From Phyllobacteriaceae bacterium (GTDB lineage Bacteria; Pseudomonadota; Alphaproteobacteria; Rhizobiales; Rhizobiaceae): DNA of 53,280 nt. Below are positions 1 through 53,280 of the stretch, in pieces. The translations under genes were made by a program, and so were the position numbers. The stretch spans positions 1 to 53,280 of the forward strand of contig JAJUHJ010000005.1 in the NCBI GenBank assembly GCA_029279965.1, in the 5' to 3' direction. Positions within the stretch are counted from its first letter, which is position 1; each line of letters starts with the position of its first letter. Under the pieces are notes generated by a model. The model was given only the letters and a program-made list of their open reading frames with translations, did not search any database and was not told where the DNA came from.

Positions 1-402
1 GACGATCTTGGAGCGCCAACCCTGTCCGTACTCCGGCACGACTTCACGGATGAATGCGTCCCGGCGGGTGTAGCAGCCCAATGCCTCCAGCACCGGGCCT
101 ATGTCCTCCACTGCGCCGTCGAGCCCGAATGTCTGTGCCACCAGACGGCCAAGGCCAAGGCTTTCAGGATCGGAATCGTGCTCCGGCATGAAGAGACAGA
201 ACACCCTTTGCGGCCCGACCGCTCGCGCCGCGAGTGCCGCGCAGACACTGGAATCGATGCCGCCGGACAGGCCGATGACGAATCCGCGCCTGCGCAGCGA
301 TCCGCGAAGCTGATCGCGCAGGACAGTGACGATGCGCTCTGTCTCCGCCGCCGGGTCTATGGCAAGCGCGGCGGCGGAAAAGGCTGCGCGATCTTCCTGC
401 AT
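1..402 (-). CDS. nadE: NAD synthase-like ATP pyrophosphatase, partial
   Basis: Only the first 134 codons are present; the gene runs off the left edge. NadE-family enzymes adenylate a carboxylate (nicotinate adenine dinucleotide in the classic case) and replace AMP with ammonia. The visible part shows the pyrophosphate P-loop SGGIDSS at residues 46-52 and no N-terminal nitrilase/glutaminase domain, so it is the short, ammonia-using type. The ATG lies one base after the TAA of the acyl ligase gene, which indicates tight coupling at the end of a five-gene leftward operon. Because its neighbours are an acyl ligase, a carrier protein and an amidotransferase, it may amidate a pathway intermediate rather than make NAD. 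The family call is firm; the substrate is open. Confidence 0.8.
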   Translation of the reverse strand, partial: MQEDRAAFSAAALAIDPAAETERIVTVLRDQLRGSLRRRGFVIGLSGGIDSSVCAALAARAVGPQRVFCLFMPEHDSDPESLGLGRLVAQTFGLDGAVEDIGPVLEALGCYTRRDAFIREVVPEYGQGWRSKIV

Positions 403-403
403 T

Positions 404-1924
404 TTATTCCTCTCTGCTTTCCGCGGCCCGTCGCCGGAGCACCTTTCCGCTTGCGGTCTTCGGCAATTTCTCGCGGAATTCAATGGTCTTCGGCACCATG
501 ACATCCGCGAGAAGCCTGGCGCAGTGGCCGATCACGTCACGCTCCGTCAGGGCCGGATCCGAGCGGACCGCCACAGCATGGAGGACTGACCCCAAGAGAG
601 GGTCCGGGCGGCCGAGCACCATCGCCTCCACGATGCCGGGGCAGGTGTGGAGCGCCTCCTCGACGCGGCGCGGCGCGACCTTTTCGCCGCGAATCTTGAT
701 GATGTCGTCCTTGCGCGCGACGAAATGAAGAAAGCCGTCCGCATCAGTGCGGAACAGATCGCCGGTCAAAAGGCGCCTTTCTCCAGGCCGTCTGCCGGGG
801 CGCAGAACGGCGGCGGTTGCCTTTTCATCTTGCCAATAGCCGCACATGACATGCGCACCGCCGACGACCAGTTCACCAATGGTTCCTGGCGCCACCGGAC
901 GGCCGCTCTCATCGGCGACGAACGCCTCAGTGCCAGTTATGGCCTTGCCGACCGAGGTGGGCCTGTGGGCCAGTTCCTCCGGCGGCAGATAGGTGGCACG
1001 CGCGCATTCGGTCAGCCCATACATGGAATAAAGCTGCACGCCGGGAAAGCGTTTGAGCAAAGCTGCGATATGCGCCGGCGGGAGTGACGCGGCGGCACTG
1101 GTGATGTAGCGCAGCATTGGCAGCGGGACCGGCTCGCTCATGGACAGGATCATAGCGGCCATTGTGGGCACCAGCGGCAAGCCGGTAACGCCCTCCGCGC
1201 GAGCCCTTTCCAGAACGGTGTGAGGAAAGGCAAAGCTCTTTTCCAGCACCAGCGTCGCCCCGACCCGCATGGCGACGAGAAGTTGATAAAGCCCATAGGT
1301 GAAGGAGAGCGGCAGGACGCAAAGCACGACATCACTGGCGCTGTTCTCGAGATAGCCGGCGATGGCGCCGGATGCGAAATCTACGTTCGTGTGCGCCATC
1401 ATCACGCCCTTGGGTTCCCCGGTAGAACCTGAGGTGTGAAGGATCAAGGCGAGCGCGTCCTCCGTCCCACCCTCTGGCGGAGAGCCAACGGCGCTTGAAA
1501 GGCAATCCTCGAACGGATGCGCGTTTGGCACAGGCGTGCCGCGTGCCGTTACGAGAAGTGGCGGGACAGCATCTGCTCCAGCCTCGACGCAGAGGCGGGC
1601 GTACTTTGCCATCGTCAGAATGGCCTTCGGTTGGCAGTTGTTCAGGATGAACCGCAGTTCCTGCTGCTTTAAGGCGGGATTGACAGGACAGAGTACGGCG
1701 CCCGCCTTGAATACGCCGAAGATGGAGATCGCCGCTTCCCACACATTGTCCATGAACATGACGACGCGGTCGCCCTGCCTCACCCCGCCCGCTGCCAGGA
1801 ACGTGGCGAGCCGGTCGGAATGCTCGTCGAGTTCCCTATAGGTAAGACGCCTTGGATCGGCGATGAGGGCTAGCTGCTCCGGGTTCGCTGCCGCGCTTTG
1901 GCGCAGGAAGGTTTCGATGCGCAT
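404..1924 (-). CDS. AMP-dependent acyl ligase (ANL superfamily)
   Basis: Adenylate-forming enzyme of 506 residues that activates a carboxylic acid with ATP and passes it to CoA or a carrier protein. The phosphate-binding motif TSGSTGEPKG is at about residues 164-173, and the C-terminal catalytic lysine motif PKTASGKVLR is near the end. The start at 1924 (MRIETFLRQ) was chosen because any upstream start would run into the carrier-protein gene, whose stop lies 10 bases before it. The adjacent stand-alone carrier suggests that the acyl-AMP is loaded on that protein, as in exosortase-associated or small polyketide-like clusters. The substrate cannot be read from the sequence. The family is certain. 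Confidence 0.88.
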   Translation of the reverse strand: MRIETFLRQSAAANPEQLALIADPRRLTYRELDEHSDRLATFLAAGGVRQGDRVVMFMDNVWEAAISIFGVFKAGAVLCPVNPALKQQELRFILNNCQPKAILTMAKYARLCVEAGADAVPPLLVTARGTPVPNAHPFEDCLSSAVGSPPEGGTEDALALILHTSGSTGEPKGVMMAHTNVDFASGAIAGYLENSASDVVLCVLPLSFTYGLYQLLVAMRVGATLVLEKSFAFPHTVLERARAEGVTGLPLVPTMAAMILSMSEPVPLPMLRYITSAAASLPPAHIAALLKRFPGVQLYSMYGLTECARATYLPPEELAHRPTSVGKAITGTEAFVADESGRPVAPGTIGELVVGGAHVMCGYWQDEKATAAVLRPGRRPGERRLLTGDLFRTDADGFLHFVARKDDIIKIRGEKVAPRRVEEALHTCPGIVEAMVLGRPDPLLGSVLHAVAVRSDPALTERDVIGHCARLLADVMVPKTIEFREKLPKTASGKVLRRRAAESREE

Positions 1925-1934
1925 TGTCCGGGTC

Positions 1935-2195
1935 TCAACCCGCCGCCTGCTTCTTGCGCGCGGCGAAGGCAGCGATGCGTTCGATGGAATCGAGGTTGTC
2001 CGGAACGATCTCGGCATCGGAGAGGGAAATGCCGAAGCGTTCTTCGAGAAAGGACACCAATTCCAGGACGCCGGTCGAATCGATCAGATCGTTTTCCATC
2101 AGCGAAAGCGTGTCGTCGAGCGGATATCTTTCGTCACCGAACAGAAAATTTTCGATGATGAAGGTGCGGACCTGGTTCTTGATATCGTCGGACAT
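1935..2195 (-). CDS. acyl carrier protein
   Basis: An 86-residue acidic four-helix carrier protein. The phosphopantetheine attachment site is the DST motif, with Ser40 as the likely modified residue (context LIDSTG). Its length is typical of stand-alone carriers. The SDST/DST variant and its place between an amidotransferase and an acyl ligase separate it from the fatty-acid AcpP, which normally sits with fab genes and carries DSL. It presumably carries the acid activated by the neighbouring ligase while another cluster enzyme acts on it. The ligase starts 10 bases downstream and the amidotransferase stop is 23 bases upstream, so it is co-transcribed. Confidence 0.9.
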   Translation of the reverse strand: MSDDIKNQVRTFIIENFLFGDERYPLDDTLSLMENDLIDSTGVLELVSFLEERFGISLSDAEIVPDNLDSIERIAAFAARKKQAAG

Positions 2196-2218
2196 GGCAG
2201 GCCTTTCTGGAAGGGACT

Positions 2219-4141
2219 TCAGGGGGCAGAAACGAATGTATCAGACCAGAGCTGCGCGGAGGCGATCCGCACAAAAGCAGCATTGTCGCGAAAGCCGGAA
2301 ATCGCGCCGCGGCGGTGCTTGTCAAGCAGCTTTGCCACGGCTCGTTCGTTGAACAGGCCGGCTTGGGCAATCGATCCGGCCGACAAAATCTGGGCGATAT
2401 ACGCTGCCGCCGGACCGCTGAAGCCCGCACTTTCAGGCGCGCGATAGGGCTGCTTCTTACGCTCGACGATCGCCGGGGGCAGGAGGTCGGCTACTGCGCG
2501 GCGTAGGATGCGCTTCTCACGCAGACCCCGCATCTTGAGGCGGGGAGGAAGTCGAGCGGCGAATTCGACCAGCCGGTGATCGAGAAAGGGAAACCGCGTC
2601 TCCACGCCGTGAGCCATGTTCATGCGGTCCCCCTGGCTTGATAATATGTAGCCGGGGAGCAGGAAACGGGTTTCGATATATTGGGCCTGATGGAGGGGGT
2701 GCCAGCGGTCGAAGGCCTCCGGCAGTGACGCGGCCAGTTCTTCGGCAGCGTCGTATCCGGCCAGCATCTCGTGAAATTCGCCTGAAAAGAACAGCCTGGT
2801 TCCGGTCGTTGCCCGCAAACGTGGCCGATGAGAAAGAAGCGGATCGCCCGGTGCCTTTGCCTGCGCTCCGAAGAAGGCGGCCAGATATTCCGGCGGCTGC
2901 TTTTGCAGAGTGGCAAGATAAGGATAGATCTTGCGGAAGAGATGCCGGCGGAATTTCGAGTTTGGCTGGCGGGCGCAGAAGCGGCCAATCGCCGCTTCCT
3001 TGAAGAGGTCATATCCGGCGAATATCTCGTCGGCGCCTTCTCCTGAAAGAACCACCTTCAAGCCTTCTTCACGCACGTGGCGGGAAAGCAGGTAAAGCGG
3101 GGCAGGGCCAGTGCGCAGCACGGGACGTTCCATGTGCCGGACGACGGCCGGGAAGGCACCGGCAATGTCGCCCGCGCGGCAGCAAACGGCGCTGTGCCGG
3201 GTCCCGAGCGTTTGCACCATCATCTGCTGATAGGCGCTCTCATCGAAGGCGGCATCCTCGAAGGTGATGGCGAAGGTTCTCAGGCTGCCGGGCACAATCC
3301 GTGCCGCCAGCGCCGAGACGATCGACGAATCGAGCCCGCCCGAAAGGAGCGCGCCGACCTCGACCGCAGCGCGAAGGCGGATGCGGGTGGCATCCTCCAG
3401 CAGTGCCCGCAATTCCCAGGCAATCTCGTCTTCTTCGCGTGAGTCTTCTTCGCCCATATCGGGGAATGTGAGAGACCAGTAGGGCCGGCTGCTTGCCTGA
3501 CCATTCTCAATGAGCATCACCTCGCCTGGGGGAAGCTCGAAAATGCCTTTGAAGGCGGTGCGCGGCGCGATGGGTGCCCAAAGCGTAAAGATTTGATCAA
3601 TGGCGATCGGATCGGGTGCGGCCGTTATGCCAGGCACCCGAAGCAGGGCTTTTGCCTCCGAAGCGAAATAGAGCACGCCCCGATGCCACGTGTAGAAGAG
3701 GGGCCGCACACCCATCCGGTCGCGCGCAAGCAACATCCGCTGCCGCCGTTCATCCCAGATGGCGAAAGAAAAGTCCCCATTGAGATGGTTCAGAAAGTCC
3801 TCGCCGAATTCCTCGTAGAGATGGATAAGAACTTCAGTATCGCTCTCGGTGCGGAAGCGATGACCGCGCTCGCGCAGCATGCCGCGCAGTTCGATATAGT
3901 TGAAGATTTCACCGTTGCAGGCGACCCATACGGTTCCGTTCACATTGCCCATCGGCTGTGCGGCATTCAGCGACAGGTCCATCACCGACAGCATTCTATG
4001 GCCGAGGCCCGCGCCGGTGCCGATATGGAAACCCTCTCCGTCGGGGCCGCGGTGAGAGATGGCGTCGCACATGCGCTGCAACAGCTCTGTGCCTTCCATG
4101 CGGGGCAGGTCCGCTCCCCAATATCCGGCTATGCCGCACAT
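2219..4141 (-). CDS. asnB: asparagine synthase-type glutamine amidotransferase
   Basis: A 640-residue AsnB-family protein. Met1 is followed by Cys2 (MCGIAGYWG), the N-terminal nucleophile of class II glutaminases, so the start is fixed. The synthetase half has the pyrophosphate loop SGGLDSS at residues 267-273. The glutaminase releases ammonia, which is channelled to a carboxylate activated as acyl-AMP. True asparagine synthases and pathway-specific amidotransferases of this length (often found in polysaccharide or exosortase-linked clusters) look alike. Here the neighbours (carrier protein, acyl ligase, GNAT protein) favour a role on a special metabolite or surface molecule. The biochemical class is secure; the acceptor is inferred. 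Confidence 0.85.
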   Translation of the reverse strand: MCGIAGYWGADLPRMEGTELLQRMCDAISHRGPDGEGFHIGTGAGLGHRMLSVMDLSLNAAQPMGNVNGTVWVACNGEIFNYIELRGMLRERGHRFRTESDTEVLIHLYEEFGEDFLNHLNGDFSFAIWDERRQRMLLARDRMGVRPLFYTWHRGVLYFASEAKALLRVPGITAAPDPIAIDQIFTLWAPIAPRTAFKGIFELPPGEVMLIENGQASSRPYWSLTFPDMGEEDSREEDEIAWELRALLEDATRIRLRAAVEVGALLSGGLDSSIVSALAARIVPGSLRTFAITFEDAAFDESAYQQMMVQTLGTRHSAVCCRAGDIAGAFPAVVRHMERPVLRTGPAPLYLLSRHVREEGLKVVLSGEGADEIFAGYDLFKEAAIGRFCARQPNSKFRRHLFRKIYPYLATLQKQPPEYLAAFFGAQAKAPGDPLLSHRPRLRATTGTRLFFSGEFHEMLAGYDAAEELAASLPEAFDRWHPLHQAQYIETRFLLPGYILSSQGDRMNMAHGVETRFPFLDHRLVEFAARLPPRLKMRGLREKRILRRAVADLLPPAIVERKKQPYRAPESAGFSGPAAAYIAQILSAGSIAQAGLFNERAVAKLLDKHRRGAISGFRDNAAFVRIASAQLWSDTFVSAP

Positions 4142-4165
4142 GGCCCGCTTCCCTTCCTGCCGGGT

Positions 4166-5254
4166 TTAACCAAATCGGTCTCCGATCAGTCTCGACCAGG
4201 ACTCCCCGGCAAAGCCGTTGAAGAACGCTTCTCCTGAAAGGAATGGCGCGGCAAGCGCCGGATCGCGCGCGTGCACGATGCTGGAGGAAGCGTTGAGGAA
4301 GAGAAACGGTCCACCCATCATTGCCTCCAGCAGCACCGGCATGGTGCGCCCGCGCAAGGCAGTGAGTCCGCGCCGATCCGCATCGGCCAACATGCTGTCG
4401 ATCACCGCACCGGTTTGCCCAGGCCCGGCAAGGACCTGGACCGCGCGTCCGATACGGCCGCGATCGCCGTAGTAAAGGAAGAGCCCCACAGGTTCTCCGT
4501 TTCGTGCGTATACGACGCGCCGCACCATGCTCCCGTAAAGCGCCTTGCGACGGGCATGCGCAATCATTTGATGAAGGTGGTTCTGCCAGTGTGGCCTGGC
4601 GGCAAAGCTTTCCGTGAACCGTATGAACAGGTCGGCTGTGGTTTCGTCATCCGTATCGGCGCTCGGCAGAGCCCGTTGCGGGCTGGCCGTCTTGCGCCAT
4701 GCGGGTGGGTTTATATGCCGGAGGAGCGCGTCTGCCGGGCGGGCGAGGGGAGAAAGAATACGGGCCACGGCTGCTTTGCTCGCAGCCATTTCGGTCAGAA
4801 ACGACGCGGGTTGAAAGACGCACAGCCATTCCAGGCTGTGGCCGAGCAGGATGGCCGCATTCATCTTTCGCCACATGATCGTGGAAATGTCGTTGGCTGT
4901 CTCGGACAGGGAGATATCCTGTGGCCCTGCAAGAAAGGCCCGCATCAACCGCGCGCCCGCAAACGGATCGCTCCTGTATCCGTCCACCATGAAAGTGCCG
5001 CACACGGCGGCACGCACGAGCCTTTCCCTGACGAGAAAGGTCATGGGCATGACGCCCATGAACCCCGCAACGGCGCCATCCTCACGCAGATAGACGCTCG
5101 ATGTAATGTCGCCATCGCTTCCGCCGAGGAAGATGTCCGCAAGATAGGATTCCAGGTCCGGGGAGGCGGGCTCCCGCACATTTCGCAATATGCGCTGAAA
5201 CATGCCGGCGACCGCCGGCACGTCTGCCTGAGCAAATGGCCTGACACTGTTCAT
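4166..5254 (-). CDS. GNAT-fold acyltransferase-like protein
   Basis: A 362-residue protein whose N-terminal part (about residues 1-120) resembles GNAT acetyltransferases: it begins with the common VRPFAQADVPAV pattern and has a beta-strand segment AVAGFMGVMP followed by a loop and helix. The rest is not recognised but could be a second GNAT-like half. It is the first gene of the leftward cluster; the asnB-like start is 24 bases downstream. In such a cluster it could transfer an acyl group, perhaps from the carrier protein, to an amine. The acceptor is unknown. The start at 5254 is the first ATG that gives the whole GNAT motif. Confidence 0.6.
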   Translation of the reverse strand: MNSVRPFAQADVPAVAGMFQRILRNVREPASPDLESYLADIFLGGSDGDITSSVYLREDGAVAGFMGVMPMTFLVRERLVRAAVCGTFMVDGYRSDPFAGARLMRAFLAGPQDISLSETANDISTIMWRKMNAAILLGHSLEWLCVFQPASFLTEMAASKAAVARILSPLARPADALLRHINPPAWRKTASPQRALPSADTDDETTADLFIRFTESFAARPHWQNHLHQMIAHARRKALYGSMVRRVVYARNGEPVGLFLYYGDRGRIGRAVQVLAGPGQTGAVIDSMLADADRRGLTALRGRTMPVLLEAMMGGPFLFLNASSSIVHARDPALAAPFLSGEAFFNGFAGESWSRLIGDRFG

Positions 5255-5410
5255 CCCGACCGGACACCCCCATTCCCCGGCATACCTTTCCCGGAGGTAA
5301 ACCCAACAGGTTAGAGGCGGATTAACAGGCGGCAGCAGTTCTCGATGCGCGGCTGGGCCCCGGGAGAGAGGGATCTCTGAAAATATGATATGAAGCCGCT
5401 ATATTGATGC

Positions 5411-5439
5411 TTTACACATCATAAGGTATGTCTTAAATA
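5411..5439 (+). promoter_or_regulatory. candidate sigma-70 promoter of the XRE-sulP pair
   Basis: TTTACA at 5411-5416 and TAAATA at 5434-5439 are separated by 17 bases in an AT-rich stretch directly before the XRE gene, 32 bases from its start. The spacing is ideal and both hexamers are close to consensus. The assignment is by pattern only. Confidence 0.45.
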
Positions 5440-5470
5440 TATATTGTAATTTCCTGAACGGGATAATGCT

Positions 5471-5749
5471 ATGATGACCGCGGCACAATTGCGGGCAGCA
5501 CGAGCGCTCCTTGGGATCGACCAGAAGGCGCTGGCGGAACTTTCCGGCGTTTCGGTTCCCACGATCCAGCGCATGGAGGCCAGCCAAGGCAATGTCAGGG
5601 GCGTCGTCGAGAGCCTCACAAAGGTCGTTGAGGCGCTGGACCGTGCCGGGGTCGAACTCATTGGCGAGGGGGTCCCGAGCCTCAGCGGCGGGCGTGGCAT
5701 CCGTCTCAAGGAGATCGCGCGAAAACCGCAACCCCGAACCGATACCTGA
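5471..5749 (+). CDS. XRE-family helix-turn-helix regulator
   Basis: A 92-residue protein with a single Cro/C1-type helix-turn-helix over about residues 4-60 (QLRAARALLGIDQKALAE, then the recognition helix VSVPTIQRMEAS). It has no sensor domain; the C-terminal tail is basic. It begins with two consecutive ATGs (5471 and 5474) and either could be used. It lies 65 bases before a SulP transporter in the same direction, an arrangement often seen in Hyphomicrobiales, so it probably controls that gene or its own promoter. The ligand and operator are unknown. Confidence 0.8.
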   Translation: MMTAAQLRAARALLGIDQKALAELSGVSVPTIQRMEASQGNVRGVVESLTKVVEALDRAGVELIGEGVPSLSGGRGIRLKEIARKPQPRTDT

Positions 5750-5814
5750 GCGACGGCGACCGCCGACACTGAAGCCGACGATCCCGCCGCCTTTACCAGG
5801 GCCGCCCGGATATC

Positions 5815-7527
5815 ATGACGTTGAACAGAACTTCCGATCCATTGGACGCGAGGCCTGACTTCGCGGAGCTTTTTACTCCAAAGCTGGTCACGATCCTGCG
5901 TGAGGGCTATGGGCTTTCCAATCTGCGCGCGGACGCGGTTGCCGGCCTGACTGTGGCCATCGTGGCCCTGCCGCTTTCCATGGCGATCGCAATTGCCTCC
6001 GGCGCCTCTCCCGCGCAGGGTTTGTATACGGCCATTGTCGGTGGGTTCATCGTCTCGGCACTCGGTGGCAGCAGATTTCAGATCGGCGGGCCGGCGGGGG
6101 CTTTCATCGTCCTGGTGGCAGCCACGGCGCAAACGCACGGCATGGACGGGCTTATCCTGGCCACCCTCCTGTCGGGACTGATCCTGGCCGGAGTCGGCTT
6201 CCTGCGGCTCGGCACATACATCAAGTTCATTCCGTACCCGGTAACCGTCGGCTTTACGGCCGGCATTGCGACGATCATCTTCGCCAGCCAGCTCACGGAG
6301 CTGCTTGGTTTGACTCTGGACCAGGAGGAGCCGGGACCTCTTCTGGAGAAGCTGCCGGTGCTGTGGGCCAGTCTGCCGACGACAGACCCCGCCACAGTGC
6401 TTCTGGCCGGTGCGACAGTGGCGGTGATCGTCGTAATCAAGCGGGTGCGGCCGCACTGGCCAGGCATGCTGTTCGCGGTTGCGCTGGCAGCGTTGGCGAC
6501 GGCATTGTTCGAACTGCCGGTGGCAACGGTCGGTACTCGGTTCGGCGGCATACCAAGCGGCCTGCCGATGCCCGTGCTGCCGGCCGTCGATCTGGCTGCG
6601 ATTCTGGCTGTTCTTCCGAACGCCATCGCGTTTGCACTCCTCGGCTCTATCGAGTCCCTGCTTTCAGCAGTGGTGGCGGATGGAATGACCGGGCGCCGGC
6701 ACCGCTCAAACTGCGAGCTTGTTGCTCAAGGTGCTGCCAATGTGGGCTCTGCCCTTTTCGGCGGAATTTGCGTCACGGGCACCATCGCCCGAACCGCCAC
6801 CAATGTGCGGGCAGGCGCCCACGGGCCGATCGCCGGTATGCTGCATGCTGTTTTCCTGCTGCTCTTCGTGCTTGTCGCAGCGCCGTTGGCGAGTTTCATT
6901 CCGCTGGCCGGTCTCGCCGGCGTGCTGGCCGTTGTGGCCTGGAACATGGTCGAGAAGCAGGCTTTCGCGACGCTCCTGCGTGCGTCGCGGGGCGATGCTG
7001 TCGTGTTGCTGGCGACCTTCCTTCTGACAATTTTCCGCGATCTGACCGAGGCCATTGTGGTTGGCTTTGCGCTCGGCTCGATCCTCTTCATCTTCCGCAT
7101 GTCAAAGACGACCACCGTCGAGACGCACGTTCCTTTCGTGCAGGAGGACCGAGCGGACGATGCGAATGGCGGCCGCACTCCTTACGACGAGTCATCCGCC
7201 ACCAACCCGGATATCGTCGTCTACCGTATTTCCGGCGCCTTCTTCTTTGGCGCTGCTGCCTCAATCGGGTCCATTCTCGACCGGATCGCCGACAGCTACC
7301 GGGTGCTGGTGATTGATTTTTCGGCGGTGCCACTTGTCGATTCGACGGCGGCGAACATGATCGAAGGTCTCGCGCGGAAATCTGCGCGCCGCGGCGTCAA
7401 GATGTATCTGACGGGAACGACAGAGGATATGCGCAGCGGGTTCATCGCTCACGGAGTAGAACCGCCGCTGGTTCACTATACCGCGACCATTGAGGAGGCG
7501 GTCGCGGAGGCGCAATCTTTCAAATGA
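5815..7527 (+). CDS. SulP-family inorganic anion transporter with STAS domain
   Basis: A 570-residue inner-membrane transporter. The N-terminal two thirds consist of hydrophobic segments typical of SulP/SLC26 carriers, including the signature around AVAGLTVAIVALPLSMAIA and the conserved QIGGPAGAF segment. The C-terminal region (about residues 465-570) is a cytoplasmic STAS domain with the pattern VIDFSAVPLVDSTAANMIE. Members move sulfate, bicarbonate or dicarboxylates; sequence alone does not decide which. The upstream small XRE regulator is the likely partner. The length and domain order are normal for the family. Confidence 0.88.
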   Translation: MTLNRTSDPLDARPDFAELFTPKLVTILREGYGLSNLRADAVAGLTVAIVALPLSMAIAIASGASPAQGLYTAIVGGFIVSALGGSRFQIGGPAGAFIVLVAATAQTHGMDGLILATLLSGLILAGVGFLRLGTYIKFIPYPVTVGFTAGIATIIFASQLTELLGLTLDQEEPGPLLEKLPVLWASLPTTDPATVLLAGATVAVIVVIKRVRPHWPGMLFAVALAALATALFELPVATVGTRFGGIPSGLPMPVLPAVDLAAILAVLPNAIAFALLGSIESLLSAVVADGMTGRRHRSNCELVAQGAANVGSALFGGICVTGTIARTATNVRAGAHGPIAGMLHAVFLLLFVLVAAPLASFIPLAGLAGVLAVVAWNMVEKQAFATLLRASRGDAVVLLATFLLTIFRDLTEAIVVGFALGSILFIFRMSKTTTVETHVPFVQEDRADDANGGRTPYDESSATNPDIVVYRISGAFFFGAAASIGSILDRIADSYRVLVIDFSAVPLVDSTAANMIEGLARKSARRGVKMYLTGTTEDMRSGFIAHGVEPPLVHYTATIEEAVAEAQSFK

Positions 7528-7572
7528 GCTTCTGCGTCCAAAAAAGATGCAGGGCGGCGGCTATGGAGGAGC

Positions 7573-8592
7573 TCAACCTGTGTTGGCGGTCAACCACTGG
7601 TGCCACTCATCTTTGCCACCGTGGAAAACGTTGAGGTCGATTTTTCCTTCAACGCCACGTGATAGGCCTGTCCCGGAATATTGCCAGAATACCCATTCCC
7701 GATCCGGATAGACTTTGGAAGGATGAGCGGCAACGGACCGAAGCCAGAAGGGGTAATCGCGGAACTCGCCCACGAGATTGTCCTGATAAAAATCAGGCGC
7801 GGTATAGATGATGGGACGCTGGCCGTAATGCCTTTCCAGCCTCTCCAGAAAGACCTTCATCTTCTCCAGGACTTGCGTGCGTGAGGGACGCTTCTTGCAT
7901 TCCGAGAAGGCGTTCCATTCCACATCGAGCACCGGCGGCAAGGCACCTTTCACCTTCGGCACGTTGCGGATGAACCACTCGGCCTGCTCGGCGGCAGTCC
8001 GGCACCAGTAATAGAAATGATAGGCGCCCCGCTTCAGGCCCGCTTGCGCCGCCCCGTGCCAATTTTCCTTGAACATCGGGTCGAGGTGATCGCCGCCGTC
8101 AGTCGCCTTTATATAAACGAAGTTCGCGCCATGCCTGCGCAGCTTCTCCCAATCGATCTTTCCCTGCCAGCGCGAAACGTCGACGCCATGGACTGCCAGC
8201 GATTTGGGCGAGGCGGAACCGAAATTTATGGGCTTTGCATCGCCAAAGCTGTGTTCGAAAATCTGGTGACGCACGGTGGGTTTCACGGAAACTTGCGGCG
8301 GCACGGCCATCGCCGCGGATCTGGCAGATGGTACCGGAGCGCCTTCTGCGCCGGCGGCAGGGACAAAGGCCTTTGGGACCGGTGCCGGCGGAACCAGCGC
8401 CATTACCTCCGGCGGCAGTTCCTCAGAGGAAGATGAGACCAGTTCGACCGGCGGGCTCGCGGTTTGGTCGATGGAGCCTGTGGTTTCGGATGATGTTTGT
8501 GCCAGGATATCTTCGATGCTGGGGCCGGTCGACGAGCAGCCGGCCATCGCCATGCAGGCGAAAAGAATTGCTGGCACGGCTGAAAAACGCAT
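7573..8592 (-). CDS. GH25 lysozyme-like lipoprotein
   Basis: A 339-residue secreted muramidase-like protein. The start at 8592 was chosen because it gives a clean lipoprotein signal peptide (MRFSAVPAILF...) ending in the lipobox MAGC with Cys19. A low-complexity Pro/Ala/Ser linker of about 100 residues follows. From about residue 135 to the end is a glycoside hydrolase family 25 domain with HGVDVSRWQGKIDW, YIKATDGGD and the catalytic-region motif VLDVEWN. Such enzymes cut the glycan backbone of peptidoglycan and could act in the periplasm in cell-wall remodelling. It is convergent with sulP (45-base gap holding only a weak hairpin) and stands alone. Confidence 0.85.
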   Translation of the reverse strand: MRFSAVPAILFACMAMAGCSSTGPSIEDILAQTSSETTGSIDQTASPPVELVSSSSEELPPEVMALVPPAPVPKAFVPAAGAEGAPVPSARSAAMAVPPQVSVKPTVRHQIFEHSFGDAKPINFGSASPKSLAVHGVDVSRWQGKIDWEKLRRHGANFVYIKATDGGDHLDPMFKENWHGAAQAGLKRGAYHFYYWCRTAAEQAEWFIRNVPKVKGALPPVLDVEWNAFSECKKRPSRTQVLEKMKVFLERLERHYGQRPIIYTAPDFYQDNLVGEFRDYPFWLRSVAAHPSKVYPDREWVFWQYSGTGLSRGVEGKIDLNVFHGGKDEWHQWLTANTG

Positions 8593-8793
8593 CGACACCC
8601 CGCACGTGTACCCAAAATCAAAACGACGAAACTGGCACCGTCGGCCAATCACTAACGGGAAATTACCAACAAAGATTAAATCCTCTTCTTAATTCCTGCA
8701 AACGCTGAAGCGTGCTTGTCCCTTGGCACCACCAGCACTTGTTTGCCAAGTTGAGGGAGCGATGCAAAATGGACATGCTTTCAGGGAGGAGCA

Positions 8794-8928
8794 ATGAAGA
8801 CGGTGATCCTGACAGTGGCGTCATTGCAGGCCTTGCGCGCCTTTGCACCGTGCCCTGCTCCAGGACTGGAACTTCATGGATTCGATCCAGAACGTCTGCC
8901 TCAATCTGCAATAGGGAGGAACGCCTAA
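8794..8928 (+). CDS. short ORF or gene remnant before the mutarotase
   Basis: A 44-codon open frame with a good ribosome binding site (AGGGAGGA, then ATG at 8794). Its stop TAA is immediately followed by the ATG of the mutarotase. The product is not recognised. A second frame ending at 8914 (residues DWNFMDSIQNV) reads like the natural C-terminus of a larger protein. This suggests that the stretch is the residue of a decayed gene rather than a functional small gene. Confidence in a real product is low. Confidence 0.25.
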   Translation: MKTVILTVASLQALRAFAPCPAPGLELHGFDPERLPQSAIGRNA

Positions 8929-9245
8929 ATGGCCGAACGTATAGCTTACCGCATGAACCTCAATCCCGGTCAGGCGGCAGAATATAAGAAGCGCCATGAC
9001 GAGATCTGGCCGGAACTCGTCCAAGCTCTAAAGGGGGCAGGGGTATCTGACTATACGATCTGGCTCGATCCGGAGACCAATCACCTCTTTGCGACCCTTG
9101 TGCGGTCTGAAAATCACACCATGGACGATCTGCCGACACCGAGATTGTCCGCAAATGGTGGGCGATGATGTCGGATGTGATGGAAGCCGATTCCGGCCAT
9201 GTGCCAGTCCAGGTCGATCTCCAGAACGTTTTCACGATGCCTTGA
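8929..9245 (+). pseudogene. rhaM: L-rhamnose mutarotase, frameshifted
   Basis: RhaM/RhaU-type mutarotases (about 104 residues) interconvert the anomers of L-rhamnose. Codons 1-69 encode a normal start ([11 protein letters not shown]...[13 protein letters not shown]) through ENHTMDDLP. At about 9133-9136 the frame breaks, and the correct C-terminal half ([16 protein letters not shown], then VDLQNVFTMP and TGA at 9243-9245) continues in the next frame. The total of 317 bases is one short of a 105-codon gene plus stop, so a single-base deletion explains it. It is either a recent inactivation or a sequencing error. The ribosome binding site and start are intact. Confidence 0.8.
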
Positions 9246-9366
9246 AGACAGATATGCCGATCGCCGATCCGCTATCCGTCTACAAGATCTCCAGACCGGG
9301 CGTTGTCCGGGACAGCCATAGCGGACCACTCCATTCCTCAAACCATTCGGGACGAGAGAGATTTAG

Positions 9367-10113
9367 ATGAACGTTATCGATCTTGACGGCCAGGTGGCCG
9401 TCGTTACCGGCGGTGCCCAGGGGCTGGGCTTCGCCATTGCCAAACGGCTCATTGATTCCGGCGCGCGGGTCAGCCTGTGGGATCGCGACGGCGCGCTCGT
9501 CCAGAAGGCTGCGTCGGCACTCGGTGAGGGGGCGGCAAGCCAGGTCGTAGACGTCACCGATCCTGCGGGGCTCGAAGCCGCTCATGCAGAGGTGGAGCGG
9601 ACGATCGGACCCGTTTCGATCCTCGTCAACTCCGCAGGCATCGCCGGCGGCAACGCACCGCTCGAAGAATACGATCCGGAGGAATGGCGCCGGGTGGTCG
9701 AAATCAACCTCAACGGTACGTTCTACGTCAACAGAGCGGTGGTCCCCTCCATGAAGGCGCGCAATTACGGGCGCATCGTCAACATTTCCTCCGTTGCCGG
9801 AAAGGAGGGCAATCCCAATCTTTCCGCCTATTCGGCCGCCAAGGCCGGCGTGCTCGGGCTTACCAAATCGCTGGGCAAGGAGTTGGCGAAGTATGATATC
9901 GCCGTCAACGCCGTTACTCCTGCGACAGCGAAGACGCGCATCCTGGAAACCCTCACCGACGAATTCATAGACTACATGCTGACCCGCATTCCGCGTGGGC
10001 GTTTTCTGGAGGTGGAAGAGGCGGCTGCGATGGTCGCATGGCTGGTGTCGAAGGAGAATAGCTTCACGACAGCCGCCACATTCGATCTTTCAGGAGGGCG
10101 CACGACCTACTGA
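9367..10113 (+). CDS. SDR-family NAD(P)-dependent dehydrogenase
   Basis: A 248-residue classical short-chain dehydrogenase. The cofactor motif TGGAQGLG is at 14-21, NSAG at 88-91, and the catalytic Ser142, Tyr155 and Lys159 lie in ISS...YSAAK. It oxidises a secondary alcohol, probably of a sugar acid. Its place behind a rhamnose mutarotase remnant suggests an enzyme of a non-phosphorylating deoxysugar route (for example a 2-keto-3-deoxy-rhamnonate or -fuconate dehydrogenase). That is inference, because the rest of such a pathway is missing here. A 38-codon frame (9254-9370) ends in an ATGA overlap with its start and may be a remnant or a coupling leader. Confidence 0.85.
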   Translation: MNVIDLDGQVAVVTGGAQGLGFAIAKRLIDSGARVSLWDRDGALVQKAASALGEGAASQVVDVTDPAGLEAAHAEVERTIGPVSILVNSAGIAGGNAPLEEYDPEEWRRVVEINLNGTFYVNRAVVPSMKARNYGRIVNISSVAGKEGNPNLSAYSAAKAGVLGLTKSLGKELAKYDIAVNAVTPATAKTRILETLTDEFIDYMLTRIPRGRFLEVEEAAAMVAWLVSKENSFTTAATFDLSGGRTTY

Positions 10114-10202
10114 GTGTTCAGGTGCGGTTCCAGAATTCCACATGCCTACTAGGTGGCCATCGACCGTGATGCCGCTCGGCAGGCACTCCGGCTGAAGAAT
10201 GC

Positions 10203-11117
10203 TTATCCGGGAAGGTTCGATCTCAAATCCTCGGCCAGCATCTCCGCAAAGAGCCTGCAGGGCGGTGAAAGAGACCGCCCCTTCTTTGTCACGAGGGAGA
10301 TCGTGCGCGTTACCTTGGGTTCCACGAGCGGCCGCAGGACAACCCCGCGCCATGCCTCGAATCGTGCCAGCGCCGTTGGCAGGATCGTGACGCCGAGGCC
10401 GCTGGCGGCCATCCATGCGGCGGTGCTCAGGAAACCCACTTCATGGGTGATCATCGGTTCGATACCGGCCTTGAGCAGCGTCGACTCGATCAGTGGCCGC
10501 ACCCCGTAACCCGGCCGAAACACGATCAGCGGCTCGCCCTCAAGATCTGCCCAATGCACAACGTCCTTCGATGCGAGCCGATGGTCGTGTGCACAGACGA
10601 GTTGCACCTGGTCTTCCCGCAGCGTGCGAGCAGTGAATTCCGAGCCCTCGGGTGGCGGTGTGCCGATGCCAAGGTCCACCCATTCGGACTGTATGTGCGT
10701 GAGAAACTGATTCGGCGCGCAATCGATGATCACCAGGCCGATGTTGGCGTACTGGCGTGCAAAGCGCCGTGCCGTGTCGGGGAGCAGGGCCGCCGCGGTG
10801 GCAGGCGTCGCGGCGATGCGCACCCGTCCCCGCCGGCCTTCCGTCAGGTCGCGAAAATTGCTGCCGAGCGTCTTCACATCCTGCAGAATGCGCTCGGCAA
10901 TGCCGAAGGCATCCTCGGCGGCCTTGGTGGGCACGAGAGAGCGAGTGGTGCGGTCGAACAGACGGATGTTCAGCGTCTCCTCTGTCTGCTTGATCAGGAC
11001 GCTGACCGCTGATTGCGTAACTCCCAGCTCCTGCGCCGCCGAGGCGAGCCGCCCCAGTCGATAAACCGCCACGAAGGCGCGAAGCTGCTTCAGTGTTAGC
11101 TGGTTCTCGATGCGCAA
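10203..11117 (-). CDS. LysR-family transcriptional regulator
   Basis: A 304-residue LTTR with the winged helix-turn-helix at about residues 5-63 (LTLKQLRAFVAVYRLGRLA, SAAQELGVTQSAVSVLIKQ) and a periplasmic-binding-type effector domain from about 90 to the end. It is transcribed away from the TAXI-TRAP transporter genes, with a shared 126-base intergenic region that contains a long inverted repeat. By the usual LTTR rule it should control that transporter and decarboxylase operon in response to the imported acid or a metabolite. It is convergent with the SDR gene (89 bases apart). Confidence 0.9.
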   Translation of the reverse strand: MRIENQLTLKQLRAFVAVYRLGRLASAAQELGVTQSAVSVLIKQTEETLNIRLFDRTTRSLVPTKAAEDAFGIAERILQDVKTLGSNFRDLTEGRRGRVRIAATPATAAALLPDTARRFARQYANIGLVIIDCAPNQFLTHIQSEWVDLGIGTPPPEGSEFTARTLREDQVQLVCAHDHRLASKDVVHWADLEGEPLIVFRPGYGVRPLIESTLLKAGIEPMITHEVGFLSTAAWMAASGLGVTILPTALARFEAWRGVVLRPLVEPKVTRTISLVTKKGRSLSPPCRLFAEMLAEDLRSNLPG

Positions 11118-11139
11118 TTTGAAGTTACTTTATGAATGG

Positions 11140-11166
11140 TTCTGAATTTTTCGATTTTATTCAGAA
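11140..11166. promoter_or_regulatory. probable LysR operator (inverted repeat)
   Basis: Perfect 8-base arms TTCTGAAT (11140-11147) and ATTCAGAA (11159-11166) are separated by 11 AT-rich bases between the LysR gene and the TAXI-TRAP operon. The size and position fit the LTTR T-N11-A class of activation site. It starts 23 bases from the LysR start codon, so it may also mediate autoregulation. Confidence 0.6.
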
Positions 11167-11243
11167 TAGACATGGCTTTCAATATGGCGGTGAGAGAGGG
11201 GCCTGCGGCTCACATCCGTAAGGTCGAGAATGGGAGGAATGCG

Positions 11244-12236
11244 ATGAACTGGCGTCGTTTGGCCGGGCTTGCCTTGTCCGGAATGATTTGTCTGGGTGCG
11301 AACAGTGCCTTTTCGGCCGATCGCTACACGATCGGCACCAACCCGCAGGGAACGATCTACTACACGATCGGCGGCGGTATCGCGGCTGCTTTGCAGGATG
11401 CACTTGGTAAGCAGGTCACCGTTCAGCCCAACAGCGGCTCTTCGGTTTATCTGCCGCTGATCGCCGCAGGCGAAGTATCGATGGGCCTCAATTCGAGCCT
11501 CGATCTCGGTGAGGCGCGGGCCGGGGAGTTTGGCGAGCCGATGACCAATCTGCGCGTACTGGCGCGGGTCTGGCCGTTGCATGTGGCGCTTGTTGCCCGC
11601 AACGATCTCGGCGCCACCAAGGTCTCTGAACTTGCGGGCAAACGCGTTGTAACCGAATTCAGGGCGCTGAAGGCGATGAGCACGCTTTCGGAGACGGTCC
11701 TTCGATTGTCCGGTCTCACCGCCGAGGATGTGGAAGCGATGGCTGTTGCCGGCCTTGGTCCGGGGATGGAACAGCTTACCGAAAATGGGCTGGATGCGAC
11801 GCTGATCGCTGTCGGCATTCCGCTGACCCAACAGGCGCATGCCTCCATTCCCGGCGGGATTCGTTACCTCGACATTGATGGCGAGGACGCGACGACCGAG
11901 AACGCCGATGACATGTTCCAGGGTACGTATCTGACCGAAGTCGAACCGAGCGCGCGTCTGCCGGAGGTGACGGAGCCGGTCACCGTTGCCGCTTTCGACG
12001 TGTTTTTGACGGTGAACGCCGATATGCCCGATGAAGACGCCACGGCGATCTTGGCGGCGCTTTACGAAAGCCTGCCGCAACTCAAGGAGGACTATCCTGC
12101 GCTGGGCGGGGCAGCACAGGACCTGCTCTCTGCCCCCTCCAACACGGTTCCCTATCACGATGCCGCCGTCGAGTTCTACAAGTCGAAGGACATGTGGAGC
12201 GAACAGAACGAATCTCGCGATCAGGCGATGAAGTGA
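11244..12236 (+). CDS. TAXI-family TRAP substrate-binding protein
   Basis: A periplasmic solute receptor of 330 residues. The start at 11244 is preceded by GGGAGGA and gives a clear Sec signal peptide (MNWRRLAGLALSGMICLG...SAFSA). The mature N-terminus shows the TAXI hallmark YTIGTNPQGTIYY, with GGGIAAAL next. TAXI proteins feed TRAP membrane units, which use ion gradients to take up carboxylates, including aromatic and amino acids. The fused permease starts 20 bases downstream. The ligand is not readable, but the decarboxylase in the operon suggests an aromatic acid. Confidence 0.9.
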   Translation: MNWRRLAGLALSGMICLGANSAFSADRYTIGTNPQGTIYYTIGGGIAAALQDALGKQVTVQPNSGSSVYLPLIAAGEVSMGLNSSLDLGEARAGEFGEPMTNLRVLARVWPLHVALVARNDLGATKVSELAGKRVVTEFRALKAMSTLSETVLRLSGLTAEDVEAMAVAGLGPGMEQLTENGLDATLIAVGIPLTQQAHASIPGGIRYLDIDGEDATTENADDMFQGTYLTEVEPSARLPEVTEPVTVAAFDVFLTVNADMPDEDATAILAALYESLPQLKEDYPALGGAAQDLLSAPSNTVPYHDAAVEFYKSKDMWSEQNESRDQAMK

Positions 12237-12255
12237 GCAGGCGGCGGTCTGCACG

Positions 12256-14124
12256 ATGAAAGTGAACGCATGGGCGATGCCGATCCCGCTGATCGGCGTT
12301 CTATGGCTCTTCGATGTGCCGCGGCACCTCGGATATGTTGTCATCACGGAACAGTATCTTGCGCTGATCATCGGCCTTGCCACGCTGGTCGGCATGATCG
12401 TGGCACCCCTTCATCCGCGCCTGCGGGCACTGGACTGGGTGCTTGGCGTTGCCGCCCTTGCTTCATGGATCTGGCTGGCCGTGAACTACGAGGCATGGCT
12501 GCTCAATCCCGTCGATCGCGGACCCGCCAAGGTGGTGCCGGCAATCGTTGCGATCCTGACCGCGCTGGAGGGAACGCGAAGGCATTGTGGGCTGGTGCTG
12601 TCTGTGCTTGCCGCCGTTTTCATAGCGTATGGGCTGTTGGGTACGCACCTGCCGGGCATTTTTTCCGCGGCCGAGATCGCCCCGGCAAGATTCATTCTGT
12701 ATCTTTATTCCGATACCAACGGCATTCCCGGCCTGGTTCTGAACGTCGGCGCAACGCAGATCCTCGGCTTCATCGTCTTTGGCGCCGTTCTTAATGCCGT
12801 TGGCGGCAGCCGTATCCTGACAGACCTTGCCATGGCGACGATGGGCCACCGACGTGGCGGACCGGCAAAGGTGGCGATTCTCGCCTCCAGCTTCTTCGGC
12901 ACGCTTTCGGGCTCGACGGTCGCCAATGTCATGAGCACCGGGGTCGTCACCATTCCGATGATGAAACGCTCAGGCTTTCCGGCTCGCTACGCCGCCGCCA
13001 TCGAGGCGGTTGCCTCCAATGGAGGCCAGATCGCGCCGCCCGTGATGGGAGCGACGGCATTCGTGATTGCCGAGTTCTTGCAGATTTCCTACGCGGAGGT
13101 GGTTCTTGCTGCGATGCTGCCCGCGGCCGCCTACTACCTGATGCTGTACCTGCAAGTGGACCGTTATGCGGCGGCGCATGGTCTTGTCGGTGTAAACCGA
13201 TCCGACCTGCCGCCGCTCGGTCCGGTTCTCGTCAAGGCGTGGCCGCTTATCTTCCCGCTCGGCGTCCTCATTTATTTCCTCTTCGGCCTTGGCTATTCAC
13301 CGGGCAAGTCGGCGCTTTACTCGGCCGCCGCCTCCTACGCGCTCTATCTCGTCACCGCACCGCGCAGCGCTCCCCGCTTTGGCGTGCTTCTGGACGTAGC
13401 GCGCAATGCGGGAATGACGCTCATTCCGGTTCTCCTGGTCTGTGCCGTGGCAGGCATCATCATCGGCACGATCAACATTACCGGGCTGGGATTCGCACTG
13501 ACATTGGCGCTCGGCAAAATCGCGCAACTTGGCGGTGTTCTGCCGTTGCTTCTCGTCACCGCACTCATCGCCATCGTGCTTGGCGTCGGAATGCCGACGA
13601 CGGGCGTCTACGTCATCGTATCGGTGCTCCTTGCCCCGGCGCTCGTCAAAGCCGGCATCGAAGAGATGGCCGCCCATTTCTTCATCTTCTATTTCGGCCT
13701 GCTGTCGATGCTGACCCCGCCCGTGGCAATTGCCTCCTACGCGGCTGCCTCGCTCGCAGAGAGTGACATGTGGCGCACCGGCGTCACCGGAGTCAGGCTG
13801 GCCATCGTCGCCTATCTCATCCCGTTCGTCTTCGCCTTCAACACCTCGCTCCTACTCGAAGGCAACTTTATGGAGATCATTGTTTCCTGCGCCGGTATCT
13901 TTGCGGCAGGCTTCTTGCTTGCCGAGGTTCTTGCTTGGCGCGGCGCTTTCGGTGGCGGTTTTCTGCGTGTGGCGGTGGGCGCCCTGGCAGTCTTCATCGG
14001 GGCGGGCATCGCGATACTCGAGCCTGCAAGTCCCTGGGCCATCGCCGTAGCCGTATTAGGGATCACGACCGTCATTGCGGTCCGCCGCTTTACCGCCGGC
14101 GCGATCCAACAGACTGCCAACTAG
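12256..14124 (+). CDS. TRAP transporter fused permease (DctQM type)
   Basis: A 622-residue polytopic membrane protein that joins the small (DctQ-like, about the first 140 residues) and large (DctM-like) TRAP subunits, as is normal for TAXI systems. The large-subunit motifs are visible: GSRILTDLAMATMGHRRGG, then SGSTVANVMSTGVVTIPMMK, then a symmetrical repeat with GVGMPTTGVYVIVSVLLAPAL. It moves the solute bound by the preceding receptor by sodium or proton symport. It forms an operon with the receptor before it and the amidohydrolase 15 bases after it. Confidence 0.92.
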   Translation: MKVNAWAMPIPLIGVLWLFDVPRHLGYVVITEQYLALIIGLATLVGMIVAPLHPRLRALDWVLGVAALASWIWLAVNYEAWLLNPVDRGPAKVVPAIVAILTALEGTRRHCGLVLSVLAAVFIAYGLLGTHLPGIFSAAEIAPARFILYLYSDTNGIPGLVLNVGATQILGFIVFGAVLNAVGGSRILTDLAMATMGHRRGGPAKVAILASSFFGTLSGSTVANVMSTGVVTIPMMKRSGFPARYAAAIEAVASNGGQIAPPVMGATAFVIAEFLQISYAEVVLAAMLPAAAYYLMLYLQVDRYAAAHGLVGVNRSDLPPLGPVLVKAWPLIFPLGVLIYFLFGLGYSPGKSALYSAAASYALYLVTAPRSAPRFGVLLDVARNAGMTLIPVLLVCAVAGIIIGTINITGLGFALTLALGKIAQLGGVLPLLLVTALIAIVLGVGMPTTGVYVIVSVLLAPALVKAGIEEMAAHFFIFYFGLLSMLTPPVAIASYAAASLAESDMWRTGVTGVRLAIVAYLIPFVFAFNTSLLLEGNFMEIIVSCAGIFAAGFLLAEVLAWRGAFGGGFLRVAVGALAVFIGAGIAILEPASPWAIAVAVLGITTVIAVRRFTAGAIQQTAN

Positions 14125-14139
14125 CCAAAGGAAGAGGGT

Positions 14140-15189
14140 ATGACCGAACGCAATGCGAATCCTCCCTACAAGCGGATTGCCACCGAGGAGGCCTGGGCGC
14201 CGCCGGAACTGATCCGCCTCTACCGCAAGGAGATCGAGGAAAAGGCGATCGGGGATCCTGGCTTCCACAGCCTTTGGGGGTTCTTTTCCGGAACGACGGA
14301 GAAAGCCAAAGCGCATGGCCGCCGCATTCAGAGCCTGGATGACGAACGCATCCGGGACATGGACGATTCCGGTATCGACATGCAGGTTGTCTCGCTGACT
14401 TCGCCCGGCGTCCAAATCTTCGATCCGGCAACGGCCACCGCGCTGGCGGTGCGTTTCAACGACGAACTGGCCGAGGGCATTGCCCGTCATCCCACCCGCT
14501 ATGTCGGTTTGGCGGCGTTCAGTCCGCTCGACCCCGGCAACGCGGCCAAGGAACTCGAGCGCGCTGTGAAGAAGCTGGGCATGCGCGGCGGCATCCTCAA
14601 TTCGCATACGCTGGGCACCTACCTGGACGACGAGCAATATTGGGAGATCTTCGAAGCGGCCGAGGCTCTCGACGTGCCCATCTACCTGCACCCTCAGACG
14701 CCGCCGGCGGAAATGATCGAGCCGTTCCTGAAACGGGGGCTGGATGCCGCCGTCTATGGCTTCGCTTGCGAGACAGGATTGCACGCGTTGCGGTTGCTGG
14801 TCGCCGGCCTGTTCGACCGCTTCCCGAAGCTGCAGATCGTGCTTGGCCATTGCGGCGAGGCGCTGCCTTACTGGCTGTCCCGGATCGACTACATGCACGG
14901 CCATATCTCTGTAACCGGCCGCTATCCGAATGTCGGTCCGCTCAAGCGCAAGGCCAGCGACTATTTACGAGAGAATTTCTATTACACGAGCAGCGGTGTG
15001 GGATGGATACCGCCGGTCATGTATGTGCGTGATGTCATCGGCCCGGACCGGATGATGTATGCGATGGACTATCCTTGGCAATTCGTGTCTTCCGAGGTTG
15101 GCGAACTCGAAAAGATGCCGATTGGTGAGGACGGGCTGAAGCAATTCTTCGAGGACAACGCGCGCAAGGTGTTCAAGATCGAGCGCTGA
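14140..15189 (+). CDS. amidohydrolase-fold decarboxylase (ACMSD / gamma-resorcylate type)
   Basis: A 349-residue member of the ACMSD-like amidohydrolase family, whose enzymes remove CO2 from aromatic or related acids using one divalent metal. The N-terminal metal motif is TEEAW (residues 15-19), as in the 5-carboxyvanillate and 2,3-dihydroxybenzoate decarboxylase branch. His184 (YLHPQTP), His237 (LGHCGE) and Asp310 (YAMDYPW) complete the site. It is the last gene of the TAXI-TRAP operon, so the imported acid is its probable substrate. The aldehyde dehydrogenase on the opposite strand may belong to the same route. A lactonase or hydrolase role cannot be excluded. Confidence 0.8.
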   Translation: MTERNANPPYKRIATEEAWAPPELIRLYRKEIEEKAIGDPGFHSLWGFFSGTTEKAKAHGRRIQSLDDERIRDMDDSGIDMQVVSLTSPGVQIFDPATATALAVRFNDELAEGIARHPTRYVGLAAFSPLDPGNAAKELERAVKKLGMRGGILNSHTLGTYLDDEQYWEIFEAAEALDVPIYLHPQTPPAEMIEPFLKRGLDAAVYGFACETGLHALRLLVAGLFDRFPKLQIVLGHCGEALPYWLSRIDYMHGHISVTGRYPNVGPLKRKASDYLRENFYYTSSGVGWIPPVMYVRDVIGPDRMMYAMDYPWQFVSSEVGELEKMPIGEDGLKQFFEDNARKVFKIER

Positions 15190-15195
15190 TGCATT

Positions 15196-15221
15196 GCCGC
15201 CGGGTGATCTCACCCGGCGGC
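15196..15221. terminator. bidirectional hairpin between convergent genes
   Basis: Ten-base perfect arms GCCGCCGGGT and ACCCGGCGGC with a six-base loop lie 7 bases after the amidohydrolase stop and 50 bases from the aldehyde dehydrogenase stop. There is no T run, so it may act as a transcript-stabilising or weak termination hairpin for both genes. Confidence 0.5.
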
Positions 15222-15271
15222 TGCCCGAATGCGGCAGAATACCCGCCCGAACGTCGGCGTAGCGCCTTGGC

Positions 15272-16726
15272 TCAGAAGGGGTAGTGCTGCTTGGGATCCT
15301 CGATCGTGATCCAGCGCACTTCGGTAAATTCGTGGATCGCCGCATCGCCGCCGAATCGCCCATAGCCGGAGGCCTTCACGCCACCGAACGGCATTTGCGC
15401 CTCGTCATGCACGGTCGGCCCGTTGATATGGCAGATGCCGGCCTCGATCCGGCGGGCAACACCCATAGCGCGCTGCGTGTCCTGTCCGAATACGGACGAT
15501 GACAATCCATATTCGGTATCGTTCGCCAGCTCGATCGCGTGTTCGGTATCGCGTGCGCGGATGATGCAGACCACCGGCCCGAAAGATTCGTCCCGGAACA
15601 GCTTCATCTCCGGCGTCACCTTGTCGATGACCGTGGCCGGCATGATGGTGCCGTCATTCCTGGCGCTGCCGGCAACCAGCTCGGCTCCCTTGGAAAGAGC
15701 GTCGTCAATCAGGCCGTCAACGCGCTCGATGGTGGAGCGATCGATGACGGAGCCGAGGACCACCTGCTCGCGTGGATTGCCATGCGGCAGTGCCTTTGCC
15801 TTTTCGGCAAGCTTTTGCACGAACGTATCTGCCACCTTTTCATCGACAATGATGCGTTCTGTCGACATGCAGATCTGGCCCTGATTCATAAAGGCGCCGA
15901 AGGCGGCTGCATTCACTGCGCCGTCGATGTCGGCGTCATCCAGGATGACAAGCGGGGCCTTGCCGCCAAGCTCAAGAAGCACGGGTTTCAAATGCCTGGC
16001 CGCCGTTTCTGCAACGATCCTGCCGACGCGGGTGGAGCCGGTGAAGTTGATCCGCTTTACCTTGGGATGCTCGATGAGAGCAGTGACGACTTCCGGCGCG
16101 TCCGCGGCCGAATGGGTGACGACATTGATGACGCCCTTGGGCAGGCCTGCCTCGTTCAGCGTCTCGGCAATCATCAAATGCAGGTTCGGGCACATTTCCG
16201 AAGCCTTGAGCACGATGGTGTTCCCGCAAGCGATCGGCATGGCCACCGCACGCACGCCAAGAATGACGGGCGCGTTCCACGGCGCCATCCCGACCAGAAC
16301 GCCCACCGGCTGGCGATAAGCCATCGAGAGCGTTCCCGGCTTGTCCGAAGGGATGATCTCACCCTTGATTCGCGTTGTCGTTGCCGCTGCTTCACGCAGG
16401 ATCTTGGCAGCGAACATCACGTTAAAACCCATCCATGGGCCTGTCGCGCCCGTTTCGGCGATACCGACCTCGATGAACTTTTCGGTCTTTGCCTCCAGTA
16501 GATCGGCTGCCTTGTTGAGAATTTCGCGCCGCTGGCCGGGCGTCGTCTCCGACCACGAGGGGAAGGCGGCCGCTGCGGCCTCCACTGCCCGGTCGACATC
16601 CGCTTTCTTCGCGGCGGCTGCCCGCGTGGCGACCTCGCCTGTCACCGGGTCCCTGCGCTCGAACGTGCCGCTGTCCGACGCAGGAACCGTGTCACCGTCC
16701 ACCAGAAGTCCTATGTCCAAGGTCAT
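15272..16726 (-). CDS. aromatic (vanillin/salicylaldehyde-type) aldehyde dehydrogenase
   Basis: A 484-residue NAD(P)-dependent aldehyde dehydrogenase. The start at 16726 follows a GGGAGGT ribosome site and gives the normal family length; longer upstream frames are non-coding. Catalytic residues: Asn151 (APWN), Lys174, Glu252 (LELGGK) and Cys286 (NQGQICMS). The NQGQICMSTERIIVDE stretch is characteristic of the vanillin, benzaldehyde and salicylaldehyde dehydrogenase branch, which makes an aromatic acid from its aldehyde. It is convergent with the decarboxylase operon and probably part of the same catabolic set. The exact aldehyde is inferred. Confidence 0.85.
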   Translation of the reverse strand: MTLDIGLLVDGDTVPASDSGTFERRDPVTGEVATRAAAAKKADVDRAVEAAAAAFPSWSETTPGQRREILNKAADLLEAKTEKFIEVGIAETGATGPWMGFNVMFAAKILREAAATTTRIKGEIIPSDKPGTLSMAYRQPVGVLVGMAPWNAPVILGVRAVAMPIACGNTIVLKASEMCPNLHLMIAETLNEAGLPKGVINVVTHSAADAPEVVTALIEHPKVKRINFTGSTRVGRIVAETAARHLKPVLLELGGKAPLVILDDADIDGAVNAAAFGAFMNQGQICMSTERIIVDEKVADTFVQKLAEKAKALPHGNPREQVVLGSVIDRSTIERVDGLIDDALSKGAELVAGSARNDGTIMPATVIDKVTPEMKLFRDESFGPVVCIIRARDTEHAIELANDTEYGLSSSVFGQDTQRAMGVARRIEAGICHINGPTVHDEAQMPFGGVKASGYGRFGGDAAIHEFTEVRWITIEDPKQHYPF

Positions 16727-16842
16727 CCTTACCTCCCTATGCCTGTGTCGCTTGTTCTTACCATCCGACTCACCCATGCCCGTTCGGAGCGATGGCTCCT
16801 GAAGAGCGCAACGGGGAAGAACGGGCATCATTAACTGCTCCT

Positions 16843-16860
16843 GGACAATGTATAGTGTCC
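16843..16860. promoter_or_regulatory. candidate operator upstream of the aldehyde dehydrogenase
   Basis: GGACA (16843-16847) and TGTCC (16856-16860) form an inverted repeat around an AT-rich core that contains GTATA, 117 bases upstream of the aldehyde dehydrogenase start. The shape resembles GntR- or TetR-type sites. No regulator gene is adjacent, so the assignment is tentative. The rest of the 190-base gap shows nothing else. Confidence 0.3.
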
Positions 16861-16916
16861 CGGCCGGGCTGCAATCGTTGTTTGATTGGTTGCGGATACG
16901 GGTGCGCTGCTCGGTC

Positions 16917-17675
16917 TCACCGGTCCTTTGCCGCCGCGCGCAGCCGCGCATACACGAACCGCTTGGCGCCGGCGACGCTCGTTTCCAGCGGTTGGCCGAG
17001 TGCAAGACCCGCCGCGATCCCGCTCGCCAGCATGCATCCCGTTCCCCGCATCGAGGTATCGAGCCGGGGTGCGTTGAAAGCAATTTCCGGCTGCCCGGCA
17101 AGAAGAAGGTGGTCCGTGGAGGAGGATCCTGTCCCGTGCCCGCCCTTTGCGAGCACCGCTGCGGCTCCTGTCTTAAGCAGCGTTCGGCTCTGGGTGAAGA
17201 CCGCTTCGTCGTTAACGGCAGTCTGCGCGCCGGCCAGCACGGCGAGCTCGTCACGGTTCGGGGTCGTGATGGTCGACAGAGGGACAAGCTCTGCGGCAAG
17301 GGCCTTGGCTATACCCGCGTCGGTGAGCGCCCCTCCGGAGGATGCTGCCAGCACCGGATCGAGGATGACGGGAATGTTCGGATGCCGGCGCAAGGCGGCT
17401 GCCGTTTCCATGATCGTCGGGATGGTTGGAAGAAGACCGATCTTCACCGCTTTGATGTTGTTTGCCGAGAAAGCCGCCTCGATCTGATCGGCGAGAAGCG
17501 CAGGTTCGACCGGCGCGACGCGATGGACAGCCTCATGCGTTTGTACAGTGATCGCTGTCAGTGCCACCGCGCTGCGCACGCCGAACGCGGCGAGAGTTTC
17601 GACGTCGCGACTCAACCCTGCGCCGCCACTGGAATCGGAGGCGGCTATAACGAGCACGCACGATGCGCAACTCAT
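16917..17675 (-). CDS. thiD: hydroxymethylpyrimidine / phosphomethylpyrimidine kinase
   Basis: A 252-residue ribokinase-fold kinase that phosphorylates HMP and HMP-phosphate in the thiamin pyrimidine branch. Visible motifs: the N-terminal IAASDSSGGAG, KIGLLP, DPVLAASSG, and the anion-hole/catalytic segment RGTGCMLASGIAAGLA. The start at 17675 overlaps the thiE stop by four bases (ATGA), indicating translational coupling; an ATG nine codons upstream is possible but lies inside thiE. It is the last gene of the thi operon. Confidence 0.9.
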   Translation of the reverse strand: MSCASCVLVIAASDSSGGAGLSRDVETLAAFGVRSAVALTAITVQTHEAVHRVAPVEPALLADQIEAAFSANNIKAVKIGLLPTIPTIMETAAALRRHPNIPVILDPVLAASSGGALTDAGIAKALAAELVPLSTITTPNRDELAVLAGAQTAVNDEAVFTQSRTLLKTGAAAVLAKGGHGTGSSSTDHLLLAGQPEIAFNAPRLDTSMRGTGCMLASGIAAGLALGQPLETSVAGAKRFVYARLRAAAKDR

Positions 17676-18277
17676 CGCCACTGTTCCGTTGCGGCAATCC
17701 ATTCGCGGGTGCGGGCTTCCGGATCATGATGACGCGTGATGTCGGTGACGACGGCCGCGCAATCGGCGCCAGCTTCAAAGACGCTCCCAAGACGTTCGGG
17801 ATTGAGCCCCCCGATTGCCACCAAAGGGAGTGGTGCAACCCGACGCTTCCATTCTGTTATCCGCTCCAGCCCCTGCGGCGCCCATTTCATCTTCTTCAGT
17901 ATGGTCGGATAGATCGGCCCCAGCGCCACATAGTCAGGTGCCGCGGCAAGCGCGGTTGCAAGTTCCGCATCGTCGTGGGTGCTCAGTCCCAGCTTGACGC
18001 CAGCCGCGCGAATTGCCCCGATATCGGCTGCGGCAAGGTCTTCCTGACCGAGATGAACCCAGGCGCATCCTTCCTCGATCGCAAGCCGCCAGTGGTCGTT
18101 TATGACGAGGATGCAGCCATGTGCCTCGCACACGGAACGAGCCGCACGAATTTCGCCGCGCAGACGATTTTCATCCATGTTCTTGATGCGTAACTGCACA
18201 AGTTTCACGCCGAGGGGCACGAGACGCTCGATCCATGCTGCGCTGTCGACGATGAGATAGAAAGGATCGAGCTTCAT
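17672..18277 (-). CDS. thiE: thiamine phosphate synthase
   Basis: A 201-residue TIM-barrel enzyme that joins HMP-pyrophosphate and the thiazole phosphate to form thiamin phosphate. Motifs: VQLRIKN (strand with the basic residue contacting pyrophosphate), [35 protein letters not shown] and the phosphate loop AIGGLNPER. The start overlaps the thiG stop by four bases, and the stop overlaps thiD by four. It is slightly shorter than the E. coli enzyme but complete. Confidence 0.92.
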
Positions 18278-19047
18278 GAAAACACTGCCTGGCCGATGAC
18301 GGGTGTCGATGGAACAGCCGTGTCGCGCGGCTCAACCAGACCGGCGTGAAAGGCGTTGTGGCCGGCCTCCACCGCCTTGGCGAAGGCCGCGGCCATCCTG
18401 GCCGGATCGCCGGCGCGGGCAACGGCGGTGTTGAGAAGCACGGCATCAAAGCCAAGCTCCATAACTTCGGCAGCTTGAGAGGGGCGGCCAAGTCCGGCGT
18501 CGACGATTAGCGGCGTATCGGGGAAATGGGCGCGCAGGGATCGCAAGGCTCTGATGTTTTCCGGTCCGGTGGCAGAGCCGATCGGCGCACACCAAGGCAT
18601 CAACACCTTGCAGCCGGCTTCCAGCAGGCGCTCGGCAACGACGAGATCTTCGGTCGTATAGGGAAAGACGGCGAAACCCTCATCGGTAAGGATGCGCGCT
18701 GCTTCAACAAGAGCGAATACGTCCGGCTGAAGCGTATCGTGGTTGCCGATGACCTCGAGCTTGATCCAATCGGTTGCGAACACCTCGCGCGCCATCCGGG
18801 CCGTGGTTACCGCTTCCTTCACCGTATGGCAGCCTGCGGTGTTGGGGAGAATCCGCACGCCGAGTTCGCGGATAAGAGACCAGAAGCGTCCACCCGAAGC
18901 GCCGCCGGCGCTCTCTCGCCGTAGCGAGACGGTGACAATCTCCGTGCCCGATGCTTTGGCGGCTGCGGTCAGAATGGCAGGGGAGGGATATTGCGCCGTT
19001 CCCAGGAGAAGGCGTGAGGCGATCTCTGTCCCATAAAGGCTGAGCAT
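18274..19047 (-). CDS. thiG: thiazole synthase
   Basis: A 257-residue TIM-barrel enzyme that builds the thiazole ring from deoxyxylulose phosphate, dehydroglycine and the ThiS thiocarboxylate. The start at 19047 ([17 protein letters not shown]) lies two bases after the thiS stop and gives the usual length. The Schiff-base lysine sits in WIKLEVIGN, and the phosphate-binding loops [18 protein letters not shown] and LLNTAVARA are present. It works with ThiS, which is directly upstream, and with ThiO, which supplies dehydroglycine. Confidence 0.93.
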
Positions 19048-19049
19048 TT

Positions 19050-19247
19050 CTAGCCTCCCTGCATGGGAGAGAGAATTTCGATGCGGTCCTCGTCGGTGAG
19101 GCGGCATCCGTCACGGTCAGGCGCGCGCACAAGCTCGCCATTGACCGCCGTGGCGAGCCAATCGCCCTCATACTCAAGCTCGTTCAACAGTTCCGCAAGC
19201 GTGGCCGCCGAGGCCTCAAGCACTTCGCCGTTGACGGTCAATCTCAT
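19050..19247 (-). CDS. thiS: sulfur carrier protein
   Basis: A 65-residue ubiquitin-like protein that ends in the required Gly-Gly (SPMQGG), which becomes a thiocarboxylate and donates sulfur to thiazole. It starts with [12 protein letters not shown]. Its first 32 bases overlap the end of thiO in another frame, so the two are tightly coupled. Its length and the diglycine are typical. Confidence 0.93.
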
Positions 19248-20211
19248 TGTCCGACTCCATATCGCTGTTGAAGACCAGATCGGCTGCTCGTCGGGCCATT
19301 GCCGGAGCGAGCAAAAAACCATGGCGGTGAAAACCATTGACGGTGATGGTTGCCCCGCAAGATGAGACGCGTGGAAAATTATCGCGATAGGCCGGGCGGA
19401 GCGCGGCGCCCATCTCCGTGATTTCGGCTTCACCGAAGGCAGGGTGGAGCGCATAAGCCGTGTTGAGAAGCTCCATGAGCGAGCGTGCGGTGACCGGCCC
19501 GTCATTATCGGTTTCGATCATGGTCGCGCCCACCATGAAATGATGATCGGCCCGCGGCACGATGTAGATCGGATGGCGCGGATGGAGCAGCCTCACCGGG
19601 CGGGTGAGGGCGATCTCACGCGTGCGAAGGATCAGCATTTCCCCACGTACGCCGCGAAGATCCGGATCGGGCGATGCGATGCCGGTGCAGTCAATGATGC
19701 GATCGAAACCGGAAGGGGAGACTTGCTCGTCACCGAAGCGGAACGCGATGCCTTTTGCGTTGAGCTCGCGGGCGAGGGCTTCCATCGCCCGGCGTGGATC
19801 GAGATGGGCTTCCTCGGCGAAAAGGAGACCGTGGCGAAAGCGCCCGGCAAGGTCGGGCTCCAAATTGGCGATGTCTTCGACCGATAGTCGCCGGTGGTTC
19901 TCCGTACGGGCGGAGAACCGCGCAAGCTCCGGCGCGTCGCGGGCATGTGCGAGCACAAGGGTGCCGGTCCGCGCCACATGCCCGGGCAGCACCGCCTCCC
20001 ACCAGTCGGCGGCGCCTGACCCGAGAGTGACCACGGCTCTCTCTGCGCTCTCGCGCTCGCACCACGGAGCCAGCATTCCGCCGGCAAGCCAGGAAGCGTT
20101 GTGGCCGATCTCCGGGCGGACTTCGCAAACCGTTACGGCTGCGCCGCGAGAGGCGAGTTCGTATGCGACGGTGAGGCCGGCCACGCCGGCCCCCTTTACC
20201 AGGACACGCAT
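19216..20211 (-). CDS. thiO: glycine oxidase
   Basis: A 331-residue FAD-dependent amine oxidase (DAO fold) that oxidises glycine to the dehydroglycine used by ThiG, in place of the oxygen-sensitive ThiH. The N-terminal dinucleotide motif is GAGVAGLTVAYELASRGAAVTV. Further family elements are SWLAGGMLAPWCE, the substrate-loop VGATMIETDN and the C-terminal FAD segment NGFHRHGFLLAPAMA. It starts three bases after the thiC stop and overlaps thiS by 32 bases. Use of ThiO marks an aerobic lifestyle. Confidence 0.92.
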   Translation of the reverse strand: MRVLVKGAGVAGLTVAYELASRGAAVTVCEVRPEIGHNASWLAGGMLAPWCERESAERAVVTLGSGAADWWEAVLPGHVARTGTLVLAHARDAPELARFSARTENHRRLSVEDIANLEPDLAGRFRHGLLFAEEAHLDPRRAMEALARELNAKGIAFRFGDEQVSPSGFDRIIDCTGIASPDPDLRGVRGEMLILRTREIALTRPVRLLHPRHPIYIVPRADHHFMVGATMIETDNDGPVTARSLMELLNTAYALHPAFGEAEITEMGAALRPAYRDNFPRVSSCGATITVNGFHRHGFLLAPAMARRAADLVFNSDMESDNEIDRQRRSA

Positions 20212-20214
20212 GAT

Positions 20215-22256
<2,042 letters not shown>

Positions 22257-22368
22257 ATGACGCCAGCATGGGAAGAGAAGACAGGTCTTGTCAAGGGAGC
22301 GGGTCTTTTACGCAGCGGCATTGTGCCGGAAGACATGCCGCACAATGCTGTAAGCCGGCCGCAAATCC

Positions 22369-23373
22369 TTAATGATAGCCTTCGCCCGGCGCGATTTTCC
22401 CGCGGAAAACCCAGTACACGAAAGCGGTGTAGCCCAGCACCATCGGCAGGAGGAAGATCGTTCCCATCAGAAAGAAGATCTGCGATGAGGGCGCGGCCGC
22501 CGTGTCCCAGAAGGTCAGGTTCGGTGGCACCAGATAGGGCACGTTGGAGATGACTAGGCCCGCATAGCCGAGCAGGAAGAGCAGAATGGTGCCGATGAAG
22601 GGCAGGACCTCACGGCCGCGCTCGACCCAGCGCCATATGCCGTAGGCGACAAGCAGCGCCGCCAGTGGAATCGGCCATAGGAAGAAGATGTTCGGCGTCG
22701 CGAACCAGCGCTCTGCGACCCGGCCGATAGACAATGGGGTCCACAGGCTGATGATCCCCATCGCGGCAAGCACGACAAGAAGCAGGGTTGGCGCGTAACG
22801 GCGTCCAAGCTCCTGTACCGGCCCGGAGGTGCGCATGATGAGCCAGGTTGCGCCGAGCAAGGCATACCCCGCCACCACAGCCAATCCGACGAACAGGGAG
22901 AATGGTGTGAGCCAATCGAAGGCGCCACCGGCATATTGGCCATCCGCGACATCTATCCCCTGCAGGAGCCCACCGAGAATGACGCCCTGCAAAAACGCGG
23001 CCACGATGGAGCCGCCGGTGAATGCAATGTCCCACATATGATGCGTCGGTTTTGCTACCCAGCGGAACTCGAACGAGACACCGCGAAAGACCAGGGCCAG
23101 AAGCATGCCGATGACGGGCAGGTATAGTGCAGGCATGATGATGGAATAGGCGAGGGGGAAGGCAACCCATAGGCCGCCGCCACCCAGCACCAGCCATGTT
23201 TCATTGCCGTCCCAGAAGGGCGCGACGGAGTTCATCATGAGGTCGCGGTCCTCTTCCTTGCGGGCAAAGGGAAAGAGGATGCCGATACCAAGATCGAAAC
23301 CGTCCAGGATGACGTACATGGCGACGGCGGTACCGATCAAGCCGGCCCAGATGACAGGAAGATACCATTCCAT
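22369..23373 (-). CDS. cydB: cytochrome bd-type quinol oxidase subunit II
   Basis: A 334-residue polytopic membrane protein of the CydB/CioB family. The N-terminus MEWYLPVIWAGLIGTAVAMYVILDGFDLGIG carries the family signature DGFDLG, and GNETWLVLGGGGLW is the second conserved block. It pairs with CydA to reduce oxygen to water with quinol at high affinity. It follows cydA by 6 bases. No small CydX gene was seen after it; a 113-base gap separates its stop from the TPP riboswitch. Confidence 0.93.
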   Translation of the reverse strand: MEWYLPVIWAGLIGTAVAMYVILDGFDLGIGILFPFARKEEDRDLMMNSVAPFWDGNETWLVLGGGGLWVAFPLAYSIIMPALYLPVIGMLLALVFRGVSFEFRWVAKPTHHMWDIAFTGGSIVAAFLQGVILGGLLQGIDVADGQYAGGAFDWLTPFSLFVGLAVVAGYALLGATWLIMRTSGPVQELGRRYAPTLLLVVLAAMGIISLWTPLSIGRVAERWFATPNIFFLWPIPLAALLVAYGIWRWVERGREVLPFIGTILLFLLGYAGLVISNVPYLVPPNLTFWDTAAAPSSQIFFLMGTIFLLPMVLGYTAFVYWVFRGKIAPGEGYH

Positions 23374-23379
23374 TGCGGG

Positions 23380-24816
23380 TCATCCCTTCGGTGCGGTGAG
23401 CGGGCCGCCGGGTCCCTGGCCATGCGGGCGGCCTGTCGCTTCGCGTGTGGCCTCCTCGGCGGCTGACAGAGGCCTGTTGGGTAGTCCCGCGGCAGCGTCC
23501 GTCGCCTCTCCTTTCGGCCCCGCATTGATCAGGCGGTTGATGTAGTAAATGCCCGTTGCAAAGACGATGCCGTAGATGAAGACGAAGAGTGCGAGCGTGC
23601 CGGCGATGCTTGCGGCGGGAACGGGCGAGGTGCCATCGGCCGTCTGCATGAGGCCATAGACGACCCAGGGTTGCCGCCCCTGCTCTGTCACGAACCACCC
23701 GGTCAAAATGGCAACAAACCCGAGCGGCCACATAAAGGAGGTGGAGCGCAGGAAAAAGCGGCTGTCGAACAGGCGTCCGCGCCACCACAGATAAAGACCC
23801 CAGAAGCCGGTCGCGATCAGCAGCAGGCCGATCCCGACCATGATGCGGAACGTGAAGAAGACATTTGCAACCGGCGGCCATTCCTCCTCGGGAAAATCGG
23901 TCAGGCCGAGATAGGTGCCGTCCCAGTCATGGGTGAGGATGAGAGCGCCGAGATGCGGAATGGCGATCTGATAATCGTTCGTGCGCGTTTCCTCGTTGGG
24001 CAAACCGAAGAGAACCAGGTGCCCCGGATCCCGTTCGCTCCAGTGCCCCTCCATCGCCGCCACCTTCACCGGTTGATGCTCAAGCGTGTTGAGGCCGTGC
24101 ATGTCGCCGATGACGAGTTGAAGCGGCGCCGAAACGGCGATCATGCCCACGGCCATCCGGAGCATGGTGCGGCTTTCCTCGTTGTGGCGTCCCGCCAGAA
24201 GATAGCGCGATCCGACCGCAAGAACGACGACCGCCGTGGTGAGATAGGCGGCGTTCAGCATGTGTGCGAAGCGATAAGGAAAGCTCGGATTGAAAATGAT
24301 TTGCAGCCAGTCCACCGGGTAGGCAATTCCGCCGCGGATTTCATGGCCCGTGGGTGTTTGCATCCAGCTGTTAGCCGCAAGAATCCAGAACGCGCTGATT
24401 GCCGTACCGATTGCCACCAGCACGGACGCGGTGGTGATCAGCCAGGGCGGAAAGCGGTTCCAGCCGAACAGAAGGATGCCGAGGAATGTGGCTTCGAGGT
24501 AGAAGGCGGTCAGCACCTCATAGCCGATCAGCGGTCCGATCACATTGCCGCTGAATTCGGAAAAGCGGCTCCAATTGGTGCCGAACTGATAGCTGAGCAC
24601 GATGCCCGATACGACGCCCATCGCGAAGGAAACCGCGAAGATCTTGGTCCAGAAGCGGGCGAGGCGATGGTATTTCTCCGCACCGGTGCGCATCCATGTC
24701 AGCAGCAGGACGGCGATGAAGGCGGAAAGCCCGATGGTAAACGCGGGAAAGATGATATGAAAGGAGACGGTGAAGGCAAACTGGATGCGCGCCAGAAGTA
24801 CCGGGTCGAGTTCCAT
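23380..24816 (-). CDS. cydA: cytochrome bd-type quinol oxidase subunit I (cyanide-insensitive type)
   Basis: A 478-residue haem-bearing subunit. The start at 24816 (MELDPVLLARIQFAF) has GGAGAGG before it and puts the haem ligand His20 in the expected place; an ATG four codons upstream is possible. GDMHGLNTLEHQPVK and the quinol-site GRQPW motif are present. The segment between them is short, like Pseudomonas CioA, and lacks the long Q-loop insertion of E. coli CydA. This oxidase supports respiration at low oxygen or under cyanide, sulfide or nitrosative stress. It diverges from anmK with 184 bases between. Confidence 0.93.
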   Translation of the reverse strand: MELDPVLLARIQFAFTVSFHIIFPAFTIGLSAFIAVLLLTWMRTGAEKYHRLARFWTKIFAVSFAMGVVSGIVLSYQFGTNWSRFSEFSGNVIGPLIGYEVLTAFYLEATFLGILLFGWNRFPPWLITTASVLVAIGTAISAFWILAANSWMQTPTGHEIRGGIAYPVDWLQIIFNPSFPYRFAHMLNAAYLTTAVVVLAVGSRYLLAGRHNEESRTMLRMAVGMIAVSAPLQLVIGDMHGLNTLEHQPVKVAAMEGHWSERDPGHLVLFGLPNEETRTNDYQIAIPHLGALILTHDWDGTYLGLTDFPEEEWPPVANVFFTFRIMVGIGLLLIATGFWGLYLWWRGRLFDSRFFLRSTSFMWPLGFVAILTGWFVTEQGRQPWVVYGLMQTADGTSPVPAASIAGTLALFVFIYGIVFATGIYYINRLINAGPKGEATDAAAGLPNRPLSAAEEATREATGRPHGQGPGGPLTAPKG

Positions 24817-25000
24817 GTCCCTCTCCATTGTCCCCGCGTCGGGCACATAATCAGGATAAGTAGCCGGCTTGTCCACCCCTGCGGTCGGGGTGCGGGTGAA
24901 AGCCGCAGCCAGCTATTGTATTTGGCTGACAGGGGTTTGCCGCTGGCCTATAAGCCACGCGGTGCTTCCATACGGTCGCAAACGGAATTCGGAGAGGCGC

Positions 25001-26113
25001 ATGAATCCGATCCAGGCCGTTGGCCTGATGACTGGAACGGTTCTGGATGGCAACATCGACGTTGCCATTATCAGGACTGATGGCGAAACCGTATCGGAGT
25101 TCGGTACCTACACCTTGGCGCCCTACGACGCCGATACACGCGCACTGCTCGAAGAGACGGTGGAAGCGGCCCGTGCCTGGAACTTCCAGGGCGCGGAACC
25201 GCCGATCTTCACCCGGGCCGAGGCCGCTTTGACCAGGGCACAGGCTGAAGCCGTCCGCGGGCTTGTGACCGCCAGCGGCTTGTCGATGGATGACATCGCG
25301 ATCGTCGGTTTCCACGGGCAAACCGTCCTTCATCGTGCGCCACAACCCGGGCAGGTCGGCGCGACGCGCCAGCTTGGAGACGGCAGGTTGATGGCCAAGA
25401 TCCTCGGTGTCAGGGTTGCCTATGATTTCCGCAGCGCCGATGTTCGCGCGGGCGGGCAGGGTGCTCCGCTTTCGGCGATCTACCATGCTGCGCTTCTGAA
25501 GGAACTCGGCGCTCCCGGGGAAACCGCTGTGCTCAATCTGGGCGGCGTTGCCAATATCACCTGGTCGGATGGCGAGCATCTGATCGCGTTTGACACCGGC
25601 CCGGCTAACGCGCCCATCAATGATTTCGTGCGCGCTCATGGTTATGGGGAGATGGACCGTGACGGAAACCTTGCGCTTGCCGGCTGGGTCGATGAGGCGA
25701 GGCTCGCTGCCCTTCTTGAACATCCTTATCTGCGTGCGCCGTATCCCAAATCCCTCGATCGGTTTGATTTCTCTGCTGCGATGGCGGAAGGCTGCAATCT
25801 GGAAGATGGCGCGGCTCTGCTGACGGCCTTTACCACCTCCTGCGTCGGAAAGGCTCTCGACCTCCTGCCGCGAAGGCCGCGCCGGCTGATCGTATGCGGA
25901 GGAGGGCGGCGCAACCCCGCGATCATGGCCAGCCTTGCCGAGCGCGCTCGCGTCGAGGCGCTGCCGGCCGAGGCGGTAGGATGGCGGGGTGATGCCATCG
26001 AGGCGGAGTGTTTTGCGTTCCTGGCCGCAAGGACCATGCGCGGGTTGCCGATCAGCTTTCCCACCACCACCGGCGTGCCGACGCCCATGCCCGGCGGGCG
26101 GCTTTCGGATTAG
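25001..26113 (+). CDS. anmK: anhydro-N-acetylmuramic acid kinase
   Basis: A 370-residue ASKHA-fold kinase that opens and phosphorylates 1,6-anhydro-MurNAc during peptidoglycan recycling. The start at 25001 follows GGAGAGG. The N-terminal phosphate loop reads [16 protein letters not shown] (many family members have SGTSLDG). Other motifs: [47 protein letters not shown] and VCGGGRRNP. The product MurNAc-6-P would be handled by an etherase elsewhere; nagA in this window acts one step later. Confidence 0.92.
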
Positions 26114-26258
26114 CCGATCTGGCTCTGACCGGGGCTCGTTAACGGAAAACGCGGGGCATCGTGGAGTCGGCAATCACCGCGACAGATTTCACCGGATATG
26201 TTATTATGCCTGACGGCACGGGTTGCGATTATCCGTGAAAGGCCAGACACGGCGCTGC

Positions 26259-26287
26259 CCTGCCGAACCCTTTCGGAAAGGGGCAGG
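26259..26287 (+). promoter_or_regulatory. hairpin covering the ribosome binding site of the DUF2189 gene
   Basis: CCTGC (26259-26263) and CCCTTT (26268-26273) pair with AAAGGG (26277-26282) and GCAGG (26283-26287), with a 3-base loop and a 4-base bulge. The 3' arm contains the AAAGGGG Shine-Dalgarno sequence, and the ATG at 26290 follows at once. Folding should block translation, which suggests a temperature- or factor-dependent switch. It is seen in sequence only. Confidence 0.5.
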
Positions 26288-26289
26288 CC

Positions 26290-27081
26290 ATGGCGAATTT
26301 TCATGTTATCGCAGACGCCCGCGGAGAATTGGCGCGTGTGGACGTGCGTAGGATTTCTCCGGCCGATATACTCGATGCCCTGCGCCTCGGCTTCGAGGAT
26401 TTTTGGGAGAAGCCGTCACACTACGTCTTCTTGTGCCTGATCTATCCGGTAGCTGGCGTGATCCTGATTACCTGGGCATCCACCGGCAATGCGCAGCAAC
26501 TCGTCTTTCCCATCATCGCGGGATTTGCGCTTCTCGGCCCGCTTGCCGCACTCGGCCCATACGAAATCAGCCGGCGTCGGGAGCTTGGCCTCGATTCTTC
26601 GTGGCGCCATGCTGTCGACGTAAGGAAATCACCGGCGCTGCCCGCCATCATCGCGTTCGGCCTCGTGCTGGTGCTGGTGTTCATGGCGTGGCTTCTTGCT
26701 GCCCAGGCGCTTTATGTCTGGTTTTACGGGCCGGCGCCGCCGGAATCGCTCACCGGCTTGATGCGCGATGTCTTAACCACGAGGCGCGGCTGGGGCTTGC
26801 TTGTCGCTGGCGGTTTGACCGGGTTTGTCTTTGCTCTTGCCGTCCTTACCACGTCGGTTGTGACATTTCCGCTTCTGCTTGACCGGGATGTCGGCGTCTA
26901 CGCGGCTGTCAATGCCTCAGTGCGCCTTGCGTTGAAAAATCCGGTGCCGATCCTTCTGTGGGGGTTCATCGTGGCGGTGCTTCTGGCAATCGCCTCTTTG
27001 CCGCTTCTTGTGGGCCTCGCGCTTGTCATACCCATACTTGGCCACGCTACGTGGCATCTTTACCGCAAGGCGGTGGCTTGA
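26290..27081 (+). CDS. DUF2189-family integral membrane protein
   Basis: A 263-residue protein with a soluble N-terminal stretch of about 40 residues (VRRISPADILDALRLGFEDFWEKP) and about six hydrophobic segments. Charged family residues such as ALGPYEISRRRELG lie between segments 2 and 3. This matches the DUF2189 family, which is common in alphaproteobacteria and has no known function; it often sits near respiratory genes. It stands alone between anmK and the prkA operon. Confidence 0.75.
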   Translation: MANFHVIADARGELARVDVRRISPADILDALRLGFEDFWEKPSHYVFLCLIYPVAGVILITWASTGNAQQLVFPIIAGFALLGPLAALGPYEISRRRELGLDSSWRHAVDVRKSPALPAIIAFGLVLVLVFMAWLLAAQALYVWFYGPAPPESLTGLMRDVLTTRRGWGLLVAGGLTGFVFALAVLTTSVVTFPLLLDRDVGVYAAVNASVRLALKNPVPILLWGFIVAVLLAIASLPLLVGLALVIPILGHATWHLYRKAVA

Positions 27082-27376
27082 CCGCAGAACGTCTAAAATG
27101 GTGGGCTGCCCACACAGTGACAAACTTTGCCTCCAACCTCGGCCCTCCAGTATTAACAATGCGATTCCTCCGGGTGATCCCCGATCGCAGCGAGCAGGAT
27201 GAATGCACGACAACAGTGGATTGTTGTTGCATCGGGTTGTAGACGGGATGGTATCCGGCCGTCAGCCGGTGTACCTTCGCAGGATGTCGGCTGGCATGAT
27301 TTCCGCGCAATGGCGCGGCACCGGTAGTACTCGTCCAAAGTACAATGTGAATAATCGTCTCCAAGGGTCCATGAGG
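27082..27376. other. non-coding stretch before the prkA operon
   Basis: About 295 bases with no convincing gene, tRNA or repeat. Short frames on both strands lack ribosome sites and protein-like composition. GC content is slightly lower than in the flanks. It probably holds the 3' end of the DUF2189 transcript and upstream promoter DNA for prkA. Confidence 0.5.
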
Positions 27377-27439
27377 GGAACCTTGGGGCTTTGGAAACCG
27401 TTCACGATAGGCAGGAACCGACAGGCAACGATTCCCGTT
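27377..27439 (+). promoter_or_regulatory. two tandem EcfG (general stress) promoters
   Basis: Two perfect copies of the alphaproteobacterial EcfG promoter pattern lie in series. GGAAC at 27377-27381 is followed 17 bases later by CGTT at 27399-27402. A second GGAAC at 27414-27418 is followed 17 bases later by CGTT at 27436-27439. The second ends 33 bases before the prkA ATG. In E. coli the homologous genes depend on RpoS; alphaproteobacteria use EcfG for that task, so the fit is functional as well as textual. Confidence 0.75.
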
Positions 27440-27472
27440 GCGTAACCAGGGCCTGTCGGGAGAGAGAGCGCG

Positions 27473-29422
27473 ATGCAAAGGAGAGAATCTGAAGTCTTCG
27501 ATCTGTTCTCGGAGATTTACACCAGCACTGCACGTGAGGAGATGAGCCTTCAGGAGTATCTGTTGGCCTGCCGGGACGACAAGACCATGTATGCCACCGC
27601 GCCCGAGCGGATGGTGGATGCGATTGGAGAGCCAACCCTCATCGATACCAGTGCGGATGAGCGGCTTGGGCGGATATTTGCGAACCGGACGATCAAGATT
27701 TATCCGGCCTTTGCCGATTTCTACGGCATGGAAGACACGATTGAACGCATCGTGGGATACTTCCGCTACGCAGCGCAGGGCCTGGAGGAACGCAAGCAGA
27801 TCCTTTACCTGCTTGGTCCGGTCGGTGGCGGAAAATCGTCATTGGCCGAGCGGCTCAAAAAGCTGATGGAGCAGCGGCCGATCTACAGCCTGTCCTTGAA
27901 CGGGCAAGTCAGCCCCGTTTTCGAGTCTCCGCTTGGTCTTTTCCATCCCGAGCGCATGGCCGATCTCCTGGAAGACAAATACGGTATCGCACGGCGGCGG
28001 CTTACCGGATTGATCTCGCCCTGGGCGGCCAAGCGCCTCGATGAGGTTGGCGGCGATATCTCCAAATTCTCCGTCGTTAAGCTGACGCCGTCGCGCCTGC
28101 GCCAGATCGGAATTGCCAAGACCGAACCTGGAGACGAGAACAACCAGGACGTTTCCTCCCTCGTCGGCAAGGTGGACATCCGCCAGTTGGAGAATTTCAG
28201 CCAGCATGATCCAGACGCCTATTCCTATAGCGGAGGGCTTAACCGCACCACGCAGGGGCTCCTGGAATTCGTCGAGATGTTCAAGGCGCCGATCAAGGTG
28301 CTGCACCCGCTTCTGACGGCGACTCAAGAGGGCAATTACAACGGCACGGAGAATTTCGGCGCCTTCCCTTACCAGGGCATCGTCGTGGCGCATTCGAACG
28401 AATCCGAGTGGCTGCAATTCAAGAACAACAAGAACAATGAAGCCTTTCTGGATCGGATTCTGGTGGTCAAGGTGCCCTATTGCCTGCGCGTGACGGAGGA
28501 AAAGCAGATCTATGAGAAGCTGCTCCGGGAAAGCGAACTCGTTTCCAATCCGTGCGCGCCGGAGGTTCTGGAGATTCTCAGCCGTTTCACCGTTTCCACT
28601 CGCCTTACCGAGCATGAGAACTCTCCACTTTACACCAAGATGCGGGTCTATGACGGCGAGAATCTGAAGGACGTCGACCCGAAGGCAAAATCGGTGCAGG
28701 AATATCGCGATGCTGCCGGGGTCGATGAAGGGATGACCGGGGTCAGCACGCGTTTTGCCTTCAAGGTGCTGTCGGAAACCTTCAACTACGATACGAAGGA
28801 GGTTGCCGCCGATCCGGTGCACCTGATGTACATCCTGGAACAGGCAATTCGGCGCGAACAGTTTTCCAAGGAAACCGAGGCGGCCTATCTCGACTTCATC
28901 AAGTCGGAACTGGCCGCGCGTTATGCCGAGTTCATCGGTCACGAAATCCAGAAGGCGTATCTGGAATCCTATAGCGAGTACGGCCAGAATCTTTTCGATC
29001 GCTACATCGCCTATGCGGATGCGTGGCTGGAGGACCAGGACTTCAAGGATCCCGACACCGGGCAAATCCTCAACCGGGAAATTCTCGACAGCGAGCTGTC
29101 GCAGATCGAGAAACCGGCGGGGATAGCCAACCCGAAGGACTTCCGCAACGAAGTCGTGAAGTTCACGCTTCGCGCGCGGGCCAGGAACCATGGCCGCAAT
29201 CCCTCCTGGACGAGCTATGAGAAATTGCGGGAAGTGATCGAGAAACGGATGTTCGGCCAGGTGGAGGATCTGCTGCCGGTGATCAGCTTCGGTTCCAAGA
29301 AGGATTCGCAGACCGAGAAACAGCACGCCGAGTTTGTCCAGCGCATGGTCGAGCGCGGCTATACCGAACGGCAAGTCCGACGGTTGGTCGACTGGTACAT
29401 GCGGGTAAACAAGGCGGGCTGA
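27473..29422 (+). CDS. prkA: PrkA-family serine protein kinase (YeaG)
   Basis: A 649-residue cytoplasmic AAA-type kinase. The N-terminal PrkA AAA domain carries Walker A GPVGGGKS at residues 115-122; the C-terminal half has the PrkA kinase-like domain (FKVLSETFNYDTKEVAADP onward). YeaG in enterics is made in stationary phase and under nitrogen starvation and acts with YeaH. The start has GAGAGAGAG upstream. yeaH begins 10 bases downstream and spoVR follows, the classic three-gene operon. Substrates are unknown in this group. Confidence 0.93.
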   Translation: MQRRESEVFDLFSEIYTSTAREEMSLQEYLLACRDDKTMYATAPERMVDAIGEPTLIDTSADERLGRIFANRTIKIYPAFADFYGMEDTIERIVGYFRYAAQGLEERKQILYLLGPVGGGKSSLAERLKKLMEQRPIYSLSLNGQVSPVFESPLGLFHPERMADLLEDKYGIARRRLTGLISPWAAKRLDEVGGDISKFSVVKLTPSRLRQIGIAKTEPGDENNQDVSSLVGKVDIRQLENFSQHDPDAYSYSGGLNRTTQGLLEFVEMFKAPIKVLHPLLTATQEGNYNGTENFGAFPYQGIVVAHSNESEWLQFKNNKNNEAFLDRILVVKVPYCLRVTEEKQIYEKLLRESELVSNPCAPEVLEILSRFTVSTRLTEHENSPLYTKMRVYDGENLKDVDPKAKSVQEYRDAAGVDEGMTGVSTRFAFKVLSETFNYDTKEVAADPVHLMYILEQAIRREQFSKETEAAYLDFIKSELAARYAEFIGHEIQKAYLESYSEYGQNLFDRYIAYADAWLEDQDFKDPDTGQILNREILDSELSQIEKPAGIANPKDFRNEVVKFTLRARARNHGRNPSWTSYEKLREVIEKRMFGQVEDLLPVISFGSKKDSQTEKQHAEFVQRMVERGYTERQVRRLVDWYMRVNKAG

Positions 29423-29432
29423 ACGACTGCCG

Positions 29433-30746
29433 ATGCCGAATTTCATCGATCGCCGTCTCAACCCGAAAGACAAGAGCCTTGGCAACAGGCGGCGTTTTCT
29501 GAAGCGGGCGCGCGAAGAACTCAAGCGCACGATCAAAGAGCAGGTCAGGACCGGCAAGATCGGGGACGTCGATGCCGAACACCGCGTCCCCATGCCGGAG
29601 CGCGACACCAGCGAGCCGACCTTTCAGCCTTCGCGCACCAGCGGTCAAAGGCAATATGTTCTGCCCGGCAACAAGGAGTTCATGCCGGGCGACCGCCTGC
29701 CGAAACCCAAGGCAGAAGGCGGAGGCGGCGGTTCGGGCGCTGGAACCGGGGAGAGTGAGGACGATTTCCGCTTCGTGCTGTCGCGCGAGGAGGTGCTGGA
29801 TCTTTTCTTCGAGGATCTGGAGCTTCCCGATATGGTCAAGCTCTCTTTGAAAGAGGCGGTTTCCTTTAAACCGCGCCGTTCCGGCTTTGCCACCAGCGGC
29901 TCTCCCAACAACATCAATGTCGGACGGACCATGCGCAACAGCTATGGCCGACGCCTGGCCCTCCACAGGCCGAAAAGAAAGGAGATCGAGGCGCTCACCG
30001 AGGAAATCGCCAGACTGGAAGCGGAGCCGGACCAGACGGCCGCCAGACAGCGCCTGGAGATGCTGCGTTCAGAGCTGGAAAAATTAGAACGCAAGCGCCG
30101 GCGCATCCCCTATGTCGATCCAGTCGATATCCGGTTCAACCGTTTCGAGCCGCAACCCCTGCCGAATGCCAATGCGGTGATGTTCTGTCTGATGGACGTT
30201 TCAAGCTCGATGGGTGAACGGGAGAAGGATCTTGCCAAGCGGTTTTTCGTCCTCCTGCACCTCTTCCTCAAGCGTCGCTACGAGCGCATCGATATCGTCT
30301 TCATCCGTCACACTCACGAGGCAGGTGAAGTGGACGAGGAGACTTTTTTCTATTCGACCCAGAGCGGCGGCACCGTCGTCTCGACGGCGCTGGAAGAAAT
30401 GCAGAGCATCATTCTGGACCGTTATCCCTCGCGGGAGTGGAACATCTACGCCGCCCAGGCCTCTGACGGCGACAATATTGCGGGTGACTCGGAGCGCTGT
30501 GCGGCCTTGCTCGACGAAGAGTTGATGCAGCTTTGCCAGTATTACGCCTATGTGGAGATCATTGACGAGCGCGAGACCGAGATATTCGGAGCGACGGACA
30601 ACGGAACCTCCCTGTGGCGGGCCTATCGCTCCGTCGGCGAAACATGGCCGAACTTCCAGATGACCCGTATCGCCAAGCCAGCGGAGATTTATCCGGTTTT
30701 CAGGAAGCTTTTCGCCCGGCAAGCGGCGTCGCGGGTGCGGGATTGA
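29433..30746 (+). CDS. yeaH: YeaH/YhbH family protein (DUF444, vWA-like)
   Basis: A 437-residue DUF444 protein. After a basic N-terminus (residues 1-40) there is a glycine-rich linker near 96-106, a charged coiled region at about 183-225, and a von Willebrand A-like domain with the MIDAS pattern DVSSS (Asp255, Ser257, Ser259). The arrangement AAA protein plus vWA protein mirrors MoxR-type pairs, so YeaH is probably the adaptor of PrkA. It lies between prkA and spoVR with gaps of 10 and 3 bases. Confidence 0.92.
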   Translation: MPNFIDRRLNPKDKSLGNRRRFLKRAREELKRTIKEQVRTGKIGDVDAEHRVPMPERDTSEPTFQPSRTSGQRQYVLPGNKEFMPGDRLPKPKAEGGGGGSGAGTGESEDDFRFVLSREEVLDLFFEDLELPDMVKLSLKEAVSFKPRRSGFATSGSPNNINVGRTMRNSYGRRLALHRPKRKEIEALTEEIARLEAEPDQTAARQRLEMLRSELEKLERKRRRIPYVDPVDIRFNRFEPQPLPNANAVMFCLMDVSSSMGEREKDLAKRFFVLLHLFLKRRYERIDIVFIRHTHEAGEVDEETFFYSTQSGGTVVSTALEEMQSIILDRYPSREWNIYAAQASDGDNIAGDSERCAALLDEELMQLCQYYAYVEIIDERETEIFGATDNGTSLWRAYRSVGETWPNFQMTRIAKPAEIYPVFRKLFARQAASRVRD

Positions 30747-30749
30747 GCG

Positions 30750-32294
30750 ATGGCGGTGAACACGCGAACGAATCCAGGTCTTTTGTTTCACGGTTCCGAC
30801 TGGAACTTCGAGACGATCTCGCGTGTCTATGATGCCATAGAAGAGATCGCGCTTGATGAACTCAAGCTGGACATCTATCCGAACCAGCTTGAAATCATTT
30901 CGTCAGAGCAGATGCTCGACGCATATTCGTCCGTCGGCATGCCGTTGATGTATCAGCATTGGTCCTTCGGCAAGCGTTTCGTTTTCGAGGAAAATCTCTA
31001 TCGAAAGGGGCGCAGGGGACTGGCCTATGAGCTGGTCATAAACTCGAACCCCTGCATCACCTATCTGATGGAGGAAAACACCATGGCCATGCAGGCCCTG
31101 GTGACGGCGCATGCCGCCTTTGGCCACAATCACTTCTTCAAGAACAACTACCTCTTCCGCCAGTGGACCGACGCCAGCGCCATCCTCAGCTATCTGGAGT
31201 TCGCCAAGAAATACATCGCCAGTTGCGAGGAGCGGTACGGCACTGCCGCGGTGGAGGCAATTCTCGATTCCGCGCACGCGCTGATGGACCAAGGCGTCTT
31301 TCGTTATCGCCGGCCACCGCGTCTTTCCTCCGAAAAAGAGCGTGAGCGCGTGCGTGAACGCCTTGAATACGAGGAACAGACCTATAGCGATCTGTGGCGC
31401 ACGCTGCCGACCTCGCCCGAAGCCAATCCCAGTGAGGCCGAAGCCGAGGTTTCCGAGCGGAAGCGACTGCTCAAGCTCCCGGAAGAGAACCTGCTTTACT
31501 TCCTGGAGAAGAACAGTCTCATCCTTCAGCCGTGGCAGCGGGAACTGTTGAGAATCGTTCGCGTGGTTGCGCAGTATTTTTATCCGCAGCGGCAGACCAA
31601 GGTGATGAACGAAGGCTGCGCAACCTTTGTCCACTACACCATCATGAACCGGTTGTATGATCAGGGCAGGATCGATGAAGGGGCCATGCTGGAAATCCTG
31701 CAAAGCCATACGAATGTGGTTTTCCAGCCGGATTTCGACGATCCCCGCTTTCCCGGCATCAATCCCTATGCGCTGGGATTTGCATTGATGCAGGACATCC
31801 AGCGGATCAGCACGGAGCCGACGGCGGAGGACCGCGACTGGTTCCCGGAGATCGCAGGCAGCGGCGACTGGCGCGAGATACTGCTGGACGCCTGGGAGAA
31901 CCACCGGGACGAATCCTTCATTCTTCAGTATCTCAGTCCGGCACTGATCCGGAAATTCCGCTTGTTCGTCTTGTCGGACGAGGCAAAGGAACCGTATTGC
32001 CAGGTGGCTTCGATCCACAACGAGCGCGGCTATGAGGCGGTGCGGGCAGCACTCTCCCGCAGCTATGACATTGCCGCGAACCAGCCGGACATTCAGGTGG
32101 TGGATGTCGACCTGCTCGGCAATCGTCATCTGCACCTGCAGCACAACGTAAAGAACGGCATTCTTCTGGATGAGGAGAACCGCGAGGCGACGATGCGCCA
32201 TGTGCGCCATCTGTGGGGCTATGACGTTGTCCTGTCCGGGGTGGATGCCGAAAATGGCGGCAGGCTGTACGAGAGTTCTACCCGGAAATCGTGA
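30750..32294 (+). CDS. spoVR: SpoVR family protein (YcgB)
   Basis: A 514-residue SpoVR homolog. Typical blocks are seen: WNFETISRVYDAIEEIA, MPLMYQHWSFGKRF, AHAAFGHNHFFKNNYLF, NEGCATFVHYTIMNRLYD and DVDLLGNRHLHLQHN. In Bacillus the gene affects spore cortex; in proteobacteria it is part of the stress-induced yeaGH-ycgB set and its molecular role is unknown. Many conserved His residues suggest metal binding. The gene ends the operon and is convergent with the following ABC transporter. Confidence 0.92.
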   Translation: MAVNTRTNPGLLFHGSDWNFETISRVYDAIEEIALDELKLDIYPNQLEIISSEQMLDAYSSVGMPLMYQHWSFGKRFVFEENLYRKGRRGLAYELVINSNPCITYLMEENTMAMQALVTAHAAFGHNHFFKNNYLFRQWTDASAILSYLEFAKKYIASCEERYGTAAVEAILDSAHALMDQGVFRYRRPPRLSSEKERERVRERLEYEEQTYSDLWRTLPTSPEANPSEAEAEVSERKRLLKLPEENLLYFLEKNSLILQPWQRELLRIVRVVAQYFYPQRQTKVMNEGCATFVHYTIMNRLYDQGRIDEGAMLEILQSHTNVVFQPDFDDPRFPGINPYALGFALMQDIQRISTEPTAEDRDWFPEIAGSGDWREILLDAWENHRDESFILQYLSPALIRKFRLFVLSDEAKEPYCQVASIHNERGYEAVRAALSRSYDIAANQPDIQVVDVDLLGNRHLHLQHNVKNGILLDEENREATMRHVRHLWGYDVVLSGVDAENGGRLYESSTRKS

Positions 32295-32303
32295 GGCGGC
32301 ACC

Positions 32304-32318
32304 GCGTGACGCTCACGC
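32304..32318. terminator. small hairpin between spoVR and the ABC genes
   Basis: GCGTGA and TCACGC pair across a 3-base loop in the 40-base gap between two convergent operons. There is no T run. It may be a weak bidirectional terminator. Confidence 0.3.
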
Positions 32319-32334
32319 CCGCTGTCATGGGCGC

Positions 32335-33132
32335 TCAGCCGATCCTGAGCGCGTCGTCGTCCAACTCAGCCCCGCCCCGCACCCGGCGGAACATATCGAC
32401 GAGATCGTCCACTGTCATGCTTGTGCGCTTGTCCCCGGTAATGTCGAGCACGATACGACCCTCGTGCAGCATGATCGTGCGCGCGCCCAGATCAAGGGCC
32501 TGCCGCATGGAATGGGTGACCATCAGCGTCGTCAAACCGTGGGTGGTAACGAGGCGCTGGGTAAGCTCAGCGACAAACTCGGCCATTCCCGGATCGAGGG
32601 CAGCGGTGTGCTCGTCCAGCAGCAGGACCTCGGCCTTTGCAAGCGTGGCCATGACAAGGGCGAGCGCCTGACGTTGCCCACCGGACAGCAGCCCCATGCG
32701 GTCGCTCATTCGGTTTTCCAGGTTCAGCCCCAGTTCCGCCACCCGCTCGCGCAAATTCTTCCGCCGGCCCGGCTGAAGAGCCGAGCCCAGCCCGCGGCGG
32801 CTGCCGCGCATTGCCGCCAGCGCGAGGTTTTCCTCGATGGTCAGGTCCGCGCAGGAGCCGGCGAGCGGGTCCTGGAAAACACGCGCCACGCGTGAGGCGC
32901 GTCTGGCCGGCGCTTGCCGTGTCACATCGCGGGTGCCGATCCTGATGCGACCGCGCTGTGGTGCGACGTCTCCCGCAATTGCAGCAAGCAACGTGGACTT
33001 TCCAGCGCCGTTTGAGCCTATGACGGTGGTGAACTCCCCTTCGTTCAAGGTCAGGTCGATCCCGGTAATGGCGCGCCGTTCCAGCGGCGTGCCGGGATTG
33101 AATGTGACATGCAGGCCCTCAACGGCGATCAT
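32335..33132 (-). CDS. ABC transporter ATP-binding protein (TrpZ-like)
   Basis: A 265-residue ATPase with Walker A GSNGAGKST, signature LSGGQRQALAL and Walker B VLLLDEHTAALD followed by the switch His (VTHSM). It overlaps the permease gene by four bases. The gene order (receptor, permease, ATPase) and the PF04392-type receptor match the TrpXYZ group, in which some members import tryptophan or other small amines and aromatic compounds. The substrate here is not known. Confidence 0.88.
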   Translation of the reverse strand: MIAVEGLHVTFNPGTPLERRAITGIDLTLNEGEFTTVIGSNGAGKSTLLAAIAGDVAPQRGRIRIGTRDVTRQAPARRASRVARVFQDPLAGSCADLTIEENLALAAMRGSRRGLGSALQPGRRKNLRERVAELGLNLENRMSDRMGLLSGGQRQALALVMATLAKAEVLLLDEHTAALDPGMAEFVAELTQRLVTTHGLTTLMVTHSMRQALDLGARTIMLHEGRIVLDITGDKRTSMTVDDLVDMFRRVRGGAELDDDALRIG

Positions 33133-34013
33133 CGTGCAGCCTCCCGGCCGGAGCGCAGCTTGGGCAGGATCAGCGCGAGCGCGACCAGCACCGCCGTCAC
33201 GAGATTAAGGTCCGAGGCTCGCAAGAACAGCAGATCCGCCGAAATGGCGAGTTGCACCGCGATACGGTAGATGACGGAGCCGATAACACACGCGATAAGC
33301 GCCACCAGAAGGACGCGGCTGCGGAAGAGCGTTTCTCCGACGATGACGGAGGCAAGCCCGACCACGATGGTGCCGACGCCGGAGGTCACATCCGCAAAGC
33401 CGGCAATCTGCGCAAAGAGCGCACCGCCTATTCCCGTCAGCGCATTCGAGATGGCCATGCCGACATAGATCTGGCGGCCGACATCGACGCCGTTGGCCCG
33501 CGCCATGCGCGCGTTCGCGCCGGCGGCGCGCATCGCCAGCCCGAAATCGCTGCCAAGAAAACGAGCCAGCAGCAGGACGACGACGAGAATGAGCACGGCA
33601 AGCACAAGCGGCCGCACGATATGGTCCGGCAAGCCAAGATCATAAAACGGGGTGACTACGGTTTCGCGGTTGAGAACGGCCATGTTCGGCCGCCCCATGA
33701 TGCGCAGATTGACCGAGAAGAGCGCGATCATGGTGAGAATCGAGGCAAGCAGGTTGAGAATGCCGAATCGAACGTTGAGAAAGGCGGTCACGAGCCCGCA
33801 GAGCGCCCCGCCAAAGGCAGCCGCCAGACAGGCGAGCCACGGATCCCCACCGGAGGTGATGATTACTGCGGCGACGGCGGCGCCCAGCGGAAATGAGCCG
33901 TCCACCGTCAGGTCGGGAAAATCGAGAACGCGGAAGGCCAGATAAACGCCGACCGCCACGAAACCATAGATGAGGCCCAGCTCCACCGCGCCCCAGAATG
34001 CGATTGCCGACAA
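33129..34013 (-). CDS. ABC transporter permease (TrpY-like)
   Basis: A 294-residue polytopic permease of the branched-chain/ribose-type fold used by PF04392 receptors. The N-terminus FWGAVELGLIYGFVAVGVYLAFRVLDFPDLTVDGSFPLGAA is characteristic of this family, as is MRAAGANARMARANG near the coupling helix. It is separated from its receptor by a stem-loop (34116-34140) and overlaps the ATPase by four bases. It carries the solute through the inner membrane. Confidence 0.88.
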   Translation of the reverse strand: MSAIAFWGAVELGLIYGFVAVGVYLAFRVLDFPDLTVDGSFPLGAAVAAVIITSGGDPWLACLAAAFGGALCGLVTAFLNVRFGILNLLASILTMIALFSVNLRIMGRPNMAVLNRETVVTPFYDLGLPDHIVRPLVLAVLILVVVLLLARFLGSDFGLAMRAAGANARMARANGVDVGRQIYVGMAISNALTGIGGALFAQIAGFADVTSGVGTIVVGLASVIVGETLFRSRVLLVALIACVIGSVIYRIAVQLAISADLLFLRASDLNLVTAVLVALALILPKLRSGREAAR

Positions 34014-34115
34014 ACGAACTACTCCGCCAAAGATGCAACCAACTGTCCGGTGGCTCGTAGCGCCCGACAGTGCAAGGGGAAAAATGCCTTATGCGTGCAA
34101 GGATGCTCAGAAATG

Positions 34116-34140
34116 GGCCCTGCGGACCGGCCGCAGGGCC
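34116..34140 (-). terminator. intercistronic hairpin between receptor and permease genes
   Basis: Ten-base perfect arms GGCCCTGCGG and CCGCAGGGCC with a 5-base loop sit 9 bases after the receptor stop. On the transcribed strand only a short CATTTCT follows, so it is probably a partial terminator or stabiliser that keeps receptor mRNA in excess, as is common in ABC importer operons. Confidence 0.55.
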
Positions 34141-34148
34141 GTTCCGGC

Positions 34149-35102
34149 TTATTCGATAATCTTCGCCGCGCGATCGGTTACCTCCTGCGGGACGGAGACA
34201 CCCATCGCCTCGGCAGCTTTGAGGTTGACGAAAAGATCGGTGCCGGTGGCGAAGGTGACGGGAATGGAGGCAGGATCCTCGCCCTCCAGCACGCGCAGCA
34301 CGACCTCGGCGGTCACCTTGCCGAGCTCATAATAGTTGAAGCCGACGGATGCCAGCGCACCACGCTCCACCGAGTCCGTGTCGCCCGAGAACAATGGCAG
34401 GTCGTTCTCTTCTGCAACCGCTACCAATGACTCCAGGGCGGAAACGATGGTGTTGTCGGTGGGCACATACATTGCGTCGGCTTTGCCAACCAGGCTGCGA
34501 GCCGCCGCCTGCACTTCAGCCGATTTGTTGGCTGGTGCCTCTACCACACCAAGGCCCTGCTCTTCGGCCGCCTCGCGGAAGAGCGTGAGCAGCGCAACGG
34601 AATTCGCCTCGCCGGGATTGTAGACAAACCCAAGGTTTTCGGCCTCCGGCACGATCTCCTTCATCAGCGCCACATGGTCTGCGATGGGAGTGAGGTCGGA
34701 GACGCCCGTCACGTTTCCGCCGGGCTCTTCAATGGTTTCCACAAGGCCAGCGGTTTCCGGATCGGTCACCGCGGAGAACACCACGGGGATATCGCGCGTG
34801 GCGGCGGCCGCGGCCTGCGCCGAGGGTGTGGAGATCGGTACGATGACATCCGGCGCATTGCCAACGAACTCACGCGCGATCTGCGCCGCGGTCGCAGGAT
34901 TTCCTTGCGCTGATTCATAGGTGAAATCGAGGTTGTCGCCTGTTGTATAGCCAGCTTCCTCCAACCCATCGCGCACGCCGTCGCGCACGGCGTCGAGTGC
35001 AGGATGCTCAACAATGGCCGTGACGGAAACCTTCGCGGTCTGGGCCGAAGCGGCAGTGGCAAGCATGACGCTCGCAGCGGCGATAAGCGGAATTCTTAGC
35101 AT
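34149..35102 (-). CDS. ABC transporter substrate-binding protein (PF04392, TrpX-like)
   Basis: A 317-residue periplasmic receptor with a Sec signal peptide (MLRIPLIAAASVMLATAASAQ). The mature protein shows the PF04392 pattern: VTAIVEHPALDAVRDGVRDGL, then VPISTPSAQAA, VVFSAVTDPETAGLV and NVTGVSD. This family includes TrpX and receptors for unknown aromatic or amine ligands. It is the first gene of a leftward importer operon and diverges from nagA with 299 bases between. Confidence 0.9.
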   Translation of the reverse strand: MLRIPLIAAASVMLATAASAQTAKVSVTAIVEHPALDAVRDGVRDGLEEAGYTTGDNLDFTYESAQGNPATAAQIAREFVGNAPDVIVPISTPSAQAAAAATRDIPVVFSAVTDPETAGLVETIEEPGGNVTGVSDLTPIADHVALMKEIVPEAENLGFVYNPGEANSVALLTLFREAAEEQGLGVVEAPANKSAEVQAAARSLVGKADAMYVPTDNTIVSALESLVAVAEENDLPLFSGDTDSVERGALASVGFNYYELGKVTAEVVLRVLEGEDPASIPVTFATGTDLFVNLKAAEAMGVSVPQEVTDRAAKIIE

Positions 35103-35401
35103 AGTCTACTCCCTGAATTGGTGCCCCTACGGCCTGGTTTCTTCCGGAACCCCATCCGGTGTTTATAATCAGCCGAGCCGCCGCGGCAGTCTCGATCACC
35201 GCAATTCTTAAGTGATCTTGCAACGTTTCTCCAGTGCAAGTTCGTGAGTTGATGATCAAACCGCCATACTGAATTGTGGCGCTTCCTGCAGCATTGCGTC
35301 GGGCAAAGCGTTGGCATATTGGGCTTGCGGGGTTCGTCTTCGAAAAGGCACGCTGCGCGGATGCGCCCGACAAGCTCAGGAAGGTGACGGAGACAATCTG
35401 A

Positions 35402-36559
35402 ATGGGTGAGACGATCCTCGCCGGCGCGCGGCTGTTCGATGGCGAGCGTTTTCATAGCCAGCGGGCGCTGATCATCGAAAATGCACGCGTGAAGGCCATC
35501 GTTGCCGAAGCGGACATCGCCGGGCGCGCCGATATCACCTGGCTTGATGGCGGGATACTCGCGCCCGGGTTCATCGACGTTCAGGTGAATGGCGGCGGCG
35601 GGCGCATGCTCAACAACGCTCCATCGGCCGAGACAATGGCGATCATCGCCCAAGCACACCGCCGCGTCGGCACGACGGCATTGCTGCCAACACTGATTAC
35701 CGACACGCCGGACGTGATGCAGATGGCAATCGCCGCCGCTCTCGGGGGGTGCCTTGAGCGCAACGGTGTTCTTGGGCTGCACCTGGAGGGCCCGCATCTT
35801 GCCCCGGCGCGGCGCGGAGCGCATCTTGCGGAACTGATGCGGCCGCTGGAGGATGCTGATCTGGATCTCCTTTGCCATGCGGCGGAGGCGTTGCCGGTGC
35901 TTCACGTCACGGTCGCCGTCGAGCAGATTACCGAAAAGCAGGTGGAGCGGCTGGCAAAAGCCGGCGTGATCGTCAGCCTCGGTCACACGGATGCTTCGTG
36001 CAGCGATGCGCAGCGGCTGTTCGACGCCGGCGCCCGTGGTGTCACACATCTCTTCAACGCAATGAGCGGCCTTTCGCATCGTGCGCCGGGCCTGGTGGGT
36101 GCTGCCCTTGATGACGGCCGTGTCTGGGGCGGCATCATTGCCGATGGCCACCATGTCGATCCGGTCGTGCTGCGCATCGCACTCCGGTCGAAGCGGGGGC
36201 CGGGGCGGCTCTTCCATGTCACCGATGCAATGGCGCTGGTTGGAAGCGAGGCGGAAACATTTGCGCTTAATGGGCGGGTGGTGCGGCGTCAGCCGGGTGC
36301 AGTGTGTTCAAAGCTGGTGCTGCAAGACGGTACGCTTGCTGGCTCCAACCTCGACATGGTATCGGCAGTGCGCAAAGGCGTCGAAATGCTGGACCTGCCG
36401 CTCGAAGAATCGTTGAAAATGGCAAGCGCTTACCCCGCCACCTATCTCGGTATCGAAAGCGAGCGCGGATTTTTAAGGCCCGGTACGCGCGCCGATTGCG
36501 TTCATCTGAGTGAAGACCTCCGGGTGCGGCGGGTCTGGATGGCGGGCGAACTGCAATAG
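35402..36559 (+). CDS. nagA: N-acetylglucosamine-6-phosphate deacetylase
   Basis: A 385-residue amidohydrolase that removes the acetyl group from GlcNAc-6-P, feeding wall-derived amino sugars into metabolism. Motifs: GFIDVQVNGGGG (N-terminal barrel), HLEGPHLAP with the metal-binding Glu, VSLGHTDASC, GVTHLFNAMSG, IADGHHVDP and FHVTDAMALVG with the catalytic Asp. No nagB or sugar permease is adjacent. The start has GGAG 10 bases upstream; the lysE-type gene follows. Confidence 0.92.
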   Translation: MGETILAGARLFDGERFHSQRALIIENARVKAIVAEADIAGRADITWLDGGILAPGFIDVQVNGGGGRMLNNAPSAETMAIIAQAHRRVGTTALLPTLITDTPDVMQMAIAAALGGCLERNGVLGLHLEGPHLAPARRGAHLAELMRPLEDADLDLLCHAAEALPVLHVTVAVEQITEKQVERLAKAGVIVSLGHTDASCSDAQRLFDAGARGVTHLFNAMSGLSHRAPGLVGAALDDGRVWGGIIADGHHVDPVVLRIALRSKRGPGRLFHVTDAMALVGSEAETFALNGRVVRRQPGAVCSKLVLQDGTLAGSNLDMVSAVRKGVEMLDLPLEESLKMASAYPATYLGIESERGFLRPGTRADCVHLSEDLRVRRVWMAGELQ

Positions 36560-36664
36560 CTGTGTCTGTTTCGGGTGGTGGATGGGGAAACGCCGCGTTA
36601 TTGCGTTCCCGGCCGGGCGGCACCGTTCCGTTCGGCACAGGCGCAACAGGCTTCGAGAGGACAA

Positions 36665-37306
36665 ATGTTTTTCGTTCCCGATCTTTCCATCATCCTGCAA
36701 TTCGCTGTCGCCTCGTTCGTGATCGCCATTACGCCCGGCCCTGACATGACCCTCTTCGTGGGACGCGCGCTGTCGCAGGGGCGGGGCGCGGGGTTCGCGT
36801 GCATGTTCGGCGCAATGACGGGTATTCTCGTTCACACAACGCTGGTGTCGCTCGGCCTTTCAGCTCTTCTCGTCGCTTCGCCCGCCGCCTTTCTGGTCCT
36901 GAAGATCTTCGGCGCGTGCTACCTGGTCTGGCTGGCCTTACAGGCGCTCCGCCACGGCTCGGCGTTCAATCCGGAGGCAAGGTCGGGCGGCAAGAGGTCG
37001 CTGGTGAAGAACTGGTTGACGGGGCTTGGCATCAATCTTCTCAACCCGAAAATCATTCTTTTCTTCATGACATTCCTGCCGCAATTCGTCTCCACCAATG
37101 ACCCCTGCGCGCCGGCAAAGCTCTTCTTCCTCGGCGTCCTCTTCATCCCGCTGGTACTGCCGGTGACGGTGCCGATGGTGTTGGCGGCGGATAAGTTTGC
37201 CGGTCTTCTGCGCGCGAGCCCCAGAGTGACGCGGCTGGTGGACTATCTTTTCGCGGGCGTGTTCTCCGCCTTCGCGATCAAGATTCTCACGACTGAGGCG
37301 CGTTAG
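36665..37306 (+). CDS. LysE/RhtB-family amino acid exporter
   Basis: A 213-residue inner-membrane exporter with about six hydrophobic segments. The family signature is at the start (FVIAITPGPDMTLFVGRALSQGRGAG), and NWLTGLGINLLNPKIILFF carries the conserved NPK region. The start at 36665 has GAGAGGAC just upstream; longer frames contain unlikely sequence. RhtB-type proteins export threonine, homoserine or other amino acids; the substrate is not clear. Confidence 0.88.
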   Translation: MFFVPDLSIILQFAVASFVIAITPGPDMTLFVGRALSQGRGAGFACMFGAMTGILVHTTLVSLGLSALLVASPAAFLVLKIFGACYLVWLALQALRHGSAFNPEARSGGKRSLVKNWLTGLGINLLNPKIILFFMTFLPQFVSTNDPCAPAKLFFLGVLFIPLVLPVTVPMVLAADKFAGLLRASPRVTRLVDYLFAGVFSAFAIKILTTEAR

Positions 37307-37405
37307 CCCCTCGGGAGCCTTGATCCGCAGGCAAGACAGACAGGATAGCAGGGGCCGCGCAATGCCGGAAAGCGCCATAGACTGACCAGCGAAGGGAGAC
37401 GCTAA

Positions 37406-38062
37406 ATGGCCGATCTGATCCTCACCACCTACGATTGGGTTCCCGAGCCGCCGCGGGGCTATGTGCGTGACCTGCGTGTGCGTTGGGCGCTGGAAGAAGC
37501 CGGCTTGCCCTATCGCGTCGAAAGCACGCGATTTCGCGATCGGGGTGCCGAGCATTTCTCTCATCAGCCCTTCGGCCAAGTGCCATGGTTGACCGATGGA
37601 GACATTTCTTTATTCGAGAGCGGCGCAATTCTGCTTCACCTGGGAGAGCGTAGCGACAGGCTCATGCCGTCTGATCCGCACGGCCGCAGCGAAGTGATAG
37701 AGTGGCTTTTCGCAGCCCTCAATTCAGTCGAGATGGCAAGCCTTCCCTGGTCCCTCTTCAAGTTCTCCGGCGACACCGCTGACACGCCAGGTCGAAGGCA
37801 GTTGGACGGGTTTCTCACCGCCCGTCTCCAGCACATGGAACCGGTGCTGACAGGACGCGAATGGCTGGCCGGAGGCTTCTCGGTCGCCGACATTCTCATG
37901 GCGGATGTGCTGCGCCTTGTCGATCGCTTCGACGGCCTTGCGGACTATCCGGCCTGTCGCGATTACATCGCGCGCGCCACGGCTCGCCATTCCTTCATGA
38001 AAGCTTATGAGGACCAGTTGGCACATTTTGCAAGGGCGGACGCCGCTGCGCCGACACCGTAA
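37406..38062 (+). CDS. glutathione S-transferase family protein
   Basis: A 218-residue cytosolic GST-like protein. The N-terminal thioredoxin-fold part spans about residues 1-85, with GQVPWLTDGDISLFESGAILLHLGE containing the cis-proline (VPW) and the glutathione-contact ESGAI. The C-terminal all-alpha domain follows (WLAGGFSVADILMADVLRLVD). The substrate is unknown; it may serve detoxification. It ends 16 bases from the convergent rlmN stop. Confidence 0.85.
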   Translation: MADLILTTYDWVPEPPRGYVRDLRVRWALEEAGLPYRVESTRFRDRGAEHFSHQPFGQVPWLTDGDISLFESGAILLHLGERSDRLMPSDPHGRSEVIEWLFAALNSVEMASLPWSLFKFSGDTADTPGRRQLDGFLTARLQHMEPVLTGREWLAGGFSVADILMADVLRLVDRFDGLADYPACRDYIARATARHSFMKAYEDQLAHFARADAAAPTP

Positions 38063-38078
38063 GTGCGCGGTTCGCGGT

Positions 38079-39305
38079 CTATTCGCCGTGTCCCGCGATC
38101 ATCATGGCTTCGAGTTTCAGCCGCTCCGTCCGCTTCAGACGCTCCGATTGCGACTTGAGCTGGCCGCAGGCGGCGAGAATGTCGCGCCCGCGCGGAGTGC
38201 GGATCGGTGAGGCATAACCGGCCCTATTGACCAGATCGGCGAATTCCTCGATCTGCTCCCAATCGGAGCATTCATAGGAACTGCCGGGCCAGGGGTTGAA
38301 CGGGATCAGATTGATCTTGGCGGGGATGCCGCGCAAAAGCCGCACCAGTTCGCGCGCGTCTTCCAGGGAGTCGTTGACGCCCTTCAGCATCACATATTCG
38401 AAGGTGATGCGTCGGGCGTTGGACAGGCCGGGATAGGCACGGCAGGCGTCGAGCAGCTCCTTCAGCGGGTACTTTTTGTTGATCGGCACCAGTTCGTCAC
38501 GCAATTCATCGCGGACGGCGTGCAGCGAAATGGCCAGCATGACGCCGATTTCCTCGCCGGTGCGGTAGATTTCGGGCACAACGCCGGACGTGGACAGGGT
38601 GATGCGCCGTTTCGACAGCGACAAGCCTTCGCCGTCCGAAGCGATAAGCAGCGCCTGCTTGACGTTCTCGAAATTGTAGAGCGGCTCGCCCATGCCCATC
38701 ATGACGATGTTGGTCACCTTGCGGCCGTCGGCGGGCACGATGGCACCATCCGGCGTGTTCGCATCCGGAAAATCGCCAAGGCGGTCCCGCGCGACGAGCA
38801 ACTGGTCGAGAATCTCGCCAGCCGTCAGGTTTCGCACCATCCTTTGTGTGCCCGTGTGACAGAAGGTGCAGGTAAGGGTGCAACCCACCTGCGAGGAGAT
38901 GCACAACGTGCCGCGCCCCTCTTCGGGTATGTAGACGGTTTCGACCTCGACCGGACGGCCGGCGCCGCGCGGAGGGAAGCGCAGAAGCCATTTGCGCGTT
39001 CCGTCTTCGGAAACCTGTTCCTCCACGATCTCGGGTCGTGCAACGGTGAAGTGCTCCTCAAGCGCGCCGCGCAACTCTTTTGAGATGTTGAACATCTGTG
39101 AGAAGTCGGAAACGCCCCGCACATAGAGCCAATGCCAGAGTTGCCGCACGCGCATGCGCACCTGCCGTTCCGGCACGCCCACGGAAGCGAGGGCCTCGCC
39201 AAGCTCTTGGCGTGAAAGGCCGATCAGCGATGTCTTTTCCGGCAGCGCCTCGGGCCGCAGCCGGGCCCGGCTATCCGGGCTGGATGTGTCGATTGTCAGA
39301 GTCAT
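38079..39305 (-). CDS. rlmN: dual-specificity 23S rRNA/tRNA adenine-C2 methyltransferase
   Basis: A 408-residue radical SAM enzyme that methylates A2503 of 23S rRNA and A37 of some tRNAs. The cluster cysteines are Cys142, Cys146 and Cys149 ([14 protein letters not shown]3CX2C). [48 protein letters not shown] and the C-terminal [10 protein letters not shown] with the methyl-carrying cysteine are present. The start at 39305 gives the family length; an ATG 20 codons upstream is less likely. Confidence 0.94.
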
Positions 39306-39496
39306 GAGTATCAAAGCGTTTGGAGCGGCCATTGTTGCCGCAACATGTTGACGCGCTGATAGCACAGGAGCGTCGCGTCGTCATCCTTTCAAGAAACGCG
39401 ATATCCGACGTGATCCGCCTTCTCCAGACTCAGCGCCGCTCCCACCAGCTACGGAGCCTGCCGAAAGCGCATTTTTCAAGAGGCGACAGGCAGCGG

Positions 39497-40585
39497 CTAA
39501 AGGTGGAGCAGCGAGCGGCCCTTCTCATTGAAGAGGTGCATCTTGTCCGGTGCGGCGGCCAGCGAAACGATCTCGCCGCGGTTGAAACGCTGCACGCCTG
39601 GCAGCTTGACGACGATGGGCTCTGGTGCATTCTCGACGTCGAGGTAGACATTCGTCACCTCTCCCAGAGACTCCACAATGTTGACGCGCCCGTCAATAAG
39701 CCCGTTGCCGTTGGAGGCAACGGTGAGATCCTCCGGCCTGACGCCGAAGTGGACCTCCGCGCCAGCCATGTCGGCCGGGGAGGGGATAGGAAGGTCGGCC
39801 TTCCGCTCGCCAAGCCTAATCGTCGTCTTCTCGCCGGTCTGATCGATCCGGGCACGTTGCACGTTCATGGCCGGTGAGCCGATAAACTGAGCGACGAAAA
39901 GATTGGCGGGCCTCTCGTATAGCTCGATCGGGGGGCCTACCTGCTCAACGTTACCGGCGGAAAGAACGACGATGCGGTCGGCGAGCGTCATCGCCTCGAC
40001 CTGATCGTGGGTGACGTAGATCATGGTGGAGTCGGGCATCGACTCTTTCAATTTGGCAATCTCGATGCGGGTGGCAACGCGCAGCGCGGCATCCAGATTG
40101 GACAAAGGCTCGTCAAAGAGGAAGACTTTCGGGTTGCGCACAATGGCCCGGCCGATGGCCACACGCTGGCGCTGCCCGCCCGAAAGCGCCTTTGGAAGAC
40201 GGTTGAGATAAGGCGTAAGCTGCAGGATTTCGGCGGCCTCGCGCACACGCTTCTCAATATCCGCTTTCGGCGCCTTGGCGATTTTCATGCCAAAGGCCAT
40301 GTTGTCGTATACGCTCATATGCGGATAAAGCGCGTATGACTGGAAAACCATGGCGATTCCGCGCTGAGAAGGCGGAATGTCGTTTACCCGCTCCTCCCCG
40401 ATATACATATCGCCGCCAGTGATCGATTCCAGCCCCGCGATCATGCGCAGAAGCGTGGATTTTCCGCAGCCGGAGGGCCCGACGAACACCACGAACTCAC
40501 CGGAGCGGATCTCCAGGTTGATGCCATGGATGACTGCCGTTGTTCCGTAGCTCTTCTTGATGTTCTTCATCAGAACGCCAGCCAT
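39497..40585 (-). CDS. aglK: sugar ABC transporter ATPase (AglK/UgpC type)
   Basis: A 362-residue MalK-class ATPase. Walker A is GPSGCGKST, signature LSGGQRQRVAIGRAI, Walker B VFLFDEPLSNLDA, and the C-terminal TOBE-type regulatory domain (VHFGVRPEDLTVASNG...) is present. The start at 40585 (MAGVLMKNIKKSYG) is the first ATG compatible with the fold. It ends the leftward four-gene importer operon and energises the AglF/AglG pair. Confidence 0.88.
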   Translation of the reverse strand: MAGVLMKNIKKSYGTTAVIHGINLEIRSGEFVVFVGPSGCGKSTLLRMIAGLESITGGDMYIGEERVNDIPPSQRGIAMVFQSYALYPHMSVYDNMAFGMKIAKAPKADIEKRVREAAEILQLTPYLNRLPKALSGGQRQRVAIGRAIVRNPKVFLFDEPLSNLDAALRVATRIEIAKLKESMPDSTMIYVTHDQVEAMTLADRIVVLSAGNVEQVGPPIELYERPANLFVAQFIGSPAMNVQRARIDQTGEKTTIRLGERKADLPIPSPADMAGAEVHFGVRPEDLTVASNGNGLIDGRVNIVESLGEVTNVYLDVENAPEPIVVKLPGVQRFNRGEIVSLAAAPDKMHLFNEKGRSLLHL

Positions 40586-40643
40586 CAGATATCTCCCGGT
40601 TACTTGATCCTTTGAACATCGCTCCACTGGATGTCGATTGGTC

Positions 40644-41777
40644 CTAGCCACCCTTGACGGAGCCCGCGAGCAATCCGCGGACAAGATAACGTTGCAGGGC
40701 GAAGAACACGACAATCGGGACGATGATGGCAACGAAGGCCGACGCCGTCAGGATTTCCCAGTTTCCGCCGCGCGAGCCCAGAAGTTCGCGTAAACGCCCG
40801 GTCATCACAAGCTGATCTTCATTGTTGCCGAGGAAGACAGTCGCCACGAGAAGGTCGTTCCAGACCCAAAGAAACTGGAAGATGGCGAATGAGGCGAGGG
40901 CGGGGAAGGAAAGCGGGAGGATGATTTTTCTGAAAATGTCGAAATCCGTCGCGCCGTCGACCTTGGCGCTTTCGATGATCTCGCGCGGCAGGCCGGCAAT
41001 ATAATTGCGCAAAAGATAGATCGCCAGCGGCAGGCCGAACCCTGTGTGCGCCAGCCAGATGCCGATATAGGATTTACCAACGCCAATGTCGTTGTAGAGC
41101 CGTAGGAGCGGTATGAGCGCCATCTGCAAGGGCACGACTAGAAGCCCGACGATGGTTGCTAGAAGAAGGGCGCGGCCGGGAAATTCCATCCAGGAGAGCG
41201 CATAGGCCGCATAGGCGGCGATAAGGATCGGGATGACCGTTGCGGGAATCGTAACAGTCATCGTGTTGATGAAACTTTGGCCGATCCCTTCGGAAAACAG
41301 CACCGTCTCATAATTGGCGGTGGTGAATTTCGGCGGCTCGACCGAGGTGAAGAACAGACGTTCGCCCCGGCGTCCCTCCGGCTGTTCAGGGTACGTAATG
41401 GAATAATCGCCATTTTCCTCGATGGTGATCATTCCGCCGTCCATCTCGGCGCTCGTGCCCGGTTCGAACTCTCCCGGGCGCTGGATCGAGGTGCCGAAGG
41501 CGCTCACCCGACCCGTATTTTCACCGAAGACATTTCCGCTGATGACCCATTGCCCGTGCTGTTGGACGGCCTCGTCCGGCGGGGCAGCGCGGGCCATCAT
41601 GCTCTGCTCGGAGGGGGTGAGGGCTGTCCACCAGCCGCTGACGACGAGCTGGTCCTTGTCGCGGAAAGAAGACACCAGAATGCCCAGTGTGGGTATCGTC
41701 CAGATCGCCACGAGCAGCAGTACAGAAATATTGACCGCCCAGACAAGCGCCGGACGTGCGCCGACTGCCGTGCTCAT
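40644..41777 (-). CDS. aglG: alpha-glucoside-type ABC permease (AglG/MalG-like)
   Basis: A 377-residue CUT1 permease. The first membrane segment (ALVWAVNISVLLLVAIWTIPTLGILVSSF) is followed by a periplasmic stretch of about 100 residues rich in acidic and polar residues, much longer than in MalG and typical of the AglG group. The EAA coupling motif appears as ESAKVDGATDFDIFRKIILP. The start at 41777 overlaps the AglF stop by four bases (ATGA). It imports alpha-glucosides or a related disaccharide. Confidence 0.85.
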   Translation of the reverse strand: MSTAVGARPALVWAVNISVLLLVAIWTIPTLGILVSSFRDKDQLVVSGWWTALTPSEQSMMARAAPPDEAVQQHGQWVISGNVFGENTGRVSAFGTSIQRPGEFEPGTSAEMDGGMITIEENGDYSITYPEQPEGRRGERLFFTSVEPPKFTTANYETVLFSEGIGQSFINTMTVTIPATVIPILIAAYAAYALSWMEFPGRALLLATIVGLLVVPLQMALIPLLRLYNDIGVGKSYIGIWLAHTGFGLPLAIYLLRNYIAGLPREIIESAKVDGATDFDIFRKIILPLSFPALASFAIFQFLWVWNDLLVATVFLGNNEDQLVMTGRLRELLGSRGGNWEILTASAFVAIIVPIVVFFALQRYLVRGLLAGSVKGG

Positions 41778-42928
41778 CGCATGTCCTTCCGTGCCTCGCG
41801 AATGTTCCAGATCATGATCGGCACCACCATGATCATGATCACAAGCGCTATGGTCGAGGCGCGGCCGAAGTCGAGGCCGCGGAACATCCAGTCGAACATG
41901 TAGTTGGCAAGCACCTGCGTTCCCCACTGCCCGTTGGTCATGGCGAGCACGATGTCGAAAACCTTCAGCACCAGGATGGTAATGGTTGTCCACACGACCG
42001 CGATGGTGCCCCAGATCTGCGGCACCTTGATCTTGTAGAATATCTGGAAGGGTGAGGCGCCATCGATGACCGCCGCCTCGATGGTTTCTTCCGGTATGCC
42101 ACGCAAGGCGGCAGACAGGATCACCATCGCAAAACCCGTCTGGATCCAGATGAGCACCACCATGAGGAAAAAATTGTTCCAGAAGGGAACTGTGATCCAG
42201 GCCTGCGGCGAGCCGCCCAGCAATGTGACGATGGCGTTCAGCAGCCCGATCTGTTCCGCGCCTTCCGGCCGGTAATCATAGATGAACTTCCAGATGACGC
42301 TGGCGCCGATGAAGGAGATCGCCATCGGCATGAAGATCAGGCTCTTGGCCAAGTTGCCCCATGAGATGCGGTCGGTCAGTGCCGCTGCGACAAGGCCGAA
42401 GAAGGTGGCGGCCGCCGGGACGACAAGCAGCCACAATATGTTGTTGCGCACACTTTCGCGAAACGCCCCGTCGCCGGCGAGCCACTGATAGTTGTAAAGA
42501 CCGACCCAGTTTTCGCCGGTGGGTCCGTAAAAGCTCAGGACGATCGAGTTGATGACCGGATAAACGAGATAGATCCCGAGCACGATGAGGGCCGGCCCGA
42601 GGAAGAGCCACGGGCGGATGGCGTTCGCCTTCGTCAGGTTGATCGCAATATTCGCGCCTGCCGCAGGATAGAACGTATCGAGCAGTTTGTTCGAACTCCA
42701 GAAATACCCGAAGCAGGCAGCCACACCGAGGAACATGACCACAATAGCGCCCAGCAGCCTGGAATCTGGCAGGATGAAGGCGAGGAGCGCGTAAACGGCC
42801 ACCGCACCGGCAATGCTGACCGCAAGGCCAATAGCCATGACAGCGAGTGTGACGGGGATCGTGGTCAAAAAGGATGCAAACCCCGTCCCATTGGCGGCCG
42901 GTCCCGTCGTCGCGTGAGTTACTGCCAC
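41774..42928 (-). CDS. aglF: alpha-glucoside-type ABC permease (AglF/MalF-like)
   Basis: A 384-residue CUT1 permease. It has an extra pair of N-terminal hydrophobic segments (TIPVTLAVMAIGLAVSIAGAV, LLGAIVVMFLGVAACFGYFW) before the standard six, as in AglF proteins. The coupling motif is EAAVIDGASPFQIFYKIKVP. It follows the receptor gene by 48 bases and overlaps AglG by four bases. It forms the membrane channel together with AglG. Confidence 0.85.
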   Translation of the reverse strand: MAVTHATTGPAANGTGFASFLTTIPVTLAVMAIGLAVSIAGAVAVYALLAFILPDSRLLGAIVVMFLGVAACFGYFWSSNKLLDTFYPAAGANIAINLTKANAIRPWLFLGPALIVLGIYLVYPVINSIVLSFYGPTGENWVGLYNYQWLAGDGAFRESVRNNILWLLVVPAAATFFGLVAAALTDRISWGNLAKSLIFMPMAISFIGASVIWKFIYDYRPEGAEQIGLLNAIVTLLGGSPQAWITVPFWNNFFLMVVLIWIQTGFAMVILSAALRGIPEETIEAAVIDGASPFQIFYKIKVPQIWGTIAVVWTTITILVLKVFDIVLAMTNGQWGTQVLANYMFDWMFRGLDFGRASTIALVIMIMVVPIMIWNIREARKDMR

Positions 42929-42976
42929 CTTCCTCCCTCCGCCGCGAGGATTGCTGTCGTCCTCCGGCTCGCCATC

Positions 42977-44338
42977 CTATTTAATGGCGTCCCATTCTCT
43001 TTGGATCATGTCTGCCACTTCCTCCGCGCTTGCGCCGCCGACGTAATTTATCATGCCGGTCCAGAACGCGCCGGCGCCGATACGGCCGGGCATCAGGTCG
43101 GAGCCATCAAAGCGGAACGTCGTCGCATTCGTCAGGATCTCACCCTGTGCGCGGAGCGCGTCACTGGCGTAGGCTTCCGGATTGGTGCCTGTGAACGGTG
43201 TCAGGAAGCCTCCTTGCGCCATCCAGATTTCGTGCGCGATAGGCGTTTTCAGAAACTCAATGAAGGCCCGCGCTGCCTCTGAATCGGTGGTGATGGCGAA
43301 GATATTCCCAGAGCCCAGGACGGGATTGCCGAGTTCCTTCTCCGCATACGCAGGCAGATAGAAGAAGTCGGCGTCCAGGCCTACTTCGACATCTTCCGGG
43401 AAGAAACTGGAAATGAAGGATGCCTGGCGGTGCATGTAGCATCCGGGTGGGAAGGAGAAGAGCCCTGCCGGGCTGTCGCGATAGTCGGTGGAGGCCACGC
43501 CTTCGGTCCCGCCGGCGACGAACTCGTCGTTGCGCGCGAACCAGCCGAATTCCTCAATGGCCGCAACGACCCGTTCATCGTTAAACGGGATCTCGTTGGT
43601 CACCCATTGGTCGTAAACGTCTGGCGCCTGGGTGCGCAGCATCATGTCTTCCACCCAATCGGTGGCCGGCCAGCCGGTTGCGCCGCCCGCGCCAAGCCCG
43701 ATGCACCAGGGTGTACCCCCATCTTCGACGATCTGCTCCGTCAGCGCCTGCAAATCCTCCATCGTCTCAGGCACTTCGTAGCCGGCATCCTCGAAATTCT
43801 CGGGCACATACCAGACAAGCGATTTCACGTCGGCCTTGAACGGGAAAGCGTAGAAGGATTCCGCATCATCTTCGCCCGCATAGGTGCCGAGATCGACCCA
43901 GGATTGGCCGGCGGCGTAATTCTCGGCCACCCAGGTCGCGGTTTCCTCGCCGAGCGGCGTCAGAAAGCCCTGCGCGGCCAGGCTGGCTGCCAGTCCGGGC
44001 TGCGGGAATACCGAGATATCCGGGGCGCTGCCGCCCTGCGTGTCGATGACGATCTGCTGCTCGAAGGAGTCGGATCCGGTGAAATCCACCGCCGCCCCCG
44101 TCGCCTCTTCGAAATAGGCGACGACGGTCTCGAACAACTCGCTTTCCTGTCCGAGCCATGTGCCGAAAATCGTTAGTTCCTGGCCGGACAGATCGTATTG
44201 AGAGGAAAAATCCTCGAAGCTTTGCCAATTGAAGCGGCTGTCCTCGCCCGGTGCGAAGGCGAGATCTCCATTCTGCGCGAAGGCGGTGCCGCCGAAGAAA
44301 ACCAGCATCGATGCGCCGGCAATCGTCCATTTCCTCAT
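42977..44338 (-). CDS. aglE: alpha-glucoside-type ABC substrate-binding protein (AglE-like)
   Basis: A 453-residue periplasmic sugar receptor. The start at 44338 gives a clear signal peptide (MRKWTIAGASMLVFFGGTAFAQ). Family-1 binding-protein features include ELTIFGTWLGQESELFETVVAYFEEATG, DISVFPQPG and a tail with FWTGMINYVGGASAEEVAD. AglE-type receptors in rhizobia bind trehalose, maltose and sucrose. The operon lacks the alpha-glucosidase gene and the LacI regulator that accompany agl genes in Sinorhizobium, so the substrate is less certain. Confidence 0.82.
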   Translation of the reverse strand: MRKWTIAGASMLVFFGGTAFAQNGDLAFAPGEDSRFNWQSFEDFSSQYDLSGQELTIFGTWLGQESELFETVVAYFEEATGAAVDFTGSDSFEQQIVIDTQGGSAPDISVFPQPGLAASLAAQGFLTPLGEETATWVAENYAAGQSWVDLGTYAGEDDAESFYAFPFKADVKSLVWYVPENFEDAGYEVPETMEDLQALTEQIVEDGGTPWCIGLGAGGATGWPATDWVEDMMLRTQAPDVYDQWVTNEIPFNDERVVAAIEEFGWFARNDEFVAGGTEGVASTDYRDSPAGLFSFPPGCYMHRQASFISSFFPEDVEVGLDADFFYLPAYAEKELGNPVLGSGNIFAITTDSEAARAFIEFLKTPIAHEIWMAQGGFLTPFTGTNPEAYASDALRAQGEILTNATTFRFDGSDLMPGRIGAGAFWTGMINYVGGASAEEVADMIQREWDAIK

Positions 44339-44651
44339 CGTCTCCTCCACAAAGCCTCTGTACGCCGAACCGGCAACCGGAATTCTTATTCCTCGCAACC
44401 CGCGCCGCAACGGAAAAATGTTCATTAAGACAGCGCCGTCAGGATTTGTAGCATTGAGCCGCACCATGCCCAAGTCAAGACGCCTAAGGACTGCCTGAAA
44501 CCCCTTTTTCAGCGCATCCGCAAACGTATGTTTACGATCGAACAAGGCGAATTCCGGGCCGCCGATCCGCATTGCATATCGTTCGTTGCGACTGAGATAT
44601 GGCAAGATAACAATTAAACATTGCACTAACATTATTTTAACGGCATAAAGA

Positions 44652-44688
44652 GGGGGTTACGGCCCGTTTGCTCCTGACCGTAACCCCC
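44652..44688 (-). terminator. 11-base perfect hairpin, terminator-like on the minus strand
   Basis: Arms GGGGGTTACGG (44652-44662) and CCGTAACCCCC (44678-44688) with a 15-base loop. Read on the minus strand it is followed by TCTTTAT, as in an intrinsic terminator. No gene ends here, so it may end an unannotated transcript that starts to its right. Confidence 0.5.
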
Positions 44689-44820
44689 ATCCTGGGATGC
44701 TGTTGGTTGGCAATTTATTGGTTCTGAAATGTATCCCAGAGTAGTCATATAGGTTGAGTAACCTGGTGTTGGCTGTGCCAAGTTACATAAAGGTTCCCCG
44801 CTGGTCGCTTCTGAAGCCTG

Positions 44821-44848
44821 CCGCCCCGGGGAAAAGCCCTGGTGGCGG
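44821..44848. other. GC-rich hairpin, possible part of a non-coding RNA
   Basis: CCGCC then CCGGGG pair with CCCTGG then GGCGG, with one bulged base, one G-U pair and an AAAAG loop. It lies 130 bases from the terminator-like hairpin in the same gap. Together they could be parts of a structured RNA on the minus strand. No known RNA family was recognised. Confidence 0.35.
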
Positions 44849-45528
44849 GTTGGCCTCCACGACCGCGCCTGAAAAGGCTTAGGTGATGGAAATTCATAAA
44901 CACCACTATTTATAGTAAACGAGGAACGTTACTCCCCTAGTCCAACTTTCCGCGCGTGTCGATAGTTTGTTTGTGCACAAGCCGTATCTCACGCCTTTGT
45001 GAGTTCGCTTCGCAGGCCATGGGTATGGCGGGAGCCGTTCACCCTGCGTTGCATGAACATGAAAGCCCACCTCCGGGAAACTGGCCGATGCCCGAGCGGA
45101 CTGTCCTGAGGCTTGCCGAACCTGAATATATTGATGGCTTTGCGCGAATCTGTTCGGACGCCTAAGGCGTTGCCGCTATTCAACCTGTGGGTGGCGCTTC
45201 GAAACCATACAGATTTTTTCGGCGGAACGGGGCGGATTCCCCTGAACAGCAATGCTGGTGGTGTGTACACCGTCCGTCTCTGTGGCGCGTTTCTTTTGCC
45301 GACATGCCTTCACGTATCCGCCCGAAGACCGCCTTCAGCTTCAGAGAAACGCCGTACTTGTTCAGCGACATCCTGCGTTCTCAAGCATCTTGTATGACGC
45401 GCGGGCGCTATCCTCCGGCAGCAAACTGAAACCTTTCTCTCCGCGAGGAGGGTTGCGTGCGCCTGTCAGCAGAAACAGTCGGCCGCCTCGTACGGTTCAA
45501 ATGCACATCGCAACGTTTTCTGATCCTC

Positions 45529-45550
45529 TTGCAAATGGTTTGCAATTGCA
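45529..45550. promoter_or_regulatory. Mur/Fur-family-like operator of the sit operon
   Basis: Perfect inverted repeat TTGCAAA-TGG-TTTGCAA (45529-45545) continues into a second palindrome TGCAATTGCA (45541-45550). It lies about 70 bases before the first frame of the sit operon. Rhizobial manganese-responsive Mur sites have TGCAA-type half sites, so metal repression of the operon is likely. Which regulator binds cannot be decided here. Confidence 0.6.
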
Positions 45551-45618
45551 TTATTGAAGTTCGGGTTTGGTGCAGGTCGCATCTGAACCGCGATCGCCAC
45601 CACAGGTGAGGAGCATTG

Positions 45619-45771
45619 ATGACGGCAAATAAGCGAAAGCGCATCTCATCCCGCAGGGAACAGGTGGTTTGCCGAAATCTTTTGCAAACGGATCGCAGTT
45701 TCACGCGATCACGCGATGAAGGAGGCCGATACATGGAAGCAAAGCGCAACGAGCTGGAGAAAACGGCGTGA
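45619..45771 (+). CDS. small leader ORF coupled to sitA
   Basis: A 50-codon basic frame with GAGGAG before its ATG; its stop TGA overlaps the GTG start of sitA (GTGA). Inside it, an AAGGAGG site followed by ATG at 45733 would make a 12-residue peptide (MEAKRNELEKTA) with the same stop. Either way, translation of a leader would feed ribosomes into sitA. The product is not recognised and may matter only for coupling. Confidence 0.4.
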   Translation: MTANKRKRISSRREQVVCRNLLQTDRSFTRSRDEGGRYMEAKRNELEKTA

Positions 45772-46739
45772 CCGGTATCAAGCGGCGCGCATTCCTGATG
45801 GGCATGGCATGGGCGGCCTTGCCGGCAGCGCTCCCCTCACCGGCATTTGCACAGGAGAAGCTCAGCCTTGTTGCGACCACCGGCATGATTGCTGATGCTG
45901 CCCGGCAGATAGGCGGGGATCTCGTCAATGTGCAAGGTCTGATGGGGGCCGGCGTGGACCCGCATGCATATCGTCAGACCCGCACCGACATTCTCGCTAT
46001 GATCAGGGCCGATCTGGTGCTCTGGCACGGTCTGTATCTGGAAGCCCAGATGGAGGACTTCATGTATTCGCTTGCGGCGCGGCGTCCGACCGTGGCTGTG
46101 GCGGAGACGCTTCCACGCGACAACCTCCTGTCGCACGATTCCTACAAGGATCAGTACGATCCTCATGTCTGGATGGACCCGCAATTGTGGTCCATTGTTG
46201 TCGCCGCAATTCGCGAGGCTTTGATCGAAGCCATGCCGGATGAAGCGGCTCGTTTCCACGCCAATGCCGAACGTCACCTTGCAGAGATCGGGGCGCTCGA
46301 AGAGTACTCCCGGAAAGTACTGGCAAGTGTGCCGGAGGAAAGCCGTGTCCTGGTCACCGCTCACGATGCGTTCAGCTATTTCGGGCGCGCGTATGGTTTT
46401 GAGGTCCTCGGGATACAGGGGATGTCGACCCAGAGCGAGGCTGGGCTGAACAGGATTGCAGAATTGGTCGACATCCTTGTGGAACGGAGGATCGGGGCCG
46501 TCTTTGTTGAATCGTCCGTATCGGACCGAAGCATACGTGCGCTCGTGGAAGGTGCCGCCGCCCGTGGCCATACGGTTGGTGTGGGAGGCCAACTCTTCTC
46601 CGATGCGATGGGGCCGGCCGGTAGCTATGAGGGGACCTATATCGGCATGATCGATCACAATGTGACGACGATCACCCGTGGCCTTGGCGGCAATGCTCCC
46701 CAGCGTGGAATGCAGGGCCGCCTGAGGACCGCCGCATGA
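45768..46739 (+). CDS. sitA: manganese/iron ABC substrate-binding protein
   Basis: A 323-residue cluster A-I (TroA/MntC/SitA-type) metal receptor starting at GTG. The signal peptide contains KRRAFLM, a twin-arginine-like motif, before the hydrophobic core. Metal ligands are readable: His in GVDPHAY, His in DPHVW, the acidic residue of ESSVSDR and the Asp of MIDHN. There is no histidine-rich loop of the kind found in ZnuA, which favours manganese or iron over zinc. The start overlaps the leader frame, and the stop overlaps sitB by four bases. Confidence 0.9.
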   Translation: MTGIKRRAFLMGMAWAALPAALPSPAFAQEKLSLVATTGMIADAARQIGGDLVNVQGLMGAGVDPHAYRQTRTDILAMIRADLVLWHGLYLEAQMEDFMYSLAARRPTVAVAETLPRDNLLSHDSYKDQYDPHVWMDPQLWSIVVAAIREALIEAMPDEAARFHANAERHLAEIGALEEYSRKVLASVPEESRVLVTAHDAFSYFGRAYGFEVLGIQGMSTQSEAGLNRIAELVDILVERRIGAVFVESSVSDRSIRALVEGAAARGHTVGVGGQLFSDAMGPAGSYEGTYIGMIDHNVTTITRGLGGNAPQRGMQGRLRTAA

Positions 46740-47569
46740 GGAGATCGCCGGATATGACACTTGCTGCGCTGGAGCTGGCCCGTGATGAGGGGAGGATCGC
46801 TCCCTTCCCGGCCGATCAAAGCCCGCTTGTCATCCGGGAGCTGACCGTCTCCTATGGAGACAAGCCGGCGGTGTTCTCGCTGGATGCGGCGATCGAGCCC
46901 GAATCCATGACCGCCATCGTCGGGCCGAACGGCGCGGGCAAGTCGACGCTGCTCAAGGCCGCCCTCGGTATCGTGCCGCGTCTTTCCGGCCGCATTCTCG
47001 TATTCGGCCAGCCTATTTCGCAGAGCATGCATCGCATCGCCTATGTGCCGCAGCGCGCATCTGTGGACTGGGATTTCCCCACGCGTGTCATCGACGTGGT
47101 GCTGATGGGCCTTTACCGTGAACTCGGGTTTCTGCGTCCCGTGCGGCGTCATCACCGCGAACGGGCACTCGCCTGCCTCGATCGTGTCGGCATGGCGGAC
47201 TTTGCCACGCGCCAGATCGGCCAGCTTTCCGGCGGCCAGCAGCAGCGTGTCTTCCTCGCTCGGGCACTGGCGCAGAATGCCGAGCTTTACCTGCTGGACG
47301 AGCCGCTTGCCGGCGTTGATGCGGCCACCGAAAAGGCCGTCATCGACGTCTTGAAAACGCTGAAGGTGGAGCATCGGACCGTGGTTTGCGTGCACCATGA
47401 TCTGGCGACCGTTGGTGATTATTTCGACAATGTGCTGCTTATCAACGGCCGCAAAATCGCCGAAGGGCCGGTCACCACGACATTCACAGCCGAGAATCTG
47501 CAGAAGACATATGGCGGGCGGCTGGCCACCGCGCATATCGACGAACTGAAGCTTCCGGCAGCGTCGTAG
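46736..47569 (+). CDS. sitB: manganese/iron ABC ATP-binding protein
   Basis: A 277-residue ATPase with Walker A GPNGAGKST, signature LSGGQQQRVFLARAL and Walker B LYLLDEPLAGVD, plus the switch His in VCVHHD. It begins at ATG 46736 overlapping the sitA stop (ATGA); an ATG at 46754 is a second possibility. YVPQRASVDWDFPTRVIDVVLMG is typical of the Mn/Zn/Fe importer ATPases. It powers SitC and SitD. Confidence 0.92.
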   Translation: MRRSPDMTLAALELARDEGRIAPFPADQSPLVIRELTVSYGDKPAVFSLDAAIEPESMTAIVGPNGAGKSTLLKAALGIVPRLSGRILVFGQPISQSMHRIAYVPQRASVDWDFPTRVIDVVLMGLYRELGFLRPVRRHHRERALACLDRVGMADFATRQIGQLSGGQQQRVFLARALAQNAELYLLDEPLAGVDAATEKAVIDVLKTLKVEHRTVVCVHHDLATVGDYFDNVLLINGRKIAEGPVTTTFTAENLQKTYGGRLATAHIDELKLPAAS

Positions 47570-47588
47570 GGAAAGCGAGGACTTGTCC

Positions 47589-48800
47589 ATGTTCGCGCCG
47601 TTCCTCGACGCACTGCTCCTTCAGGCCGGGTACAATGCCGGGCTCGTTACAGTTGGTGCCGCGCTTCTGGGCATCGCCGGCGGGAGTGGCGGTACATTTC
47701 TGTTCCTTCGCAAGCGCTCGCTGGTCAGTGACGGCATGGCGCACGCCACCTTGCCCGGTGTCGGCCTCGCCTTCATGGTCATGGTTGCGCTGGGCGGTGA
47801 CGGACGCAGCCTTCCCGGTCTCCTTTTGGGTTCGGCGCTTTCCGCTACGCTCGGTCTCTTGGCGATCGAATGGATAGTCAGTCGTACGCGGCTTGCCGAG
47901 GATGCGGCCATTGGGGCTGTGTTGTCGGTCTTTTTCGGCTTCGGCATCGTGCTCCTTACCATCATCCAGACCATGTCGGGTGGCTATCAGGCCGGGCTTG
48001 AAGGATTTCTGCTTGGATCGACGGCCGGAATGCTCTTCCAGGATGCTCTGTTGATCGCCATTGGCGGCGGATTGATCGTTGGCCTGGTGTTTGTTCTGCG
48101 GCGGCCGATGACCTTGGTCGCCTTCGATACCGAGTTTGCTGCGGCGGCCGGTATCGGCGTGCGGCGCATCGACCTCGCCATGATGGGCCTCGTGATGGCG
48201 GTGACCGTAATCGGATTGAAGCTCGTGGGGTTGATACTGGTCGTGGCCATGCTCATCATCCCGCCGGTCACCGCGCGTCTGTGGACGGAGCGGACCGAGC
48301 GCGTCGTCCTTGTCGGCGGGGCGTTCGGGGGCGTGTCCGGCTATGTGGGCGCAGCGCTTTCGGCCTCGGCGCCCAATCTTCCCACGGGCCCGATCATCGT
48401 CCTGGTCGCATTTGCATTGTTCGCATGTTCGTTGCTTTTCGCCCCGGGGCGAGGGGTGCTTGCGGCAGTCATTCGCCATCGCCGGTTTCAATGGCAGGTG
48501 CATCGCAGGCAGGGCCTTTTGGCGCTTGCGCGCGAAGAGCCGATTCTCGATCCTCTTACCCTTTCTGTCCTTCGGAAGGAGGGGCTGATCCGTCAGGATG
48601 CGGTCGTCTCCGAAAAGGGGAGGGCGGCCGCCGCGAAAGCCCTCCTTGACGAACGGCGTTGGGCCATCGCTCGCCAACGCAGCGAGGATGGCTCCCTGGA
48701 CAGCCACTGGGATGGGCTGACGCCTATCGAATCCGTGCTGACACATGACGAAATCGCAGAGATCGATCGGCAAATCGGCCCACCGGCGGCGGTCAGATGA
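47589..48800 (+). CDS. sitC: metal ABC permease SitC with C-terminal regulator-like extension
   Basis: A 403-residue protein; ATG 47589 is preferred to TTG 47583 because GCGAGG is correctly spaced. Residues 1 to about 285 are an ABC-3 permease (FLRKRSLVSDGMAHATLPGVGLAF, LKLVGLILVVAMLIIPPVTARLW). From about 296 to the end is a soluble extension of about 108 residues. In it, LSVLRKEGLI, VVSEKGRAAA and ESVLTHDEIAEIDRQIGPP align by eye with the wing and dimerisation part of DtxR/MntR regulators. The operon position is between sitB and sitD. Confidence 0.9.
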   Translation: MFAPFLDALLLQAGYNAGLVTVGAALLGIAGGSGGTFLFLRKRSLVSDGMAHATLPGVGLAFMVMVALGGDGRSLPGLLLGSALSATLGLLAIEWIVSRTRLAEDAAIGAVLSVFFGFGIVLLTIIQTMSGGYQAGLEGFLLGSTAGMLFQDALLIAIGGGLIVGLVFVLRRPMTLVAFDTEFAAAAGIGVRRIDLAMMGLVMAVTVIGLKLVGLILVVAMLIIPPVTARLWTERTERVVLVGGAFGGVSGYVGAALSASAPNLPTGPIIVLVAFALFACSLLFAPGRGVLAAVIRHRRFQWQVHRRQGLLALAREEPILDPLTLSVLRKEGLIRQDAVVSEKGRAAAAKALLDERRWAIARQRSEDGSLDSHWDGLTPIESVLTHDEIAEIDRQIGPPAAVR

Positions 48801-49738
48801 GCGAGGGCATCATGGGCGCGGAATTCGTACAACTCAGTCTCACACCTCTCCTGATCGGTATCTTTGCCGCGATTGCCTGCGCGTTGCCGGGCAATTTTCT
48901 GCTCCTCCGGCGGCAGGCGCTCATTGGCGACACGATCAGCCATGTCGTTCTGCCGGGGATCGTCGTCGCATTTCTCGTTACCGGCACCGTTTCCACCTGG
49001 CCGATGCTGGTCGGCGCTGCCGCCGCCGCTGTTGTGGCGGTCGTTCTGATCGAGATCATCAAGCGCGTGGGACGGATCGAACCGGGCGCGGCGATGGGCG
49101 TGGTGTTTACTTCGCTTTTCGCAGCGGGTGTCCTCTTGCTCGAACAGAGCGACACGAGCGGCGTGCATCTCGACGTCGAGCATGCGCTTTACGGCAACCT
49201 TGAAAGCCTGATCTGGTTCACCGCGGAGGACTGGTCCTCTCTGACGGACCCGAGGGCACTTGCCGGGCTTCCGCCGGAGCTGTTCCGCATGGTCGCTGTG
49301 GCGCTGGGTGTTTCTTTCCTCACGGTCGTTTTCTGGCGACCGTTGAAGCTGTCCACCTTCGATGAGGGTTTTGCCGGTGCGGTGGGTATTCCAACGACAG
49401 CGATAGGTTTGGGTCTTGTCATCACCGCCGCTGTCGCCGCCGTCGCAGCTTTCGATGCGGTGGGCTCGATCATTGTCATCGCCATGTTCATCTGCCCGCC
49501 AGCGGCGGCACGGCTGATGACCAATCGTCTGGAAAGGCAGGTGCTGTGGAGCGTCGCCTTCGCCGTCCTGTCGGCTGCCCTCGGCTATGTGCTGGCGGGC
49601 TACGGGCCACTGTGGCTGGGTGGGGAGCACGCCGTCAGCGCCGCCGGCATGATCGCAACCGTTTCAGGCATCATCCTGGCGCTTGCCTGCCTTTTCGCGC
49701 CGCACCGAGCACGGGTGGGAGCGCCGAAGGGCACGTGA
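48797..49738 (+). CDS. sitD: manganese/iron ABC permease SitD
   Basis: A 313-residue ABC-3 family permease. It starts at ATG 48797, overlapping the sitC stop by four bases. Motifs: CALPGNFLLLRRQALIGDTISHVVLPGIV, FDEGFAGAVGIPTTAIGLGL and AVGSIIVIAMFICPPAAARLM. It has no extension like SitC, so the two permeases form a heterodimer in which only SitC bears the extra domain. It ends 9 bases before the convergent zntA stop. Confidence 0.92.
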   Translation: MSEGIMGAEFVQLSLTPLLIGIFAAIACALPGNFLLLRRQALIGDTISHVVLPGIVVAFLVTGTVSTWPMLVGAAAAAVVAVVLIEIIKRVGRIEPGAAMGVVFTSLFAAGVLLLEQSDTSGVHLDVEHALYGNLESLIWFTAEDWSSLTDPRALAGLPPELFRMVAVALGVSFLTVVFWRPLKLSTFDEGFAGAVGIPTTAIGLGLVITAAVAAVAAFDAVGSIIVIAMFICPPAAARLMTNRLERQVLWSVAFAVLSAALGYVLAGYGPLWLGGEHAVSAAGMIATVSGIILALACLFAPHRARVGAPKGT

Positions 49739-49747
49739 GCGGATCTG

Positions 49748-51907
49748 TCAGTACTTTTCAGCACGGGGGGTCCATGCCAGCAGCCGCAGCGCGTTCGCTG
49801 TTACCAGAACGGTGGCGCCTGTATCGGCCAGAATGGCCGGCCACAGGCCGGTGATGCCGAGGATGGTGGTTACTAAGAATGCGAGTTTCAGGCCTATGGC
49901 AATGGCGATGTTTTGCCGGATGTTGGACATGGTTCGCCTGGAAAGCTCGACCATTGCAGCAACGTCGCGCACGCGCCCGTGCAGGATCGCCGCGTCTGCA
50001 GTCTCCAGCGCCACATCCGTGCCGCCGCCCATGGCAATCCCGATATCGGCAGCGGCTAGTGCCGGGGCGTCGTTGATGCCGTCACCCACCTTGCCGACGC
50101 GCAATCCCTGATCTCTCAACCCATCGATGATGCGGCTCTTATCTTCGGGCAGAAGCTGTGCCTGCACCTCAATGCCCAACGCACGGCCGATCGTCTCGGC
50201 TGTTGCTGCATTGTCGCCGGTCAGCATGATCGTGCGAATGCCTGCCGCCCTCAACCGCTCGAGGCCTGAACGAGCATCCGAGCGCGGCTCGTCCCGCATG
50301 CCGATAAGGCCGAGAGCCTCGTTATCCAAGGTGAGCACGGAAACTGTTTTGCCTTCGCGGTTGAGACCACGGACAGCCTTTTCCTGCTCGGGCGAAAGCG
50401 TCCCCATCACCGCGGCCGCGGATCCGAAGAACAGCTTTCGTCCGTCGACAGTTCCCGTGACGCCCTTGCCGCCCCGTGCCGCCGCATCGGCAGCAGCGGG
50501 GATCGATAGGCCATCTTCTGCGGCGCGGTCGAGCACGGCAAGCGCCAGCGGATGGCTTGAACCCTGCTCCAGCGCCGCGGCAAGACGCAGCACCTCCCTT
50601 TCATCGCAGCCGAAGCTGACGATGTCGGTCACCTTCGGTCGGCCCTCTGTCAGCGTGCCGGTTTTGTCGAACCCGATCACCTGCAGCCGGCCCGCTTCCT
50701 CCAGCACCGTTCCCCCCTTCATCAGGAGGCCGCGCCGCGCGCCTGCGGAAAGTCCGGCGGCGATTGCAGCCGGGGTGGAGATGACAAGGGCGCAGGGGCA
50801 GCCGATCAGGAGGATCGCCAGGCCCTTGTAGACCCATTCCAGCCACGGCTCGCCGGCCGCAAGTGGAGGCAGCAGCGCGACCGCTGCCGCCAGCGCCACG
50901 ACGCCCGGCGTGTAGTAGCTGGAGAAGCGGTTTATGAAGCGTTCCGTTGGCGCCTTCCGCTCCTGTGCATCCTCGACCAGCCGGATGATGCGCGCGATGG
51001 TGTTGTCCTCCGCCCCCGCATTGACCCGCAGGCGAAGCACGGCTTCGCCGTTTACGGTTCCGGCATAGACCGGATCGCCCGGAGCCTTCATATTGGGCAC
51101 GCTCTCGCCTGTCACCGGTGCCTCATCAACGCTGCTTTGCCCGGAAAGAACTTCACCATCGGCAGCGATGCGGTCGCCGGGACGCACGATGATGATGTCG
51201 CCTGCGGAAAGCCGGTCGGTCGGGATTTCCTCGATTCGGCCATCCGCCCGCTCGATGCGCGCCGTCTTCGGCATGAGCTTCACGAGGCCGCGAATGCTGG
51301 CGCGCGAGCGTCCGGCCGCCAATCCCTCAAGGAGTTCGCCGATCAGGAACAACAGGATGACCACCGCTGCTTCCTGTGTGGCGCCGATGATGACGGCGCC
51401 GATGGCCGCTATCGTCATCAGCGTTTCGATAGAGAAGGGAGTGCCCGCAACCGCCGCGGAAAGAGCGCGGCGGGCGATCGGTACCAATCCGAATGCCACG
51501 GCAGCCAAGAACAGCCAATCTCTGGAGGCGGGAAGCATTTGCCCGGCGGCAAGTGCTGCAAGCAGACCGAGGCCATAGAAGAACGTCAGGCGTATACGCG
51601 GCTGCCGCCACCAGGGTGCTTCGTCATGCATCAAGGTATGGTCATCTATGGCGGATGGTGTGTCGGAGAACACACCGGGGTTACCTACCGGCCTGAGGCT
51701 ATAGCCCAACTTTCGGACCTGACGCTGTATCGCTGGTTCGACGTGTGGCTGGTCCGCGTGCTGGACGGTCATTGTGCCCCTGGTGAGGGAGACGGCAACG
51801 TCCTCCACGCCGGAAATGCGCCGGATGGCCGTGTCGATCTTTCCTGCGCAGCCAGCGCAGTCCATTCCGTCCACCCGGTAGCGGCTTTCGCGTGTGATCT
51901 CTGCCAT
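49748..51907 (-). CDS. zntA: Zn/Cd/Pb-exporting P-type ATPase
   Basis: A 719-residue PIB-type ATPase. One heavy-metal-associated domain has GMDCAGC at residues 14-20. The membrane metal site is CPC in LIGCPCALVIS, the phosphorylation site is DKTGTLTEG, the HP locus SSHPLA is present, and the hinge MVGDGxND appears as GKVGDGINDAP. Lys in GLKLAF and Asp in LADTGATV near the C-terminus mark the PIB-2 group, which exports Zn(II), Cd(II) and Pb(II). It diverges from the MerR gene and is controlled by the operator between them. Confidence 0.93.
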   Translation of the reverse strand: MAEITRESRYRVDGMDCAGCAGKIDTAIRRISGVEDVAVSLTRGTMTVQHADQPHVEPAIQRQVRKLGYSLRPVGNPGVFSDTPSAIDDHTLMHDEAPWWRQPRIRLTFFYGLGLLAALAAGQMLPASRDWLFLAAVAFGLVPIARRALSAAVAGTPFSIETLMTIAAIGAVIIGATQEAAVVILLFLIGELLEGLAAGRSRASIRGLVKLMPKTARIERADGRIEEIPTDRLSAGDIIIVRPGDRIAADGEVLSGQSSVDEAPVTGESVPNMKAPGDPVYAGTVNGEAVLRLRVNAGAEDNTIARIIRLVEDAQERKAPTERFINRFSSYYTPGVVALAAAVALLPPLAAGEPWLEWVYKGLAILLIGCPCALVISTPAAIAAGLSAGARRGLLMKGGTVLEEAGRLQVIGFDKTGTLTEGRPKVTDIVSFGCDEREVLRLAAALEQGSSHPLALAVLDRAAEDGLSIPAAADAAARGGKGVTGTVDGRKLFFGSAAAVMGTLSPEQEKAVRGLNREGKTVSVLTLDNEALGLIGMRDEPRSDARSGLERLRAAGIRTIMLTGDNAATAETIGRALGIEVQAQLLPEDKSRIIDGLRDQGLRVGKVGDGINDAPALAAADIGIAMGGGTDVALETADAAILHGRVRDVAAMVELSRRTMSNIRQNIAIAIGLKLAFLVTTILGITGLWPAILADTGATVLVTANALRLLAWTPRAEKY

Positions 51908-51946
51908 ATCCGTCGTCCTTGATCGAATGTGATGACAGGCCTACTT

Positions 51947-51963
51947 CCTATAGCGACTATAGG
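51947..51963 (-). promoter_or_regulatory. MerR-type operator in an over-spaced promoter
   Basis: Perfect repeat CCTATAG-CGA-CTATAGG between zntA and the MerR gene. Read toward zntA it lies between a TTGCTC (-35-like) and a TAGGCC (-10-like) element about 19 bases apart. That is the long-spacer architecture that MerR-family activators correct by twisting the DNA. Confidence 0.7.
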
Positions 51964-51975
51964 AGCAAGCGAAAA

Positions 51976-52404
51976 ATGTACGCAGACGCGATTTCCATCG
52001 GTGAGGCCGCCCGGCAGAGCGGCGTCAAGGTGCCCACAATCCGCTTTTACGAGAAGATCGGGCTCCTGCCTGCCCCGCCGCGAAGCGAAGGCAACCGCCG
52101 GCAGTTCGACGCAAGGGATTTGAGGCGATTGAGCTTCATCCGCCACGCGCGCGAGCTTGGTTTTGAAATTGCCGATATCCGCGAACTGCTGGATCTGACG
52201 GAGCGGCCGCAGAATTCATGCCATGAGGCAGACAGCATCGCCAGACGTCATCTGGACGAGATAAACGGTCGTATAGCGCGACTGGAGGCGCTGAGCGGCG
52301 AGCTTCAGCGAATGGTGGATGAGTGCGGGCACGGCCAGGTCTGCGAATGCCGTGTCATCCAGGTTCTGGCGGATCATAACAAGTGCCGCCATCGAGCTCA
52401 TTGA
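51976..52404 (+). CDS. MerR-family heavy-metal-responsive regulator
   Basis: A 142-residue regulator. The start at 51976 gives the standard N-terminal winged helix (SIGEAARQSGVKVPTIRFYEKIGLL). A coiled dimer helix runs over about 86-113, and the metal loop ECGHGQVCEC has Cys117, His119, Cys123 and Cys125; Cys82 is at the position of the ZntR-type cysteine from the partner subunit. It should sense Zn, Cd or Pb and activate zntA from the shared palindrome. The gene stands alone on its strand. Confidence 0.9.
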   Translation: MYADAISIGEAARQSGVKVPTIRFYEKIGLLPAPPRSEGNRRQFDARDLRRLSFIRHARELGFEIADIRELLDLTERPQNSCHEADSIARRHLDEINGRIARLEALSGELQRMVDECGHGQVCECRVIQVLADHNKCRHRAH

Positions 52405-53047
52405 AAGAAGATTGCACGCATAGATTGCGCAATGCGATTGTGGGTGTGAGAGGCTATCATCCTGATTGTGACAATCGAAGCGCAATGCCGTAGGCCGATA
52501 ATTCTCATGCAGGCTTCGTAAAAATATCCACAGGATTTATCAATTATATAACAATGTGTTACCTCATTATCCACGGGTTTTCAGGCGTAGCGCCTAAGGC
52601 CATACCCGTTCAAGTTGTATTTATACAACCTTTGCGTTAACTATCCAGTGTAGTTGATAGATCACGCATAGGGGCAAATGGTGGTATATCATCCTTAGGT
52701 TGTGTAAAGCACAGAGTTCGAGTTCCACCTTAAATTCCACAGCGGACGGTTAGCGGGTCGATCCGACAGCGGATGCCGGTCCGGCAGGAAGCGCGTTACG
52801 GCATGTTCTTTGACGAACGACGATTCAATCTGCGCGCTGCGATGGATATTTTCGAGCTCTTGAGGGACGAGGTCACGCACGTGCCTCTGTCGAAGGAGAT
52901 GGCCTGATCCTCTTGGCGCATTGAAGTGGTCCGATCGGATCACTACAATGCGCAGCGGGGAACTGAACCGCGCTTGTCGACACACGGCTGGATCCCGGTC
53001 CCATATTTTGATGGTGCATTGTTTTCCCAGGAATGGAAGGATGCGCT
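52405..53047. other. AT-rich remnant region near the right edge
   Basis: No complete gene is seen. It contains two DnaA-box-like 9-mers, each one mismatch from consensus (52524-52532 and 52567-52575), a perfect palindrome GTTGTAT-TT-ATACAAC (52614-52629), and a 57-codon open stretch ending at 52907 (RRFNLRAAMDIFELLRDEV) that looks like the C-terminus of a lost gene but is not recognised. Base composition falls well below that of the flanks, consistent with horizontal or mobile DNA. Confidence 0.45.
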
Positions 53048-53280
53048 ATGGGACAGGTTCTTCACGGCAGCGCCACGACGACATAGGTGGTCCGTCGATT
53101 AATACAGAATAGTCAAGCGAGCTTGAGAACGTTGGCCACGCGCTACGGGATCAACCAGAAGACCGTCGCCAAATGGAAGAAGCGCACCTCATCGGCCGAC
53201 CAGCAGACCGGGCCGAGAGAGACGCGCTCGACGGTGTTGTCGCTTGAGGAAGAGGCGGTCATCGTGGCCTTTCGCAAGCA
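53048..53280 (+). pseudogene. IS481-type transposase, 5' part, with in-frame stop
   Basis: From ATG at 53048 the frame reads MGQVLHGSATTT, a TAG stop at 53084-53086, then VVRRLIQNSQASLRTLATRYGINQKTVAKWKKRTS and on to the window edge. This is the N-terminal helix-turn-helix of IS481-family transposases, which normally have a Glu codon (GAG) where TAG stands, so one G-to-T change probably inactivated it. The gene is cut by the edge and the left inverted repeat was not identified with certainty (a TGTCGACA at 52976 is a weak candidate). Confidence 0.75.

Follow-up and report, generated by a model that had tools for sequence, protein, structure and literature searches.

Five closely packed genes at the left edge of the analysed stretch of DNA (the window, 53,280 nucleotides from a Phyllobacteriaceae bacterium) form one functional unit and are not chance neighbours. 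With a probability of about one in two, we read them as a single operon for building and transferring a carrier-bound acyl group and for adding amides, most likely in the decoration of a cell-surface polysaccharide. All five genes lie on the minus strand. The first gene of the run encodes a tandem-GNAT acyltransferase-like protein (4166..5254, 362 aa), followed by an AsnB-type glutamine-dependent amidotransferase (2219..4141, 640 aa; PF00733 and PF13537), a stand-alone acyl/peptidyl carrier protein with the serine of a DSTG motif (1935..2195, 86 aa), an AMP-forming ligase (404..1924, 506 aa; PF00501 and PF13193) and a NadE-like ATP-pyrophosphatase (NF002048/PRK00876; 1..402), of which the contig edge leaves the N-terminal 134 codons only. 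The successive gaps are 24, 23, 10 and 1 bases; the ligase start was set at 1924 because the alignments of its relatives begin there. The catalytic motifs of the module are intact. The earlier note had placed these genes in the same order and on the same strand within positions 1–5254, and the layout agrees. The window is a whole contig of a 206-contig assembly, and the rest of the cut nadE-like gene was not found on the other contigs.

The unity of the module is supported by its recurrence. The carrier, the ligase and AsnB (or a WbuX-like amidotransferase) occurred together at 70 of the 78 loci of the NadE-like family versus 0/66 loci of other NadE relatives; the query set for the 78-locus count included proteins from seven of those loci, the control loci were taxonomically unmatched and the genomes are phylogenetically non-independent. 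The complete set was found at 68/76 loci after removal of two duplicate places, and at 69/76 versus 0/53 controls among loci of at least 9 kb. Lying outside the 78 loci were L201 (below the cut-off, no module gene found) and the over-cut-off genomes G324, G395, G398 and G1226, while L072 and L073, 32–33% relatives on contigs of 7.6 and 3.1 kb with no module gene found, were in neither set; G211 has two copies, of which the C23 copy (contig of L071) was read. The ligase was absent beside the nadE-like gene in L061, L063, L166 and L178, the last on a 5.3 kb contig. A 39% ligase relative lies about 17 kb away in Devosia (L061), and the genomes of L063 and L166 contained no ligase at E ≤ 1e-60 with the window query, a search that may miss distant Bacteroidota ligases.

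The GNAT gene also belongs to the set, as had been proposed. Among 201 genomes, the source genome included, a strong GNAT match (E ≤ 1e-40) was found in 26 of the 28 with the NadE-like family versus 0/173 without it, and within 20 kb in 26/26 such genomes. One Shinella and one Nitratireductor plasmid carry all five genes in this order as well. The five families thus do recur together in other genomes, and the functional unit that the earlier note had suspected, an activation and carrier pair beside two ATP-pyrophosphatase amide-forming enzymes, proved real. Adjacency by chance has a vanishingly small probability and is ruled out by these two co-occurrence contrasts; nothing beyond the contig edge, which limits the view, speaks for it. 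Neither Pfam nor NCBIfam gave a match for the window GNAT-like protein at E ≤ 0.001, and its profile gave weak matches only against PDB sequences, nearly all of them N-myristoyltransferases (best E 0.19). The AlphaFold model (mean pLDDT 88) found its best Foldseek matches in N-myristoyltransferases and other tandem GNATs; in this predicted structure, the protein is of the tandem-GNAT acyltransferase fold.

The NadE-like protein is probably not an NAD synthase, judging from the sequences of its relatives. The window fragment has the ATP-pyrophosphatase P-loop SGGIDSS and, for a cut gene, scored 177.7 bits over 130 of the 330 positions of NF002048 (curated cut-off 313 bits), a cut-off that its full-length relatives exceed. 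The aligned full-length relatives, of about 325–345 aa, carry the Mg/ATP motif GTPNRLEYDQGFFVKNGDGAAD and matched NadE along their length. Compared with canonical NadE, about 52 residues are added in them and the substrate loop is rewritten, and on these differences the assignment is based. In the L045 protein the added segment covers approximately residues 108–175. Of 66 module proteins examined, 65 had the anchor motif and none of these 65 the loop PSAxLWxGQTDE, which was seen in 19/26 canonical NadE; the spacing from P-loop to GTxN was 152–156 in module proteins versus 98–116 in 25/26 canonical proteins and 137 in one; both features were read from relatives, as the window copy ends before the loop, and the duplicates L037/L060 and L071/L200 are counted twice wherever both members passed filters. 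A genuine ammonia-dependent NAD synthase with unrelated genes as neighbours is consequently very improbable: the name of NF002048, NAD(+) synthase, and the retained NadE fold and motif GTxNxxExxxGFFVKxGDG favour it, but the replaced loop, the extra residues and the lack of the complete neighbour set around all 66 other NadE relatives argue against it. The earlier note had raised the question of a second nadE gene, and another NadE frame, of 597 aa, is indeed present elsewhere in the source genome; this further weakens the case for an NAD synthase and rules out the window gene as the genome's sole one.

The other enzymes resemble known families. The window AsnB has both the glutaminase Cys2 (MCGI) and the PP-loop SGGLDS. 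It passed the TIGR01536 asparagine synthase model (507.5 bits, cut-off 267.1), which leaves its substrate undefined, and scored below the cut-offs of TIGR03108 eps_aminotran_1, the XrtA amidotransferase (458.6 bits, cut-off 816.9), and of the N-acetylglutaminylglutamine amidotransferase model (392.5 bits, cut-off 570.1). A phage search with AsnB returned 21 records, each below 60% identity. The ligase reached 400 bits (399.5 in the genome search) with TIGR03098 ligase_PEP_1, the XrtA ligase, below the cut-off of 592.35, and the carrier matched the ornithine-lipid carrier model weakly (64.9 bits, cut-off 130). In amino-acid adenylation enzymes, the A4 Asp binds the amino group. Of 70 module ligases (a count that keeps both of L037/L060 and of L071/L200, duplicate places, if both passed filters), 28 have an A4-type Asp, as does the closest solved enzyme, 3wvn. 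The window ligase has Thr, not Asp, at this position, which makes an amino-acid substrate less likely for it; since the A4 residue differs by lineage, the cargo of the carrier may differ too.

Among the readings, surface modification, in the earlier note one of two alternatives, has the best support from neighbour genes in other genomes. Queries for Wzz, Wzc, Wzy_C, Wzx, sugar-transferase, deacetylase and GT, five of the loci having supplied queries, matched at 32/58 bacterial module loci of at least 15 kb versus 1/42 controls, and at 28/58 versus 0/42 when GTs were left out; 26 of the 58 bacterial loci and all 13 archaeal module loci of at least 15 kb had no match to these queries. The controls were again other NadE relatives, unmatched by taxon, and L037/L060 and L071/L200, each one place entered twice, are counted in full wherever both entries passed filters. 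In Azospirillum thermophilum, a sugar transferase, an O-antigen ligase, GTs, a deacetylase, the carrier, ligase, AsnB, NadE and GNAT stand in one row; the Azospirillum GNAT is a remote relative of the window protein (E 2e-4; hhalign probability 66%). None of the six genes scanned at 5.4–12 kb of the window was of a polysaccharide kind.

In the surface-polysaccharide reading, the AMP ligase would adenylate a small acid and load it onto the phosphopantetheine of the carrier; in many relatives the carrier-bound acyl is perhaps aminoacyl. Glutamine-fed AsnB would convert one carboxylate to a carboxamide, for example a uronic acid to a uronamide as WbpS does. Another carboxylate, perhaps one of the carrier-bound acid, would receive its amide from the NadE-like enzyme, and the GNAT protein would take the acyl off the carrier and attach it to an amino sugar.

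Our best reading, tailoring of surface glycans with a carrier-bound acyl and with amides, resembles the Wbp/Vim and exosortase-A sets. The Wbp/Vim pathway (WbpS, VimA, VimE) likewise combines an AsnB-type amidotransferase with a GNAT-like protein: according to the accessible text of its description, the AsnB homologue makes a uronamide, and the N-acetyltransferase-like protein is inferred to put serine or glycine on the sugar (PMC7468200). In contrast to the module, no carrier or ligase is described there, the terms "carrier" and "adenylat" being absent from the main text of PMC7468200. The exosortase-A (XrtA/PEP-CTERM) set supplied the first named match of the ligase (TIGR03098) and the second of AsnB (TIGR03108); however, both window proteins remain under the curated cut-offs and the NadE-like enzyme is an extra. 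A relative of the WbuX/WbpG N-acetyl sugar amidotransferase (TIGR03573) stands in for AsnB in archaeal loci, although two WbuX-like members scored 87 and 113 bits, below the cut-off of 203, and the window module has none. The Dlt system consists of the DltA ligase, the DltC carrier and the MBOAT protein DltB. It is similar in that a ligase and a carrier feed surface acylation, and an MBOAT also occurs in or near the module of two loci, L070 and L172, but its ligase is of another family, the module adds amide-forming enzymes and no MBOAT was noticed in the rhizobial loci.

The closest known counterpart is an operon on Sinorhizobium meliloti pSymB (L031), in which asnB, carrier, ligase and nadE follow one another as in the window. 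Its record carries no gene names; we take the locus to be that of ligase SMb20650 and carrier SMb20651. The window AsnB, carrier, ligase and nadE fragment share 63, 64, 58 and 60% identity with it, respectively. The S. meliloti GNAT relative (L032) is encoded about 10 kb from it, on the other strand, whereas the window GNAT heads the operon. The 12 listed S. meliloti records, NC_003078 not among them, have one carrier place apiece. The Sinorhizobium operon with SMb20650/SMb20651 has reportedly been known since Ramos-Vega et al. 2009. The description of the cluster as uncharacterised therefore fails for the S. meliloti carrier and ligase, already studied and, according to the available text of PMC7232532, co-transcribed. 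SMb20650 is treated in print as a fatty-acid enzyme, an observation that runs against the surface-glycan reading. Our literature search found no account of the cross-domain module.

Two other products were considered. A lipid, in which the ligase would put a fatty acid on the carrier, the N-myristoyltransferase-like GNAT would make an N-acyl amino acid amide or similar, and AsnB and NadE would amidate the head group, is unlikely. The likeness of the GNAT model to N-myristoyltransferases and the weak ornithine-lipid carrier match fit it, as does the acylated SMb20651 that SMb20650 gave in E. coli (PMC7232532, accessible part); under predation, smb20650 was down-regulated alongside fatty-acid degradation genes, according to the available text of PMC10315480. 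Against a lipid stand the polysaccharide genes as neighbours, the NRPS-like A4 Asp in 28/70 ligases and the failure of SMb20650, in the available part of PMC7232532, to substitute for FadD in oleate growth or fatty-acid use; plain fatty-acid activation as the whole story is rejected on the last two grounds. A soluble amide metabolite (an osmolyte, signal or cofactor-like compound) built on the carrier and then released is about as unlikely. Ten archaeal loci with a tight carrier-ligase-AMT-NadE operon and no polysaccharide-query matches nearby point to such a compound, as does the sub-threshold N-acetylglutaminylglutamine amidotransferase match of AsnB, but bacterial loci are linked to polysaccharide genes, and no exporter or releasing enzyme was conspicuous among the identified neighbour clusters, which are a part of all.

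The distribution of the family is patchy. Counted by phylum, genomes with a member above its cut-off numbered 14/398 in the window's own, 13/345 in the Bacteroidota phylum of L069, 7/251 in the Chloroflexota phylum of L066 and 12/196 in the archaeal phylum of L071. A WbuX-like relative replaces AsnB at one Chloroflexota locus and at 13 archaeal ones, a figure in which one place appears twice, and many archaeal loci have a phosphopantetheinyl-transferase-like gene close to that of the carrier. Two Bacteroidota loci have an MBOAT protein: in L070 it is part of the module (PF03062), and near the L172 module lies a 36% relative. Because AsnB is exchanged in archaea and an MBOAT occurs in or near these two modules, the comparison suggests a portable donor system with varying transferases. 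At somewhat less than even odds, the module would represent a carrier chemistry so far undescribed: an enzyme derived from NadE, but with a new substrate, would act on a carrier-bound acyl to give a new amide-bearing envelope substituent, and this chemistry would span rhizobia, Bacteroidota, Chloroflexota, Acidobacteriota, Myxococcota and methanogenic archaea.

The window module is the rhizobial version of a gene set ranging from soil bacteria to methane-making archaea. Within this patchy, cross-domain set, the NAD synthase annotation of one gene seems to conceal a different enzyme. The S. meliloti carrier and ligase, which have already been expressed (PMC7232532, accessible part), offer a ready handle. 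Knowledge of the substrate would mend the annotation and expose a modification, of the surface or of a metabolite, that plant symbionts share with methanogens.

The window makes up all of contig C5 of a 3.26 Mb draft genome in 206 contigs. Five minus-strand genes occupy its left end: a GNAT-like gene (5254–4166), an AsnB gene (4141–2219), a carrier gene (2195–1935), an AMP ligase gene (1924–404) and a NadE-like gene, which runs from 402 to the contig end and is truncated by the contig edge. Intergenic distances from GNAT to NadE-like were 24, 23, 10 and 1 bases, a spacing that points to a single transcript. The identical five-gene order, with NadE-like at the end, was found on pShin-01 of Shinella sp. 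HZN7 and on a Nitratireductor rhodophyticola plasmid; their leading genes, annotated as hypothetical, share 49% and 47% identity with the window GNAT, respectively. In the plasmids collection, the NadE-like gene was present on 116 records, chiefly from Sinorhizobium, Azospirillum, Ensifer, Shinella and Mesorhizobium. Six genes to the right of the module (scanned to 12 kb) belong to HTH, sulfate permease, GH25, short-chain dehydrogenase, LysR and NMT1-like binding-protein families and give no help on the polysaccharide question.

The earlier note had proposed one amide-forming cluster, expecting another NAD synthase in the genome and co-occurrence of the five families in relatives. Both expectations were borne out. 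The source genome encodes a further NadE as a 597-aa frame on contig C115 (253.5 bits to PF02540), and a third, weak match lies on contig C104 (25.2 bits). The NF002048 cut-off was exceeded in 27 of 201 genomes (the source genome included), to which its own truncated copy is added. Searching the same genomes with the GNAT protein gave matches in 28 at E ≤ 1e-10; 26 of these reached E ≤ 1e-40, and each one belongs to the set of 28 NadE-like carriers, of which G069 and G120 lack a match; in all 26, less than 20 kb separates a GNAT match from nadE on one contig. The remaining two matches (G032 and G130) were weak, at 25–29% identity, in genomes without the module. All 27 fetched rhizobial loci contained carrier, ligase and nadE, and 26 contained asnB (absent from L057), in one common order. 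A GNAT match of at least 35% identity was present in 21 of the 27, at the operon head in 11 and downstream on the opposite strand in 10. Retention of this link across two arrangements argues for GNAT and the operon as a working unit. Genome G074 also carries a second NadE-like copy with an internal stop, near a second GNAT (C2:97835-103663).

The window copy was probably gained separately. Its AsnB shares 71% identity with that of G079, from another genus, versus 61–62% with own-genus copies, and GNAT showed the same pattern (61% versus 44–47%); the module as a whole is less similar to own-genus loci (L033, L035, L037–L040) than to those of other genera. Such likeness suggests either horizontal gain or a mis-binned contig, the latter being possible at an estimated assembly contamination of 3.11%.

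Relatives matching the NadE-like profile were found in Acidobacteriota, Gammaproteobacteria, Chloroflexota, Myxococcota, Bacteroidota and Methanoregula. Sampled genomes exceeded the NF002048 cut-off in the window's phylum (14/398), Bacteroidota (13/345), Chloroflexota (7/251) and the archaeal phylum (12/196); among 14 control genomes, only Methanosarcina acetivorans did. The 78 NadE-like loci contained the carrier in 76, the ligase in 74, AsnB in 61 and AMT, a WbuX-like amidotransferase standing in for AsnB mainly in archaea, in 14, with the complete set in 70. Around 66 other NadE relatives, the counts were 0, 1, 0 and 0, with no complete set. Restricted to loci of at least 9 kb, the complete set was found in 69 of 76 versus 0 of 53. 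Two places occur twice among the 78 loci (L060 = L037, L071 = L200), and the distinct count for the complete set is 68/76. Incomplete loci were L057, L061, L062 (contig end), L063, L067, L164, L166 and L178 (short contig). Between phyla, gene content is retained and order is shuffled.

The distinguishing features of the NadE-like enzyme were taken from relatives, as the window copy ends before them; its fragment is 75% identical to the L045 protein over 129 residues. An AlphaFold model of that full-length relative (mean pLDDT 92) matched ammonia-dependent NAD synthetases. The P-loop to GTxN spacing is 152–156 residues in module members versus 98–116 in 25 of 26 other NadEs (137 in the remaining one). 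The canonical PSAxLWxGQTDE loop was found in none of 65 module proteins, a pattern also failed by 7 of 26 canonical NadE proteins, and P[ST]xDT[YW] replaces it in 58 of the 65. In the tree, a supported branch (98/95) separates the 12 canonical NadE sequences from the others. From these sequence features, we infer that the enzyme acts on a different carboxylate substrate from NAD synthase.

In the proposed mechanism, ligase and carrier would form an acyl thioester, AsnB and the NadE-like enzyme would produce carboxamides, and GNAT would perform a transfer step. AsnB retains its PP-loop, and Cys2 is conserved in all 59 rows having a residue there (61 rows in total). Among solved structures, the carrier is closest to peptidyl carrier proteins and the ligase to 3wvn, whose deposition names it a non-ribosomal peptide synthetase. 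The A4 position is Asp, as in 3wvn, in 28 of 70 module ligases; it is Thr in the window and Thr, Gly, Asn, Cys, Ser or Ala in the rest, so the acid loaded may differ between lineages. The modelled GNAT structure (mean pLDDT 88) has a tandem-GNAT fold and resembles N-myristoyltransferases and bacterial tandem GNATs (TM 0.45–0.59 among the matches listed). In L069, the ligase is followed by a glyoxalase/VOC-fold protein (PF13669; L069:11918-12340), which might act on an acyl thioester; by visual judgement only, L166 and L167 have comparable genes close to the module.

For the Sinorhizobium meliloti ligase, PMC7232532 states that expression in E. coli gave acylated carrier and shows that the enzyme does not replace FadD. 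The closest system already worked out is that of the Wbp/Vim linking sugar (2-N-seryl,3-N-acetylglucuronamide): according to PMC7468200, deletion of the AsnB homologue abolished the uronamide form, and exchange of VimA altered the amino acid on the linking sugar. The same paper reports matches to TIGR03108 for AsnB relatives that adjoin VimA-like and exosortase genes; the AsnB of the window is related to this model but scores below its threshold.

Ten archaeal loci (L189–L198) share the single-strand order carrier, ligase, AMT, NadE; L199 and L071/L200 are arranged differently. Two AMT members scored 87 and 113 bits against WbuX N-acetyl sugar amidotransferase (cut-off 203). A gene at L190:4791-5471 weakly matches phosphopantetheinyl transferases (E 2e-11). 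Of the 14 archaeal loci (one place counted twice), 11 have a relative of it; in 8 of these, the relative precedes the carrier by 0.3–1.4 kb in the same orientation, fitting a carrier that would need its own activating enzyme. Clusters of a FabG-like reductase (e.g., L198:8685-9425) and of a DUF362 iron-sulfur protein were each observed close to the NadE-like gene in five archaeal module loci.

Tailoring of surface glycans by carrier-bound acyl and amide groups is the reading we favor, at roughly even odds (about 0.5). With queries drawn from five of the loci counted, at least one polysaccharide-assembly match was found in 32 of 58 bacterial module loci of at least 15 kb, and a match other than a glycosyltransferase in 28, versus 1 and 0 of 42 control loci; none was found in 13 archaeal module loci. 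In Azospirillum thermophilum, a single row runs from a sugar transferase to GNAT, and a Bacteroidales locus has Bac_transf and Wzc-like genes near the module. Two Bacteroidota have a membrane O-acyltransferase (MBOAT) gene inside the module or close to it (L070:12489-14892 and L172:14397-15866), reminiscent of Dlt or alginate acetylation systems.

The rhizobial operon is reportedly a known carrier-protein locus, from the work of Ramos-Vega in 2009. Searches of the open-licence PMC literature turned up no description of the whole module, which offers a realistic chance of new chemistry.
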